Positions 1 through 64,000 of a stretch of 64,000 nt of DNA are shown in pieces. Numbering within the stretch: the first letter of the stretch is position 1; each line of letters starts with the position of its first letter. Source of the stretch: Hymenopellis radicata (taxonomy: Eukaryota > Basidiomycota > Agaricomycetes > Agaricales > Physalacriaceae). The DNA is taken from assembly GCA_015501595.1 (NCBI GenBank), contig JADNRX010000045.1:124001-188000 (forward strand), read 5' to 3'. The notes below the pieces were generated by a model. The model was not told the origin of the DNA. It was given only the letters and a program-made list of their open reading frames with translations, and did no database searches. A program made the translations under genes and the position numbers.

Positions 1-233
1 TCTCATTGGGCGGGTAGTAGATGGTCGAGAATGTGCATTTATTGATCGTAGTGGTTCACTAGTACGTTGTATGCCCTCATAGCGATTCCTAAATAGAATA
101 TATGTACCGCGCCACTACACTGCTAGGGTTAGGGTTTTCTCGATTGGGAACAGCACGAGTTCGGAAGTTGACGTTAACGTTCTGCCACTATCACCTCAAC
201 AAGTCGGAGGGACTACGCCGCACAACACTGCCG

Positions 234-925
234 ATGAGCAGAAAACCGGTGACGCAACATTCGAGTCGGTTGCCTGATGCACTGGATGAGCAGCGGCAGG
301 TGTGTCCGATTCAGCTATCATTCATATACTCTGACAAAAACTTTTAGACTTCGCCAATTTCTACTCCCATATCGCGGAAACGGGCAGCTTCGCTTCAAGA
401 GTCTCCGACGCTGCAGAGGAACTCCCATACCACTATTGCGCAACCTTGTACACCGGCAGCGCCGCCACGCCGCAAGCGAATGAGGTTTAACCCGGATACC
501 CCGGAACTCTGTCGCCAGGCGCGTCAAGAACTGTCGGACACAGAGGATGAACATGGTGAAACAACAGAAGAGGAAGATTATCTGAGGGATGTGAAGTACA
601 CGCTTACGAAGGGTGCTCCTCCTCCACAATATAACGGCGGCCACTCCAGTTTGAAGAAGTATCTGCATGAGATGGCCAATACTCTTGATAACCCGGAGCG
701 GTTCAAGCAAAGTACGTGACCCACTTTTGGCTTGTTGTCCTCCCTGACTTGTTTTCAGAATACGATGCCATGGGCAAGGACATCCTGGATCACACCGTTC
801 GCCAATGCGAAAGTCACCGACATGCGGCGTTGCACGCGGCGTGGAGCACTGGCCAATCCAGATACCAGCTACTCAGAGCGAGAGCAGGAAGTCTGTCAGA
901 TAATGCTCCAGACAGTGATTCGTAG
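234..925 (+). CDS. Small three-exon hypothetical protein
   Basis: I read three exons, 234-299, 348-711 and 759-925, separated by introns of 48 and 47 nt. Each intron has GT..AG ends and a CTGAC branch-like site near its 3' end. Together they give an open frame of about 198 residues ending at TAG 923-925. The N-terminal third is Ser/Thr/Pro-rich with a basic PRRKRMR patch that could be a nuclear localisation signal. An acidic stretch follows (DTEDEHGETTEEEDY), then a more ordered C-terminal part containing YLHEMANTLD and KYDAMGKDILDH. The start at 234 is the in-frame ATG nearest the first donor; an upstream in-frame ATG at 102 would add 44 residues. I do not recognise the family. The clean splicing and frame agreement across three exons argue that it is a real gene. 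The hAT element starts about 640 bp downstream. Confidence 0.6.
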
Positions 926-1552
926 TGCATCTGTGTCGTTAACGTTATTCCATGTCCTGGTCAATACATCCATATGTTTCCCCATGTCCTCTACACTGCC
1001 TCAGAGCTGCTGTTGCCCTTGCTATTCATCGGGAAGCCACTTGACTCCCAGCTTGTAGAAAGGTTTGAAATGAGTCGAATTTTAGCTTAAAATCAACCAA
1101 GAAATTTGGGGAATATCTTTGATTGAAAATGATACACGGGAAGGCTAAATATCAACCAGTTTGGATCAACCAGGAGATACTGGATGAAGTCGATCAACCG
1201 GTGAAAGATCCAAGGAAAGGATGATGCCACATATTCATCCAGACCGCGGATGACGGAAGGATGATCGGCATCCTTTTCGACGCTCACAGTGTTGGTGGAT
1301 GCGCCACAGATCTTGTCGCAGCAGTAACGACTACGTGCTAAATGCCGACGATATTGGACGGCGACGGCAACGACAACGTTCTTTTAGGCTACCGGATTCA
1401 GCGGCTGTTCGATGGGTCTGAGACTTTGGACGATGGGCACGCCACTGTTCGCAAATGTCGAGCGTTGAGATGCGGTCCAATGTGATTGTCGTTGCATGAC
1501 GTGATCGCATGAAGGTCGCCTTGTCTCATCATGACTTCTTCTATGCCACGTA
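926..1552. other. Intergenic, no gene seen
   Basis: No convincing exon chain on either strand. The stretch ends at the target-site duplication of the hAT element. Confidence 0.5.
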
Positions 1553-1560
1553 CGTGCAAC

Positions 1561-2432
1561 TAGAGTTTACAAGTCCAGTTGCAAGGACTGCAAAAGACCG
1601 CCAACCGGACCGGACTGCAACCGGTTAGGACCGATTTTGAGACGGACCGGTTGGCGGTTGCAACCGGTTGCGGTTGGCGGTCCGGAGCCTATCTGGAATT
1701 ATCTGCAACCGGGTCGGACCGGTTGGGACCGGTTGCAACCGCTTTTTGGCTTAAAATGAGTATATATGCTAGATTATGAGCTACACATTGGTTTTTGGAC
1801 TTAGGTGTGAGTGTACGAAATGTAGAGCGGTGAATTCTGCACTAGATAGTGTCCGGGTCGATATTTGTAGAGGTCATAACACCTGAGTAATCAATAAAAT
1901 ACAGGTGAAATTACGCCAAATCGCGTTTTATTGCCTAATTTAGGCATGAACTGCTATCCGATTTAAATTCCATTAAATCCGGCTCTCAAAACTGAACATT
2001 TCACTCTCTGGAAGTATATACATTTCATGCAGTATTGGTTGCAGCAGCAGCAGACATCTACTAGATATCCGATCATGTCCTAATTTGGCCTACTCTGTAG
2101 ACTGAACAGAATGCAAAAGTGCTCAGAATGACTCCGAACACTGTTCTACTATATTTGAAACACTCTTTTACTGTGGTTACAGAACTATAGTAGTAGACTA
2201 CTGTACTGTTTTGGGTAATTGTGTCCGGTCCGGACTGGTCTCAACCGGTTGCGACTGCTAGTGGTTGCGACCGGTTTAAACCGGTCTTCGGACCGCGGTT
2301 GCACCCGGTTGCTGCTTAAGACCGGTTGCGGTCCCGGTTGCTTCAAAATTGGTAAGTTTAGGACCGGTTGCGGTTGCCGGTCTTTCCAAATTGGGGGTCC
2401 GCAACCGGACCCAACCGGACTTGTAAACTCTA
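1561..2432. mobile_element. Non-autonomous hAT-type element, 872 bp
   Basis: The two ends are inverted repeats: the left end begins TAGAGTTTACAAGTCCAGTT and the right end, read on the other strand, begins TAGAGTTTACAAGTCCGGTT. Both are followed by subterminal arrays of CCGGTT/AACCGG units. The element is flanked by a perfect 8-bp direct repeat, CGTGCAAC, at 1553-1560 and 2433-2440. An 8-bp target duplication, ends starting with TAG, and CCGG-rich subterminal repeats are hallmarks of the hAT superfamily. The interior (about 1770-2210) is AT-rich and contains no transposase-like frame, so it would depend on a transposase encoded elsewhere. The exact target duplication implies a fairly recent insertion. 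Confidence 0.9.
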
Positions 2433-2586
2433 CGTGCAACATAGTCGGTTCTTTCTTGACTTTAGCAGACACATCTATTAGCATTAAGGCATGCTGAGCG
2501 GCGGTATCGACCCTATGCCTGCGTCGTCGTTCAGTCCACCGCAACTTGGTGATGTAGGATGGCTCGATAGCCACAACCACTCCTAG

Positions 2587-4174
2587 TCATCTAAACCTCT
2601 CGAGCGGGATGACCTGGAACGTGCTAACAGTTCCTAGGTCATCGATAACACCGCTACTTCCAACAATGACTTGATTCTTCGCCTGCGCGCGAATATTGGT
2701 GATTGTACGGCAGGTTAAGATAGCATGAATAGCACGCTTAAACCTAACAACATCAGCATTAATGTGAGCCAATCCCGAGATAGGAAGTTGGGATGCCTAC
2801 AGTGCAAGCAAAATAATAAGGTCCCGCTGTGGGAAGCATCAGTCCTCGCTTAAACGCAATCATATCACAGAAAAAATGTACGGAAAGACTGGTAACAAGC
2901 ACGATGTTCATGATAGATATTCCTGTGGTGGTCAACATCGTGGAAGCTTCACGAAAGTTGAAGGCCACTACCTGCTATATACAGATAGTAGAGGAGACCT
3001 GTAATAAAAGTTGAGGGAGACGAATTTTGAAAAGAACGAATGGAGACATACCATCCTTCAGGATAGCTGTCAACAACTGTGATGATCCCACAGGCGCTTC
3101 GCGAACAACTATACCCATAATCAGTCACTTTCCATGATAACACAGTGCGAGATAAGTACATTGTTGGTATGCTTTGACTGCCATTAAAATGAACATGACT
3201 GACAAACGTGTCATTGTAGGATGGAGCAGGAAACGTACACACCTACCTCCTTCGTATAGCGCTAAAAGTCCGAAGTCCCATAACAGAATGGAACTTCCCA
3301 TAGACGGCAAACAGCCTTTGAGACGCGGATCAGGCAGCGGGGCAACTGTTATACTAATTAGATACTCGTCCCGCTCGTGGTACTTGACTAAAGTGGCTCA
3401 CATTGCAGGGACCGACAAAAGAGACCTGTCACCACCAAAGCCGATATCAGGACTGCGATGAATAGTGCAGACACCGCAAGGGTGAAGTAGGGATGGCGAT
3501 TCCAGACCACCCACGTCCGGAGTGTGAGGAGAGCTATTCGGCCCCATGAGAGCGCGAAGACGGTAGTTATGATAACGTGTATGAACCTTCCGCGACAACT
3601 ATCCCGACTACTAACATCCCTGTATAAGTTTGCGGTCAACGTCCATGAAGAAGCTTGAGTAATCGCAACAAAACGGACAAGAACCCATCTTGTAAGCAAC
3701 TAGGCAGTCGTCGAGGCTCATGTTTGGCGTAAACTGGACTGTTGGACATCAGTTAATATCACTGTGCGCAAACCGGACGTACACCACATGGCTACAGCGA
3801 TGTCAACGAAGGGCAGGTATCTTGTCAGAAGGTAGAGAATCTTCGTGATATTCCATCTGGCGTGCCATATGAGCTCTACCTCCTCACTCAGTGTCAAGAA
3901 GTAATCAAACAACTGGAGTGCGCGTGAAGGATCAATACAGTGACCAACAGGCTTCGGGAACTTGCGTACATAGACAGCGGAGGCAACTGTGTTGGAGAGC
4001 TGTTAGTTGAGAGGTGAATCTGAGGAAGGGGCCACGGATCGTACTATCGAAATACTGTAACGGGAACAAGTCAGTAAGTCGCGGACATAACTCTAAACCA
4101 CCTACGGTTACAACTTGTCGATGTTGCAGCACTAACATCAGGGCGAGGGCTTGAGGTTGAGCCTGTGTAGCCAT
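2587..4174 (-). CDS. DUF6533-domain seven-helix membrane protein
   Basis: The minus strand carries a chain of short hydrophobic exons typical of the Agaricomycete DUF6533 family. Near the N-terminus is YLFDYFLTLSEEVELIW, the family signature, followed by LLTRYLPFVDIAVAMW. A 44-nt GTACGT..CAG intron (about 3727-3770) then leads to QFTPNMSLDDC. Later exons give RIALLTLRTWVVW, a helix around VLISALVVTGLF, VKAYQQCTYLALCYH, a further helix segment and the basic tail RAIHAILTCRTITNIRAQAK before the stop at 2587. Most breaks have good GT..AG sites; I count at least seven introns. The start ATG at 4174 (MATQAQPQALALM) is inferred, and the 5' splicing is ambiguous: either one longer intron or a 10-nt exon at 4045-4054. 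The family is predicted to be integral membrane; its biochemical role is unknown. Confidence 0.75.
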
Positions 4175-4559
4175 TGGGAGAGATGAGGTCCTCAGGAAGA
4201 AGCCATGAGAGTTGGCTTAAGAGTGCTGCAAAAGCTGTATCTCAGGATTTGAAGTCAATGATCACTTCGTCAATTGATCGTGATGCTTCGTAACCGAACG
4301 ACCAGTCCCATCAAATGTGCACGCTCACTGTCTAGCAGAACGGCAAGCCTTGCGAGAGGTCGAAAGATCCGATGTCGCTACATGATCTCATGCCAAATTA
4401 CGCTTGGTACAGTAACCAGGCTGCTGGCGGTCAGCAAGAATAGATGAGGACGCCGCGGTGCTCTATCACGAAACGCGAAAGCAGAACGTGATGCTCCAAA
4501 TACATCAGACAGATTGTTGGAGACTTGGGATGGGGTTAAGTACACTTGGATGTTCCATC

Positions 4560-4691
4560 AAAAGCTAGATAACACGGACCGTGACACCCGTGAAGGCCGG
4601 CGATGAACGCGACGCGCGCTGCCGTCACAAGTCGTCGATGCTGCAATGCCGAAAGTAGAGCAATTGCTTGAGATTGAGCCTTCGTACCCAT
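4560..4691 (-). pseudogene. Relic of a duplicated DUF6533-type first exon
   Basis: Starting at ATG 4689-4691 on the minus strand, a 23-residue frame, MGTKAQSQAIALLSALQHRR and onward, closely parallels the proposed first exon of the neighbouring DUF6533 gene (MATQAQPQALALMLVLQHRQ), including the LVT/VVT ending. Where the intact gene has a GTAGGT donor, this copy has GCAGCG, and no DUF6533 signature follows downstream. I read it as a leftover of a tandem duplication. It could instead be an unrelated fragment, but position-by-position agreement over some 23 codons is hard to get by chance. Confidence 0.5.
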
Positions 4692-4970
4692 TGGAAGCGT
4701 AGGTACGATTGACGGGATTCGAACACAGGCGTATCATGATGTGATGAACCCCCCAACGATCCCCATCGCCTTGCTTCTCCCGAAGATCAATACGCAGAGG
4801 CTCTATGAGCCCTGCAACACATACGAATGTGATCTTTACGCGTTGGGCTGACTGGATTTGAATCGGAACGGAGAGGGCAAGGTTGGCTTGTGGGAGAACG
4901 GAACAAAGAAGGGCAAACAACGCGGTCGTGTCGGCTCGCGTCTATCGTAATGCCGCTACTTAAGATTACT

Positions 4971-5225
4971 CTATAGTGAACCATTGATAAGCTTTCGCTT
5001 GTAATCCTTGTAGATGGCAATGATCTCAATCAAGGTGCTGATATCAGTGCTGGATTTCGACGCGACTGCTAGATTCCACTCGGTATCGTGTTGAAGAGAA
5101 ACTTTGATATATCCCTCGAAGCGACCGCGTCGCCGGCGTGCTGCAAAAATTGTTTGAGACTTGCTCGTGCTATAGACTGCAAGCGTACTGGGTAAACGGT
5201 TGACGTCGAACGGTAAGCTGATCAT
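4971..5225 (-). CDS. Hypothetical protein or exon
   Basis: An 84-codon frame from ATG 5225 to the stop at 4971. Its composition is protein-like: a basic AARRRRGRFEGY patch, then SLQHDTEWNLAVASKS and STLIEIIAIYKDYKRKL, which would form a helix. It begins about 65 bp downstream of the stop of the carboxypeptidase gene on the same strand. I do not recognise it, and it may be one exon of a longer or decayed gene. A frame around 4740-4920 might belong to it, but I could not join the two by a convincing intron. Confidence 0.3.
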   Translation of the reverse strand: MISLPFDVNRLPSTLAVYSTSKSQTIFAARRRRGRFEGYIKVSLQHDTEWNLAVASKSSTDISTLIEIIAIYKDYKRKLINGSL

Positions 5226-5289
5226 TGTGAAACCTTACCGCTTCGCTCATGAACATCGTTGAAAACTGACATAATTGCATTGTATATAC

Positions 5290-7265
5290 CTACAAGCTCT
5301 CCTCCTTCCTCAACCAATACTTGATCAACTTGAGCGCCTCGGCAGGCTTATCATGCGGGACGTGCAGAAAACACGTTAGCCATGGCATCAGAACAGAAAA
5401 CGGAACCACTCATCATATGTCCCGCGCCTTAACAGTCGCAAACGTCAACAGCCCCGTCTGCTTCACAATCCCCGCCGGCTTCTCCCCGTCGTCCACATAC
5501 CACTCTCGCCAACCCTCTTTCGTCCCTCTCCACTCTTCGCCCCTCTCCCACTCTAGCTTCTCTACCCACAGCTTATTCGCAACCCAATTGCACTGCCAAT
5601 CATATGTTCCCGCGTAAATGAGGACACGAACGCCACGCTCGAGCAGTGACGCTACATAATATTGGTTCGGGACACGCCACTCGTCCATGTGCGCTGCAAA
5701 CGCGGTGTTGACAACGGATGAGGCAGGGGTGAAGTTGCCTGGGAAGGCTGCGGGGATACCGAGCTCAGCGCGAGTGGAGGCGTTGTTGAGAAGGGCGGTG
5801 ATGCGATCAGATTCGGGCCCGTAACAGAGAGTTCCTATGCAGGGCTTGGGGGTAAAGGGCGTATTTATATGGATCATAAGCTAGAAAGTGAGCGATTACC
5901 TTGGATATGTCGTAGACGTTGCGTCCGCTCGCCCACATGCCCGTGGAGAGCTCGTCGTCGCAGAAGTTGACTGCGGCGCGGCAGTTGATGGAGTCGAACT
6001 GGTCGATGCAGGATGCTTGCATAGCGGCTTGACAGCGCGGGAGCTACCATCACGCTTTATAGATGGGCATCGACTTGCCAGTGTACTGGGAACGTACCGC
6101 CATCTTCATACGCACGCAAGTGCTGATAGACTGGAACGGAACATCGAGCGCTGCGGTCGCGCACTCGATTTGGTATCGGCCTTCGTAGAGTCTGTATACA
6201 TGAATGATCAAAGACTCGGACAGGCTCATTGGATGTACGCACGTTGACACGTCAGTAATACCGTTGCCTATAATCACACTATCCAGATGGATAACCAGGC
6301 GTCCTTCAGCATTAGCGATGGTATTCTGGTCATATATCTCGCTGGCAAAGACCGGCAGGTATCGGCCCTGTTACCGCCTTGTTAGTTCTTATTTAGAATT
6401 TGGAAAGGCTGGTACCCACGCCATACGACTCGCCCGCCAGGTGAAGCTTCCGCCCGGAGAATTGTGTGAACGTCTCAAAGAAGATGGTTATGAACGCATG
6501 AATATTCTTGGCCGCGTCTTCAGTGGTCTCGATGACCTCGCCATAGTCTGCGTACGAGAAGCCAACGCCGACTCTGAAAGTGTGAGATGAAGAAGGATGT
6601 CATTAACGGCACAGGCTCACGGCTGGTCGAGGAAGAAAACATTGGCTGCTTCAGTCCAAGAATACGGATTCCAAGTTGTACCGTTAACAGATTCGGAGTT
6701 CGTATCGATGTTGCATGGGCCTACATAGAAAGTCAGCAAAGTTAGCAGCTACAAACGCATCGTCCGTACCCAGTTCCATGAGAAGACCCGTGGCCGATGA
6801 GCCTCCGGGACCTAACGAATGGTCAAGACACAGTGCTTGCGTACAGAAGGGTGTGTACCTCCGTTGATCCACATCATAACATCGTCTAAAGGGAGTATGC
6901 ATCGGAACACACCCAATGATCTCGCAGGTCTGAGTCTGCTCACCTTCAGCCGGGTTTCCTCTGCTCTCGAAAAAATAAAAGAACAAGTGTTTAGCGCCAT
7001 AGTCAACGTCGAGATAGCCCGTATAGACACTGCATGCCAGTTCTCGTCAAGGCTTCATCATGAGATTCAGGCGTCACGTACTTGACTGTTGGATCACAAA
7101 AGTTGCTCTTCTTGATACGAACACCGTGCGCAGGGTATTGCGCATGGCTGAGAGTGATAAAGTTGTCAGATTGAAGCGACGAGAGATGGAGATGAACAGA
7201 GCCCAGGGGTATCTGAGATGCATGCGCTCCAGCGACGACGCGAGCAGCAACGCCAGGTATCGCAT
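5290..7265 (-). CDS. Serine carboxypeptidase (peptidase S10, CPY type)
   Basis: About ten minus-strand exons, joined by introns of roughly 45-60 nt, assemble an S10 carboxypeptidase of some 490 residues. In order: hydrophobic signal-like start MRYLALLLA; SVYTGYLDVDYGAKHLFFYF; the oxyanion-hole motif WINGGPGGSSATG; GVGFSYADYGE; the nucleophile motif LAGESYG split by an intron; YEGRYQIEC; the Cys-rich DQFDSINCRAAVNFCDDE; VRVLIYAGTYDWQCNW with the catalytic Asp; and the catalytic His segment GHM/VPHDKPAEALK. It should be secreted or vacuolar and remove C-terminal residues from peptides. Two single-base shifts are apparent: one inside the signal peptide (near 7240) and one just before the GHM motif (5427-5428). 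The intron after GHM (5362-5413) has AT..AC rather than GT..AG ends. All catalytic motifs remain, so it is either an intact gene with sequence errors or a very young pseudogene. Confidence 0.85.
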
Positions 7266-7398
7266 CGTGACTGTTGACTTGTAAGTTGTGCAGTGTGAAC
7301 CTGGTGTGAACGGAGCGACAAGCCCGGCAGGCACGAAAATTGATCGCGATCAAATCGTAATCCTCTCTCTCTCACGTCCAAAAACCGACTTTCAAGTT

Positions 7399-7525
7399 TC
7401 CCTCCACACGCCCTCGCAATGGCCAAAGTCGACAAAAAGGAAAAGAGGAGCCTAAACCCGCAGGCAAGGCAGCAGCGGCGATGACGAGCCGGCCCCGGTC
7501 GCCAAAAAGAAAAATCACCTTTAGA
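7399..7525 (+). pseudogene. Lys/Ala-rich N-terminal gene fragment
   Basis: An ATG at about 7419 starts MAKVDKKEKR, and a one-base shift then gives EEPKPAGKAAAA and PAPVAKKKK-like reading. This looks like the charged N-terminus of a nuclear or ribosome-biogenesis protein. Nothing recognisable follows, so I treat it as a broken fragment. It is divergent from, and close to, the start of the carboxypeptidase gene. Confidence 0.25.
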
Positions 7526-8470
7526 CCTTTAGATGGTTACCATACCATTATGTATCGTGTCAGCTTGTAGGCGTTCCACAAAGGCGATATGTCTCCAACA
7601 GCGGTAGATGCTGGAGGACCCTCTGCGCGACGAATTGACGCGACTTTTTTTTTTTGGGGGGGGGTGCGCCTGTTGTCGGGGCACCTGCAGACGCGGCTTC
7701 AAGGTAAGTAGTCGCCTCTGTTTTCAAAATCAACGGGAGGTGACAGCGGCGCTGCAAGCAGGAGGTCGGCGTCCAACGTCGTCACGGATGATGGTGGTAT
7801 GTAAGAAGAAGAGATGGCTACAGTTTCCTGCGTATAGGCGATATGTCCGGCTAGTCCGGCCCGGACATAGATTTCTCTTCTTGAGTCCTCCTCATTCAAT
7901 ATTGTGATAAAGTGGGAAACGGTATGGCCACTCCGTCCTGAACTTTACTTAACTGACCTTTGCGTTCAGATTTCTTGCTGGCACGCTTCACGTGCTGCCT
8001 TTTATTGGTAACGTGGCGCAGTATGCTGATTATTAGCCACTATTTGAACAGCCAGGAAGAAGAATAAACATCAATTTGTATTCTAATTCTCATTGCCTGA
8101 ACTATGTCACGCAGCGCTCGATGGCGGTCAGTCTATCTAAGAGAAGCAAGAATAAACTGGCAGGACAACCGGACTGGAGCGCCTTTCAGCATTAATCGGT
8201 TTGTATGTCAAAGAAGTACGACACCACTGGCGCGCAGATGGAACGGATACGACATTTACCGGACAATGCCAGAGACTGTTCTGTCAAAATCTCTGATCAT
8301 TAGGCCACACCGGAGGACAATGGTTTGCCTTTATTGGGTGAACAAAGGCGACCAGGTGGTATATCTGTTTGTTGACTCGACCACGTGAGACTCAATGCCT
8401 TTCCTCTCTTCCACCATCCTTTGTTATCTAGCGCGACAATCAAAGCCCCAGAGCTCATTCTCCACAGCAT
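7526..8470. other. Intergenic with T11G9 homopolymer run
   Basis: No convincing exon chain. A run of eleven T followed by nine G lies at 7645-7664. The last few hundred bases upstream of 8478 are the presumed promoter of the F-box gene. Confidence 0.5.
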
Positions 8471-8477
8471 TCATAAA

Positions 8478-10099
8478 ATGTCTAATAACGTACGTCCTCG
8501 TTCATTTCACCGAGCATTGTCTAATTCTCGATCTCAGACCGTGAACCGCCAGCGTGGCGCACTGATTGATGTGGACCCGCGCGTCGAGTTTCTCGCGACC
8601 TCCAATACCCCACCCTTGGAGGGAGAAAGGACTGAGATGTCAAAGACACTCGTCCGTGTTCGCGCTCTCATTAAGGGCTTGAGTCGCAAGAAAGTACAAA
8701 GAGTCAAGTTCGAAGCCTACGCAGCCAAGTTGGCCTCTGTCATCCACCCCATCCGCTCGGTTCCCCCAGAAATTCTCAGCGAGATTTTCTCTCACTTGGT
8801 CGCTGACCCCGAATTTCAATTACTGAAGAATGACTACTTCGTAGACAGCCTCGACACCAAAAGCGGCGTATGGGCTTTGACCCACGTCTGCGCTCGTTGG
8901 AGACAGATTGTCACCAACACTTCATGTTTGTGGACGACGGTTGGCCTTTCGTTCGATAACTACCCAAGGTCCTCCGCCACTGCCGATATTCTCGCTACAT
9001 ACCTCGAGCGGTCAAACCAACATGCCCTTAATGTCATCGTTGACTCAAGAGACGAGATATCCAACCATCCAGCGATGGACGTGTTGATGAAAACGTGCGA
9101 CCGATGGCGAGGAGGTTGGTTCGCCCTTCCATTAGACACTTTCCTAGCGTGGGAGACCCCATTCCCCTTCAGGCAGCTGGGCAAGCTACGCGTCTGCATC
9201 CAGGAGCCGCAGGAGCTGCCAGTGCCTGCGTTCGCAGAGGACTCGACAGTGAGGTGTCGCGCATTTTGGGATGCGCCTATCCTCAGAGACGTCTCGGTCG
9301 ACCACCACGTCATCTTCCACCAGCTTTTTGATATCGACTGGCCCACGCTGCGCCGCCTCTGTCAGGCGCAGAGGCTCTCAGACGATTTCGCCCAGAGCTA
9401 TCCCGTGTCAGATATTGCCTCTTCGGTAACGATCCTCGCCGATGCATCCTCTCTGGAATTCGCCCAATTCGACCTCCATGAATTTGATACACGGTTTGAG
9501 GTCGAGTGGTTGCAGGCGATGAACGCTTACATTCTTAGGGGTGGAGGGATTATCAGAAATGCGGCGCTCTCCTTCTTGGTGCTGAAGGGCGAGAGAGAGG
9601 CCTGGACGCGATTGCTCTCCAACATCGAACTCCCGAATCTTCAGACGATCCACTATCACCCACACTCTAATGAGGAGCGATTTCCCGATCCGCTTCCCGC
9701 CGCAAAAGGTAGAAGCCTTCGCAAGCTAGCGGTGCATATCATAGACGACTCGGACACGGAGCCTCTCAAAGCGTTTCTGAACATAACACCCGATCTCCTC
9801 GAGTGGAGATGATATTTGATGAGTGTTTCGACATTGGGCCCATGTGCACCACCATCTTTAGGATGACGCCCGACTTGGTGCCGCGACTTACGACTCTCGC
9901 CGTGACAACACTCGGGCGCACCCGAGGAGTCATCATAACGAAACAGTTTATAACGGCCTTGAAGAAACGAGTGGACGGGCGGGTTTTTACTAAAACCTTT
10001 TTGGAGCTCAGGATAGTACAATCCGAGCTCATCTTGGCAAATAGGGCGGTACAGGAAGAGCTAGACAGTCTACTGTTGGGTCCGGACGTGTTTCTATAG
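8478..10099 (+). CDS. F-box-like protein, with apparent frameshift near 9800
   Basis: A long single-exon frame from ATG 8478 (MSNNVRPRSF) contains a predicted helical lead-in followed by the F-box-like core IHPIRSVPPEILSEIFSHLV and LTHVCARWRQIVTNTSCLWT, the common layout of Agaricomycete F-box proteins. The rest is leucine-rich and probably forms degenerate LRR-like substrate-binding repeats. The frame stops at 9812, but the next frame continues protein-like sequence (VEMIFDECFDIGPMCTTIFR, TPDLVPRLTTLAV) to a stop at 10099, so a one-base shift around 9797-9803 probably splits a protein of about 540 residues. An alternative is a 59-nt intron (about 9798-9856) with GTGGAG..TTTAG ends, which also restores the frame but removes residues that look coding. 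F-box proteins recruit targets to SCF ubiquitin ligases. A paralogue lies at 54.6 kb. Confidence 0.8.
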
Positions 10100-10228
10100 T
10101 AGCTTCCAGAGCGTTGCTTGACCAAAGTACGCAGTTTCGCAGTTATAAGATCTTTTTACATGCGCGCCAGTTTATACCATGTATCCTACATATGTATATG
10201 CATTCTTCTCTGCACAATTCAACAATCT

Positions 10229-11233
10229 TCATACAGAATCACTCGAAAACGTCCATTCTTGAAGAACCCCATCCACCGCAACCAACAGTTCGGAGATGAT
10301 ACGATTATGGGCGTCCTGAGTGGCGTCTTCCTCTAAGCTGGAAGAATCGTGGAGGTTTCGAGCCAAGGACGCTGATCTGCTCCTATATGGTACGTTCCGA
10401 AGAGGGCACGTTGGCGAAGAGAAAGAGCATGTCGGAGAAGGGAAAGGTACTACAAGCTCACAACCGTCATAGGCGAGAGAGCCACTGTCTTCGTAAGCCT
10501 GTGAGGCCGTGAAAGGACGAGGCATCGAGGACTGGCGCTTATTAGCGGGAGAAGGTGACGCGGAGGAGATAGAAGGCGGTTCGGAAAGGAAATCCAGAGT
10601 CGGCACAGAGAGACTTTGAGCGTAGATAGCCTGTCGCCAATGAGAATTGGGAGACGGTGTCATACCGCGACGAGGATGCTCTGCAGACTGAGGTGTGTTT
10701 CCAGCGGAAAGGCCGCTGAGACTAGTCGACTTGGAGCATCGAGAAGGAGTGGAAGGTAAGGAATCGAGGGGGGTTGCAGATTGTACTGAATAATTTCGAC
10801 GCTTCGGCGTGATCTTGAGAGACGGTGTCTGCTTGAAAACGAGGCGGTTGTCATCTTGGGAATGAGATGATATGCTTGACACCGCATCAAGGCGTTTCTG
10901 TGACTTGTTGTATTAGTGCTAAGCAACAAACCTGAGGAGAATACATACCGTGTCCGAAGGACTTGCGGAATTACAACTGAATGATTCCAAGCTAGAAGGC
11001 TTGACTCGATTGCGACTCAAAGGCGATATGCCTTGATGAGTACTAGACAATTTCGCACGTTGTTCTGCTTCGGAAAGTTGCACGACCTCAAAGCGATGAG
11101 GAGTATTGTCACGAATGGCGACTCGAGTTTTCATGGTAACGCGTTGGCTTGAACTGCTGGTATTGTCGAGACGAGAAGAATCCAACAAAGGATAATCACC
11201 AGCGAAGAGACTAGGGTTAAGCGAGGTAGCCAT
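10229..11233 (-). CDS. Serine-rich, probably disordered hypothetical protein
   Basis: Two exons, 10949-11233 and 10229-10897, flank a 51-nt intron with GTATGT..CACAG ends and keep frame, giving about 317 residues. The N-terminus (MATSLNPSLFAGDYPLLDSS) and the segment MKTRVAIRDNTPHRFEVVQL look ordered. Most of the rest is Ser/Pro/Thr-rich with short basic motifs such as ITPKRRNYS, suggesting an intrinsically disordered, phosphorylatable protein. The C-terminus, RIISELLVAVDGVLQEWTF, could form a helix. No family is recognised. It is convergent with the upstream F-box gene; their stops are about 130 bp apart. Confidence 0.65.
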
Positions 11234-11722
11234 TCTGGGTTGATGAAGGGAGGAAACAAGCCGTTGAACTCAAGTTGTGATCGTCTCCTCGCCCGGACCG
11301 GTCCGCCCCAAGTGTGGCGACATGGCACGATAGAGGAGTCTTTCATGACTCTTGGTGCGATAAAACGTGTTAAAAGCGTATATGAGTACAGTTCAGAAGG
11401 AGGGTAAAACGCCTGAAGTTGTCTTGTTGATGATTTCCGATGACATCTTCGCATCCTAAACACAACTGTAATGAGGATATTGGAAGGGAAGAGAGGAAAG
11501 GCCTACAAGAAATGTGAAATTTTGCATCAGAGCGTGATAGGGCAGGTTCAACATCCAGTATGACACCCAGTTTCTGCAGCTGTGAAACTTGAGGCTTTCA
11601 TCATAATGAGGGGTTACAACTGAGTATATAAAGTACAACGAAGCAAATACACGACAAAGATATAGGACAAAGATATAGGACAGGGGGTATCATAGATGAA
11701 TAGCATACATATGGGCGTTATA
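11234..11722. other. Intergenic
   Basis: Presumed promoter of the serine-rich gene. A 14-bp unit (GACAAAGATATAGG) is tandemly repeated near 11655-11680. No exon chain seen. Confidence 0.5.
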
Positions 11723-11950
11723 GTGTGTAAAAATTACTTTTTGCGTACTTCTCACTTTTTTGGGGTCAACTTCGGAAAAGTATGAGTGAACTTCGAGAAC
11801 TTAGGAGTGAACTTCGGACAAGTAAAAGTGAACTTTTGGAGTGAGATCGAACTTGACAAAGTATGAGCGAACTTCTCAAAGTTGGCTCGAACTCTAGGAA
11901 GTTGACCTTGACTTGCGGAAGTTGGATAGAACTTCAAGGAACAAGCTCTG
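11723..11950 (+). repeat. Dispersed repeat with GAACTTC/AAGTT units, copy 1
   Basis: After a TGTGTAAAAATT start (about 11729) come many short, irregular repeats of GTGAACTTC, GAACTT and AAGTTG in both orientations, spaced about 15-25 bp apart. A second copy with the same start and the same unit lies in the opposite orientation at about 20905-21135. This is a MITE-like or satellite-derived family; no terminal duplication could be fixed. Confidence 0.55.
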
Positions 11951-12042
11951 CCACTACGCGCCGCACCACCGCCGCCGCCACCTGCTTATTTAGGATATAT
12001 GCGCTGCTTAGGTAAACCCAGAAAGTACCTCTATAAGTATCA

Positions 12043-13620
12043 CTATGGAATACAAGCATGTAGCTGGATAACAGCCTTGCAATATACATCTATTCCCCAG
12101 TTCCCATCCTCCTCCTCAAAATCAAAGTCTCCCAGTGCCTCTCTCGCCGCTTCAAAGTCGGCATCCTCAGCAAGTGCGGAGTTCGGGTCATTGGGGTCGA
12201 CGGACGGCATCGCCAGCCCCTCATTCTCTGCACCCTCCACCCCGTAGAATCCATCAACACATGTTACATCGTCTCCGACGTCGCCTGTCCAGACACCCTG
12301 ATTCATCAACTTCTGTCAGCTGAGGGCGTACATAGCAACCGGTGTCTGATTCCCTGCCGTGCGGATTTTATGATGGTTCCAGGCATGCTTGGCGCGGTTG
12401 AGAGCGGCTTGGATGCGTGGCTGGAAAACAAGGAAGAGACAAATGCAATGAATGGCATTCTCCTTCTCCCATAAGCCGTTTTGCTCCAAGTACAGAAAGA
12501 TCTGTCGAAAAGCTTCGAGTGCGTCCTTCTGTATGTCGACCCAAAGTCTTTCGATTCGGACATTGTGTGTTGACCTGCAAAAGGACTCAGAAATGGTCAG
12601 AAGTATGAGAAACATTCTTCGTACCGGCCGCGTAAATACGCGCGATGAGCTTCCCCCCAATGCCGAACCATTGCTTTCTCTATCTTGTTGTTCTCTGGCC
12701 CGAAATCTCCGCGGACGCGACTAGGCCAGCCGAACAGCGCCACCCCAGCCAGGAAGCATTGGAAAACGGTGTCGGAGCGCTTGTTCGAACGACACTCCAT
12801 GTAGATGATGAGACGTGAGTGTCCGTCCACGCAGCCATGTACCCAAAAGCCCCAATGCTTCAACTTCTCGTGTCCATCCTGATGCCAAAGCGCATTTGAA
12901 CCGCGTACTTTGTATACACGTCTTTTCGTTACACAAGCCCATCTACAATTTTTTTAGGTGGCTTCACTAGGCTTGGAGAACAGAGGAATACCTTGTAAGG
13001 ACTCCCATTGCATCGACGCGTCGCAGGCTATCTTGCACTCTTGTACGAGGCAGGTGAATCCCAAGAACCTCGAGATGCCCTTGGATGATGGCCGAGCCGA
13101 CAAAGGGATGCTGAATGGAGATCTTTGCAACCTCCTCATCCAGGTCGTTGTCCGAAATCTCGGTGAAGGCCTTGCGTGCCGTCGAGAGACCTGCTCTGCC
13201 CAAATGGTTGTACAGAGTCCTTCTCTCTACGCCGAACGCGTCAGCGATACCCTCCCACGTACTTCCCAGGTCATGAAGCAGGCAAACCCTCTCTAGGTCT
13301 ATGTCGTAACGAGGACGACCAGGGCGTCCCGTGTAGACGCGAGGAAGACTGTCAGAGGTAGGTGGGGGTGGTGTCTCTAAAAAGGCATCTAGCTGGCGAA
13401 GGAAGGAATCGAGATGATCTAGCATGATTTCGAGTTGCACCTCGGTGAGAAAAGGGTCGTCCAGGCCATGTAAAATGGTGCGAGTCGCGTACAGCTGATG
13501 TGCGAGCCGTTCCACCGTTGCGACTTCTGCATTTGGGAATGAGGAGATGGCGAAACGAGCCTCATTGCAGAGAGTATGGCAGTGGGAGAGAAATCGTTGG
13601 ACATTGTCTCTGTCCGCCAT
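12043..13620 (-). pseudogene. Integrase-core (DDE) domain protein with premature stop
   Basis: Three exons, 12992-13620, 12625-12942 and 12043-12574, are joined by introns of 49 and 50 nt with good GT..AG ends. The N-terminus is helical; around residues 110-150, RYDIDLERVCLLHDLG and VERRTLYNHLGRAGLS fit a DNA-binding helix-turn-helix. The catalytic core follows: GFWVHGCVDGHSRLIIY (first Asp), WPSRVRGDFGPEN (second Asp) and STHNVRIERLWVD (Glu). This is the integrase-like DDE protein common in Agaricomycete genomes and presumably transposon-derived. After MYALS an in-frame TGA (12316-12318) interrupts the frame, which otherwise continues about 90 residues in an acidic tail to 12043. The codon context AGC TGA CAG suggests CGA to TGA. 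The catalytic part would still be translated, so activity loss is not certain. Confidence 0.75.
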
Positions 13621-14130
13621 GGAAGGTGACGGTCAAGAGCAAGTCATGGAGGGCGGACCCGATTAGAAATGCATCGAATCAAAGTCAGTAGAATCAGAAA
13701 GCCAATAATATTGTTCTACTGCTACCTACTTGGTTATTGTTATATACAAGTACAAGTGATTAAACATGACATGTAACGAATGGAATGAGAGAGAGTAAAG
13801 AGAATAAAGAGCTACCGATCATACAGATTCATGCTGCTGAAGCAGGTGCGGGGAAAATTGCCGGGTCTCTTGAGCACAGTCTAAGCAGGCACTGACAAGA
13901 TTCACGGCGTAAACAGTATGGGGAGATTGTGGTGATGGACGTATGCTACAAACAACAGACACGGTGCGCCTAGTATAGTCCCCGCGGGAGGAGGCATATC
14001 CAATAAATGACGTTCGCGACGGCATGAGTCTTGGCCTCAACGCAAGTGTGATGTATTTGGATCACTAGAAACGACCATCAGAAGAGCACATCTTAAAACA
14101 GCGAACGAAATGCTCACGCGAAAAGAATGT
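13621..14130. other. Intergenic
   Basis: Upstream region of the integrase-like gene. Purine-rich GAGAGAGTAAAGAG stretch near 13785-13805; otherwise featureless. Confidence 0.45.
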
Positions 14131-14345
14131 ACTAAATTCCAGGCACGCTACTGGCATTCATGAGGGAGGCATCTTGGCCGGACGACCTGAAGCCGTTGCA
14201 TGCGGTGGCCAGTATCGTTGACGTCCAGTCCGTGTACTTGCCCTTCAAGTTGAGGTCGTTGCAGGGCTTGAGGGCTGGCGTGGCGAACACGGTGGTGCTG
14301 AGGAGTGCAATGGAAGTATGTGGGTGTCGGGGAGAGCATCAACGA
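14131..14345 (-). pseudogene. Possible CVNH-like secreted protein fragment
   Basis: On the minus strand one frame reads TSIALLSTTVFATPA, resembling the end of a signal peptide. It continues KPCNDLNLKGKYTDWTSTIL and then ATACNGFRSSGQDASLMNAS. The pattern of two Cys, the ordered TILATAC step and the following SL resemble the first half of small secreted cyanovirin-N homology proteins of fungi. I cannot find an in-frame start codon or the second half, so this would be a fragment or a gene with unresolved splicing. Confidence 0.25.
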
Positions 14346-15026
14346 TTGGATTCTCCGTGAATCAAAGATGGGAGAGGTAGGAGGAGGAAAGACAGTGGCC
14401 TTGGTGCAGTTTTTCAGTGTCCGAGTTGAAAAGCGGAAGACACAACATACCTTGTGGTTGCCCGGCCCTTCTGCGGTCAGATATCCTTACACCGGAAAGC
14501 AGCCGTACAAGTGTTGCACCGCACGACTGAGTATGCCTTTGACACGCGTTTGAATATCTGCAGCAAGCGTCAGGCAATGAGTATGTAGAACAGAGCGAAG
14601 ACCCGCACTTCATACTCAGCGTAGAGGACGATCGTTTGTTCCCTTTCCCGCGTTGAACCCGTCGGCGTCATTGAGCATGTCGTTGTTGTTGAGCCTATTG
14701 CCGTCGTGGAATTCAACATCGAATTGAGAGTAAAAGATCAAAAGGCGTGTTGAGAAATGAGGGCGGAAGACAAGTCGCCGAGATCCCACCCAAAAAGGTA
14801 AGTCTAGTGTAGCACAACAATAGAAAACATACCGACTCTTTGTTTACTCAAACGACGATGGTCACGCGTTGAACGCGACCGCGTTTGTATAAAGAGGTGA
14901 GCCCGTTTTGTTTACTCCCTCAGACCGCCTGTAAGCACTGACAGCAGACGCTGCCAGTGTTAGGCTGACTTACCCGGGGGGTCTCAAGGGAAAGCCTATG
15001 CGAGTACCAAAGCAGTTCACTGCCAT

Positions 15027-15376
15027 CATGGGCGATTATTACTTGGGCCCGTCTGTGCTGTCGCCGTCGTGTAACTCGGAGAAACATCCAAAGGCTAATT
15101 GTGAGTTACTCTGTCCCCTCCCCTGCCCGTGTTTTATTACTGTTTATGTCGCTTTCAGATCTACGCCCCACGACCGCGGCAAGGCGTACTGTGCGACCTC
15201 TCTCCCTTCAACACGACGATCTGGACGCCATTCCCTGCGACATCGCCCAGCACCCCTTGACATCGACCGGCATCTCGGGCACGCCGTTATCCTCCTTGAG
15301 TCTACCCCCACCATCAGAGACGTCGCGTGTCTCATGTCGACGACCGAAAACCCAATGTACCGGTGCCTATCTGTGA
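15027..15376 (+). CDS. Weak candidate two-exon gene
   Basis: A frame MGDYYLGPSVLSPSCNSEKH is followed by an intron-like stretch of 58 nt, about 15102-15159 (GTGAGT..TTTCAG, pyrimidine-rich), after which a frame continues YLRPTTAARRTVRPLS and QHDDLDAIPCDIAQHPL to a stop at 15376. The splice sites are good, but the protein is not recognisable and the length is only about 95-100 residues. Confidence 0.25.
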
Positions 15377-15635
15377 CAAGAGATAGAGGAGCAGGCCGTG
15401 CTGACTGGACCGCGTTCGCCGCCCTCTATCCCTCTCGTCAACGCTAGGCCGTCGTGCCTCGGTGCGGGTTGGTCAAAGAAACAGGTCACTCTCGGATTGC
15501 GGTTGGTGAGTTCTTCTGGTTGAGGGCGAGTCATTCTCTGGTTCTTATATTTCAGGCTAGATTGACACGAGAAGTAGGATTTACACCTCGACGCACAAGA
15601 AGTACATACTTGTATGAGATACAGCAATATAGCGA

Positions 15636-18600
15636 CTACTTTCCGAAGGCCTTGTTGATAGCACAATTCAGTTGCGTGCATATTTCGACCCAAATGCTAC
15701 CCGACGAACGGTTCTTGTCGGGGTGGTATGCCTGCGAAAAGAGTCAGTGGTGGAAGGTGTAAACAGGTGAAGGTACAAACCCGTTGAGCAGCAAAGTATT
15801 GCTTTTTGTCCTCTGTGTCCAGAATTGCGGCTTCGAATCGCTGACGCGTCGCCATATCTGGATGGGGGAATTCCACTCGAAGGCGACGAAGGAGGCTATC
15901 CTTGGACATCGTTAGTGAATAGCCCGGGTCGGAGCACCCGGTCCGGGTCACGGATGCGGGTGTGTCAGGGTCCGGGTAGGGGTCTCGGTCTGAGAACCCG
16001 CTGTAACCCGCGTCACCCTTTCTTACCCGTGCCGTGGTCCAGTTGGACCACATGTCATAATGCAATTAGAGTACATATATTTTTCTGAAATTTATGAAAT
16101 TTATTTGGGCTCAAACGAGCCCAAAGTCGTCGAGAAACGACGTGGCGGAAGAATTTCTGTGATCGCCGAGCTGGCCGATCGTGCCGGCAGTTGCCGGATA
16201 ACGATCGATCCGCTCAGATTTCGGTGCTCTCTCTCTTACCACCACAGCACGACCTTCGTGTCGTGCTCGTCGGCCCCAGAAAATTTTCTGGGGCTTCTCT
16301 GATTTGTTTTCTTACTTCTGCTTCGCTCTCCTCGCGCGGCTTGGCTTTGCGCCAGCTGCTACGCCCTCGGATACGTTCCGGGGTGATATCTTGCGCTTGT
16401 CTTCGCGACGGCGCCCTTTTGGACTGCGTAAGCCCTCAGGACGAGGCCGCCTTGCTCTTGGACATCGAGCGCCGACTTGACTTGGCTCAGCGCCCGCCGC
16501 TTCGCCCTCGGATACACTCCGGGGCGTATTCTGGTGTTCGTCTTCACGACGACACCGAATTGACGAGGACGCGCAACGCGTAAGCCCTCACAAGCGAGGC
16601 AGCACTTATACTGGATTATGATCTCTGTTTCTTTCCTTTTGGTAGTGCGATCCGAGACGCGTAAGCCCTCTCCACGAGGCCGCATGCACGTTTTTTCGCG
16701 TTCGGCTCTCTCGACGAGCAACGCGCACGCGTAAGCCTCCCCCGGCGGAGCTGCAGGCCTCCTGAACGATGGCGACGATCTGAACTTGATGCTGGATTAG
16801 CCCCCGCGCATCATATTCTTCCCCAGCAACAAGCGAGGAGCGGGACTTCTGGGCTGGAAGGCGTCGCGGACGCATCCAGCCCTGGAAAGTGTGTATCTTT
16901 TCCCTTCTTGTTATCTCTTCTAACTGCATTTTAGTCTTGTCACTCCCGACCATCATCGTCTCGCTCCCATTCACCGTCTTGCTCCCACCCGCTGTCTTCT
17001 TGCTCCCACCCGCTGTCTTCTTGCTCCCACACCTCCACCCATCATCATGCCCAGCTGACTGTCCCTGTGCCATTGCCCAGGGATGCTCACTGAGCATGAA
17101 CTATGGGAGGTAATGGTATATGGGTAGTGCTGGCGGGCGATTTGAGTCCGACCCGAGATGGTTTCGGCGGGTAACCCGCACCCGCGCCACGGAACAGGGT
17201 AAGTCGAGGGTACGGGTAGGGGTCCAGAACGAAATACCCGCGGGCAACCCGCGCTACTCACTAGACATCGTGGCTCCTGCCAATTCGCGCGCATTCCGAA
17301 GTCTTGGGTCGACACTCGACGCTACGTTCCGAGATGGTTTAGATGGTTCGGGTTCGGGACTTGACGCTGTGGAATCCTTCCATGCTGTTGATCTCTGGCT
17401 GGAAAGGTCTTCGTGGGTTGTTAGTGGGAAGGCGAAGATGATCAACAGGAAGGTCCTACTCGGGATGATCAGCATCAAGTACCAGTCGGAATCGGGCGCG
17501 TCTGGCATCGCAGGCAGCTCTGAATATCAATGAGTCAAGAAACAGGAATGTGCTGATTAGTTGGTACCATCATCAAAGTCTAGTCCTAGCTCGTCGGGAT
17601 GAAATGTCCCAGTCCTGGAGAAAGGTCAACACGAGAAATGTTTGTCGGAGCATGGCATACGCACGCGGGATTCTTTCTCATCTGAGACCAAATCAGCGCC
17701 CCATAAAAGGAGATGCAATGCAACGGCTTACCTTTCTTCCTCGAGTGGTGGCGGGCTCAGGATGATTGTAATGCTGGGGATGCTGACAGTTTGGTTAGTG
17801 ACTTGAACACCAAGTGAAGACAAGAAACTTACGGAAAGGTAATGAAAAACCTTCCATGCCACCGCTCCGGCAAGCCTCCCCAAGAGACCCAAGCAAGCTT
17901 CATAGTGTTGATGGACAGGACGATCCTCAACATAACAACGGAGAATGTCGAGTAGCTTGTCGAGACCATGTTCGCCGCGGGCGACTATATCGATAGTCAT
18001 TTTTGAGGGATCTTCGGCACTGCCCAAGAAGCTTTCAAGATGTGTGCGGATGATGGGGACAGTACTCGTGTCGTCTCCAAGAAGTTCGTGCAGTCGAATG
18101 AGACCAATATGAATTGGGGATAATGCTGCAGCGGTGGGCTTACAATGTAAATCAGAAAGAGGGTAGCTGTCATTAACTGAAGACACTTACCAGATCCTTC
18201 ACGAGCGGGGCGTTGATAGCAATCACCGCCTCAAGCTGACGGAAACCCGTCTTGGGATACCAAAACCGTCGCTCTACATTTTCAAAGAAAAAGTTCATCA
18301 GGTTTACGATAACCTGAGCGAAGTCCGAGAGCTCCGCATGGCGGTCGCGCAGGTCCTGAAACTCGGCATCTGATAAACCGGGCATTTCAGAGATCCTCTT
18401 AATCACCCCGAACATCAAGAGCAATGCCTCCAGAACCAGAGTCATGCCCATAGGTCCCAGCCGGAACTTCTCCACAAACAGAGGACTGTCCTCGGGCTTG
18501 AGGTCGCGTCCAAGCGGGGCGCGTTCAAGCCACGCATGAAGCTCGGTGAAGGGAGCAAAGGCTAGGATGTGTGAGAAGTCGTTACAGAGCATCTTGCAGG

Positions 18601-20344
18601 CAAGGCTGGCGCTCATGTCAGGCAGCTTCAGGAGCTCAAGAAGACTCTGAGCACGGCCGGTCTGGACAGGAAATGCATCGTACGGGGCAGAAAGTGCGAG
18701 TGTGGTCTGCATATGGGTAAAAATACAGTTTGAAGTTACCCTTGTCAGTCAATGAAAGGCTTACCCATCGGCCGCTGGCTCCATATCCACTGGAAAATCC
18801 TCGGGGTTCGTCTGCTGGGAAACCAGTATTTAGAACACATCGCTCAGCCTGTCGTAGAGACTTTGGGAATTCAAGGACCTGACGAAGAAGGGATGAGGGG
18901 TTGATGCATTGAAATATGGGGGAGGACCAAGACCTTATGATCGACGGTAGGCATCGGTACGCGTAGATCATCTGTATCATCCATCGCTTGTTCGTCCGCC
19001 TTGGAGTCAGTCTTTCGGCGCTTGGCCTCCTTGTCGTCTTCGTCGGTCGATGAACGCTATACAACCCTTTCATAAATGTGCCTCACGAAAATGAGTCGGT
19101 GACGCACCTTGGCAGATTTCGGTCCTTTGGAGATCTTGGGCTCAACGAAACTGAGGTCATCGTGCTCCTTCGCGAGACAGATATAGATAGGAAAGACAAC
19201 TTCGTTGCGCTTCATTCCGGAAGGATGATACTTAGAATTGACCCTAGAGAAACGATGTGAGTTTCTGAGAGTCACAATTGCACTCTACGTACTCTTCGTG
19301 TTGGACGTATGAGCCTGCTTCTTGTTGAACCCATTCATTCGGTTCAAGGATAGATGGTGCACCGCGACCATTGCCGACAACCTTCATAAAATGAAACAGA
19401 TCTGCCGGCGATGTAGATGACTTCGGAAGAACATCCTTAAACGTGGTATAAATTTTGCTAGCCAGGTCGACACCAGTACAGTCCTCTGTAACATCAATAG
19501 ATCGAACATATTTGTTCTCTTTGAGAGCCTCATATCTAAAAAAAAAAGAAGGTAAGTAATATTACTAACGGATGAAGAAATAGGGAGACAACATACTTGG
19601 CACGAGAAGGACGGCGTGCTTCATTTTGATGTGCGCTCCGGGTCTCTGGGATGAGGATAACGGTGGCGGACTTGAGCTCGGCCTTGACTTTTTTGGGCTT
19701 TCTAGACACTGGCGGGCGTCCTGTCCGGTTGGCAAGTTTTTCGACAGTGATCTGAAAGGAGATATTTGTTAGATACGAAGAGCTGAAAAGCGTCAGGACA
19801 TCTTACCTTCTCGGAAGGATCAAACTTCGGAACGCTAATGCCTTGAGCTGCAGCAGCTTTGTTCCGATTTTCTTCACGCGTCTTGGAGAAGTCTCTAAAT
19901 GGCGCGTCGGTCTTCTTCCAGCTGCCAGAGCTATGGAAGGCGGGTATTTCAGGCTTGTCCGACTCCTTGGTCTTGTCGCGCACACTGAAGAGAGTATCTG
20001 CCGTGGCTCCTCCGAAGGCAGTGGAATCGACTTTATTGGTCCAGATTTGACTCTTCGGCTGGTTCAACTTGGTGAGGACGCCAAATCTATATGGGATGAA
20101 GCGAACATACCTTTGTCGCTGAGTCAGCAGGGGCAGCAGCCTGAAGAGAGGGTGATTATGTAAGTGATGAAAGAGAACATATCCCTCGAAATCATACCTG
20201 CACATGCATGCCTATAGGGTCGCCACATACGCCACAGTTATCAGTGGGCTTGTAGTCCGCCTCATCCTTGCCATCGACAAATGCAATACCACATGCACAG
20301 TCCTTTTTGTTGCACTTTCCAAGAGTCTTCGAGTTGAAAGGCAT
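15636..20344 (-). CDS. Large protein with J-like C-terminus, disrupted by hAT element
   Basis: A long minus-strand exon chain starts at ATG 20342-20344. Exon 1 (20198-20344) encodes a Cys-rich unit, CNKKDCACGIAFVDGKDE and NCGVCGDPIGMHVQ, probably zinc-binding. Then come a basic Lys-rich region (RKPKKVKAELK), KRNEVVFPIYICLAKE, a putative NLS (KEAKRRK) and helical segments over about 17.85-18.7 kb (LLELLKLPDMSASLACKMLC; ERRFWYPKTGF). At the 3' end are ELGLDFDDELPAM, RNARELAGATMSKDSLLRRL and MATRQRFEAAILDTEDKK. The chain ends YFAAQR/AYHPDKN, where HPDKN is the J-domain hallmark, with a stop at 15636-15638. I infer about 900 residues. A 1351-bp hAT element sits inside the last long exon (15913-17263). 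One extra T in a T5 run (17845-17849) also breaks the frame. Function unknown; HPD suggests Hsp70 contact. The 3' third could instead be a separate gene. Confidence 0.65.
15913..17263. mobile_element. Non-autonomous hAT-type element, 1351 bp
   Basis: The terminal inverted repeats are TAGTGAATAGCCCGGGTCGG on the left and, read on the other strand, TAGTGAGTAGCGCGGGTTGC on the right, each followed by GGGT/ACCC-rich subterminal sequence. The flanking 8-bp direct repeat GACATCGT is perfect (15905-15912 and 17264-17271). These are hAT hallmarks. Inside are four copies of a unit carrying GCGTAAGCC near 16425, 16575, 16655 and 16730, two of them within a longer duplicated block (16360-16450 and 16500-16590), plus a CTTGCTCCCACCCGCTGTCT tandem array (about 16975-17030). 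No transposase frame is present. Confidence 0.92.
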
Positions 20345-20904
20345 GATTTTGTTGTCGAGAGGAAATAAGCAGGGGTGGCTGGCGGGAGGATGGGATGAGA
20401 TACTACAACCCAAGGCTCAGCAGGTCCTTGGTATTTATATGATTCTGAGATATGGGAGCCAAATAGGGTGCACAAAGCATCTGACGGGCGGTGTTTTGAC
20501 AAATGTACTGCCTGGCAATGCTCTGAGTGACGAGTCCAATCCTCTGCTGTCAGGCGTTGATGTCTATTCTGAGCTAGAGTATCCTTCTCAGTCCTTTCCA
20601 GACTTCTGTAAGTTTGATTCCATCAGACTTGTGAAGTAAGGCTACACTGATTTCCAGATGGTGCTAACCCGAACTCCAGGAGCTTGCAGCACCCAAATAC
20701 TTATTTACTGTGCAAATAAACTGTATTGTGAGAATGAGAATAATAGTGTGCATTGTCCCATTGTGTGCGAACGACAGCTGTTGGTCTATAGAGCTTGCTC
20801 GGGACGCACTCGGGCCATGCTCGGGCACGCCACAGATGACGACCAGTCACATCACTATGTGACAGGGTCTATCCCGCCTGATGGCGGGGCGGTGGAGCTC
20901 CGCT
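20345..20904. other. Upstream region of the large J-like gene
   Basis: No exon chain seen. This is presumably the promoter and 5' UTR of the large minus-strand gene that starts at 20344. Confidence 0.4.
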
Positions 20905-21135
20905 TTAAGGCAGTCGTCAAACTTTCCTAAGGTTAACCTCAACTTCGGGAGTTTGCAGAGAACTTTTGGAGTAGACTGCCAACTTTCAAAGTTGAACTTG
21001 AACTTTCAAAGTTGAAGCTGAACTCGAAAAAAGTTGGATTCGAACTTCAGAACCCGGGATTCAAACTTTCAAAAGTTCGCTGAACTAGGTCCCATTTGGC
21101 CCTAGTTAAAAGTTGAATTTTTACACAAAATAACC
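20905..21135 (-). repeat. Dispersed repeat with GAACTTC/AAGTT units, copy 2
   Basis: Read on the minus strand from about 21130, this begins TGTGTAAAAATT, as copy 1 does at 11.7 kb. It then runs through irregular AACTTTCAAAGTT palindromic units and GAACTT motifs for about 200 bp. Confidence 0.55.
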
Positions 21136-21241
21136 ACCAAACATACATAACCAGGTATTTCATAGTCCAAGAGGGTAAATAGCTCGACGGTGAAAGGCAC
21201 AAAGAAATAAAGACTGCGACAAACAAGTCACGATACCCGGT

Positions 21242-21944
21242 CTACTCAGCATCCATAGCCAAGTCGAGCTCGCTGTTCAGATCAGCAAGGACGTTGGTCT
21301 CGAAACATTCGAAGAGATAAGGCGCGACTTCCGCAATCTAAATACCACATATGAATGAGAACAATGACGATAATTTCAAAGAGAGGAAAGGAACGCACGT
21401 CGTATGAACTGAAAAAGTCGTTCGCAAGGTCAACTCCATCGAAAGCGGTGCTCATTTCATCAGCGTAGCCGTAGTGGTGCACATGGTAGTCTTGGTGGAT
21501 AGGTTGCACTGGGGCTAAGACGCTCGGCGCGCGCGCGGTGAAGGTGAAAGGAGCGGTATGATTGACTGGCATCACGGATGCGTTCAACGTGCGTCTCGTC
21601 TCATGCGATGTCTGCACCTGCGGCTCTCCCTTCGGGTGTGGCTTGAACTCGTAATCAGGATACATCTCCTTGTGCAAAGCCTTTGCAGCATCTTGAGCAT
21701 CGAAGAACGGAGCACGCTCTTCTGCTGCGAGAGTTTGCCAAACTGCGCCCCCTCCGGTAGGCGACAGTTTATAATACTTTTTGAAGATCACAAACGCGTT
21801 CGCTGGGCGAGAAATTTTGCCGTGGACGGAATCGACCTGCGTGTCCTTCATGTACTGCAGGATGAAATCCTCCGGAGACATGGCTGGAGCAGGAGCGAAA
21901 GGCGTTGTAGCCGCGGACTGGGAAACTGTCGTGGAAGAGGCCAT
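21242..21944 (-). CDS. HMG-box protein with a shortened box
   Basis: Two exons, 21399-21944 and 21242-21337, flank a 61-nt GTGCGT..TTTAG intron and give about 213 residues. After a Ser/Ala/Pro-rich N-terminus (MASSTTVSQSAATTPFAPAP) comes an HMG-box: KISRPANAFVIFKKYYKLSP, then WQTLAAEERAPFFDAQDAAK and HKEMYPDYEFKP. The RPxNAFxxF start and the YPDYxFxP end match fungal MATA_HMG-type boxes. About 12-15 residues that usually sit between helices 1 and 2 are missing, so DNA binding may be altered. The C-terminus is acidic (FDGVDLANDFFSSYD; LNSELDLAMDAE), typical of an activation domain. It probably acts as a nuclear transcription factor. An in-frame ATG at 21989 would add 15 residues. Confidence 0.75.
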
Positions 21945-21989
21945 GGAAGTTTCGTTGTGGTTGGGGAATATCTGTAGAGGGAGTGGCAA

Positions 21990-22930
21990 CGTTCGTGGTT
22001 GTGAGTGAGAGCCAAAGGTGTCGACAAAGGCCTACAATAAATGAGTTTTGGTCACGTGCGCGTCCACCCAGCTGAATTACTTGGTTTGGACTGTCCACAG
22101 GCATTGCCCGGAACAATGGATGGACGGAGCACTGTGTTAGGGTTATTTGGCACCATTGATAATATAACGGAAGTCACAGCGCCATCCACGGGGACAATGC
22201 ACTGCCATCAAGAGGTGTGGCGTTGCAGAAACGAGAACACGCTGAAAGAATCAAAGCTAGGACACGGGTTTATGCCAGACATACGTTCGGAAAAAAAATT
22301 GTGCAATAGAGAGAGGTTAATCGCGCCAGGCGTGAATTTGGACAAGCCGTCTATTCAGACGTACACAGACCAAAGAAGGGATACATATAGAAATCTCGGC
22401 GAAAAGTTATGAGGAGCCGTCGCAATCAGTAAGGGTCAATCTTGGCGACTAGACCAAGCGAGCAGTCCTTCGTATATCGGGATTAAATCAAGTGTGTGCA
22501 TCGCCTAACTTGCAAGACACGTTCATTTCTGGTGTCAGTTGGGAGTCGACTCGGCCGTTAGCTCCAAGGAAAGATGACTTGAGAGAGCTTTCAGCAAAGC
22601 TGCTAGATAGTATTGAGGGACAGCGTTACACAGATTCATGGTAGACACTGCATAGTGTAAGTTCTTCAGCATCAGCCAGAGGTGGCCCAGGATGTCCGCG
22701 AGAATTCTTCGATGAGCTACGGGCTTCACCCAGAGTGCAAGATGAGATATACACGTAGCGCCGAGCGCGAGACATAGCAGGGTTAAAGGTTTTCAAAAAA
22801 ACAAAGGCTATTCTGCCTGAAAGTCAGTGATAACGCGCCCTCGACGTGTTCAAATGGAATAGCGCTCATCGTACATACCGTACTTCGGGCTTTCTACCCT
22901 TCAACTTGGCGAAAGCTGGGTGGGTACAGA
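21990..22930. other. Intergenic
   Basis: Presumed upstream region of the HMG-box gene followed by about 800 bp in which no exon chain is convincing. Confidence 0.45.
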
Positions 22931-22939
22931 AGCTGCTGG

Positions 22940-23356
22940 TCAGAATCCAGATTTTACTGACAGTGATGGTCCGGAAGGAACCGTGATCAGTTGGTGGTCA
23001 GGCGTTGATCCAGCCTGACTTCGAACCAACATGTGCCAAACAGTCTTCAAAGTCCTCTCCCCTGGAATTGGGATACATACAGGTGCGCACTTGAAGTTAA
23101 ATCTCGACGAGATATGCCAATCCGATCCCTGGCATAATGTCCAGGCGTATGTTCCATTTCTAGTTCGTTTCAGCTTTACTTCGCCAGTTTCAACATCACT
23201 ACTTAACATGTCGTATGCATTTCTAGCGACTTGGTCTCCGATTCGCGGGTAAAGCGCTAACTGCCATATCAGCCTATGGCATCCTGGCCAGAGCATCATG
23301 TGGTCTTGGTCAGACTCGCCGACTAGTTTTCCATGTATATAATGGCATACTCCCAA
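22940..23356 (-). CDS. Unrecognised, probably degenerate coding segment
   Basis: A 138-codon minus-strand frame has protein-like composition: LIWQLALYPRIGDQVARNAY, DMLSSDVETGEVKLKRT and NGTYAWTLCQGSDWHISSRF. A second protein-like frame, MLFVAGVDGFAEHVG, lies upstream at about 23.6 kb but is separated by stops I could not splice out convincingly. The two may belong to one gene that has decayed. I cannot name the family. Confidence 0.35.
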   Translation of the reverse strand: MGVCHYIHGKLVGESDQDHMMLWPGCHRLIWQLALYPRIGDQVARNAYDMLSSDVETGEVKLKRTRNGTYAWTLCQGSDWHISSRFNFKCAPVCIPIPGERTLKTVWHMLVRSQAGSTPDHQLITVPSGPSLSVKSGF

Positions 23357-23798
23357 CTTTTAGACGATACCCTGCGCATACACCCAGTCGTTACCGGAAA
23401 TGTCTCTGAACGAAGGACGGAAGACGGCCTCATCATCCTAGGAATCGACTCCATGATTCCGGCTTTCTATGTCTCCCAAGACGCGTCCAAAGTAAAGGCG
23501 CGTTCACAAAAAAGACCAGAGTCCGCACACGTGTGTCAATAACTTCGGTCACTCTCCTGTTTGTCGCTGACTTTGTACAGAACGAATGCTGACGCCCGAC
23601 ATGCTCGGCAAATCCGTCTACTCCAGCAACGAACAGCATCTTCGCGTAATATTTAATACCGCGGTTATTTGCTCATGGTCATAGCGTTGGGTCCACATCC
23701 ACTTTAGGCTGCGCGCTCGTCCCCAGTCCACCGATCGGCCTTTGTTCTCTCAGCTTCATTGTTCGGTCACGGTCGTTAAATTATATAAATACTTCGAC

Positions 23799-24423
23799 AT
23801 GGCAGACGCTCCCCAACTACAAACTATTCCTTTCATCATGCTTCCCACCCCAATCTCGACTCCTTTCGCGCCCAAGCCCAAAGCGGTGTCCTCCGAGGTG
23901 GCGCCTGCGTGCAATCTGAGGACGCGTCTTCTAAAGCGCAGAAGAGAGGAAGAGGAGGAATCCAGTTCTGCACGCGTTATAAAGGAACAAACGCGGGAAC
24001 GGGGCAGAGACAAAGATACTGACGTCGAGGATGGTACAACGGAGAAAAGCGACACACCCTCAGAGGAAGACGACGCTGAACTTCACGCGCCGACTCCGGA
24101 TGTGCCAAGAGAGAACGCGCATCCCATCCCCTACAACGTGTTTCTGCCTCATTTCCCCCTCAACACGGCTCCCCCCGACAGATCTACGACGCCCATCTCC
24201 AACACACGTCTATTCAACCCAAGGATTTGTATGACTTACTCGCGTACCATCATGCTATCCATAACGCTGCCCATCTGCATGGCTACCATTCGTCTGCCAA
24301 GAATGGGCAGAACTACACGACGACGACCCACACGTTCGTTCATAAGGTTAGCTGCTCTTCAACCTTCTTTGTCCTACCTACTGATAAATTTGTTTGTAGG
24401 GAAAAGGAAGAGGTTTCCATTGA
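23799..24423 (+). CDS. Small three-exon hypothetical protein
   Basis: Exons 23799-24137, 24182-24346 and 24400-24423 are separated by introns of 44 nt (GTGTTT..GACAG) and 53 nt (GTTAGC..TGTAG). All junctions are phase 0, giving about 175 residues. The first exon starts MADAPQLQTIPFIMLPTPIS and carries a basic/acidic low-complexity region (LKRRREEEEESSSARVIKE; DTPSEEDDAEL). The second exon encodes an ordered-looking block, IYDAHLQHTSIQPKDLYDLL followed by AYHHAIHNAAHLHGYHSS. The final exon adds only GKGRGFH. I do not recognise the family. Without introns the frame appears shifted at 24.14-24.18 kb, so correct splicing matters for annotation. Confidence 0.6.
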
Positions 24424-24569
24424 TTTACTGTAGGAGTTGAGATGCATGGGCTGTGTAATTTATTGAGGATTCCCTGAGCAATTTTATGAGAAGGAGTAAA
24501 GTATACCACAAGTGTGGCGCGATGAAATACACATGGAAATGAAGAACACTAGGCACTTTCCCCTAATAA

Positions 24570-27515
24570 GAAGCCGTACATCAAAGAACATCAGTAATAT
24601 TGTCACCGGCTGACGGTGGTGTGAAGGAACAGCACTGACAACTCAAACGCACTTACGAAAAGCTTCAGCGCTAAGCGAAAAAAAGGTGTGTGTTTGGTTC
24701 GTCAATTCCCCGCCCTCTGATTCTTCAATAAGAGTCGTACGTGCGCTGACGTTGATCAGACTTCAACCGGATGGTGTCTCTCGTGGAAGCGAATGGCCGA
24801 GACTGTCGGTAAACTAGACCTCTTCAATACGCGCTAAGTGGACTATGTAGACTATCGCACGACTCCCGGTTTACCAGTCGAAGCTGTACATGAGCGGTTG
24901 CCTTGCGTTCTCTCGACGGTGGAGGATGCGGGTAAAGTGCTGTTGTGCGAAGCTTGATTACGCCTGAAGAATGAATTCAATCTGCTGTTATTACTTGCCT
25001 CGAGGCGGGAATTGCTCCCTAAGACAGATATGCAGACGGCGTAGAAGGTGCGGGGCTGTGAAGTATCACTTCATCTGGGTATAGTCGCTAACATCGAATG
25101 CCCATGAATGCCACACCGGATTCATTAATCAGCCGTCGCAAGATTGAATATACATCGTTTCTCAGCCCGCCGAGTTCTAAGACGGGAGGGATCATTAGGT
25201 CTCAACACAGATATGTAAGATGTAGCAATAACGTACTCCCAGTCGCCGCAGAACCAACGCAGCACCCGACTTCATCCCCACACAGGCCGGGCAGCGTCCA
25301 CTATCACATCGACCGGGTCAAGTTAGCCTAGTCCTTCTCTGATATCCCCTCTGGCACCTTTTCGAGCTCCGCGGCAGAGAACAGGAAATTTCGTACATCA
25401 GTCTCACCCCGAGTTCGACGGAGCTGGAAATTTTTAGGCGGATCAAGACAGGCAGTCACTAAAGGGCACCCATTGAAGACAGCCGAACCTATCAGTCCGA
25501 ACAGATGTAGAATGATGGGAGCAGGACCGCGATAAATCCCCTTACATTTGAACCTTCCTTGACGGGGCCTTGCAACACACGGAGACCTGTATTAAACGAC
25601 AGCAACAGCATGAATATCTCCGAACAAGGGAAGTTGCGAACCTTGCAGATATGGAGGCGCTTGCGTTAGCGCATGTGAAGCGAGTGACGCACGCATCTAT
25701 GTGAGTTGCTTTATTCGTATGAAGAATTGATACCAAGTTAAGACAAAGGAAAGAACCACGAGATGGGTCGACAGGAACCGCCGCTAGTTGGGTGGCGTTA
25801 GCCTTTGTTCGTGCAGATTGCCGAATATCAATCGTCGAATCAGTATCCTATTGTCCCAGGGAAAGCTTCGGGTAGCTGCGGCGAAAAAGGGCAGGGCGAG
25901 GAGTGGACCAAACGGTGCTGTGCATGCAGCGAAATACGCCAGGGACTGTAGAGTTGACGCGTTGATACTGTCAAGATTGTGAACTGAAAAGAGAGGCGGT
26001 GCTACCAAATCGGGATTTGTGACGCGCACAATGAAAAATCAACAGTGGTAAATAACGCGCTCCCTCTTCTGTTTCCACGTTCAATCCCTGGGTAACGCCT
26101 GACTGGGCGTATATATTGACGACCGCGTGTATGGTTCTGTGCTGAACTCTGTTTCTGAGCTCTGGATCCGAGTCCAGATGTTTGCCGTCATTGACACTCA
26201 CCTCGGATGGTGTTTGGCCGCCAAAAGACACGCTGAAAATGATGCGTTTCTTGAGCAGTTTTCTACAGATAAAATCAGTTACTTCGTAAGGGACCGCCGC
26301 TACCTGACTGGGTATATCCGGCCTCGGATGGATACTCCATATGGGTTTGAAATAAACTCTCTAAGAAATCTATCATTTTCACCGTGTCTTTTGGTGAGCA
26401 AACAGTACTCACTACCCGAGGTGACTTGCTTCCACAGTTTGATCAATTCAAGAGACTGTCAGTAACAGTGTACGACGCGTGACAACTTTGACAAACTGAT
26501 ATCCCTTGGATATCCCACAGTGGGACTATACGACCCCAATAGGCTTCGTCCAGTCTCACCTCCTTGCCATGCTGAATGTTCGACTGGAGTTCTACCTTCA
26601 TCAGGACGATGTTCTTCCTGACGACTCGCAGGCCGATATTCTCTTGAATACATTCATTCCACTCCTCCACAGGAAAGTGCCGAAAGGAAGGCTCCCGCGT
26701 AAGACGATATCAAATTCTCTTTATTGCTCGTGTTGCTTTTCATCGTTCTAGACATCACCACGACTCGGATGCGTTGAACCCTGTAGCTCACTCGCGCGAT
26801 CAAAAGGTGGGTTCTTTTCGAGATCCTTTTCTGGATGTGCTATTGTGCTATAGCCATAGTGTTCAGGAGCTGCGTCTTCTTCTCGACGCAAGAATACACC
26901 GTCTGACTATGTTCGGCCTCCCATATTGCCGCTCATTGGTCAGGTTAAGGTTCGCCTGTAAGTCTGGTTCCTTTTCATTCAAACTTACCCGTCTTCAGGA
27001 CACAATCGTCGCTTATGGTATAACGGCCGGTCCATCAGCGTTCCAATTATGTCACTCCTCCTCGATAAACCTCATGAGGAGGGCTTGACAAGCTCTATGT
27101 TTGCGAAGCGAGAAACAAGGCAAGATGGAGCAAGGTTCAACCTCCTTTCTCCGAGTCTGCCCTGTTCGGAGACGGTTCCTTGCCGTCTCAATTGACGCTT
27201 CGCGCGCCTATCGATGCCCCTCAACTGCAAGTTGTCCGAATGTCAGTCAAGCAACTCATTGGGCTTCGGACCTACCCGACGCGCACCAGATCCGAAGCGA
27301 AGCGTCGAGTTTATGGCGGGATTGAGTAAGTACCTGCCGAAAAGAACCTCTGGACATGCGCGACAAGTGGATAAACCACTAACGCACGCCACGCCTGCCG
27401 GTTTCGCTCCCTCCTGGCGTAAGTAATGAATTGACTTTGATCTCTCCTGCTTTACCTTTCATTTGTCTGCACGTTCACCTTGTACATGACCTCAAGTATT
27501 TTCAGGTGGCGTACT
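24570..27515 (+). repeat. Inverted segmental duplication, left arm
   Basis: This segment matches 51030-53838 in inverted orientation. In the core (for example 25560-25880 against 52490-52820) I see only a handful of differences over about 300 bp, many of them C/T or G/A; the outer parts are more diverged. Matching frames occur in both arms on the same relative strand: a segment reading FPWDNRILIRRLIFGNL, then YVSAAICK-like, then HLFGLIGSAVFNGCPLVTAC and SAAELEKVPEGISEKD in this arm (minus strand). This suggests a multi-exon gene now decayed or unrecognised. I found no target duplication or terminal inverted repeat at the edges, which are approximate. Confidence 0.8.
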
Positions 27516-27584
27516 GCCTAGTCTCTTCTAAACATCCTACGATACACATGTCGAACAAGTAAGAATGTTGTATGTAGTCTGTCC

Positions 27585-28017
27585 GTAATCACGCCCCTCT
27601 TGGGTGGGAACCGGGTGATTATGTAAATCACCTAATTTGGTCAAGCTACCTTTACGCGTCTGCCCATGCCACATCGGCGTGGACACGTAAAACAGCCTCC
27701 AAGGAGGTTAGATTAGTGGTAGACATGAATAGGAGGTTGGTTAACCATTTTTTACTCATGGGAATAGGCTTAAGGGTAGGTAGCGGTTCGGGCCTGTGGC
27801 TGTGCAGCCACGAAGGAAATCCACTCAAGTGTGTCCTGTTTCGGCGTGGTTGGAGAACCCAGAGCTATGTTATTACATATTTAAGACATTATATGGCTTG
27901 TTCAAGAAGTATAAACTAGACTGGGGCAGTATACGCGCTGCGACGCGTCAAAGACACGTTGGCCAAATTGGGCCTTTACATAATCACCCGGTTCCCACCC
28001 AAGAGGGGCGCGATTAC
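27585..28017. mobile_element. MITE with about 50-bp terminal inverted repeats
   Basis: The left end GTAATCACGCCCCTCTTGGG is mirrored by the right end, which on the other strand reads GTAATCGCGCCCCTCTTGGG. The match continues through TGGGAACCGGGTGATTATGT into TAAA, for about 45-50 bp with few mismatches. The element is about 433 bp and has no coding capacity. The ends could carry a TA target duplication (27586-27587 and 28015-28016), which would fit a Tc1/mariner-type origin, but that assignment is weak. Confidence 0.8.
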
Positions 28018-28620
28018 AACAGGACTACGTACTGCCCGGCTTTTGGACAACGTTACTATGAAACTGCTGGCTATCCCTAACGGACATGTTCACAGGCGAA
28101 ATCGGGAGGACGACTTCATCGTCAAAGCCCATTCCATTCGGAATCCATCCCGGCTTTTCTATGTTCTTGAAGGCCCCGTTCCTCGCCGTGGAGTAAACAC
28201 GCATCTTCACACAGGACCAGAGCCGAGCGAACGTCGATATCTTTAATCACGGAGTACGAACCGCTCCCACTGATTCCTTGGGAGAAATTTCTTTCAGCAT
28301 TTACTAGGATGCATTGCTTATCTTGATACAAAACACATGTTACTAGAACGCGCTTCAATAATTGCGATAGCGAGGGCGCGCCTCACCCCATACCCCGCAC
28401 TAGTTTTCAGCTGAATTAGAACTCCACATACATTGCAGTGTCCCCACACCCCACATTGAACCCCGTGCGCAGTTCCAAGCAACTGTCTTCACGATAAGAC
28501 TACAATATAACCCATTATACATCGCATTAGTTCATTACATCGTCAGATCTATAAGTATGAGCATGAGGCTGCCACCTCTACTAGCAGAGAGTCATGTAAA
28601 GCAGAAAGTGCAACCTTCAT
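28018..28620. other. Intergenic
   Basis: No exon chain seen between the MITE and the small membrane protein gene. Confidence 0.45.
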
Positions 28621-28848
28621 CTATGCCCCCATCCTCCACCCCAACTCTAGCAGATCCTCCCATTCCTCCAAAGACGTCTCCTTCACGATCTTCTTTTCCG
28701 TGTCCAGGTTCTCCTCCACCTCGACTGGTTTGTGGTTCACCGGCTCCCATCCGCCCTTCTCGTTCTGCACCTCGATGTTCTCGTATCGGCGTAGGATGAC
28801 GCCGAGAACGACGACGAGGCCCATCCATGCGCGTGTGTTGGCGGACAT
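28621..28848 (-). CDS. Small single-pass membrane protein
   Basis: A single-exon frame of 75 codons starts at ATG 28846-28848. It has one hydrophobic segment near the N-terminus (WMGLVVVLGVILRRYENIEV), then a charged tail with Lys/Glu-rich sequence (KKIVKETSLEEWEDLLELG). The layout, one N-terminal helix with a soluble acidic tail, is common for small mitochondrial or ER membrane proteins. I cannot name the family. The frame is uninterrupted and its codon content is similar to the neighbouring PX gene. Confidence 0.5.
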   Translation of the reverse strand: MSANTRAWMGLVVVLGVILRRYENIEVQNEKGGWEPVNHKPVEVEENLDTEKKIVKETSLEEWEDLLELGWRMGA

Positions 28849-29502
28849 ATTGTGGAAGGGCGACAGGGATTATTGGGTTTTCGAAGGACAAGGGGATTAT
28901 TCAATTCGCGAATGGCGGTGGAGCTTGTGGGACGCGTCGTATGCGCGCCAATGTCAATGCCGCGGAGGGGGGGGTGTCGACTGTCGTTGACGAGACAGAG
29001 ACAGAGAACGATACCGAATATAACAGAATTTGAGTAGGGGCTTGAGTTTGTTTATCAGCCCCCCCAGCTGACCTTGGCATAAGTATCATACGCCATGCAG
29101 CGGGCGCTACCTCCTTTCGCCTTTTCGGGCGTTCATGTCGAGTGCGATCGCGGATCCCCGACTCGCATGAGCGATCCGGAGACAAAAAAGACATGCAGTG
29201 CGCCCAACAACTTCAGATCGAATAACGGAAGATTTGCGCAAGACGATAATAGACGTCGAGACTGATCTGCAGGCACGGAGGAACGCGAGAAAATAGATTG
29301 AGAGTATGATATGATACATACATCATCATAGACAGTCCAGCATGTATGTCCGACAGATAGCGAGCGACCGAAATAAAGAGGAATAAGTGACGGGAATATG
29401 TAAAGCAAATACATAGATCACAGCTGCGGGAAGATGGAGCACGAGGACACGGCGGTGGGCAGGGAGGACGCGAGGACGCGAGAACAGCGGCGAGCCTCCA
29501 AG
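28849..29502. other. Intergenic
   Basis: Contains the upstream region of the small membrane protein gene and the 3' flank of the PX-domain gene. No further exons seen. Confidence 0.45.
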
Positions 29503-30194
29503 TCAATCCATCACCCATTCTCTAACCGCCTTGCACCCTCCAAGATCGGGATGAAGCAGAATCGACGAAAGCCAATGCTGCAGAAGAATCCGCCTGCGGT
29601 CCAAGAACGCCGGACGGTATCGCGCCAAGGGCGCCTTGGGCGGCAGGGCTGGTATGAAACGCTGCTGCTGCCGAGGAAGGGTACGTCTGAGCTCGAACTC
29701 TAAATCCTCGAACGCCGTATACCGCTTGTGTGCATGGATGGTAGTGCCCTCCTTCGTTTTGATAACACAGTCGTATACGACGTACGCCCCGCCGCCGGTC
29801 ATATCTCCAACGCTTGTCCACCCACTTATTTGGACGTCGCGCGCAAAGGTGCGGCTCTCCCCAACGTTATCTGCAAGCCAGATGGATGTGCCGAAGCTCT
29901 CTCGGGAGAATAGTGAGGGTGAGCGTGGCCGGGATACTTGGACTGGACGAACGCCGCTGTCATCCTAAAATATACATCGTTCATTTAGCACTTTGATTAT
30001 TCATGAATGGGATAACACACCTGACATAGCTCATCATATAACCTGGCCTCTTCCTCGATGTCTATTTTGTTGGGAATGATCTCCAAGAGACCCTTGCAGT
30101 TGGCAAAGGGATGTTGAATCGCGGACTGCGTGGGGGTCACTGGCTCCGAGCTCGTACCCGTCTGTCTGTGTGTCGAGCTCATGGTCGCCGTCAA
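29503..30194 (-). CDS. PX-domain protein, YPT35-like
   Basis: Two exons, 30021-30194 and 29503-29964, flank a 56-nt GTGTGT..TTTTAG intron; all parts are in frame and encode about 211 residues. The second exon contains a PX domain: GAYVVYDCVIKTKEGTTIHA, then KRYTAFEDLEFELRRTLP (the RY phosphoinositide-binding pair), then PALPPKAPLARYRPAFLDRR, matching the PX polyproline loop and following Arg. The protein ends HPDLGGCKAVREWVMD. The PX domain with a short N-terminal extension and no other domain resembles yeast Ypt35, an endosomal PI3P-binding protein that recruits Vps13. A role at endosomes is therefore likely but inferred. An alternative start four codons downstream is equally plausible. Confidence 0.85.
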
Positions 30195-32300
30195 AGTTGA
30201 ATGAATGTGGGAAGGGTCGAATTCGACCTGCGGCTGTCAGTGACAACTGTCGACGACGAGTATTAGATGGTGGAAGGAAAATCTGGGATTGCTCAGGATG
30301 GTCTGGACTCCATGGAGCTGCGTTATGTAATGTTGCTGACGGAGAATTCAAACATAGGCCCCTTCCGAGTTCGTCGCAGGCGGCAGGGAAAATCGTTCCT
30401 TGGGAAGAACAAAGGACGAGGAACGTGAAATATGGCGAATTGGACCGTGTGGAAGGAACTGACAGTTTCCACAGCGGTTGTCGCAAGTCCCCTAGATTCG
30501 GAAGTTGCATTCGCTTCAAATCCGAACTTCCGAGCTACTGATAGGAGGTCGAGATGGTTTGTCGCTGAAGTTTATATAGAAGACACTGCCAGGCTTGGAA
30601 ACTGAACGGAAAATGAGCCAGCCGGACCTAGTGGGACAAGTATATCCTGTCGGCGTGAAGTGAAAAGAGGATGTTCTCCTTGAACTTACCTTCCGTTGTA
30701 GATGGTTGTTAAAAGTTCATCATCTAAATCTAGACAACGAACAGAACAGGGCACAGTCGATAATAAATTCGACAATCTTACTTTTCCTTTTGATTTCGAC
30801 CTGTCATCGACCTTGACAACATGTACTTATCAGTCTTACACTCGTCGAAGAGGCTTGTCAAAAGGCAAAGACTTACATTTGATGCATCAAGAGGTGGGCT
30901 GACTCTCAGGTCACATTCGCCATATTATCTTCAGCAACAAGTTATATAGCATCTGGAACCGGAGGGCGCGTATGTTTCGTGCCAGCTGGAGCGGAAATGA
31001 GTCTCTTGCCAACATGAATCTGTTTTCATTTGCCGAGTCTCGCCGGCGAATGTTACGAAGAAAAACGCACGATGGGGAGAACCAGCTTCTCTCTCAGGCT
31101 AAGTGCACCATCTCTTCGGTTGGAGAGTTGTAGTATGGTTTGAAAGTATCGTAGTGCCATGCTGTAGTCTAGCGTCCGGCGATCTGGAAAGGTCCGTGCC
31201 GTGTAATTGATGATGATGATGATGAAAGGCGGGTCCAAAGCGTCGCCAGTGTTAGGTAGGCTGAGTCCTCGAGTTCGAAGATCAGAGCTGATCTCCACAT
31301 CGTAGAAGAGAGCAGTCCAAAGGTAACGCCTCAAATGCCTAGGGAGATAGACGCTCGAGGTCGAGATGGACGCGTCTGACAAGGGACACGACGCGTCCTG
31401 CACCCCATTTCCATTTCGAGATAAGAGCCACGTGGTGGCACCCACAGAGCCTTTGAATGAAAAGAATATTTCTCACTTGTCGGTCCTGCGGAAGCTGGTG
31501 CAATCATTTGACTACGTGAAGTTTCATCCAGGGTTTTATGGCTGTCGAACGCAATGGCGGTCAGGAACCCTGGGGAGCCACGAGAAATCTACAGTGCTTG
31601 CTCCCTTTCTCTTAGGTGGCTTCGCCAAGGCAGAAGCAGGGACAGTCTGTCTCATAATATGCAACATGAAGGAAACGAAAGTGCGGAAGATGCCTGCTGG
31701 TTCCGACCATCTACAGAAGGTAAACGACCACCGTGATTTTACCGGCAGAGAGTTTTTGGTGGACCATCATCCCGCTTGCCTAAGAGAATCTAAGTCTTTA
31801 ACCCGTTCATTCATAAAACTTCTGTCAAGAAACTGCTAAGACCTAACATCTTTCGGTTTACACCTTTGGGAAACGGCCTGCCCAGATTGTTGACATTCAC
31901 CTTCTTCGATGTCTCAGCGACATCGAAGCATGAAGATAACATTATTCTCGATTCATCAGTCGAAGCCGTGTAGGGGTTGTCGAATGATATACAAGCGCCA
32001 CGGAATCGCCGAAATATTATCCGCGTGAACTTGACGATGTAGTTCCGAGTTCAGTACCGGGTACCCAAAGCGATGGCGATATAAGCCTCCTTTGATACGT
32101 TGAATGCTTCTCACCGTATACTAGAATAGATAGATAGGGTGAGAAGCTACACCACTGAGCATGGCCACAAACCTCAAATACATGCATTCGATCGACCGCA
32201 GTCTGCAAAACGAGCCATCAGCACGCGATGTAAGTAACGTCCTCACAGCTCGAAGGATTGGCAGCTGAGCCTGATTCCCACCACGGAGGCGATGTCCCAG
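30195..32300. other. Gene-poor stretch
   Basis: The first few hundred bases are the upstream region of the PX gene. Open frames near 31.05-31.45 kb (minus) and 31.37-31.84 kb (plus) have no recognisable domain or splice context. A GAT microsatellite is at about 31208-31223. Confidence 0.4.
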
Positions 32301-32309
32301 TTCAAGATG

Positions 32310-33060
32310 TCCCAGTACTTCTCTGATATCCACGCCGGCGAGTTCTAGGTCCGCGGCGCAGCGTACGAGAATCGAACATCAATCTCACATCCGGAGTTCG
32401 ACGGAGCTTGAAATCTTTTCAACTGATGTTACACATCAGGACAGCAGCCGCCTGCATTCTGACGTCCGTACAGGTTGCCGTAGTAGGACGTCGGCCGAAC
32501 CGATCGCTGGCCGAATGGACTGTGTGGAATGATGGAATCATCCATGTACGATCCGTTTTCAAGGGTACAACACACCAAAACCTGGAAGCATGTCAGAGTG
32601 TAACGTGTAACTCCGAACAACAAGGTGGGACAAGGGAAGAGGCGAACCTTGCAGATGGCGGCGCTCGCGTAGTACATGTAACATGTGAAGAAAGACTTAA
32701 GTGACGCATCCGCATCTGATTATTGGACCATAGCGGCCGACGAATAAAGCAATGCACAGTATAGGCGAGGACAAACAAGGCCACGAGATGCACAGGAACG
32801 GAGCGGTCGCAATAGATTATGTGAAGTGGCGTTAGCCTTTGTTCTTGCCGAATATCAACCGACGAAATTCGAATCCGTGTCCAATTGTCCCAGGGAAGGT
32901 TCGGACAAGCGCGGGGCTAGAAGCAGCCACAAAGGTAGCGGCAAGGACAGCAACAGAAGATGTCAGGAACACTTGGGTTTCATTGAATGATGAATCAGGA
33001 TATCCGTTAGTGTTTAACTGTCGCAAGAGGCCTGCCACATGGTGGTAAGAGAGGAGTACG
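32310..33060 (+). repeat. Diverged third copy of the duplicated segment
   Basis: This stretch matches 25335-25980 of the left arm in the same orientation but at clearly lower identity. Shared landmarks are CTCTGATATCC at the start, GAGTTCGACGGAGCT, GCGAACCTTGCAGAT and TAGCCTTTGTTC. On the minus strand it keeps a hydrophobic frame ending RTFPGTIGHGFEFRRLIFG, parallel to RSFPWDNRILIRRLIFG of the left arm. Sequence around 33.9-34.1 kb also shares CTTCGGACCTACCCG with 27.27 kb. The conservation of that frame across three copies suggests a real ancestral gene. Confidence 0.55.
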
Positions 33061-34149
33061 GCACGGGATTATTACGCGACGCGCAGGCGAAATCAACAGA
33101 GGCAAACAACACGTTCTTTCTTTCCACCATGAACAAGGTTTGACCGTACCAATCATTGGCTGTACTTACGATTCACCCCCCACTTTAAGTTCTAGGCTCT
33201 TAATGAAATCCTCGCTTCCCTTGCTTTTGGAAATCAATATTTCTTCCCACCAGTTTGCAATATCTTTTGGACAATCAAGCAAGTGTCATGACGATCCACC
33301 CAAAAATACGTCTTACGCGCTGGCACCTATACCTTACTCCAAAGCGCCGAAGAGACGGCGAGCCAGCATGAAGGAATTCGCCGTCGCGTTATTTCACAAC
33401 TTGAAAGTTGACATCAAGGACGATTTATCGGCCCTTCTTGCTGCGGCTGCCTTTCAGCTTTCCAGACAGTAGCCGAATGAATGGAGAACGAAAGCAATAG
33501 GGACCGCGATGCGTACGTGGATCATCGCGTGCAATTAAAGGGTACGTCCTTTTCTTTCAGGCGGGACGAAGTGTTGATCACATCTACAGCAGTTGCAGTA
33601 GACGCGCTGTGCTCTTCTAAAACGCGAATTCATTCACACGCCGGCTGTCCGCTTCGTATTCTAGTCATTCTCGCACAGGTTGGAGTCGGCGTACCCCGGA
33701 TTGCAAGACCGGTTCCTTCATTAAATCATCACCCAACCTTACCCCTTCTTAGCTATTACTTACGGTATCACGGCCGGCGCCCTTCAATGTTCAATCCATA
33801 AAAGCATTGACCAGTATCCCATTATGGCACTTCTTTGATAAACATCACGGTAAGTCTCCCCCTCCATGAGGCTCTACGTTAACAAGCCTAAATAGTTGCA
33901 AGCTTCTTTAGCCTTTTCTGCCCTGCGAACGCAGTTCTCGTCTTCTCCGAGTCGCTTCAGTCAATTTCCTAGCTATTCGACCTGTCATAATCGATCAACA
34001 GTTGCTGTACTCGGCTTCGGACCTACCCGTTGGCGTAGCGCGGCAAACTCTCGAATCCGGTCGTCTGATGGCCCGTCTGCATATCTGGTTGATCCCAGAC
34101 TGTACTGTGTACAATTACTAAGGGCGGGATCGGATGCATTGTGAAGGTT

Positions 34150-37100
34150 ACAGTCGCGCGCGTTCTGCGGGCAGGATCGCGCTTACATATCCCACAGCTT
34201 TACAGCAACATCAGGTCGGCGTGGCGCATGTGATACCCCGTGTCAATGTACAGCAATGGGTGACTTCCTCACGACATCTATGACTGACTTTACTTTCAGG
34301 AAGTCCGTTTCATGTCGTGAACGCTACATTTACGCATAACATCAAGCGTTCTCATATTATTACCGTGGATGCCACCGTGTCACTTCACGCCGCTCCGTTT
34401 GGACTATTCGGCGCCTTCATTTCACTTCGGGGAGTACTTCGAGTCGGTTAATACCTCCACCGCGTCAGATGACTCCGAAATGAGCTAGCTACGCAATTTC
34501 GTCCGTATTGATTTCGGTCAGATCCTGTCCCAATGTCTCCATCCCCGAATGGACAATGCTTCAATTGCGCGGTTCTCGCCTGGTACTCGCGTTGCGTCTA
34601 ATCGATACGGTGCCGAATGATCTCCGGTAATCCATCCCGAATTCCGGTGTCGACTTGCAGAAAGAGACCATTCCGTGGTAGCCGTACGTGGTGGTGGAGC
34701 TAGTCTTGGGATCTCAATAACCTCTCCTGTATAGATGCTTAGCTCTGCGGGCTGATTGATTGCTATTCTCGAGCGACCCCCGCGTCCGTCGTGCCACAGA
34801 CACACCAAGGTACTCGGAATGTTCCCGGACTGGGAGCAATTCGGTCGTCGGCACCAAGGCGCCTTGATCTAAAGTTCTCAATGCGCTTACCAATGACCGT
34901 GGCTCAGCCTCTGCCACTGGGCTGATCATGCATGCTGCATCTGTGACTTAACGTCCATCATCTAGAGTAATGTTATCGATATATCACCTCTACCGTTTGA
35001 GGGCATATTGTTCGTCATTCGGGGTCGGCAATATCTCGAATTCCCCGCGGTATCATGCGTGCTATTACCGGCTTCATGAGGATGATACCCTTGGGTTTTC
35101 GTCTATTCGCACTCCAAGAGCAATGACATCGATATCATGATGGTGATAGTGCTTTTCTGATCTGCGCTGATGTTTCCTGGAAGGTCACAATCGCCGCACT
35201 CAGTAAGAGATGCATCATTGAGGTTGGTGATGTTGTTCTCCGGAAAGGAAACAATAGCTGTGCTCCAGATGAAGATGAGACTGACCATGCCGTGTACTCG
35301 TCCTTGTCCGTGTCTGGATTACCTTGTGCTCCTCTAGATGAGGATTTGCTCTACGATCGGTCAGGTCAATGAATGCATCGCTCTCAAGGACCGCATTGAA
35401 CAATTCAATACAGACAGACAGGACGCGGTAAAGCTTTTATTTAATAGAGTGGGCCAGAACGCCAGACCGTCGGTGAATCTCTGGCATCTCGCGGTGCCCT
35501 TGCCCGTATCTGTTTGCAACTTTATCCCTGTCTTCATGGGAGAACCTGATGTGCACTACCCTGATGGCAGCGCCGGCATGTCGCAAGTCACCCGGATCAG
35601 CTGCGCTATGCGAGCGCCTCCATCTGTCCATCAGGCTCTCAAAACCTTGCTTTCTTCCTATCATTGGCCTTGGGCATTCGCACCGAAACGAGAATGACGC
35701 TGACTCAGCGATCAATCCCAGTCAACCCGGGTCCAAGCCCTCAATCCGCGGCGATGCCTTGAATATAAGTCGCTGACACCGTTTGAGCTCAAACGACGTG
35801 TCTACTAGCCTGTAATAAGTAATTGGAGAATGTAACAAGTTGGAGGATACGAAAATACTATATATAACGGTCAATTCAGCCTCCCTCTGCCATCTCATCA
35901 TCAGTATTGGCTTGACCACAGGCGAGATAAATGCTGATAGGGATCCCTACTCACTATTTGTGGACATGTTCAGTGCTATTGACTGCCATTGAGACTGAGT
36001 CGCAGACTCGGGGCAATAAAACTCACTGATAACGATGACATCACAGACTCTTCGTGCCAATCTGCCCCCAACACTGAGGTACACATTTCTGACTGATGCA
36101 GGCAGATCTCATCTATCGGAATACACCAAAATCTTTCTACAAGGCTAAACTTCAATCTGGTACCGGGGAAACTGCTTACACCGACTGCAAGTATTTAAAG
36201 TAAATTATCAGGAACCGGATCTCATGCTCACGAAGAACTCGCAGCTAATCCCCGTACCAGTTTTAAGATCTATCTATGCATAGAAACCTCTGATATGAAT
36301 CAAGGCAAACGGACATGAATTGAGCTCAAAAATGGTACCGCCATTGATGTGCACTGAGAGAGCAAGTTAGGGGCTTGACCAAACACGGGACAAACACACG
36401 CCGCTTTCGGTATGAGTGCCCAAGGCCACTAGTATCATTTCGACAAGGGTCAACGAGCACCTTCTCCTTCAAATGGAAACGGAAGTGTGTCGTACACCGA
36501 CAACGTAAGTAGTAAGTGAGCCTTGATTCCGCGAATCGACACTCCGACACGTCGTTTAGGGCTGCCTACGGTACTTGTGATCACGAACTTTGGTCTTTTC
36601 GTTCAACTGAAACTCGGGGCGTGGAGTTTACCGTGCCTCAGTCCGCCACCTCAGCATTCTGATTCTGTCTACCTGTCGTACTACTATGTAAGCCGCTTTC
36701 TCTTCAAGGTTCTACAGTCTCCTTTCGCACTCGGATCAGTTGGTCAACTGTGGCTCTGTGCCTCAGAGAATGTGCCCTCATCCGCCATTGTACTCAGCTT
36801 ACTTCATCCCGCCGTGATAGGACTACAAATCGTGGCGCCACTCCTCCATCTTCTCATGCTGCTACTAGTAGTACACCGGCGAACGACTGTGAAATAGCCT
36901 GGTAATACGCTGCCTTTGACCTAATCCAGTCAATCAATGCCTTGCCTTGCTTCCCCTTCAGTACGTCACCACGCCAACTGAGTTCTTGAAACTTTCCACA
37001 AACATCTCTGCCCTGATCGTCGATGCGGTTCCGTCCGACAATACTACTCACTCCGTACGCCTCGACGTTCAACTCGTCTACTAGACTGCGCAACAGAATT

Positions 37101-40100
37101 CTAAGCTCTTCAGTGTCAGCTTTCGCTACTCAATCGACGCTGATACAGCGCCTCGAGATCCTCTCGGCGTGCTCGGGATGCCACCTGATTTGGTGGACCT
37201 CTCAAGTCCACTCCGCTCGGGTAATGACTCTCGACCGTCGGCCTACTTGGGCCCACCGCTCATCTACTATGACCTAAACCCGAGTCTTCTGCTCGTTCGC
37301 GTTTGGCATCAGCCTCGTAAGAATCCCGAGCCGCTTGTAGCTATATTCAACGTGACATTGTCATCGTACATCAAGTTGACCTACACGTTGACCGGGATTC
37401 CTACTTAATGAAAAACTCGGAACTGCGCCCTACATCCACTTGACCGATCCCCGATTCTTGGACGTGTACATCCCACCAACGTGCCTCTTGTAGTCCCGCC
37501 TACCCCCAGTCAATTTCATTGCCAGCGCAACTGTCGACGGGAGCGGTTTCGTCTTTCATTGTCGCATCCATCTTAGCGAATCTTCCGTCGCTGATCTACT
37601 GAACTCCCCGCCTAGTACGTCGTTCTTGCTACTAGTCTTCTTGTCCACGTGTGTATCGGTCCTCGTTTGGCCTTCTTCGGGAAAGGTTAGTGAGGCGAAG
37701 GAAGAGGCTCTTTCTCCCGTAGAGGATAGAGACCTGCTGCTGAGTCCGAGAACCGGACGTTGTGTAAGACGGTAACTTCTCTACTATGGAACGAAGTGCC
37801 AGTGCGGTCGACGAAATCCTCAGTGGGGCGCCAATGACTAGCAGCGACTCGGTGAATGATAAGCGTTGGTGATCACTACATAGCAGATGCTGAGCCAAAG
37901 ATCCTACAGTAACGGAGCTGACGAACAGTCGTGGCATACAAGAGACGATCCTACTCAGACATTATCAGCGTATTCAAACTAAAAGACATTATCAGCGTAT
38001 TCAAACTAAAGAATTGAATACTGTTCCATGTCTCACCACACTATCTGTATGTCAAACGAAACAAACAAGTCGATGGGAGTACCGACAAAGATGCTGATCG
38101 CAATCATGGGTCATCCAAACACTTGAGACTAAGTAGACGGGAGAGGGAGACGCAACTGACACGCGCCGGCGATGTATTGAAGATCATCAAGTTGAAGAAA
38201 ATCATGCTACAGACAGACATGATATGTCGAACATGAAAGGGTGAAGAAGATTGACGCCAACACAATAATTTTAAAGACGCCGGCGGATGCGTATCCGAAA
38301 CAATTGGAGGCAAGTGGTAGGGAGCGACAGCAACACAGGCGGCATAAGGAGGACTATTCCCGTCCAACCTGAACTATCTATAGTAAAGTTCATCATGCAG
38401 CTACCAAGTATAACGCCTCGCAGAACCTGTGCCTGTTCTTCTTTCCACCATCATCACCGTGGCCTGGCAGCGGCTTGCCAACGGGAAACGGGAGTCTTCC
38501 GCCTTTACGGTGGTCTATCATACTGCGATTGGCCACTTGGAATAATCAGCATCTTTGCAAATGAGCGCTCAACTTTTTGATTCTACACTCGATGTACGGC
38601 TGACGTGATGGAGGCAAGGAGGAAGATAGCGTGCGTGTTGATTTATTTGGGCGTGTTTGTCGACTACGACCTGCCCTTCTGCCACGGTCTGTTGAATCGC
38701 TTTCAACCTCGCCTGTCTTTGGAGCGAAATAATCTGACTACTTGTTTTGATTCTGACTTTCTACTAAGTTGACACTTAATCCTCTGCGTTCTACTCTCCC
38801 TTGTTCTAAATCTGCAGCGACTTATTCTTGACGAACAACGTCTCAACTCCGGCTTCTTTCCTTCCCCTCCCCTCCCCAACGGCATGCCTTTCTCGACGGA
38901 CCCCACTTTCCGACTGGGTGTACTCCGGCAACTCCATGCTCACCTCGATATATATACTTCTGTTCAACTTCCTGTGTCCCGAGAACTTGAGCTTCTTCAT
39001 ACCCGCATAGCCTGCTCCTTCTCTCGTACCTATCCACTCTCTGGTAGTACGTCTAGCTGCTGTACTATGTATGCCGTCCTGGCGACACGGCCAGACTCTT
39101 CCGCCCATACCCGTTTTGCTGCGGGACCAGATACCCGCTGACGCCCTTCTTTCCGACCTCAGAATAACGGGGACGCAAGGCCTTTGCCGGCCCGTTACTT
39201 GCTGCCACCTGTACTAGCACTGGTGGCGTCCACACTCCTTTCCGAAATCAAATCGATGCAGTTCCAGTGGCCTTTTCTTCAGCGGAGTCGGCTACAGTAA
39301 CAAATTGGACTCGCGCCCCTTCCCTCCCAGTCTAACCCGAAGAGAGGTGGTGGTCCTATACGTCACAAGTAGCAGTTAGCAGTGCGCAGATCACGTTTCG
39401 GCGCCGACAAGAAGGAAGGAAACTGATCAAGCGCATGCATGTGGCGTAGCGCGCCATTGATGAGAAGTCAGCCCGAGATCCTGCGTCGTTCTACTATAAT
39501 GCGACGGCGAGATCGGTGCTATGAGAGAATGCAAAGTAGTAGGATACTCTGAGCTGTATGTACGAATGGCTCGGTAACTTTGCTGTGCTGCAAGCCCGAA
39601 GTGAATTTCGTTGCAGACTCAGTTCACGCGTGGTGCACAAGGTTTCTTGGAGAACACCCTTATTGTCGGTCACACACCCAAAGTCCGCTGTCAAACGCAA
39701 GAATGTAAATCGAGCTCCCAAATTCAAAACACAGGGTGCTGTCCATTCCTTTTTCCCTGTGTGGCGCACCCTTTTATTTTATGCGCAGCGGCATGCCTTT
39801 CTATTTCATCGTTCCTCTTTCTGTACAGCCGCCGCGTCATCGCAACATTCACCCGCGCCGCGCAGTCCGTGCGCCTCTGACTCACCTTGATCCGTGCCCT
39901 TGTGGTACCTAGCGCGGCGATCATCTTGATCTTGAGACACCGGTCTCGGAGGCCCGGATCACGGAAGCATTAGAGAGTCTCTGGTAAAAAAGAAAAGAAA
40001 AAGGAAAAAGGTGGGCCTGGAAACCGTGGTGACAAGTGTGCGGAATAGGCAACGTTCTCTTTTTGAGTTCTGCGCAGATTTCTGATTACGCGTGGAAGGG

Positions 40101-40972
40101 AAGGAGAAGAGAGGCCGGGTGAATCCGAGGGTACGTACTTGGTGTTGTGAGTTATGTCTTTGTCGAAGTGTGGGTTACTCGTAGGATCCGGAGAGAGGCG
40201 CGGACTTTGAGAAGCGTAGCTCTAGTCATATTTGAAGCCGTAAGTAAATTGAGTCTTAGTATCAAAGGAGTGGAATTTGCAAGTCCACTGTGAAGGGACA
40301 ACAAGAACAACAACAGATGAAAGATGAAAGGAGTTTGATAATTTGAAGACGAAAGATGGAAGGTTAGGGATAATAATGTTGAGAGAGTGGCGCGGCCGTA
40401 GATGGATCCGTAATGGCGGAATGGAGTGCTATGTCTCGTCTCCTGTTGAAGCGCATGGGGCAGTTCAATGAAGGCAGAAGACTACTAGGAGATCAAGAAA
40501 GGGCTACTGTACTAGGGAAATCACCGCATCTGCATCTCTGGTGTGCACGCCGAGGAGGAGAGCCAGACCCGTTGCTCAAAGTCGTTACGTTCAGTTTGAA
40601 AGGAGAAACAGAGCAAATTGTTGAGGCGAAGGGTCAAATACCGCAGGAAGTAGTGGCTGTAAAAGGCAAGTTGATGGGTGACTCAGCGAAAAAGTGGACA
40701 AGGCTATGGGGAATCCCTGGGGATTCCCCTCATGCCGCAATGCCGCCACGAAATCTTTTGGGTTTTTTACAGACACATCTGCTCAATATAGCAAGGATCG
40801 GCCCCTGTTCAGAGTATGAGGGATGCAAACAGCAGATCGCATCCCTTCCGTTTTGGGAAAGCGGTCTGTCTTCCTCCTCTTCCGTCACCCGTGTTTTAAA
40901 TATCGACTCTCTAATCCATGGCGGCCTTCTTGACTTGTTATTATTTCTCCAACTCTGCGTGTTTCTGCTACA
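34150..40972. other. Gene-poor stretch
   Basis: No gene could be supported. Short frames near 37.17-37.41 kb (LLVRVWHQPRKNPEPLVAIF) and 36.5-36.9 kb are protein-like but isolated. A 25-26-bp unit, ACATTATCAGCGTATTCAAA, is tandemly duplicated at about 37959-38012. The last several hundred bases before 40973 are the presumed promoter of the cyclin gene. Confidence 0.45.
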
Positions 40973-42517
40973 ATGGCCATCGCGCCCCTCCCTAACGAAC
41001 TCATGTACGCGCTACAGCCGCTGCCGATGAGCACAGCGTCAAAGATGTACTCGACGACGACGAGCACGGCTCAGCACCTACCTGCATACGCCGCCCCAAA
41101 GGACCTCTACCGCGATGACGCGTCCACCTCCATGCCCTTGACTCCGCCATTGACTGGCGCTTTTGAGCGGAGGGCTCTACCTCTGTACGAGTATCCTCGT
41201 CCAACGCTGCCTTCGATAGCGCAGTTTGACCACCAGATATCGGTTCGACACATGTCCAGTCCGCGTACGTTTAATTTCTCTTTCAAACAATAATAGACTT
41301 CTTACTCTCTCTTTAGTTACACCCCCAGATGACGAGCCACTTCGCTCATACACGCCTGCTCAGTACTCTCCCATCGCTGTCGAGCCTCCCCAGCAACCCA
41401 CATTCACCATCGACTGGCGCGAGACGCGCTCTGCACACTTTATCGCGGAGAAAACTTGTGAGATGATCTGTTACCTTTGGTTTTCTCGCGCCCCACTCCA
41501 ACTCTCCGCTTCACCAAACTTTGTGCGCTTCATGCAAAAGCTGCTCGAGACCACGCAGGTCTCCCATTCAGTCGTCGTGCTCGCGCTGCACTACATTTAC
41601 CGTCTGAAGGAACGCGAGAAGGGGAGTGGTAATGAGGCGCAGCCAGGTAGCGAATTTAGGATCGCAGTGGCGGGTCTCATGATGGCGAACAAGTTTCTTG
41701 ACGAGTAAGTACAATCGACATTCATTATTTTTCTATCCAGCTGACTTTTGCGCCTTCTAGCAACACTTACACGAATCGCACTTGGTCGGATGTCTCCGGC
41801 ATTTCGCTCGCGGAAATCAATCGAATGGAACGTGAGTTTCTGCAAGGTGTCGATTACGACTTGTACGTCGACAAGCGATCCTACGAAAAGTGGCTGTGGG
41901 TGTTGAAGGGTCTTGTGTTGGCAAAGGAGAAGGCCAAAGGAAGACGACCTGGGCGCGCACGGAGTACAAGTCCACATCGCGTGAGGACGAGGAAGATGAG
42001 CCCTCACCATAGCCAGCTCCCTCCGCTCCAGATCCCGAGCGCCGTTAGCGCGTACGAGGGAATTGGAAAGCGCAGCGCGGAGACTGCCTTCTCACCCGCG
42101 CCGGTCAAGGTCAAGCTTCCCAAGATCTCCACAACTGCATTGGAAGGCTTTGGCCGCATGTCGTTGGACTCCCCAGCGCGCTTTTCTCCCGCGTATGACG
42201 GCACTTCTCCAGCAAGGATATCAGCCCACCCGTCGCCAGCCTTCTCGTCCCCACTCGCACCGCCCACGCTCGTCTCCGCCTGCAGGCGTGAGTCTGTTTC
42301 CACTCCCGAGAATCTCTACTTTTACACGTTGAGAGGGAAGCTGATGTATCACCATCCGCAATACGCTACCACCGCCTGTCCGCAGTCTTCCCCCATGTCG
42401 CCACCTCCACCTCTTGTGCAAGCCGTTGAGCTTCCTCCACTCCAGCACCCGCAGCCTGTCTATGCGCTGTTTGCGAACGCGGGCCCGCCTGGAGTTGCGT
42501 TCTATCGCCGTTCATAG
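40973..42517 (+). CDS. PHO85-type (PCL/CLG1-like) cyclin
   Basis: Three exons, 40973-41264, 41317-41704 and 41761-42517, with introns of 52 and 56 nt (GTACGT..TTTAG and GTAAGT..TCTAG), encode about 478 residues in frame. The N-terminal 110 residues are Pro/Ser/Thr-rich. The cyclin box runs from about residue 150: AEKTCEMICYLWFSRAP, FVRFMQKLLETTQVSHSVVV, LALHYIYRLKE, RIAVAGLMMANKFLDDNTYT, and ISLAEINRMEREFLQGVDYD with LYV after it. The order HYIYRL, MMANKFLDDNTYTNRTW and MEREFL is the Pho80-like cyclin signature. The long C-terminal tail is Pro/Ser-rich and probably disordered. The protein should activate a PHO85/CDK5-type kinase in nutrient, polarity or cell-cycle control. A splice-aware reading is needed because the first exon overruns into the intron. 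Confidence 0.9.
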
Positions 42518-45500
42518 TTGATTTCATTGTTTATGCCCATTCATGTTCTTACGATACATATCCGCCTCTGCCGTTCTCCGCATACTTACTTATTAGCATT
42601 ATCACCACACGCCACATCTTTTTGGACACCCACACATCGATCGCACTGCAATTATTCATGTATCTCTACAGCTTTATTATTTAGTGTACTTACTTGGGTT
42701 ACGTTGGGTAATGTGTTGCGCAGGAGAAGAAGACATCGCAATGTAATCAAATGTCTTTTGTTCCCCTTTGAGATTGTGTTTTTTGTTTTTTAGAGAGGGA
42801 TGGGCTAGCGCTTAAAGAATTCGAGTGCAAATGCTGCCATATGGTGTGTAACCCTATTCATTGCAATACAAACTGAAATGTTGAAAGGCGCGCGACGCGG
42901 GCCCGGATACCCCATGCATCCCGCTCTGAATCATATCATATTCCACCGGTCTTAGTGGCTGGGTGAACTTGAAGGAGGGCCTAAGAACAGCAATATTGAG
43001 GCCGTCCCTCCGAGAACAACGCTCGACAAATTCCATGATGATGATGATGATGATCATCACCACCACGCCTTGCCTTCTCTGTCGAATTCGGATGGTGGCG
43101 TTTTTCTTTCCACCAACCCGCGAAGGTGCAACCTGATTAACAGCTATGAGCGCTTACGAAATACGTTCGTCGTCTGTCTTCTCCGTCACTCACTGAGTGA
43201 ATGGCGTTGGGAACGTGACTAGATGGGGGAACGGATATAGCGTGGCAGGTGCCGAGACCACCCCTACATACACGGGGCTGGGCTTTTGCCTCCATCCTTC
43301 GCGAGCCTTGCCAATGCAATACAGCTGTTTGAGTTTGCGGCGACCAAGGGCGGGGAACGGAGGTCTAGCCTCGGTGCGACAATGATCAGCCTTGTTGCCA
43401 CCCGCCCCCCTCGTCTCCTCCTGTAAGGTCTGACAATGACATTCATATCCACATTCCACATTCTCCTGGGGTCAGTACTCAGGAGAGAGGAATCCCCAAA
43501 GTGACGTTGATTGCCAAATGCGAGAAACCTTTAGGAACAAACAACAAGATTGCGCGCCATGTGAGAGGGGGTAAACAACGGAATATGGACAATTGAAGAA
43601 GCCCTGGCTGGGCTCTCGCCAGGAGTCGGTTGTCGTTGCTGTGATGATCCCACTAGAACTGAGAACAAGAAAAAAAGAACTCGCGAGTTGGAAGCCGGTC
43701 TCTGCTAGCCGGTGGCTAATCGCACACTTTCAATAAAAAAACTGTCATACCACAGTAACAAACGATCCTTGATTCTCACCCGTCTCGCCTGAGTAAACCG
43801 CACAGACATCCGTCCATCCATCCCGCGTGCAGTGGAAATGAAAAAAGACATTAGAGACAAAGATCAAGTTACAGTAATACTGGCACACACGAAACTCTCT
43901 AGGCCTTTCGGATCCGACGTCAACAGGACCCAGGCACCCCAATGCTATTTTTCTTCCGCTTTCGTCATAACCCCAGAATTTTCCCATCCGCTCCGCTTGC
44001 GCCGCGATATCCGATGGAGAAAGTGTAGGGTAACAAAGACGCGAGCGTGAATTGCACGCGCGCTTGTAGTGGCACCGTGCACGCACCCTGTAACAGAATC
44101 CAGAATCATTGCATAACACCGCACGTACAGTATGTCATTGTCAAATGGGTGATGAATCGATGACGCGCGAAGATGTCGAGAGTACTGAGTCTAAGCGCCG
44201 AGAACTAGACGGGATCAAGACAGACGTGATTGAAATTCGAACTCGACGGTGATCCCATATATCACTCCCGCGCGCCGATTACTTGGTGTAAATCATGATG
44301 CTGATGCTGGATAGATATATTTCATGTAACCTCATGCTGGAGGTATGCATCGAAGCATCTTCGACGAGCGGGTGGTGAACAAGATCAATCCGAAACTTCA
44401 TCCTGGGGCGATGGCCGATGACAGCACGACGGGTATGGGCAAGACCGAGCTGATTTCCAGAGTGGCCATACAGGACCAGAATGGAGCCGGACCTTGGCGC
44501 ACTTGGCGAATGCGGGCCTTTTGAGACAGCGCAATTCACAAGTTCAAAGACCGGGCGAGGCCAGGAAGGAACCCGCCACATGAGAATGGACATGAGATGC
44601 CATGGGAGTGAGAATTGCGCGCGCAAGAAACCAGAGTGGTGCGGTGATAGACCTGTTATGGGCAAGACATGTGGCTCGCAATCTAGTCTGAGAATTCGAA
44701 CAAGTTTTGTTCTGCGACAAACACTCGCAAACAAGTCAACAGCATCACGTTCCTGCTTTGACGATGAGTATTCGCTATGTATAGTCTGTCAGTGTCTAGC
44801 CTTAGGCGCCTTCGAATGTTCATTCTCTCGAACGGCGGACTGGACTGTTCTTTCCTTGTCAGGTCTTTCCGATATCTCGCTCGTCTTAACTCTTATCGAT
44901 CAACCTACTAAGTACTTGGAAACTCTGATACATCTGCTTGGAAGGCATCGCACGCATGAATCTATACTCGTCTAGTCAACCGGGAACTGAAACTAAGCTG
45001 TTGGCTAACCATGATCTTCTCCCGGCGTTCGCTGGTATGGAAAGATGAGAGTGATAATCATAGCCAGTCATTGGGATGGTTTTTACACCCCATAGCACCC
45101 GAACAACGGATGGCAAGAACCCTCCAAGTACCGCGAGCTCCCCGGATCCAAAAATCAACGGCCCACAGCTAGTAGTTTGTCATGCCTACATCAGTGTCCG
45201 GGCACTCGCCCGACTCAAGGTGTCTGTTACCCGCATACCTGTTCGATCGTTCGCCGTTGCATCACTAGCTGAAGGCGTACTACTTCCATTCTCCGGCGCT
45301 GATCCGCCGTTCCCGTCTCCACTGCGGGTGTGTTTAATTTGCCCGGAGCGTGGCGACACGACGCCACATCCGATAGTATGCGAATTTAATCACTCACTCG
45401 TGTCCTTGGAGTCGTAATGCTTCAATGGTACATTCCTACAATTCGATATACTCAGCACTGTTAATGGAGTGCGCTCATGACACGATGCACTCCCTGGATG

Positions 45501-48500
45501 TCTTTTGCAGACTAGATCGTTTCGTTTCCTGGCTCTACAGTAGCCGGCTACTCGGGGACGACGGATGTGTATCTAAGCCTCATCGAAATCAAATCGACGA
45601 CTGTTATGCGACTTCACGCATGGCTCATTTGCGCCACTAAATGAATGTGAGACCTACTATCACATTTACTACAAAGAACAGGGCATCGGTTAACGTACTG
45701 ACTAGTGGAGATGCAGTCTAACCGAACAAGGAAAGATCCACGTGTATACGAAAGCCATGTCAAGCACAGCCGCGGAGCAGACGGTGGTATCGCAACTTCG
45801 GGCCGCTGATGTCGAGTACCTACTTAATAGCGTTACGAGCAATGATGGAGAGCGCGTGGATCAAACGAGGTCCGATGAAGATATCAAAAGGCAGCACTGA
45901 TGAAGGCGTATGTGAGGTAGACAGCGACGCATACTATTACTATGAGCTCACACCTTCGGATATCGGTGAAAGTGGATACAGCAATGAATACTTACGATAC
46001 TTACCATCAGTGGACACAGGTTCAAACCCAGATGGGCGCCCCGTGCGTAGACATGACGCAGCATGGCGCGGCGCGGACGTGGAGTGCAATGTAGCCAGAT
46101 GGGCACGACGGCAACGACGCGCCACATGATTGTGGCGCAGTGCGGACTTGCAACCAGCTCAGCGACGTTCGCGCACCGAGCAGCTAAGATCGCGTGAAGC
46201 TCGACGCGCATTATCGGCGCAAGTTCCCTCCTGGAATCACAATGTGAATACGAGGAACCGCGAGCAATCTAATCACTATCTGGCGAGCCGTGGTCACAAC
46301 GCTTATTGGTGGCCATCAACGAAGCACAGCATCCGGTGCTTGTCCGACCCCAGCGAGACCGCGATCAGTAGGTGCTTCTCAGACCTGCACGCCTATTCAG
46401 GACCGTTTCTATCTGCGTGCCGGGGGCTGATGTAAGATTCAACAATCGAGGGGATGTCGTTCTTAGAACTCACGGGCTGATCATGGCACAGCAGCGTGTG
46501 TAATAAAACATAGCCACATCAATAATCGAGACAGCAGCCTTTTTGATGCGTTACTGGTGGATTAAGGTTTCATTCGAGCAAATCACCAGGCGTCCGCAAG
46601 TGCTAACCTGCGGTCAGCAGCCCTAGTGATGAACACATCCGTTCGAGTGACTTGACGATGTACGACATAAGCACGGTAATTGAGGACCCTGCGGTTATTG
46701 TTGCACCGTTGAATAAGGTCCTTAGTGAGGCATGCCTGAGGATGATGGATGTGCTCTAGATGGAGGCGGTCGCGGCTCGTGTATGATAATGTATGCGGTG
46801 CAGGTGGATAGCGCAAGTTTCCAAGAAAAGGAGAGTAGGGCCATCAACTATCGTTGCTAAACCGAGGCCATTCCGACGTTGCCAGCATTTCTTCAGGACG
46901 AATCATCGTGCTCAAGGGAAGCAAAGGAAGCGCAGAGTCAGAGCGTGAGCGAGAGCCCAGACCAGTAGTAAAGCGAATCGAGGACGTTCCTTTGTCGTCG
47001 AGAGAGCCATGCATTGAAAACGTTGATAGTGCGCGCTGTAGACGTCCACACGTGCGAAGAACAATAGTGCCAAATAACGCGCTGTTCAGTTTTCTCCTTT
47101 TGCTTCTCTGATCGCTGAAGCCCTTTTGGTTTGCTTTTTCCACGAACACGTCAATCAAGCTCTCCCCACAGACTTTGGCCACGAATCTGCCGTCAGCCTT
47201 CCCCATCCGTATTGTGGGAGAATTCCCTGTTGTCTGAACGCTTCCTTGCTTGGACAGACTTGTATCGGATCACGAGCTCAAACTCTTCGCGTGACGGTGT
47301 CGTTCTCGCTGTCTTCTATCCCCGTGACGGTATGCAGTAGCTGTCCTGCCGCAGTCTTCCTCCGGCTCGAAGGAACTCGTAATCTCGGACTTCCTGTATT
47401 GGGACAGTTTCCGCCACGTCCATGCTAGACATACCACTGCGGCGGAGCATCTTAGTATCTTCTCGACAAGGTTCCTTCCTAGATGACTGCTGTAATGTTG
47501 GCACCACCTTTTCATGAGGCCGGACTGGCACGGTGACCTTCTCGCCTTCCGTCAACCCTCCCCCGTTTCTCCTTTCACAGGTTGATCCGGCGCAGGCCCT
47601 AGCTCTAAATTGAGAAATGATAACGGCTTTGATCATCCCGAACGCGCCGCAACATCTACTCGTGTCCATTCGCTTTTTTCTCGGATGTTCTTCCTCACAT
47701 CAACGTGGGATCCACCTGGGCTCCGTTGTCATGAAGCTAATGTCCATGCTTTACTCAAAGCGCCGTTTTCTTCTGCGTCACACAGCTTTGAATCTTGTCC
47801 CCCAGTATGTGCTTTAGTGTTTCTCATCAGATCGTATGTGCTCAATCTGACGACGACCCGGGTGTGTTATGCATAAAATCGATGGGATCTAGTAGCGAAA
47901 TTCAATCTTTGCAGCAATCGACCGACGGTGGCAGTGCTTCTGAGCCCAATGAGGATCCCAGACTCAGGCTCTTGATGATAGACGTGGCAGCCGTTCCTCG
48001 CACCGCACTGTGGTTCGTCTCTGGTCTGGTTCACCGCGGGTTGGGCGTACGGCATGCCCATCCTTCCCCTCATGCGGCTATCTCTTTCGGACTCCGCTTA
48101 ACGCGGGAAAGAGCCTTCCCCTTCTTACGATTGTGCCACTCATCCGGAGTCTACACACTTTTCCACGGAGGTTGAATTGTACCCCTAGCAGATTAACGCA
48201 GGAAGGTATGGCGTGATGGAGCCCTCGACCAGGGTATCCAACGAAACGGTTCGGTGTGCTCTGATGGAGATCTAGAGTATGCCTTACAGTTTTCTGGCAT
48301 GCGATACTTTACGAGCTGATGTCTCTTCCTCTCTCCGTAGAGTCCTTTTTTTCAGCTGTCATCTAACTGCATATGACCTCTCCTTGTTCTAGAATCAATA
48401 TTATTTACGGAATGTGGTGATTCTTGCTCTCCGTAGCTGTTTATCACTCGATAAAATCACGTAGTACGTCGTACGTGTCCGTGTCGCAAGAAATGCCTTT

Positions 48501-51029
48501 CCGATAACCGCACAAAGGTTGATCCACAATCATGCAGCGACGTTTCCTAGCACGCTGGTACAAGATCTTGTTAGTTTGTTTAGTATGTATTTGAACTAGA
48601 CTGCAGTAATGTAAGCTTCCGAGGGCCCGAGCTGCTCCAATAAAGCTCGCATTGTGGCGCTTGAATTGAGATGTCGGTGATACTGTTTCCAGAGTACAGC
48701 GTCATCTGCATAGCGGGTCGAACAGTAGCCCAAGGGGAATAACTTCATAGCTACCAGGAGAAGAAGAAGCATTGTACTAACGGAAGCTTCCATTCTCCGG
48801 CCCAGCTGTAGCCTGTTCCTACGAATCCGAGTCCGAATCGCGCTAATTCCTTGAGATGTTGTCTAGATTATTTGACATCGGATGCCCAACCACATGTCGC
48901 TGAAAACGTAGTGCATATGCGTTCTCCCGTTGAAACAGTCAGGATTGGTAGAAATGATCACGAGCTCGCCACAACCCATCAGAGTTGGGTAGTTAGTTCA
49001 ACATAGTAACAGAAAGAAGATGCCTAAGTCTCCAGCCCAGGTACAGTCTGAGGATATGTTTGAGAGACTCAGGATGCCAGTCAGTTTAATGTCCCAATTC
49101 GTACAGCAGAGATGTGATGAAAATGCGAGTTGGATTCCAGATCAGTAAAAAGCACCAGTCGTGAAGTATAGTACGACAGAAAAACCCCGTACCTGCAAAG
49201 ATACAAGAAGTAGTAGCCATAGACGAATTGTTGGACGAGGAGTAACTTGAAGGAGTCCAGTCAGAACCGGGGTGCTTCTGTGTGAGTGCCGCACTAACGC
49301 CAGCATGAGACAGCCTTAGAAATTTTCGTTGTACGATTGTAGTGAAATTCATCAGTTGTAGTGGGGGCAGTTCGTGACGCGTGCGCCAGAGAGCTGGATA
49401 GAGAGAAGCAAGTGCTGGTAGCGACAAATAGGATCAAACACTCCCTCCCTCCGATCGTCATTCAACCTTGAAAGGACCCACCATATGGACTCGTCTTCCG
49501 CCTTTGAGACTTCCGGCTACTTATTCCTACTCCGAGTCTCTCTCTTTTACTCTGGCGTACCTCAATGATAATTACCTCGGTCGCTTCTGCTGCACCTGTA
49601 TTCGAGCAACTTATGGGCTTCCTTCTCGACCATGCTTGACATGGATTGATTTATTATTACCGTATGTCTACAGCGTCCGCACCGCTTGCAGCTCTCATGA
49701 CCAGCCATCTATACCCTGGTCGTACGGCACATTTCCTGTGGTTTCACACTCTGCGCCAATTACACAACAGTTCACAGATGCGACAGGCGGGTCCTATCAC
49801 ACCAGATGGCCAGCCAGAGCGAAATAAATGACGCTCCGAAAAGAGAGACGTCCTTACTGCTGTCTGCGTCGGTTTTGTGTGATTATCGTGGCAAAAACGT
49901 TCCGTGGCACTACTACGTACGTGACTTCTTATTAATGTCAATGCAATTGAAACTCATACTTGATCGCGACTTGGACACGTATTTGGCCCCGACGTATCCT
50001 TTTACACTCCATATTGATGAAAAGCCGCACATCCTCCATTACAGAACACTAGCCGAAGCAGGCTACATCAGCTTCAGGATCAGGCATGGTATCAACGGGT
50101 AAGCCTAAGACGGCGGACGGCGGATCAGCGATGGCGGAGGTCGAAACGCAGATGACTACTATACAGAAGGCAGTCGGACCGTGGATCTGATGAACTAAGT
50201 GTGTGGCGCACGCATCCTGTCATGGACACCATCCGTTTGAACACGTCCGACCAATGCATCGTTCATGATGAGACGGTGTACAGATTTTTTATCAGACCGA
50301 TGTCACGGTGCTCATCGCCATGATACCACGATGCTCTTGCACGAAAGGTATAATCAGATTCAGTCGAGACCGAGAACACACACGGGAGCGTCTCAGATGT
50401 TGAAATGGAGTTATGCGCCACAAGGACTCTCATTATAGCTGCAAACGGTAGATGGCATGAATCGATGGAACAAAGCCACAGATGCACGATCAGAACCAGC
50501 CAGAGAGACGCCTAAGAGGCGCAGTAGAGCCATGTGGGACAGAGTACGCAGTGGTGCACGCACGGGTGCACTACCTACATGATTGAGGCGACGGGCGCGG
50601 AAGACGAACGATATTGATTTCGGATAACAATCCGCCTGAGTGCTCCAGATCTTGCCTTCGAGCAGCTGTCAGCACAACTTCCTACTCAGTATAACTCGAG
50701 ATCTCCAAAGAGTTACTTACCGCCACCTTCGTGTTGAACACGTCTTCACGCCGCTACCGATACTGCGATGCGGGACTGACGTGAGTGCCCAGAAATGATT
50801 CGGCAGCGTATGGATTAGACGCAAGAAGTGTCAAGCAAACCTATTCGGGGATGAGGATTTTAGAACAAGATCGGACAAAACTCTGTATAGTGAAATTGCG
50901 CACAGAAGCACTTAGTTAGGAACATCGATAGCCTCGGATCATCTGACGCCAATTATTCTACTCGACTTGGGAGGATAATGAAGCCTGAGCCTCCGTGCAG
51001 TAAACTGTAACGGTATTAACGAATACGGT
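42518..51029. other. Gene-poor stretch
   Basis: No gene can be supported over about 8.5 kb. An ATG microsatellite lies at about 43034-43053. Isolated protein-like frames are at 43.75-44.1 kb (minus; DIAAQAERMGKFWGYDESGR) and 48.60-48.79 kb (minus; hydrophobic start MEASVSTMLLLLLVAM, 65 codons, possibly a small secreted protein), neither recognisable. Confidence 0.4.
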
Positions 51030-53838
51030 AGCGCGGTATGACCTGAAAAGATTAGAGGTCATGTGCAAGGTGGACGTACAGACAAATGAAAGGTGAAGCA
51101 GGACAGAACAAAGTGATTTCATTAGTTACGCCAGAAGGGAGGGAGACCACTACTCGATTCCGCCACGAACACGATGCCTCGCTTCGGGCGGGTCCGATCC
51201 CCATTGATTCTGTTCTGGTGCTCAACAGTCAGACAACTTGCGGTTGGGGGCATCAATAGGCGCGCAATCTAGTAAATTGCTAAGTGAGACGACGAGGAAC
51301 CGTCTTGCAGGGCAAAGAAAGGAGGCTGAAAATTTCTCCGTCTTGCCTTGTTTCTCGCTTCGCAAAAATGGAGCGTGTCAAGTCCTCCTCATGACGTTTA
51401 TCGAGGAACAGTAACATAATTGGAACGGCGAGGACGAAAGCGGCGGTTGTATGGGCCGGCCGTTATACCATAAGCGATGATTGTGGTCCTGAAGACGGGT
51501 AAGTTTGAATGATGGTTCCATAAAGCTGCGATAAAGGAACCGGGCTTACACAGACATAACCTGACCAATGAGCGGCAACATGAGAGGCCGAACATAGTCA
51601 CACCGTTTGTAAGCATATTCTTGCATCGAGAAGAAGGCAACGCAGCCACTGAACACTGGGGCTACTTTTGTGGAACACGTTCAATAGCATGTCCGGAAAG
51701 GGATCTTGAAAAGGACATACCTTTTGATCGCGCCAGTGATCTACAGGATTCATGACGGATCCGAGTCGCGGTGCCTTTTTGTCGGTCGTGGCCAAACTCC
51801 ATTCAGCTCACCAATGTCGAGAACGATGAAAATCAACACGAGCAATAAAGAGAATTTGATATCGTCTTGAATATTGCTAGTTGTGAGGTAACGCGGGAAC
51901 CTTCCTTTCGGCAGTTTCCTGTGGAGGATTGGAATGAATGTATTCAAGAGAATATCTGCGAGTCGTCATGAAGAACATCATCCTGATGAAGGTAGAACTC
52001 CAGTCGAACATTTCAGCATGGCGTAGAAGGCGATACCGGACGGAGCCTATTGGGGTCGTATACTAATCCCACTGTGGGATATCACTTTTTAAAAGTTGCC
52101 ACGCGTCGAACACTGTTACTGACAGTCTCCAGTTCGATAATGATTGATCAAACTGTTGAAGCAAGTATCAATGACGGCAAACACCTAGATCCAGAGCTCA
52201 GAAACAGAGTTCAGCACAGAAACATGGCCTACACACGCGGTCGTCAATATATCCGGCCAGTCAGGCGTTACCCAGGGATTGAACGTGGAAACAGAGAGGG
52301 AGCGCGTTATTTACCACTGTTGATGTTGCATTGTACCCGTCAACAAACCCCGATTTGGTAGCACCGCCTCTCTTTTCATTACAATGTACTCTACGGATAT
52401 CATGAATGAAGCTGGGGTCCCTGGCATATTTCGCTGCATGCACAGCAGCGTTTGGCCCACTCCTCGCCCTGCCTTTTTCGCGGCAGTTACCCGAAGCTTT
52501 CCCTGGGACAATAGGATACTGATTCGACGATTAATATTCGGCAATCTGCACGAACAAAGGCTAACACCACCCAACTAGCGGCGGTTCCTGTCGACCCATC
52601 TCGTGGTTCTTTCCTTTGTCTTAACTTGGTATCAATTCTTCATACCAATAAAGCAACTCACGTAGATGCGTGCGTCACTCGCTTCACATGTGCTAACGCA
52701 AGCGCCTCCATATCTATAAGGTTCGCAACTTCCCTTGTTCGGAGATATTCATGCTGTTGCTGTCGATTAATACAGGTCTCCGTGTGTTGCAAGTACCCGT
52801 CAAGGAAGGTTCAAATGTAAGGGGATTTATCACGATCCTGCTCCCATCATTCTACATCTATTCGGACTGATAGGTTCGGCTGTCTTCAATGGGTGCCCTT
52901 TAGTGACTGTCTGCGATCCGCCTAAAACTTCCAGCTCCGTCGAACTCGGGGTGAGACTGATGTACGAAATTCCCTTGTTCTCTGCCGCGGAGCTCGAAAA
53001 TGGTGCCAGAGGGGATATCAGAGAAGGACTAGGTTAACTTGACCCGGTCGATGTGATGGTGGACGCTGCCTGCGTGGGGATGAAGTCGGGTACTGCGTTG
53101 GTTCTGCGGCGGTTCAAGCGTTTGAGCTCGGAGTACGTTATTGCTGCATCTTACATATCCGTGCTGAGACCTGATGATGTTTCCCTTCTTGGAACCTGGC
53201 AGCCTGAAATGTTCAATTTTGCATTGGCAATGGCTGATTAATGAATACGGGCTGGCATCATGCCCACACCTTCGATGTGAGCGACCATACCCATATGAAG
53301 TGATGCTTCAGAGCCCCACATCTTCTACGCGGTCTGCGTATCTGTTTAAACGTTCGCTCGGGGGCAATGCCCACCTCGAGGCAGCTAATGACAGCGGATT
53401 GAATTCATTTTTCAGGCGTAATCAAGCTTCGCATTACAGCAATTCACCCGCATCCTCCAACGTCGAAAGGACGAGAGGCAACCGCTCATGTACAGCCTCG
53501 ACTGATAAACCGGGAGTCGTATCTTTCTGGCGATAGTCTACATAGCCCACTTAGCGCATATTGAAGAAGCCTAGTTCACCGAGAGTCTCGGGCATTCGCT
53601 TCCACGAGCAACACCATCCGGCCGAAGTCTGATCAACGTCGGCGCACGTACGATTCGGACTCTTATTGGAGAATCGGAGGGCGGGGAATTGACGACACAC
53701 CTTTTTTCGCAACTTCCGAGTGGATCGCTTAGCGCTGAAGTTTTTCGTAAGTGCGTTTGAGTTGTTAGTGCTGGTCGGTCCTTCACGCTACCATCAGCCG
53801 TCTACAATATCACCGATGTTCTTTGATATAAGGCTGCT
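51030..53838 (-). repeat. Inverted segmental duplication, right arm
   Basis: This is the reverse-complement partner of 24570-27515, about 23.5 kb away. The best-preserved part is 52300-53000. It carries the same frames on its plus strand (for example LPFFAAATRSF-like as PAFFAAVTRSF, then WDNRILIRRLIFGNLHEQRL). In this arm a one-base change leaves the terminal frame out of register (SAAELENGARGDIREGLG instead of SAAELEKVPEGISEKD), so at least this arm is not an intact gene. Confidence 0.8.
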
Positions 53839-54620
53839 TTAGATGTAGGTTTGCAGCCTGTCGGACATCATTCTGCTTCAGTCACCTCCTAATTAAAGTT
53901 CTCATTATGAATTACAGTAATCCCCACCTCCAAGACTTCCGTCACGAACAATATCCCCACGTCAATAGTGCGCCTTCTCTCTTCCATTCCGTCTTTAACT
54001 TGGTTACAAATTCGGCAGTTGGATTGGTCTTCTCTTACTGCATGTGGAGCGCCACTGTGACCCCGAAGGCCGTGTTGTCCGTCTACTGGTTGGGCTTCAT
54101 CATCTTCTGAATACCGTCAATGTAACATCGAACGGCTTTTCAAAATGCTCGGCTTAATGCCGACGACAGCCTCATGTACGGCGGATCGGAGTAGCCCTCA
54201 CTCGAGCTCTGCGTCCTGGTGAAAAGGATCTTTGACAAGCTAGCAATGCAGTTGTGGTCTCTGCACCCGGCGCGTCGTATGATTTGAAGACGAGGCGCAG
54301 TTGTTCTTATTTTCGGTATAACTCGTACTTAATGCATGCTCTCATCAGTATTTGCTGTAGGATGGTCGACAGGGCTGGCCTCACCCCCACATGTGTATGG
54401 ATTGATACTTACCGTCACTCATGATCTCAGAAGTGAGCGCCACACTTCTTTCACTCTGCGGAACTCGGTCCGCATTCTTGGGGTTAGGGTTTAAGGGGAC
54501 ATGGGAATTTGAAACAATTTTGCGATCTCTTTTTAGACCGTTACCGCCATTCGTTCCGTATGTTCTACGCTTTTCTGGCCCTTGGCCCCCAAGCTCTGAC
54601 TGAGTCTTTCCTAGCGTCAA
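53839..54620. other. Intergenic
   Basis: Between the right duplication arm and the second F-box gene; no exon chain. The last part is the presumed promoter of the F-box gene. Confidence 0.45.
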
Positions 54621-56270
54621 ATGTCCTGTCAATCATGCGGTTTTGACGGAAAGGAGACTCGGATCGCATCGCTTGCCTTCCCACCCACGCTTGTTGCACG
54701 CATCGAGGATCTGCTTCGCTGCAATGAATATCCGTTTGGCCCAGAGAGGGGGGATCTAGAACACATCGTTCGCACCGGGCGCGAGTCATCCAAGGCCCTC
54801 ACCGAAAGGATCGCTGTGATGCAAAAGACCTTGGACACGTTCAAAGCGGATGTAGGCGTCGTTGATTCGCTCGTCAAGCGAATCGCTCCTATTCTGCATC
54901 CAGTTCGCGGTGTCCCTCGGGAGATCCTGTCGGAAATTTTCATCGCGTTGGCGCAAGCTACGCCGGTGCCCGCGTATGAGGAGCTTCGCCAAGGAACTTT
55001 CGAGGATAGCTTGCTGAAAACGCACCCGGCGTGGGTTGTCTCAAAAGTCTCATCTGAATGGAGGCGCGCTGCGTTGGCGACGCCCCAGCTTTGGACGCAG
55101 GTCGCTTTGTCCTTCGATGAGTACCCCAACAGCATGTCGGCGACATTTCTCCTCGACCGCTATCTCTCGCGTTCTGCCAACCGGCCGTTGTCGGTATACA
55201 TTTTCGGCTCTATGGACGATACATTAGAGTCCAGTCGGGCCTTCCCTACTCTCCTCTTGACATGCCACCGATGGAAGTCGGTCAACATATCCATCCCGGT
55301 CAAAGGGTACCGCCTCTTTGACTCCTCGCCTAGTCCGTTCAGAGTCTTGCAGGAGGTTCTGGTTGATTTCCAAGACGCGCATTTGCACCTCACTGGAAGT
55401 CCCATCATGGCTTTTGGGGACGCCCCCGCGCTTCGTTCTATTGTCACCGGAGACGTATCTGCGTTTGCCACTCGCTTTGGCCTCCCCGCAAAACAGATTC
55501 TGCACTACCATGCCCTTGGGGGTGGTGCATTGTATACGAACAATAGTATGAATCTTCACGTAGTTCAGCACCTCTCGTCCTCCCTCAGATCAGCGCAAAT
55601 CACGCTTGGGGCAGAAGAACCCGCCACACTGTCTTCCTTTACTGCGCCAGAGTTGAGGACACTGAAACTTCGTGGTCCCGGCCAGGCTATCCAGGACTTT
55701 TGCGGCAAACTCGCTGTCCCGGCCCTGGAGACCTACCACTTCTTTTCAAACGATAAACTTTCTGCAGTCATTTCTCCTTTGGCAGGATCATCGCTCATCA
55801 TGCTGCATGGTCAGTCTGTGGTAGACGTGTCCGTGACGATGCACGCTGGAGACGTGGAGGACGTAATTGCGTTGAAGAAAATGCTCGGCGAGCTGAGCGG
55901 TCTGAAGAGATTGGAGATCTACTTTGAAGGGTGCGACATTTCGGGTGCATGTACCGAGTTGATTACGACGAAGGAGAGGCCAGTGGTTCCGTCATTGGAG
56001 GTGCTTCGTTTCGCATGCAAGTATATCCATGCAGACGACGCAGCTATTTCCCTAACGGAGACGTTCACTGACATGCTCACGTCTCGCCGCTCTGGCATAG
56101 AAGGCGTGCAGGAGTTAAAATCTTTAATCGTGGACTATGCGAGTGGGGTCATGCGTGACGAGGTCTGGGAAGCGTTTGAAGCATTCCGACTTAACGGGTT
56201 AGATGGCCAGATACGCTTCGAACCGAGTCCCGAGTTGGTGATAGAACATTCGGACGACCATATCGCATAG
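54621..56270 (+). CDS. F-box-like protein, single exon
   Basis: An uninterrupted frame of 549 codons. A Cys-containing N-terminus (MSCQSCGFDGKETR) leads into a helix (MQKTLDTFKADVGVVDSLVK), then the F-box-like core IAPILHPVRGVPREILSEIF and VSKVSSEWRRAALATPQLWT, followed by LSFDEYPNSMSATFLLDRYL. The remaining 350 residues are leucine-rich with irregular repeats, as in Agaricomycete F-box families. The order VP-EIL-EIF, then C/SxWRxxALATPxLW, is the usual family layout. The protein probably bridges Skp1 to a substrate in an SCF ubiquitin ligase; the target is unknown. It is a paralogue of the gene at 8.5 kb but intact. The start at 54621 is the first ATG of the open frame. Confidence 0.9.
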   Translation: MSCQSCGFDGKETRIASLAFPPTLVARIEDLLRCNEYPFGPERGDLEHIVRTGRESSKALTERIAVMQKTLDTFKADVGVVDSLVKRIAPILHPVRGVPREILSEIFIALAQATPVPAYEELRQGTFEDSLLKTHPAWVVSKVSSEWRRAALATPQLWTQVALSFDEYPNSMSATFLLDRYLSRSANRPLSVYIFGSMDDTLESSRAFPTLLLTCHRWKSVNISIPVKGYRLFDSSPSPFRVLQEVLVDFQDAHLHLTGSPIMAFGDAPALRSIVTGDVSAFATRFGLPAKQILHYHALGGGALYTNNSMNLHVVQHLSSSLRSAQITLGAEEPATLSSFTAPELRTLKLRGPGQAIQDFCGKLAVPALETYHFFSNDKLSAVISPLAGSSLIMLHGQSVVDVSVTMHAGDVEDVIALKKMLGELSGLKRLEIYFEGCDISGACTELITTKERPVVPSLEVLRFACKYIHADDAAISLTETFTDMLTSRRSGIEGVQELKSLIVDYASGVMRDEVWEAFEAFRLNGLDGQIRFEPSPELVIEHSDDHIA

Positions 56271-56594
56271 GAGTCGTTCGGCCAACCTGTACTTCTAGAC
56301 ATCCCTCAAATCTTATGTTCAGAGTTTCAAGTGGCTTCCTGTATATGCTTGAGCTCGGCCTACATTCGTGCAATCGGTAGCAAGAAGGCACATCCTGCTT
56401 TCTACCATCCGTCAACATCTATATGTTGTATACCTTTGGGGCGACCCCTTCGAACAGCTTAATCCACCGAATCATGACGGAGGTTCAACAGTCTATTCCC
56501 ATCGCTTGGCTAGGGAACATGGGGTGATTACGATCATCTCGGTTTCGCCCTTCTACGCGACTATCCGCGCCTCCTACAGGTTACGCCATCCAAT

Positions 56595-56945
56595 GATAGA
56601 TTCAAGATGCCAGAGCCAAGATACAGCGCCGTGAAGAGGTCACACCTTTTGATGTCGGATATGAGACGCCAGAGGAGCGCGACGTTAAACCTGACGACCC
56701 ACGCCGAATGAGAAGGGATAATAAGATGTTGAACTTTACATAGAGGAGCACAAGGAATGGTCCACCGCGAACGCCAAAGGGCCGGAAGTCGCCTCAGAGG
56801 CGGCGAGCGACAATGCCCCTGCGAAAGCGGAAGCAGGAACAGCGAAGTGGGCATCAACTCCTGAGTCGGTAGAGGAGCACGCCGCAAAATACGGGTGCGC
56901 AACCCCTTCCAATCGGCCGACGCCTCAAAATCCGCCCCCAAGTAT
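56595..56945 (+). pseudogene. Broken gene fragment with one-base shift
   Basis: One plus-strand frame reads AKIQRREEVTPFDVGYETPE, ERDVKPDDPRRMRRDNKMLN and then stops. Shifting one base at a three-T run (56735-56737) continues it as YIEEHKEWSTANAKGPEVAS and an Ala/Glu-rich tail ending at a GTATGT donor-like site at about 56943. The continuity across the shift suggests an exon that lost one T. No start or downstream exon was found. Family unknown. Confidence 0.4.
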
Positions 56946-57491
56946 GTATACTTTCATTTCTTGTTGTTTATGCTGTCACATTGCTATGCATTGTACTTAC
57001 TCCATGTTCAATATTCTTTGACGATATTCATGTAGTACCAGTGTCCGTAGTGGCAAATCGATATTGATGCATTTCTTCAGTCCATTAGGTCCCAGTCTTT
57101 GCAGAAAATCTCTCCTAGATGTTTAAAATGTATAAAGTTCGAACTGTGGCGTACACTTCCAGAAACTTGTCGGGGACATGTCGACTTTTCGTCGAAGTTT
57201 CCTTGATTGCGGTGTATTAAGTCTCGGGCTCGACGACCATTACAATATGCTGCTGATAACCAATTCAAGTCTCCCAACCGTGTTACAAACAGCTATGCAA
57301 GGCAAATACAGGTATGCAAAACACAAAAACAGCAAAAATTAACTAGACACAGCAAAGGCTGGATGTCATGCGCGGCATATACAAAAAAGTGGTATCCGAA
57401 ATGAATGCATCTTCGTCTAGGTAAGTGTCCATAAGAAAACAGAGTCCTTCAAGTCCGATAATCACAAATCACCAAACCCAACAGAACGCGC

Positions 57492-58841
57492 TCATGCGGG
57501 GGTGACGCTCCATCCGTCCACAGTGGTCTTCCCATCGGGAGACGGACCAGTCGCAGTGTTCGCGGAAGCCGGGAGCCCGTCCACGGAGGAGGAGGAGTTG
57601 GACACATCAGTCGCACCCGCACCCGACGCAGAGGCAGTGGACGACGCCAAAATGCTCGAAGCCTGTTCTGGCGAGATCGTCTCGGTAGAGGTGGTCGCTC
57701 CTCCGCTTCCAGATCCGCTGCTCACAGACGCGCCGCGCGCGAGCTGACCGAGCATCTGGCTCTGAGTATCAATGAAGGCGATCGTAGGACCCGCGATCTG
57801 CTTGTTCGTCGCGCGGTCCCGGACATTGTTGATCAGCGGCTGACCGTCGGACGTGACCCAGATGGCGACGGGGCCGTCAATGCCATCAGGCACAATGCAC
57901 TGCGATAGAGGGAGCGCAATGGAGAAGGGTGCGCCGCCGACCATCATTTGCAGAATAGTTGCTTAAAAGGAGATTAGTCGGTTTTGATGAACCGCCACAA
58001 AAAATGAAACGCACATCATCGGGACAGTTCCGTTGAGGGCGGCGGACGAGAACGTGAGGAGTGTGCCGGAGCCGACGGATCCGGTATTGGTTACGGAGAG
58101 TGTGGGTTGGCTGTAGAGGATAACGCATGTTAGTTACACATTCATCAGTCGAGTTGCCGATCATTATTGGCTCACCTGGGATACCAAGATCACAAGCACC
58201 TGAGAAGAAGGGGGCAGCAACAGCGAGGACATCAGAGGGCGTGAAGGGGATATCAAAGGCTTGAGGGATGGCGCTTCCTGTACCGGAAAGGACGTTTAGG
58301 ATGGTCTGGTGGCGAGCTTCAATCGTCAAGATGGATCCGGCGGCGTCGAGGAGCACAGGATCCGTCAGGAGGGTTGCACCACCGAGGTAGGCAGCGACAC
58401 CGACGTTCTCCACTACACGGGCGGTCGCGGCCATCGTTGCAACATCACCCAAAGCGGCATCAAAGTTGAAGGAACATGATGTGACGGGCTCCTCTCCAAA
58501 CGACTTCAAGGCAGCCTGGAGGGCTGTCGAGTGCGTCTGCTCATCCGACTGAATAACTTTGAACAGCTCTGCAGGAATAAGCGCAGACGTGAATCCAGCG
58601 GCAGTGAAATCAGAGTCCTGGAATTTCGACAATGCGGTCGAGTAAAAGCTCGCTTCGAGCTGCTCCAGGACATCAGCGAACTCTAAAATCGATGTTAGAA
58701 AAAGCTTTCAAGATATAGGCTATAACACGCACTGAAAACCAAGATATCGCTGGCTCCGCGCTTTCCATATATCCGGGCCGGGGCACCATAAGCAGCAAGA
58801 GGCGCTGCTGCCAGAGCGAAGATGCTTGTCGAATAACGCAT
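57492..58841 (-). CDS. Rds1-like secreted protein with ferritin-like fold
   Basis: Four minus-strand exons are visible: 58733-58841, 58176-58682, 58015-58110 and 57492-57961. The first encodes a signal peptide (MRYSTSIFALAAAPLAAYGA) and a KR site. The second holds the ferritin-like helical core: FADVLEQLEASFYSTALSKF, VIQSDEQTHSTALQAALKSF, then LTIEARHQTILNVLSG, with conserved Glu and His. The third gives TLSVTNTGSVGSG; the fourth gives MMVGGAPFSIALPLSQCIVP and a Ser/Thr/Ala-rich tail likely O-glycosylated. This is the Rds1 / stress-response family, extracellular and induced in yeast by glucose, nitrogen or cAMP depletion. Exon 3 is out of register with both neighbours: a base seems missing in a GGG run at 58104-58106 and the exon 3/4 junction is off by one. 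I still call it a gene with probable sequence errors or recent decay. Confidence 0.8.
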
Positions 58842-60052
58842 TTTATACAGTATATGTAGTGTTAAGTCTGCTGTCAAAGGGAGGCCTGCTTAAAAGAACG
58901 TGTGGCTGGAAGAGAGTCTTCGAGCAACAAAAAGACCAGGGGTGCAGCCGGGCAGACCCAATAAAATGAATGAATGACTAGGTTCTAGTGAGCCTCTGAA
59001 GACGAAGTGTGGGGAGACGAAGGACTTACAAAGTGGGGAGAAGAACGAAACGGAAGGGAGTGGGGAACGTGAAAAGGTGGGAAAGACATTGATGGAATGA
59101 GATACGGCTTTTGTATTGGTTGCGTGGGGGGCGTCCCGATGTGTTGGAACGTCCATATTTTCTCCCTGCCTTGATTGGTCTCGGCGAGATCGGTCCTGAT
59201 GCAAAAATCTGACAGAAATCATTCATCACCATAGCGACACACACTACACGCAAAGGCGTACATTCTCGAGAGACGCGTTTACGCGGAAATGGCTTAGCCC
59301 GACTAGACTGGAATGCTCACCCAGCTGTCCTAGCTGAAAAGGGGAGTTTTGGAAGGCTAGGAGCGCTTCCGGCCATATCATATTAGGAGAAAATGAACGC
59401 GATCAGCCTCCTCGCTGACAAGGCACGAGCATCCAATAAGCTGGATCCTGTCCATAAGAGTGGATCCGGACGGGCTCAGATGGGATTGGTTCCGCTGAGC
59501 ACCAATCATCAGGACATCAGCTCCTGGACCAAAGCACACAACTCAATCAACGGCGGGGAGGTCGGTCATTGCTCGGGCGAACGTCATACGGTTATCGCGG
59601 TGTAACCTGGTGTAAGTACCACTGCGCGATAGGTCACTCAATAACGTACACACAGTACTGAGAACGATGTCCAAGCCAAGTCGAAGCACACATACCGTAT
59701 GTCTGAATAGACTGATCGATGCGATCTCCCATCACTGTTTCGCGTAGTGTGACTGTTGGCAGCCGGAGGGGTTCTTGTTAAATCCTGTTTCAGAGCATGA
59801 GGATGGATAGCTTGTTAAGCGTTGATACATACGAAGCGCTGATCAAAAATGATGCGCATATTAGCCGACATCGGACCAGTGATGACACGTCGGCGTCGCG
59901 CATCTGTAGGTTATGAGAGCATGCAACCCAAGGATATGGCGATCCCGGAGATGGACTAGTCGCCTCTGGTCGTAAAGAGACTAGACTTGGTTTGGGCTGT
60001 TCACACAATAACGAGAACCTTTACTTGTCTACTTACTTGATGTCGCTTACCT
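58842..60052. other. Intergenic
   Basis: Upstream of the Rds1-like gene, then featureless. No gene supported. Confidence 0.45.
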
Positions 60053-60904
60053 TTGAGAAGAATCGTGGTATGTGAGATCTTTTCTACTCTGACAGTGAGG
60101 GAAAAGAATTTCCTTGCGTATAGCAAGGATTCTCCATCCCATAGGAAAAGGAAAGGCGACATGCCGAAGGGTCTGCTGACCTTCGCCAGAAACGTGCCGA
60201 ATCAACCTCAGTTATCACAACGTCGGAAGACTGTCATGCCGAGGGGTCTGCTGACCTTCGCCGAAAAAAAAGTGCCGAATCAACCCGACATAACGGAGCT
60301 GTTCAGAAGACCACCCAACCACCACCATCGGTCGCAACGAAATATGCAGTTCTTCGATGGCAGTCCATGGAATCTTTTCTCCAGCATTTTTCCAACAACT
60401 GTCTTGCCGCTTTTTTACAGCAATCTGGCGTCCCGTCACAGCTCAGGATGCCAATATATCGTCCGCATCTGTACAATATTGTTCGTTGGCAGCCGCCAGA
60501 ATTACAGCAACATGCTAAAATGTACGCCATCAAGGCTGCCGGCATCATACCTACCTTTCTCGATGGCACCAAGGTCGCCGTTGGTATTTGGGAATTTGCC
60601 ACCAGAGTTTGCATATGTTCTGTCTCTGATTCAGTATGAGGGTGCGTCTCCGTATGATATATTCTGCGCCGGATTAAACGGTCTCGTCAGGCATGGTAAT
60701 TCCATTTGGCTAGGACCGTATGTTTCGACCGCATCGCCACTACTTTCCCCACATCACGGAATCTCCCAGAATGCTTGCTCTGTTTTGCACGACTCTTTCA
60801 CCCGAAGTCATCGACAGCCAAGTCTTGGCATCGACTCTGAAAACGAATTGGGGACCGTTGATCGCGCCGACCTTGTTCGGGCGTTCGTAGGACTACTCGT
60901 CTAA
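60053..60904 (+). CDS. Doubtful open frame with in-frame 25-residue tandem repeat
   Basis: A 283-codon frame contains a 75-bp tandem duplication (60161-60235 and 60236 to about 60310) encoding MPKGLLTFARNVPNQPQ and MPRGLLTFAEKKVPNQP. The spacing is an exact multiple of three, so the frame survives. The remainder does not look like a known domain, and an alternative frame at 60.37-60.64 kb (MYAIKAAGIIPTFLDGTKVA) is equally protein-like. It may be a relic in which coding frames alternate through indels. Confidence 0.25.
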   Translation: MRRIVVCEIFSTLTVREKNFLAYSKDSPSHRKRKGDMPKGLLTFARNVPNQPQLSQRRKTVMPRGLLTFAEKKVPNQPDITELFRRPPNHHHRSQRNMQFFDGSPWNLFSSIFPTTVLPLFYSNLASRHSSGCQYIVRICTILFVGSRQNYSNMLKCTPSRLPASYLPFSMAPRSPLVFGNLPPEFAYVLSLIQYEGASPYDIFCAGLNGLVRHGNSIWLGPYVSTASPLLSPHHGISQNACSVLHDSFTRSHRQPSLGIDSENELGTVDRADLVRAFVGLLV

Positions 60905-63098
60905 AGACAGCACGCTAAAGGGACGCGTTTAGGCAGCTCGGAGGACTGGGATAATTTCAACGTTGCCGTAGATGGTGAGTGGCTTCCTTGTTGGCCATAA
61001 TCGCCAAACCTGTTCGAACTAAGCAGACCCAAAAGGGGACAAATTTGACGATAGCACATGGCGGCGGCGGCCAGCACAGATAGGCAGACAAGTCCAAATG
61101 TGCGCCTCCTTCATTACCTTTCAAGCTTGTCCATCTCACAACTTGTGACAGTGCCCGACTGTCATGTCGCATAACAAGAGATTTTTTAGGATGTGTAGCC
61201 CTTTCTTCGAACGACTCTTCTCCTCCACTACCGTCTCTCCCGATATTCAACACGCGTTACGGGACCCACAATACGTTCCTCAGTTTATGAGGAGGATGAG
61301 CGAGAGCCGTAACATTACTTTGCTCATCGTGCGTCTGCATCTGCGTCTACATGCCTTTACACTATAACTAACTTGATCCCGCGTAGCAAAGCACCTTTCT
61401 TGGGTAACGCCCTGTACCATCCTCCACTAGTCAGCCTACCAACACGAACATAATCCTCGTATATCGCGTATATTCAAACTGCGACGCGGACCGCGGCTCT
61501 CGTGCTCTTGACCATTCATATATCCTTCCTGTACAACAACATGAGCCCGGAGGTTTTCCAGGTGCGGTGAGCGGTTACATTCGCATACACCACGAGCTAA
61601 TTATCTTCGACAATAGCAGCGGGTCATGCTCATCGGTCCAATCGCGTTCACGTTCTTCCAAATGTTCCTGTTTGGGTTCTGGTCGTTCAGGAAGCTACGC
61701 CAAATCCGGGGCTAGGCGTGGTGTTTGCCTTGCTCGCGTGTACTCCGCTGGGATTCCACGTCGTGTGGTTTGAGGTCATTGCATATATATGTTACAGGAT
61801 GGTGGCGGAGCTGATGAGCAGCTTTCCGCTGGGAGCGTAGATAATGCTACCACCATCGAACCACCATCGATGTAATTTGGGACAAGCCGACTATACCGAC
61901 TGCATTCGATACTATCTCATATTAACGTTGACCTCAAATCGGATTTTATCACCGGTCCTCTGCACAGTTGAAAAGGGCTTTTCTGTTCTTCTACGACGCG
62001 CTCGGTCCTTCTGCCTCTCCCTCAAGCCTCTATTGTAAACACCCTGCCAACAACACTCTTCAAGTGTTGTCGTTTCCGCACCTCGCTTATGGCACTGGAA
62101 TGTCGGAGATGCAATCGATGGCTGGGAGCCTCCACGAAGAGATTTGAGACCCACCCTATGATGTCCCATAGCGCTTTTCGCAACCGTGGACCTGTTCTCG
62201 TTCTAGCAGCCATCCACCCTCATCGTCGTCTGCCTAGGCTGTACCAACATCGTCGTGGAACAAATACATACGGAACGCAACGGGAGTGCCAGCGGTGGTC
62301 AATGAGGCTGGGAGGGGGAAGGCACATACACAGTGGAATGTGCAAGAGACTTGGGAAATTTCTTGAGCCGCGGATCTCTTTTTGTCAATGGTGTGGTTGT
62401 CTCTCCCCGAGATCTACCAGTGCCCAGTCCAATAACCTTGTCCTGCTCTATCGACGTCGGCAGCAGATTCCACGTATTAACGACATCAAAACCGATATTC
62501 CGGACGACAGAGCAGTTTGATGTCGCTACAAGGAGCAGTAAGGACCTGGTAAGTCCTCCGTCCCTCCTTCAGTTCGTTCCTCTGCGCCCTCTCCTCAGTC
62601 TTTGTTCTTGCACTAACACCTTTCTTGCTAGTTTTTTCAGTTTCCAAATACTTTGTCAAGTCGTGCTGCTCCCTTCCGCGGAAAAGAATGCGCGTTGTAG
62701 AAACAGCGCGTCGAACACCTCCCGGAGCGTTCGCGTAGGCCAACCAGAAAGCGAAGTTGGTCACGGCGAAAAAAGCGATGTACGTCCTTGCTATCTTCTT
62801 TTCATTGTTCCATTTTTCATTCCTCCCTCAAATTGTTCTTACGTGCTCTTGTTGTAGTCGATGGTCGTCATTTAACTAACACATGCCTTTCCCAGTCAGT
62901 GAATATTTCAGCCGGGCTCAGGAGTGGAAGTTAGGCCGCACTCCTCAGCCCGCAGCGTACACTTGTAGGGAGGGATTGGGCAGTGTAGACGATGGGCCAT
63001 GAGTTCGGGCGGCGCAGTTCCTGGGCTAACCATGACATCCGCCCAGCTCCCCATTTCCCTATCACGGTATCACCGACATACTCTTCCCACTCGTTTCC
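60905..63098. other. Gene-poor stretch
   Basis: Isolated protein-like frames at 61.16-61.37 kb and 62.09-62.86 kb (plus; NFLSRGSLFVNGVVVSPRDL) could not be linked by splicing and are not recognisable. Confidence 0.35.
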
Positions 63099-63515
63099 AG
63101 CGGAAACGATGCGAGCGAGTGATGGCGGCGAAGCGAAGCGAGCCGGCCATCGCTCGCCGAGCATCGTTGGAGCTTTACTTAGAAGTGATGTGTCAGCCAC
63201 TGAGCTTGGAACTCTATGCAGGCTCTATAGACCAAATCTCTGCAGTCCTCATTCCTCTTCTGCTAGTACTACTTTCAAGCCTAATATATGATACTTTTCA
63301 AGTCCTGTTTCTCATCTGCTATCTCCCAAGTGTGTACCCCATACACATTTAATTCTGCAATGTCTAAGCACATGAATGTTGCAAGTTGAACTGCTTCACT
63401 GAGTGCAAACGGTACTGGAGATCACATTCTGATAGACTAAGCGGAAACAATGCGAGCGGGCGACGGCGGCGAAGCCGCCGTCGGCCGCGAGCTTTGTTGT
63501 AGCTTTTAAGAACAT
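63099..63515 (+). repeat. Pair of GC-rich hairpin repeats
   Basis: Two similar segments, 63099-63185 and 63440-63515, both begin AGCGGAAAC(A/G)ATGCGAGCG and run through GGCGGCGAAGC into a GAGCTTT ending. The second contains a near-perfect palindrome (GGCGGCGAAGCCGCCGTC). They look like copies of a short hairpin-forming repeat. Confidence 0.5.
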
Positions 63516-64000
63516 TGTATGCGATGCGCAGATTCACATCCATGTCGGCGTCGAAATAGTGTCTGTGGAGACTGTCAAAATATTGCCACTAATGATATTA
63601 CCCATCCTATGCCTCACCTACCTCATGGCAAAACCATGCGCAAGGATATGCCCACCAAGGGCCCCTAGTAAGGAAAGGAATTTATAAAGGAAAGGACTTG
63701 GCCCAGACTTACCATTGTGGCTGTGCAGTAGCCGGCCCGAGTGCAGATGCTATTGTGCTGTTTGCGCTTCAAGAGCAACGTCCATGTTGGCGGGAGCCAC
63801 TTAGTAAATCCTCTCAACTTCTCTCGGACCACTCGATACAAGTCATACCCGTGCGTTGTTGGTCGCTACAACGGCGTATCTTTCGCGCTATATTCACATT
63901 TTACATTTCCATCGCGCGTGAGCCCTTTATTTACTGCACTTACTGCAATCTGACTTCAACTTGTTCTACAGGTATTTACGCGACCATGTCTGAACAATGC
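63516..64000. other. Intergenic to window end
   Basis: A tandem AAGGAAAGGAATTTATAAAG/AAAGGAAAGGACTTGG-like purine stretch at about 63670-63700. No gene supported. Confidence 0.4.

Follow-up and report, generated by a model that had tools for sequence, protein, structure and literature searches.

A non-autonomous hAT element in a coding exon of Hymenopellis radicata, probably nested within a two-gene integrase transposon

Described relatives of the two elements

In the mushroom Schizophyllum commune, the hAT-type element scooter is said to disrupt coding genes and to leave 8-bp duplications behind. It reportedly hits host genes and causes phenotypes, whereas the hAT element described here, located in a 64,000-nucleotide stretch of Hymenopellis radicata DNA (referred to as the window; contig C796 in this analysis, from a genome of 75.5 Mb in 1405 contigs), hits a gene that lies within another transposon. 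Active hAT families are also described for Marasmius oreades, among them the autonomous MarorhAT-10 and the non-autonomous MarorhAT-4, -11 and -12 (PMC9674265, in the parts considered here). Both that fungus and the window represent cases of mushroom hATs in which short, transposase-less members share their terminal repeats with a transposase-bearing member; in M. oreades, however, the short members measure 597–631 bp and new insertions arise in culture, whereas in the window a single fixed copy of 1351 bp is known from its sequence (PMC9674265, same parts).

For the larger element that surrounds the insertion, the closest described systems are the IS3EU transposons, which in rust fungi make 6-bp duplications, have ends of the type TAYGG..CCRTA and bring alpha-kinase and TET/JBP genes with them (PMC12730594), which have been reported from Ganoderma as well (PMC8955403), and whose complete families are stated to end in TA..TA without exception (PMC10045372; all three sources as far as the excerpts drawn on here extend). 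The larger transposon resembles them in its 6-bp duplications, its TAYGG-type end, its IS3/IS481-related transposase and the possession of an extra gene (PMC12730594, PMC10045372, same excerpts), and differs in the nature of that gene, which encodes a J-like protein and stands in place of the alpha-kinase and TET/JBP genes known from the rust families (PMC12730594). Instead of TA..TA termini, the seven copies examined have TATGG at one end and TTTGG at the other, right-hand one. Because of the TTTGG end, we do not claim IS3EU membership for this transposon, only that it appears to work like one. In the portions of the cited literature used here we did not find such a two-gene integrase transposon described, and the narrow search for rva_4/PF24764 is no proof of its absence.

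The hAT insertion and its uninterrupted counterparts

Exact copies of the 8-bp target duplication GACATCGT at positions 15905–15912 and 17264–17271 flank an element of 1351 bp (15913–17263), which has inserted into exon 15 of a gene on the minus strand. The outermost letters of the element are TAGTGAATAG and TAGTGAGTAG, and its ends, TAGTGAATAGCCCGGGTCG and, inverted, TAGTGAGTAGCGCGGGTTG, form short terminal inverted repeats in which 16 of the first 19 bases match. The length of the duplication is that of the hAT superfamily. Within the element, the longest stop-to-stop frames amount to 164 and 161 aa, and no match to the hAT dimerisation domain (PF05699) was found on contig C796. The stretch 15913–17263 is hence a non-autonomous hAT element; that a hAT has inserted into a coding exon here had already been read in the first-pass annotation of the window.

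The element is not a chance pattern, as relatives of it recur in the genome. With 40 of 551 candidates scored, so that copy numbers are lower bounds, there are at least four full-length relatives at 95–97% identity (contigs C1051, C508, C639 and C1192) and at least two that span element positions 236–1351 at 97%; further relatives have roughly the first 500–680 bases and the last 100–145 in common with it. The end pattern, with two mismatches allowed, gave 155 + 141 matches in the genome versus 4 + 1 for the reversed control. Both ends could be recognised at 16 of the 20 hAT loci examined, the window's own included, and 15 of these 16 carry exact 8-bp duplications that are all different, with one mismatch at L020; at the other four loci (L006, L007, L011 and L019) one end only was recognisable. 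PF05699 itself has 70 matches in the genome, and the same end type, with up to three mismatches allowed, occurs in the flank of ten of the 20 PF05699 loci examined and at none of 20 loci fetched for other reasons (L022–L024, L026–L042). Since the element is without a dimerisation domain of its own and its ends are common to PF05699 loci, the hAT transposase would have been supplied from elsewhere.

The interrupted gene (15636–20344, minus strand) was modelled by comparison with a sister gene on contig C596 and comprises 16 exons that encode a cysteine-rich N-terminus and a J-like C-terminus. In our gene model, exon 3 begins without an AG; this start is doubtful, and in the public model P0002 it is set some codons further upstream. 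Exon 15 is divided into an upstream part (17264–17408), which ends with ACGATGTC, and a downstream part (15781–15912), which starts with ACGATGTC; exon 16 (15636–15731) encodes AYHPDKN...KAFGK and a stop. The upstream piece, translated from the minus strand, ends with ARELAGATMSSE and a stop codon formed by bases 8–10 of the hAT element, and the downstream piece starts with TMSKDSLLRRLRV and runs on to AYHPDKN...KAFGK and its stop. After removal of the element and of one 8-mer, both pieces share one frame, and the ATG of the downstream piece falls within the duplication; both of these statements had been made before and can be read directly from the letters. Because of the in-frame stop within the element, the predicted product is truncated, and compared with the sister gene (865 aa in the model) the last 72 residues are replaced by two codons and a stop.

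Accordingly truncated is the public model of the window gene, P0002 (BDZ89DRAFT_1131140, 800 aa), which ends with ...ATMSSE at the stop inside the hAT element, so that the true C-terminus has indeed been hidden from automatic annotation. The further expectation that the two pieces would be called as separate genes was not borne out, as only the upstream piece was found annotated and the downstream piece of 74 aa matched no protein in a search that admits only proteins of about 41–129 aa. Three public homologues span the insertion point (P0001, P0003 and P0004), and all of them read through it; in the 60 residues past the site, 35 residues of P0003 and 30 of P0004 are identical to P0001. A profile search for wider homologues returned only P0001, P0002 and P0004. 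As a side observation, P0002 keeps a 51-nt intron (17409–17459) in frame that is removed in P0001, the model of the sister gene.

On contigs C596 and C1235, which are 99.7% identical to each other over 9158 bases, the sister genes run through the site uninterrupted and with a single 8-mer, as was confirmed letter by letter, and on both contigs the matches of the left and right flanks have exactly 8 bases in common. Flank searches across the site returned the window, C596 and C1235, the other rows being C1080 and short pieces. Contig C1080, which we take as the other haplotype, is 97.7% identical to the window from 18983 rightwards and stops at 18983, before the site. That the empty site can be read, as had been proposed, is thus borne out by the sister copies with one 8-mer each; what is read there is a sister transposon copy in the same assembly and not an allele.

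The surrounding transposon and the two genes inside it

The gene lies within a block of 9432 bp including the hAT element (11710–21141), a larger DNA transposon whose ends, TATGGGCGTTAT... and, inverted, TTTGGTGGTTAT..., match at 21 of 26 positions and are flanked by the 6-bp duplication CATACA on the left (11704–11709) and on the right (21142–21147). The block is repeated on C596 and C1235 with different flanks, and its end pattern, with three mismatches allowed, occurs at 33 genome sites compared with none for the reversed control. Exact 6-bp duplications, each of them different, are present in five of the seven two-ended copies examined (CATACA in the window, AGAGGA on C1235, CGATTC on C993, CATTCG on C484 and CTTGTT on C1273), with two right-hand ends tried for each of C90 and C993; matching duplications were not found at C596 (82002–89981) and C90 (10872–13576). 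That these two copies are without them, although the closely similar copies on C1235 and C993 have them, may reflect rearrangement or assembly error. The two-ended relatives on C90, C993, C484 and C1273 are only 2.7–2.95 kb long, and in the parts examined of those on C1273 and C993 no match to the interrupted gene was found. An HMG box gene (Pfam, E 2e-6; 21282–22031, minus strand) lies immediately to the right of the larger transposon.

Downstream of the interrupted gene and on the same strand, the transposon contains a DDE integrase gene (12052–13632, minus strand), identified by Pfam matches of two rva_4 pieces at 12624–12917 and 12316–12579. The integrase piece of the window alone reaches an E-value of 0.034 to the IS481 model. 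In Flammulina velutipes, a member of the same family (Physalacriaceae), the gene and the integrase are annotated as one protein of 1353 aa (P0004), the integrase part of which matches the IS481 model at E 1.6e-12 and the IS3 model at E 2.8e-5. Neither score reaches the curated cut-off; we read the matches as those of a DDE transposase related to IS3/IS481. The public name of this protein, 'Ethylene-and jasmonate-responsive plant defensin', is a misfit with its rva_4 content. Close to the C-terminus of the integrase, the window gene contains an in-frame stop, and on C596 and C1235 the reading frame of the integrase copies is broken, so that each of the three seems incapable of moving by itself.

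The pairing of the two genes extends beyond the window. A search with the gene-type protein, in which 50 of 91 candidates were scored and copy numbers are consequently lower bounds, matched at least 18 contigs, and at 14 of these 18 loci an rva_4 match lies downstream on the same strand at less than 10 kb. No integrase was found at the other four (C1237, C545, C445 and C1080); apart from C545, these loci head for the end of their contig, which is reached in 2.4 kb or less. From the side of the integrase, 27 of 41 loci show no such gene among the candidates scored. In this count, which includes haplotype pairs, the 41 loci result from merging integrase pieces by hand, and for C796 the lower limit came from the gene model.

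In the comparison of the window with C596, dN/dS is 0.105 over the 770 codons before the insertion site and 0.055 over the 73 codons after it, the latter value being based on 11 differences only. With a ratio of about 0.1, the interrupted gene has evolved under constraint. The frame downstream of the element is still open, which would fit a recent insertion without dating it. The C-terminus contains an HPD motif (AYHPDKN), and the Pfam DnaJ model scored the gene product at 12.3 bits (E 0.19), under its cut-off of 27.8, so that the test for a J-domain was negative; the mean AlphaFold pLDDT of the product is 43.9. Scans for Rfam families and tRNAs across the window found nothing.

Synonymous divergence from C596 amounts to 0.90 upstream and to about 0.21 in the last exons, both before and after the insertion, and DNA identity to C596 and C1235 is 90–94% in the integrase part and 75–77% in most of the rest. 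These steps suggest that segments have been exchanged between transposon copies. As to the order of events, the nesting implies that the larger transposon came first and the hAT element second. Contig C1080 shares a 20-base flank and the end of the larger transposon with the window, which means that the larger transposon would predate the split of the haplotypes.

Origin of the interrupted gene and its meaning

From our point of view, the locus is most probably a hAT element nested in the second gene of a two-gene transposon with an IS3/IS481-like integrase. A DNA transposon of this kind, which makes 6-bp duplications, inserted first. The hAT element, which is non-autonomous and was presumably mobilised by a hAT transposase encoded elsewhere, later entered exon 15 of the second gene, where it formed the 8-bp duplication and exchanged the last 72 residues (in the numbering of the sister gene) for the short terminus described above. 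The first-pass annotation had seen here a DNA transposon that splits a gene. The split of the exon stands, but the gene sits, beside an integrase gene, in a larger transposon; such a position points to a nested transposon and offers no evidence of a split host gene.

One could imagine that the gene nevertheless stems from a family of host genes, either captured by transposons or simply lying among them, and that the hAT element did split a host gene. Its 16 exons, the constraint on it and the gene of this type at C545, where no integrase was found, would agree with such an origin, which we nonetheless consider unlikely, as the gene is enclosed by inverted ends and a 6-bp duplication, and as the gene–integrase order is repeated at 14 of 18 loci and again in Flammulina. 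Less probable still is that the element is spliced out as an intron, which would yield a nearly full protein with 28–29 extra residues. A donor GTGAGT (17261, at the element end) and the acceptor GTTCTCAG before 15989 do join in frame, their splice-site score falls between the lowest and the highest for sites of the gene itself, and a score this high was reached by only 4 of 400 dinucleotide shuffles. In addition, the maize Ds1 elements, like the element in the window hATs in exons with possible splice sites, are reported to be spliced from exons (reference titles cited in PMC3260210). The putative intron in the window differs, however, in that its splicing is predicted from sequence and that it would be far longer than the introns of the gene, namely 1272 nt versus 46–70 nt for 30 introns in two models (the 70-nt intron rests on a doubtful acceptor, which is also one of the 29 used for scoring), and the public model P0002 does not splice the element either. 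The idea that an element copy was wrongly joined into the contig during assembly finds some footing in the 1405 contigs and in the two copies of the larger transposon without matching duplications; it is scarcely credible given the exact 8-bp duplication at precise ends, both here and in other copies, and the single 8-mer in the sister genes.

With regard to the nested transposon, the second gene presumably serves the larger element, and the truncated product presumably does not work. Rather tentatively, and with more doubt than confidence, we propose that the gene may encode a conserved partner protein that a mushroom family of two-gene integrase transposons needs in order to move, in which case the hAT element, by removing the J-like end, would have contributed to inactivating its carrier.

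Overall, the nested hAT is well preserved and, taken for itself, ordinary; the interest of the locus is its carrier, a two-gene integrase transposon with a second gene that is constrained. The locus represents a clean nested insertion, the empty site of which is readable from sister copies within one assembly, and its analysis corrects the public gene model P0002. It further ties annotated 'hypothetical' proteins in the Physalacriaceae to an integrase transposon and by this tie marks them as mobile-element genes. As such, it provides a testable candidate for a partner protein of an IS3/IS481-like eukaryotic transposon.
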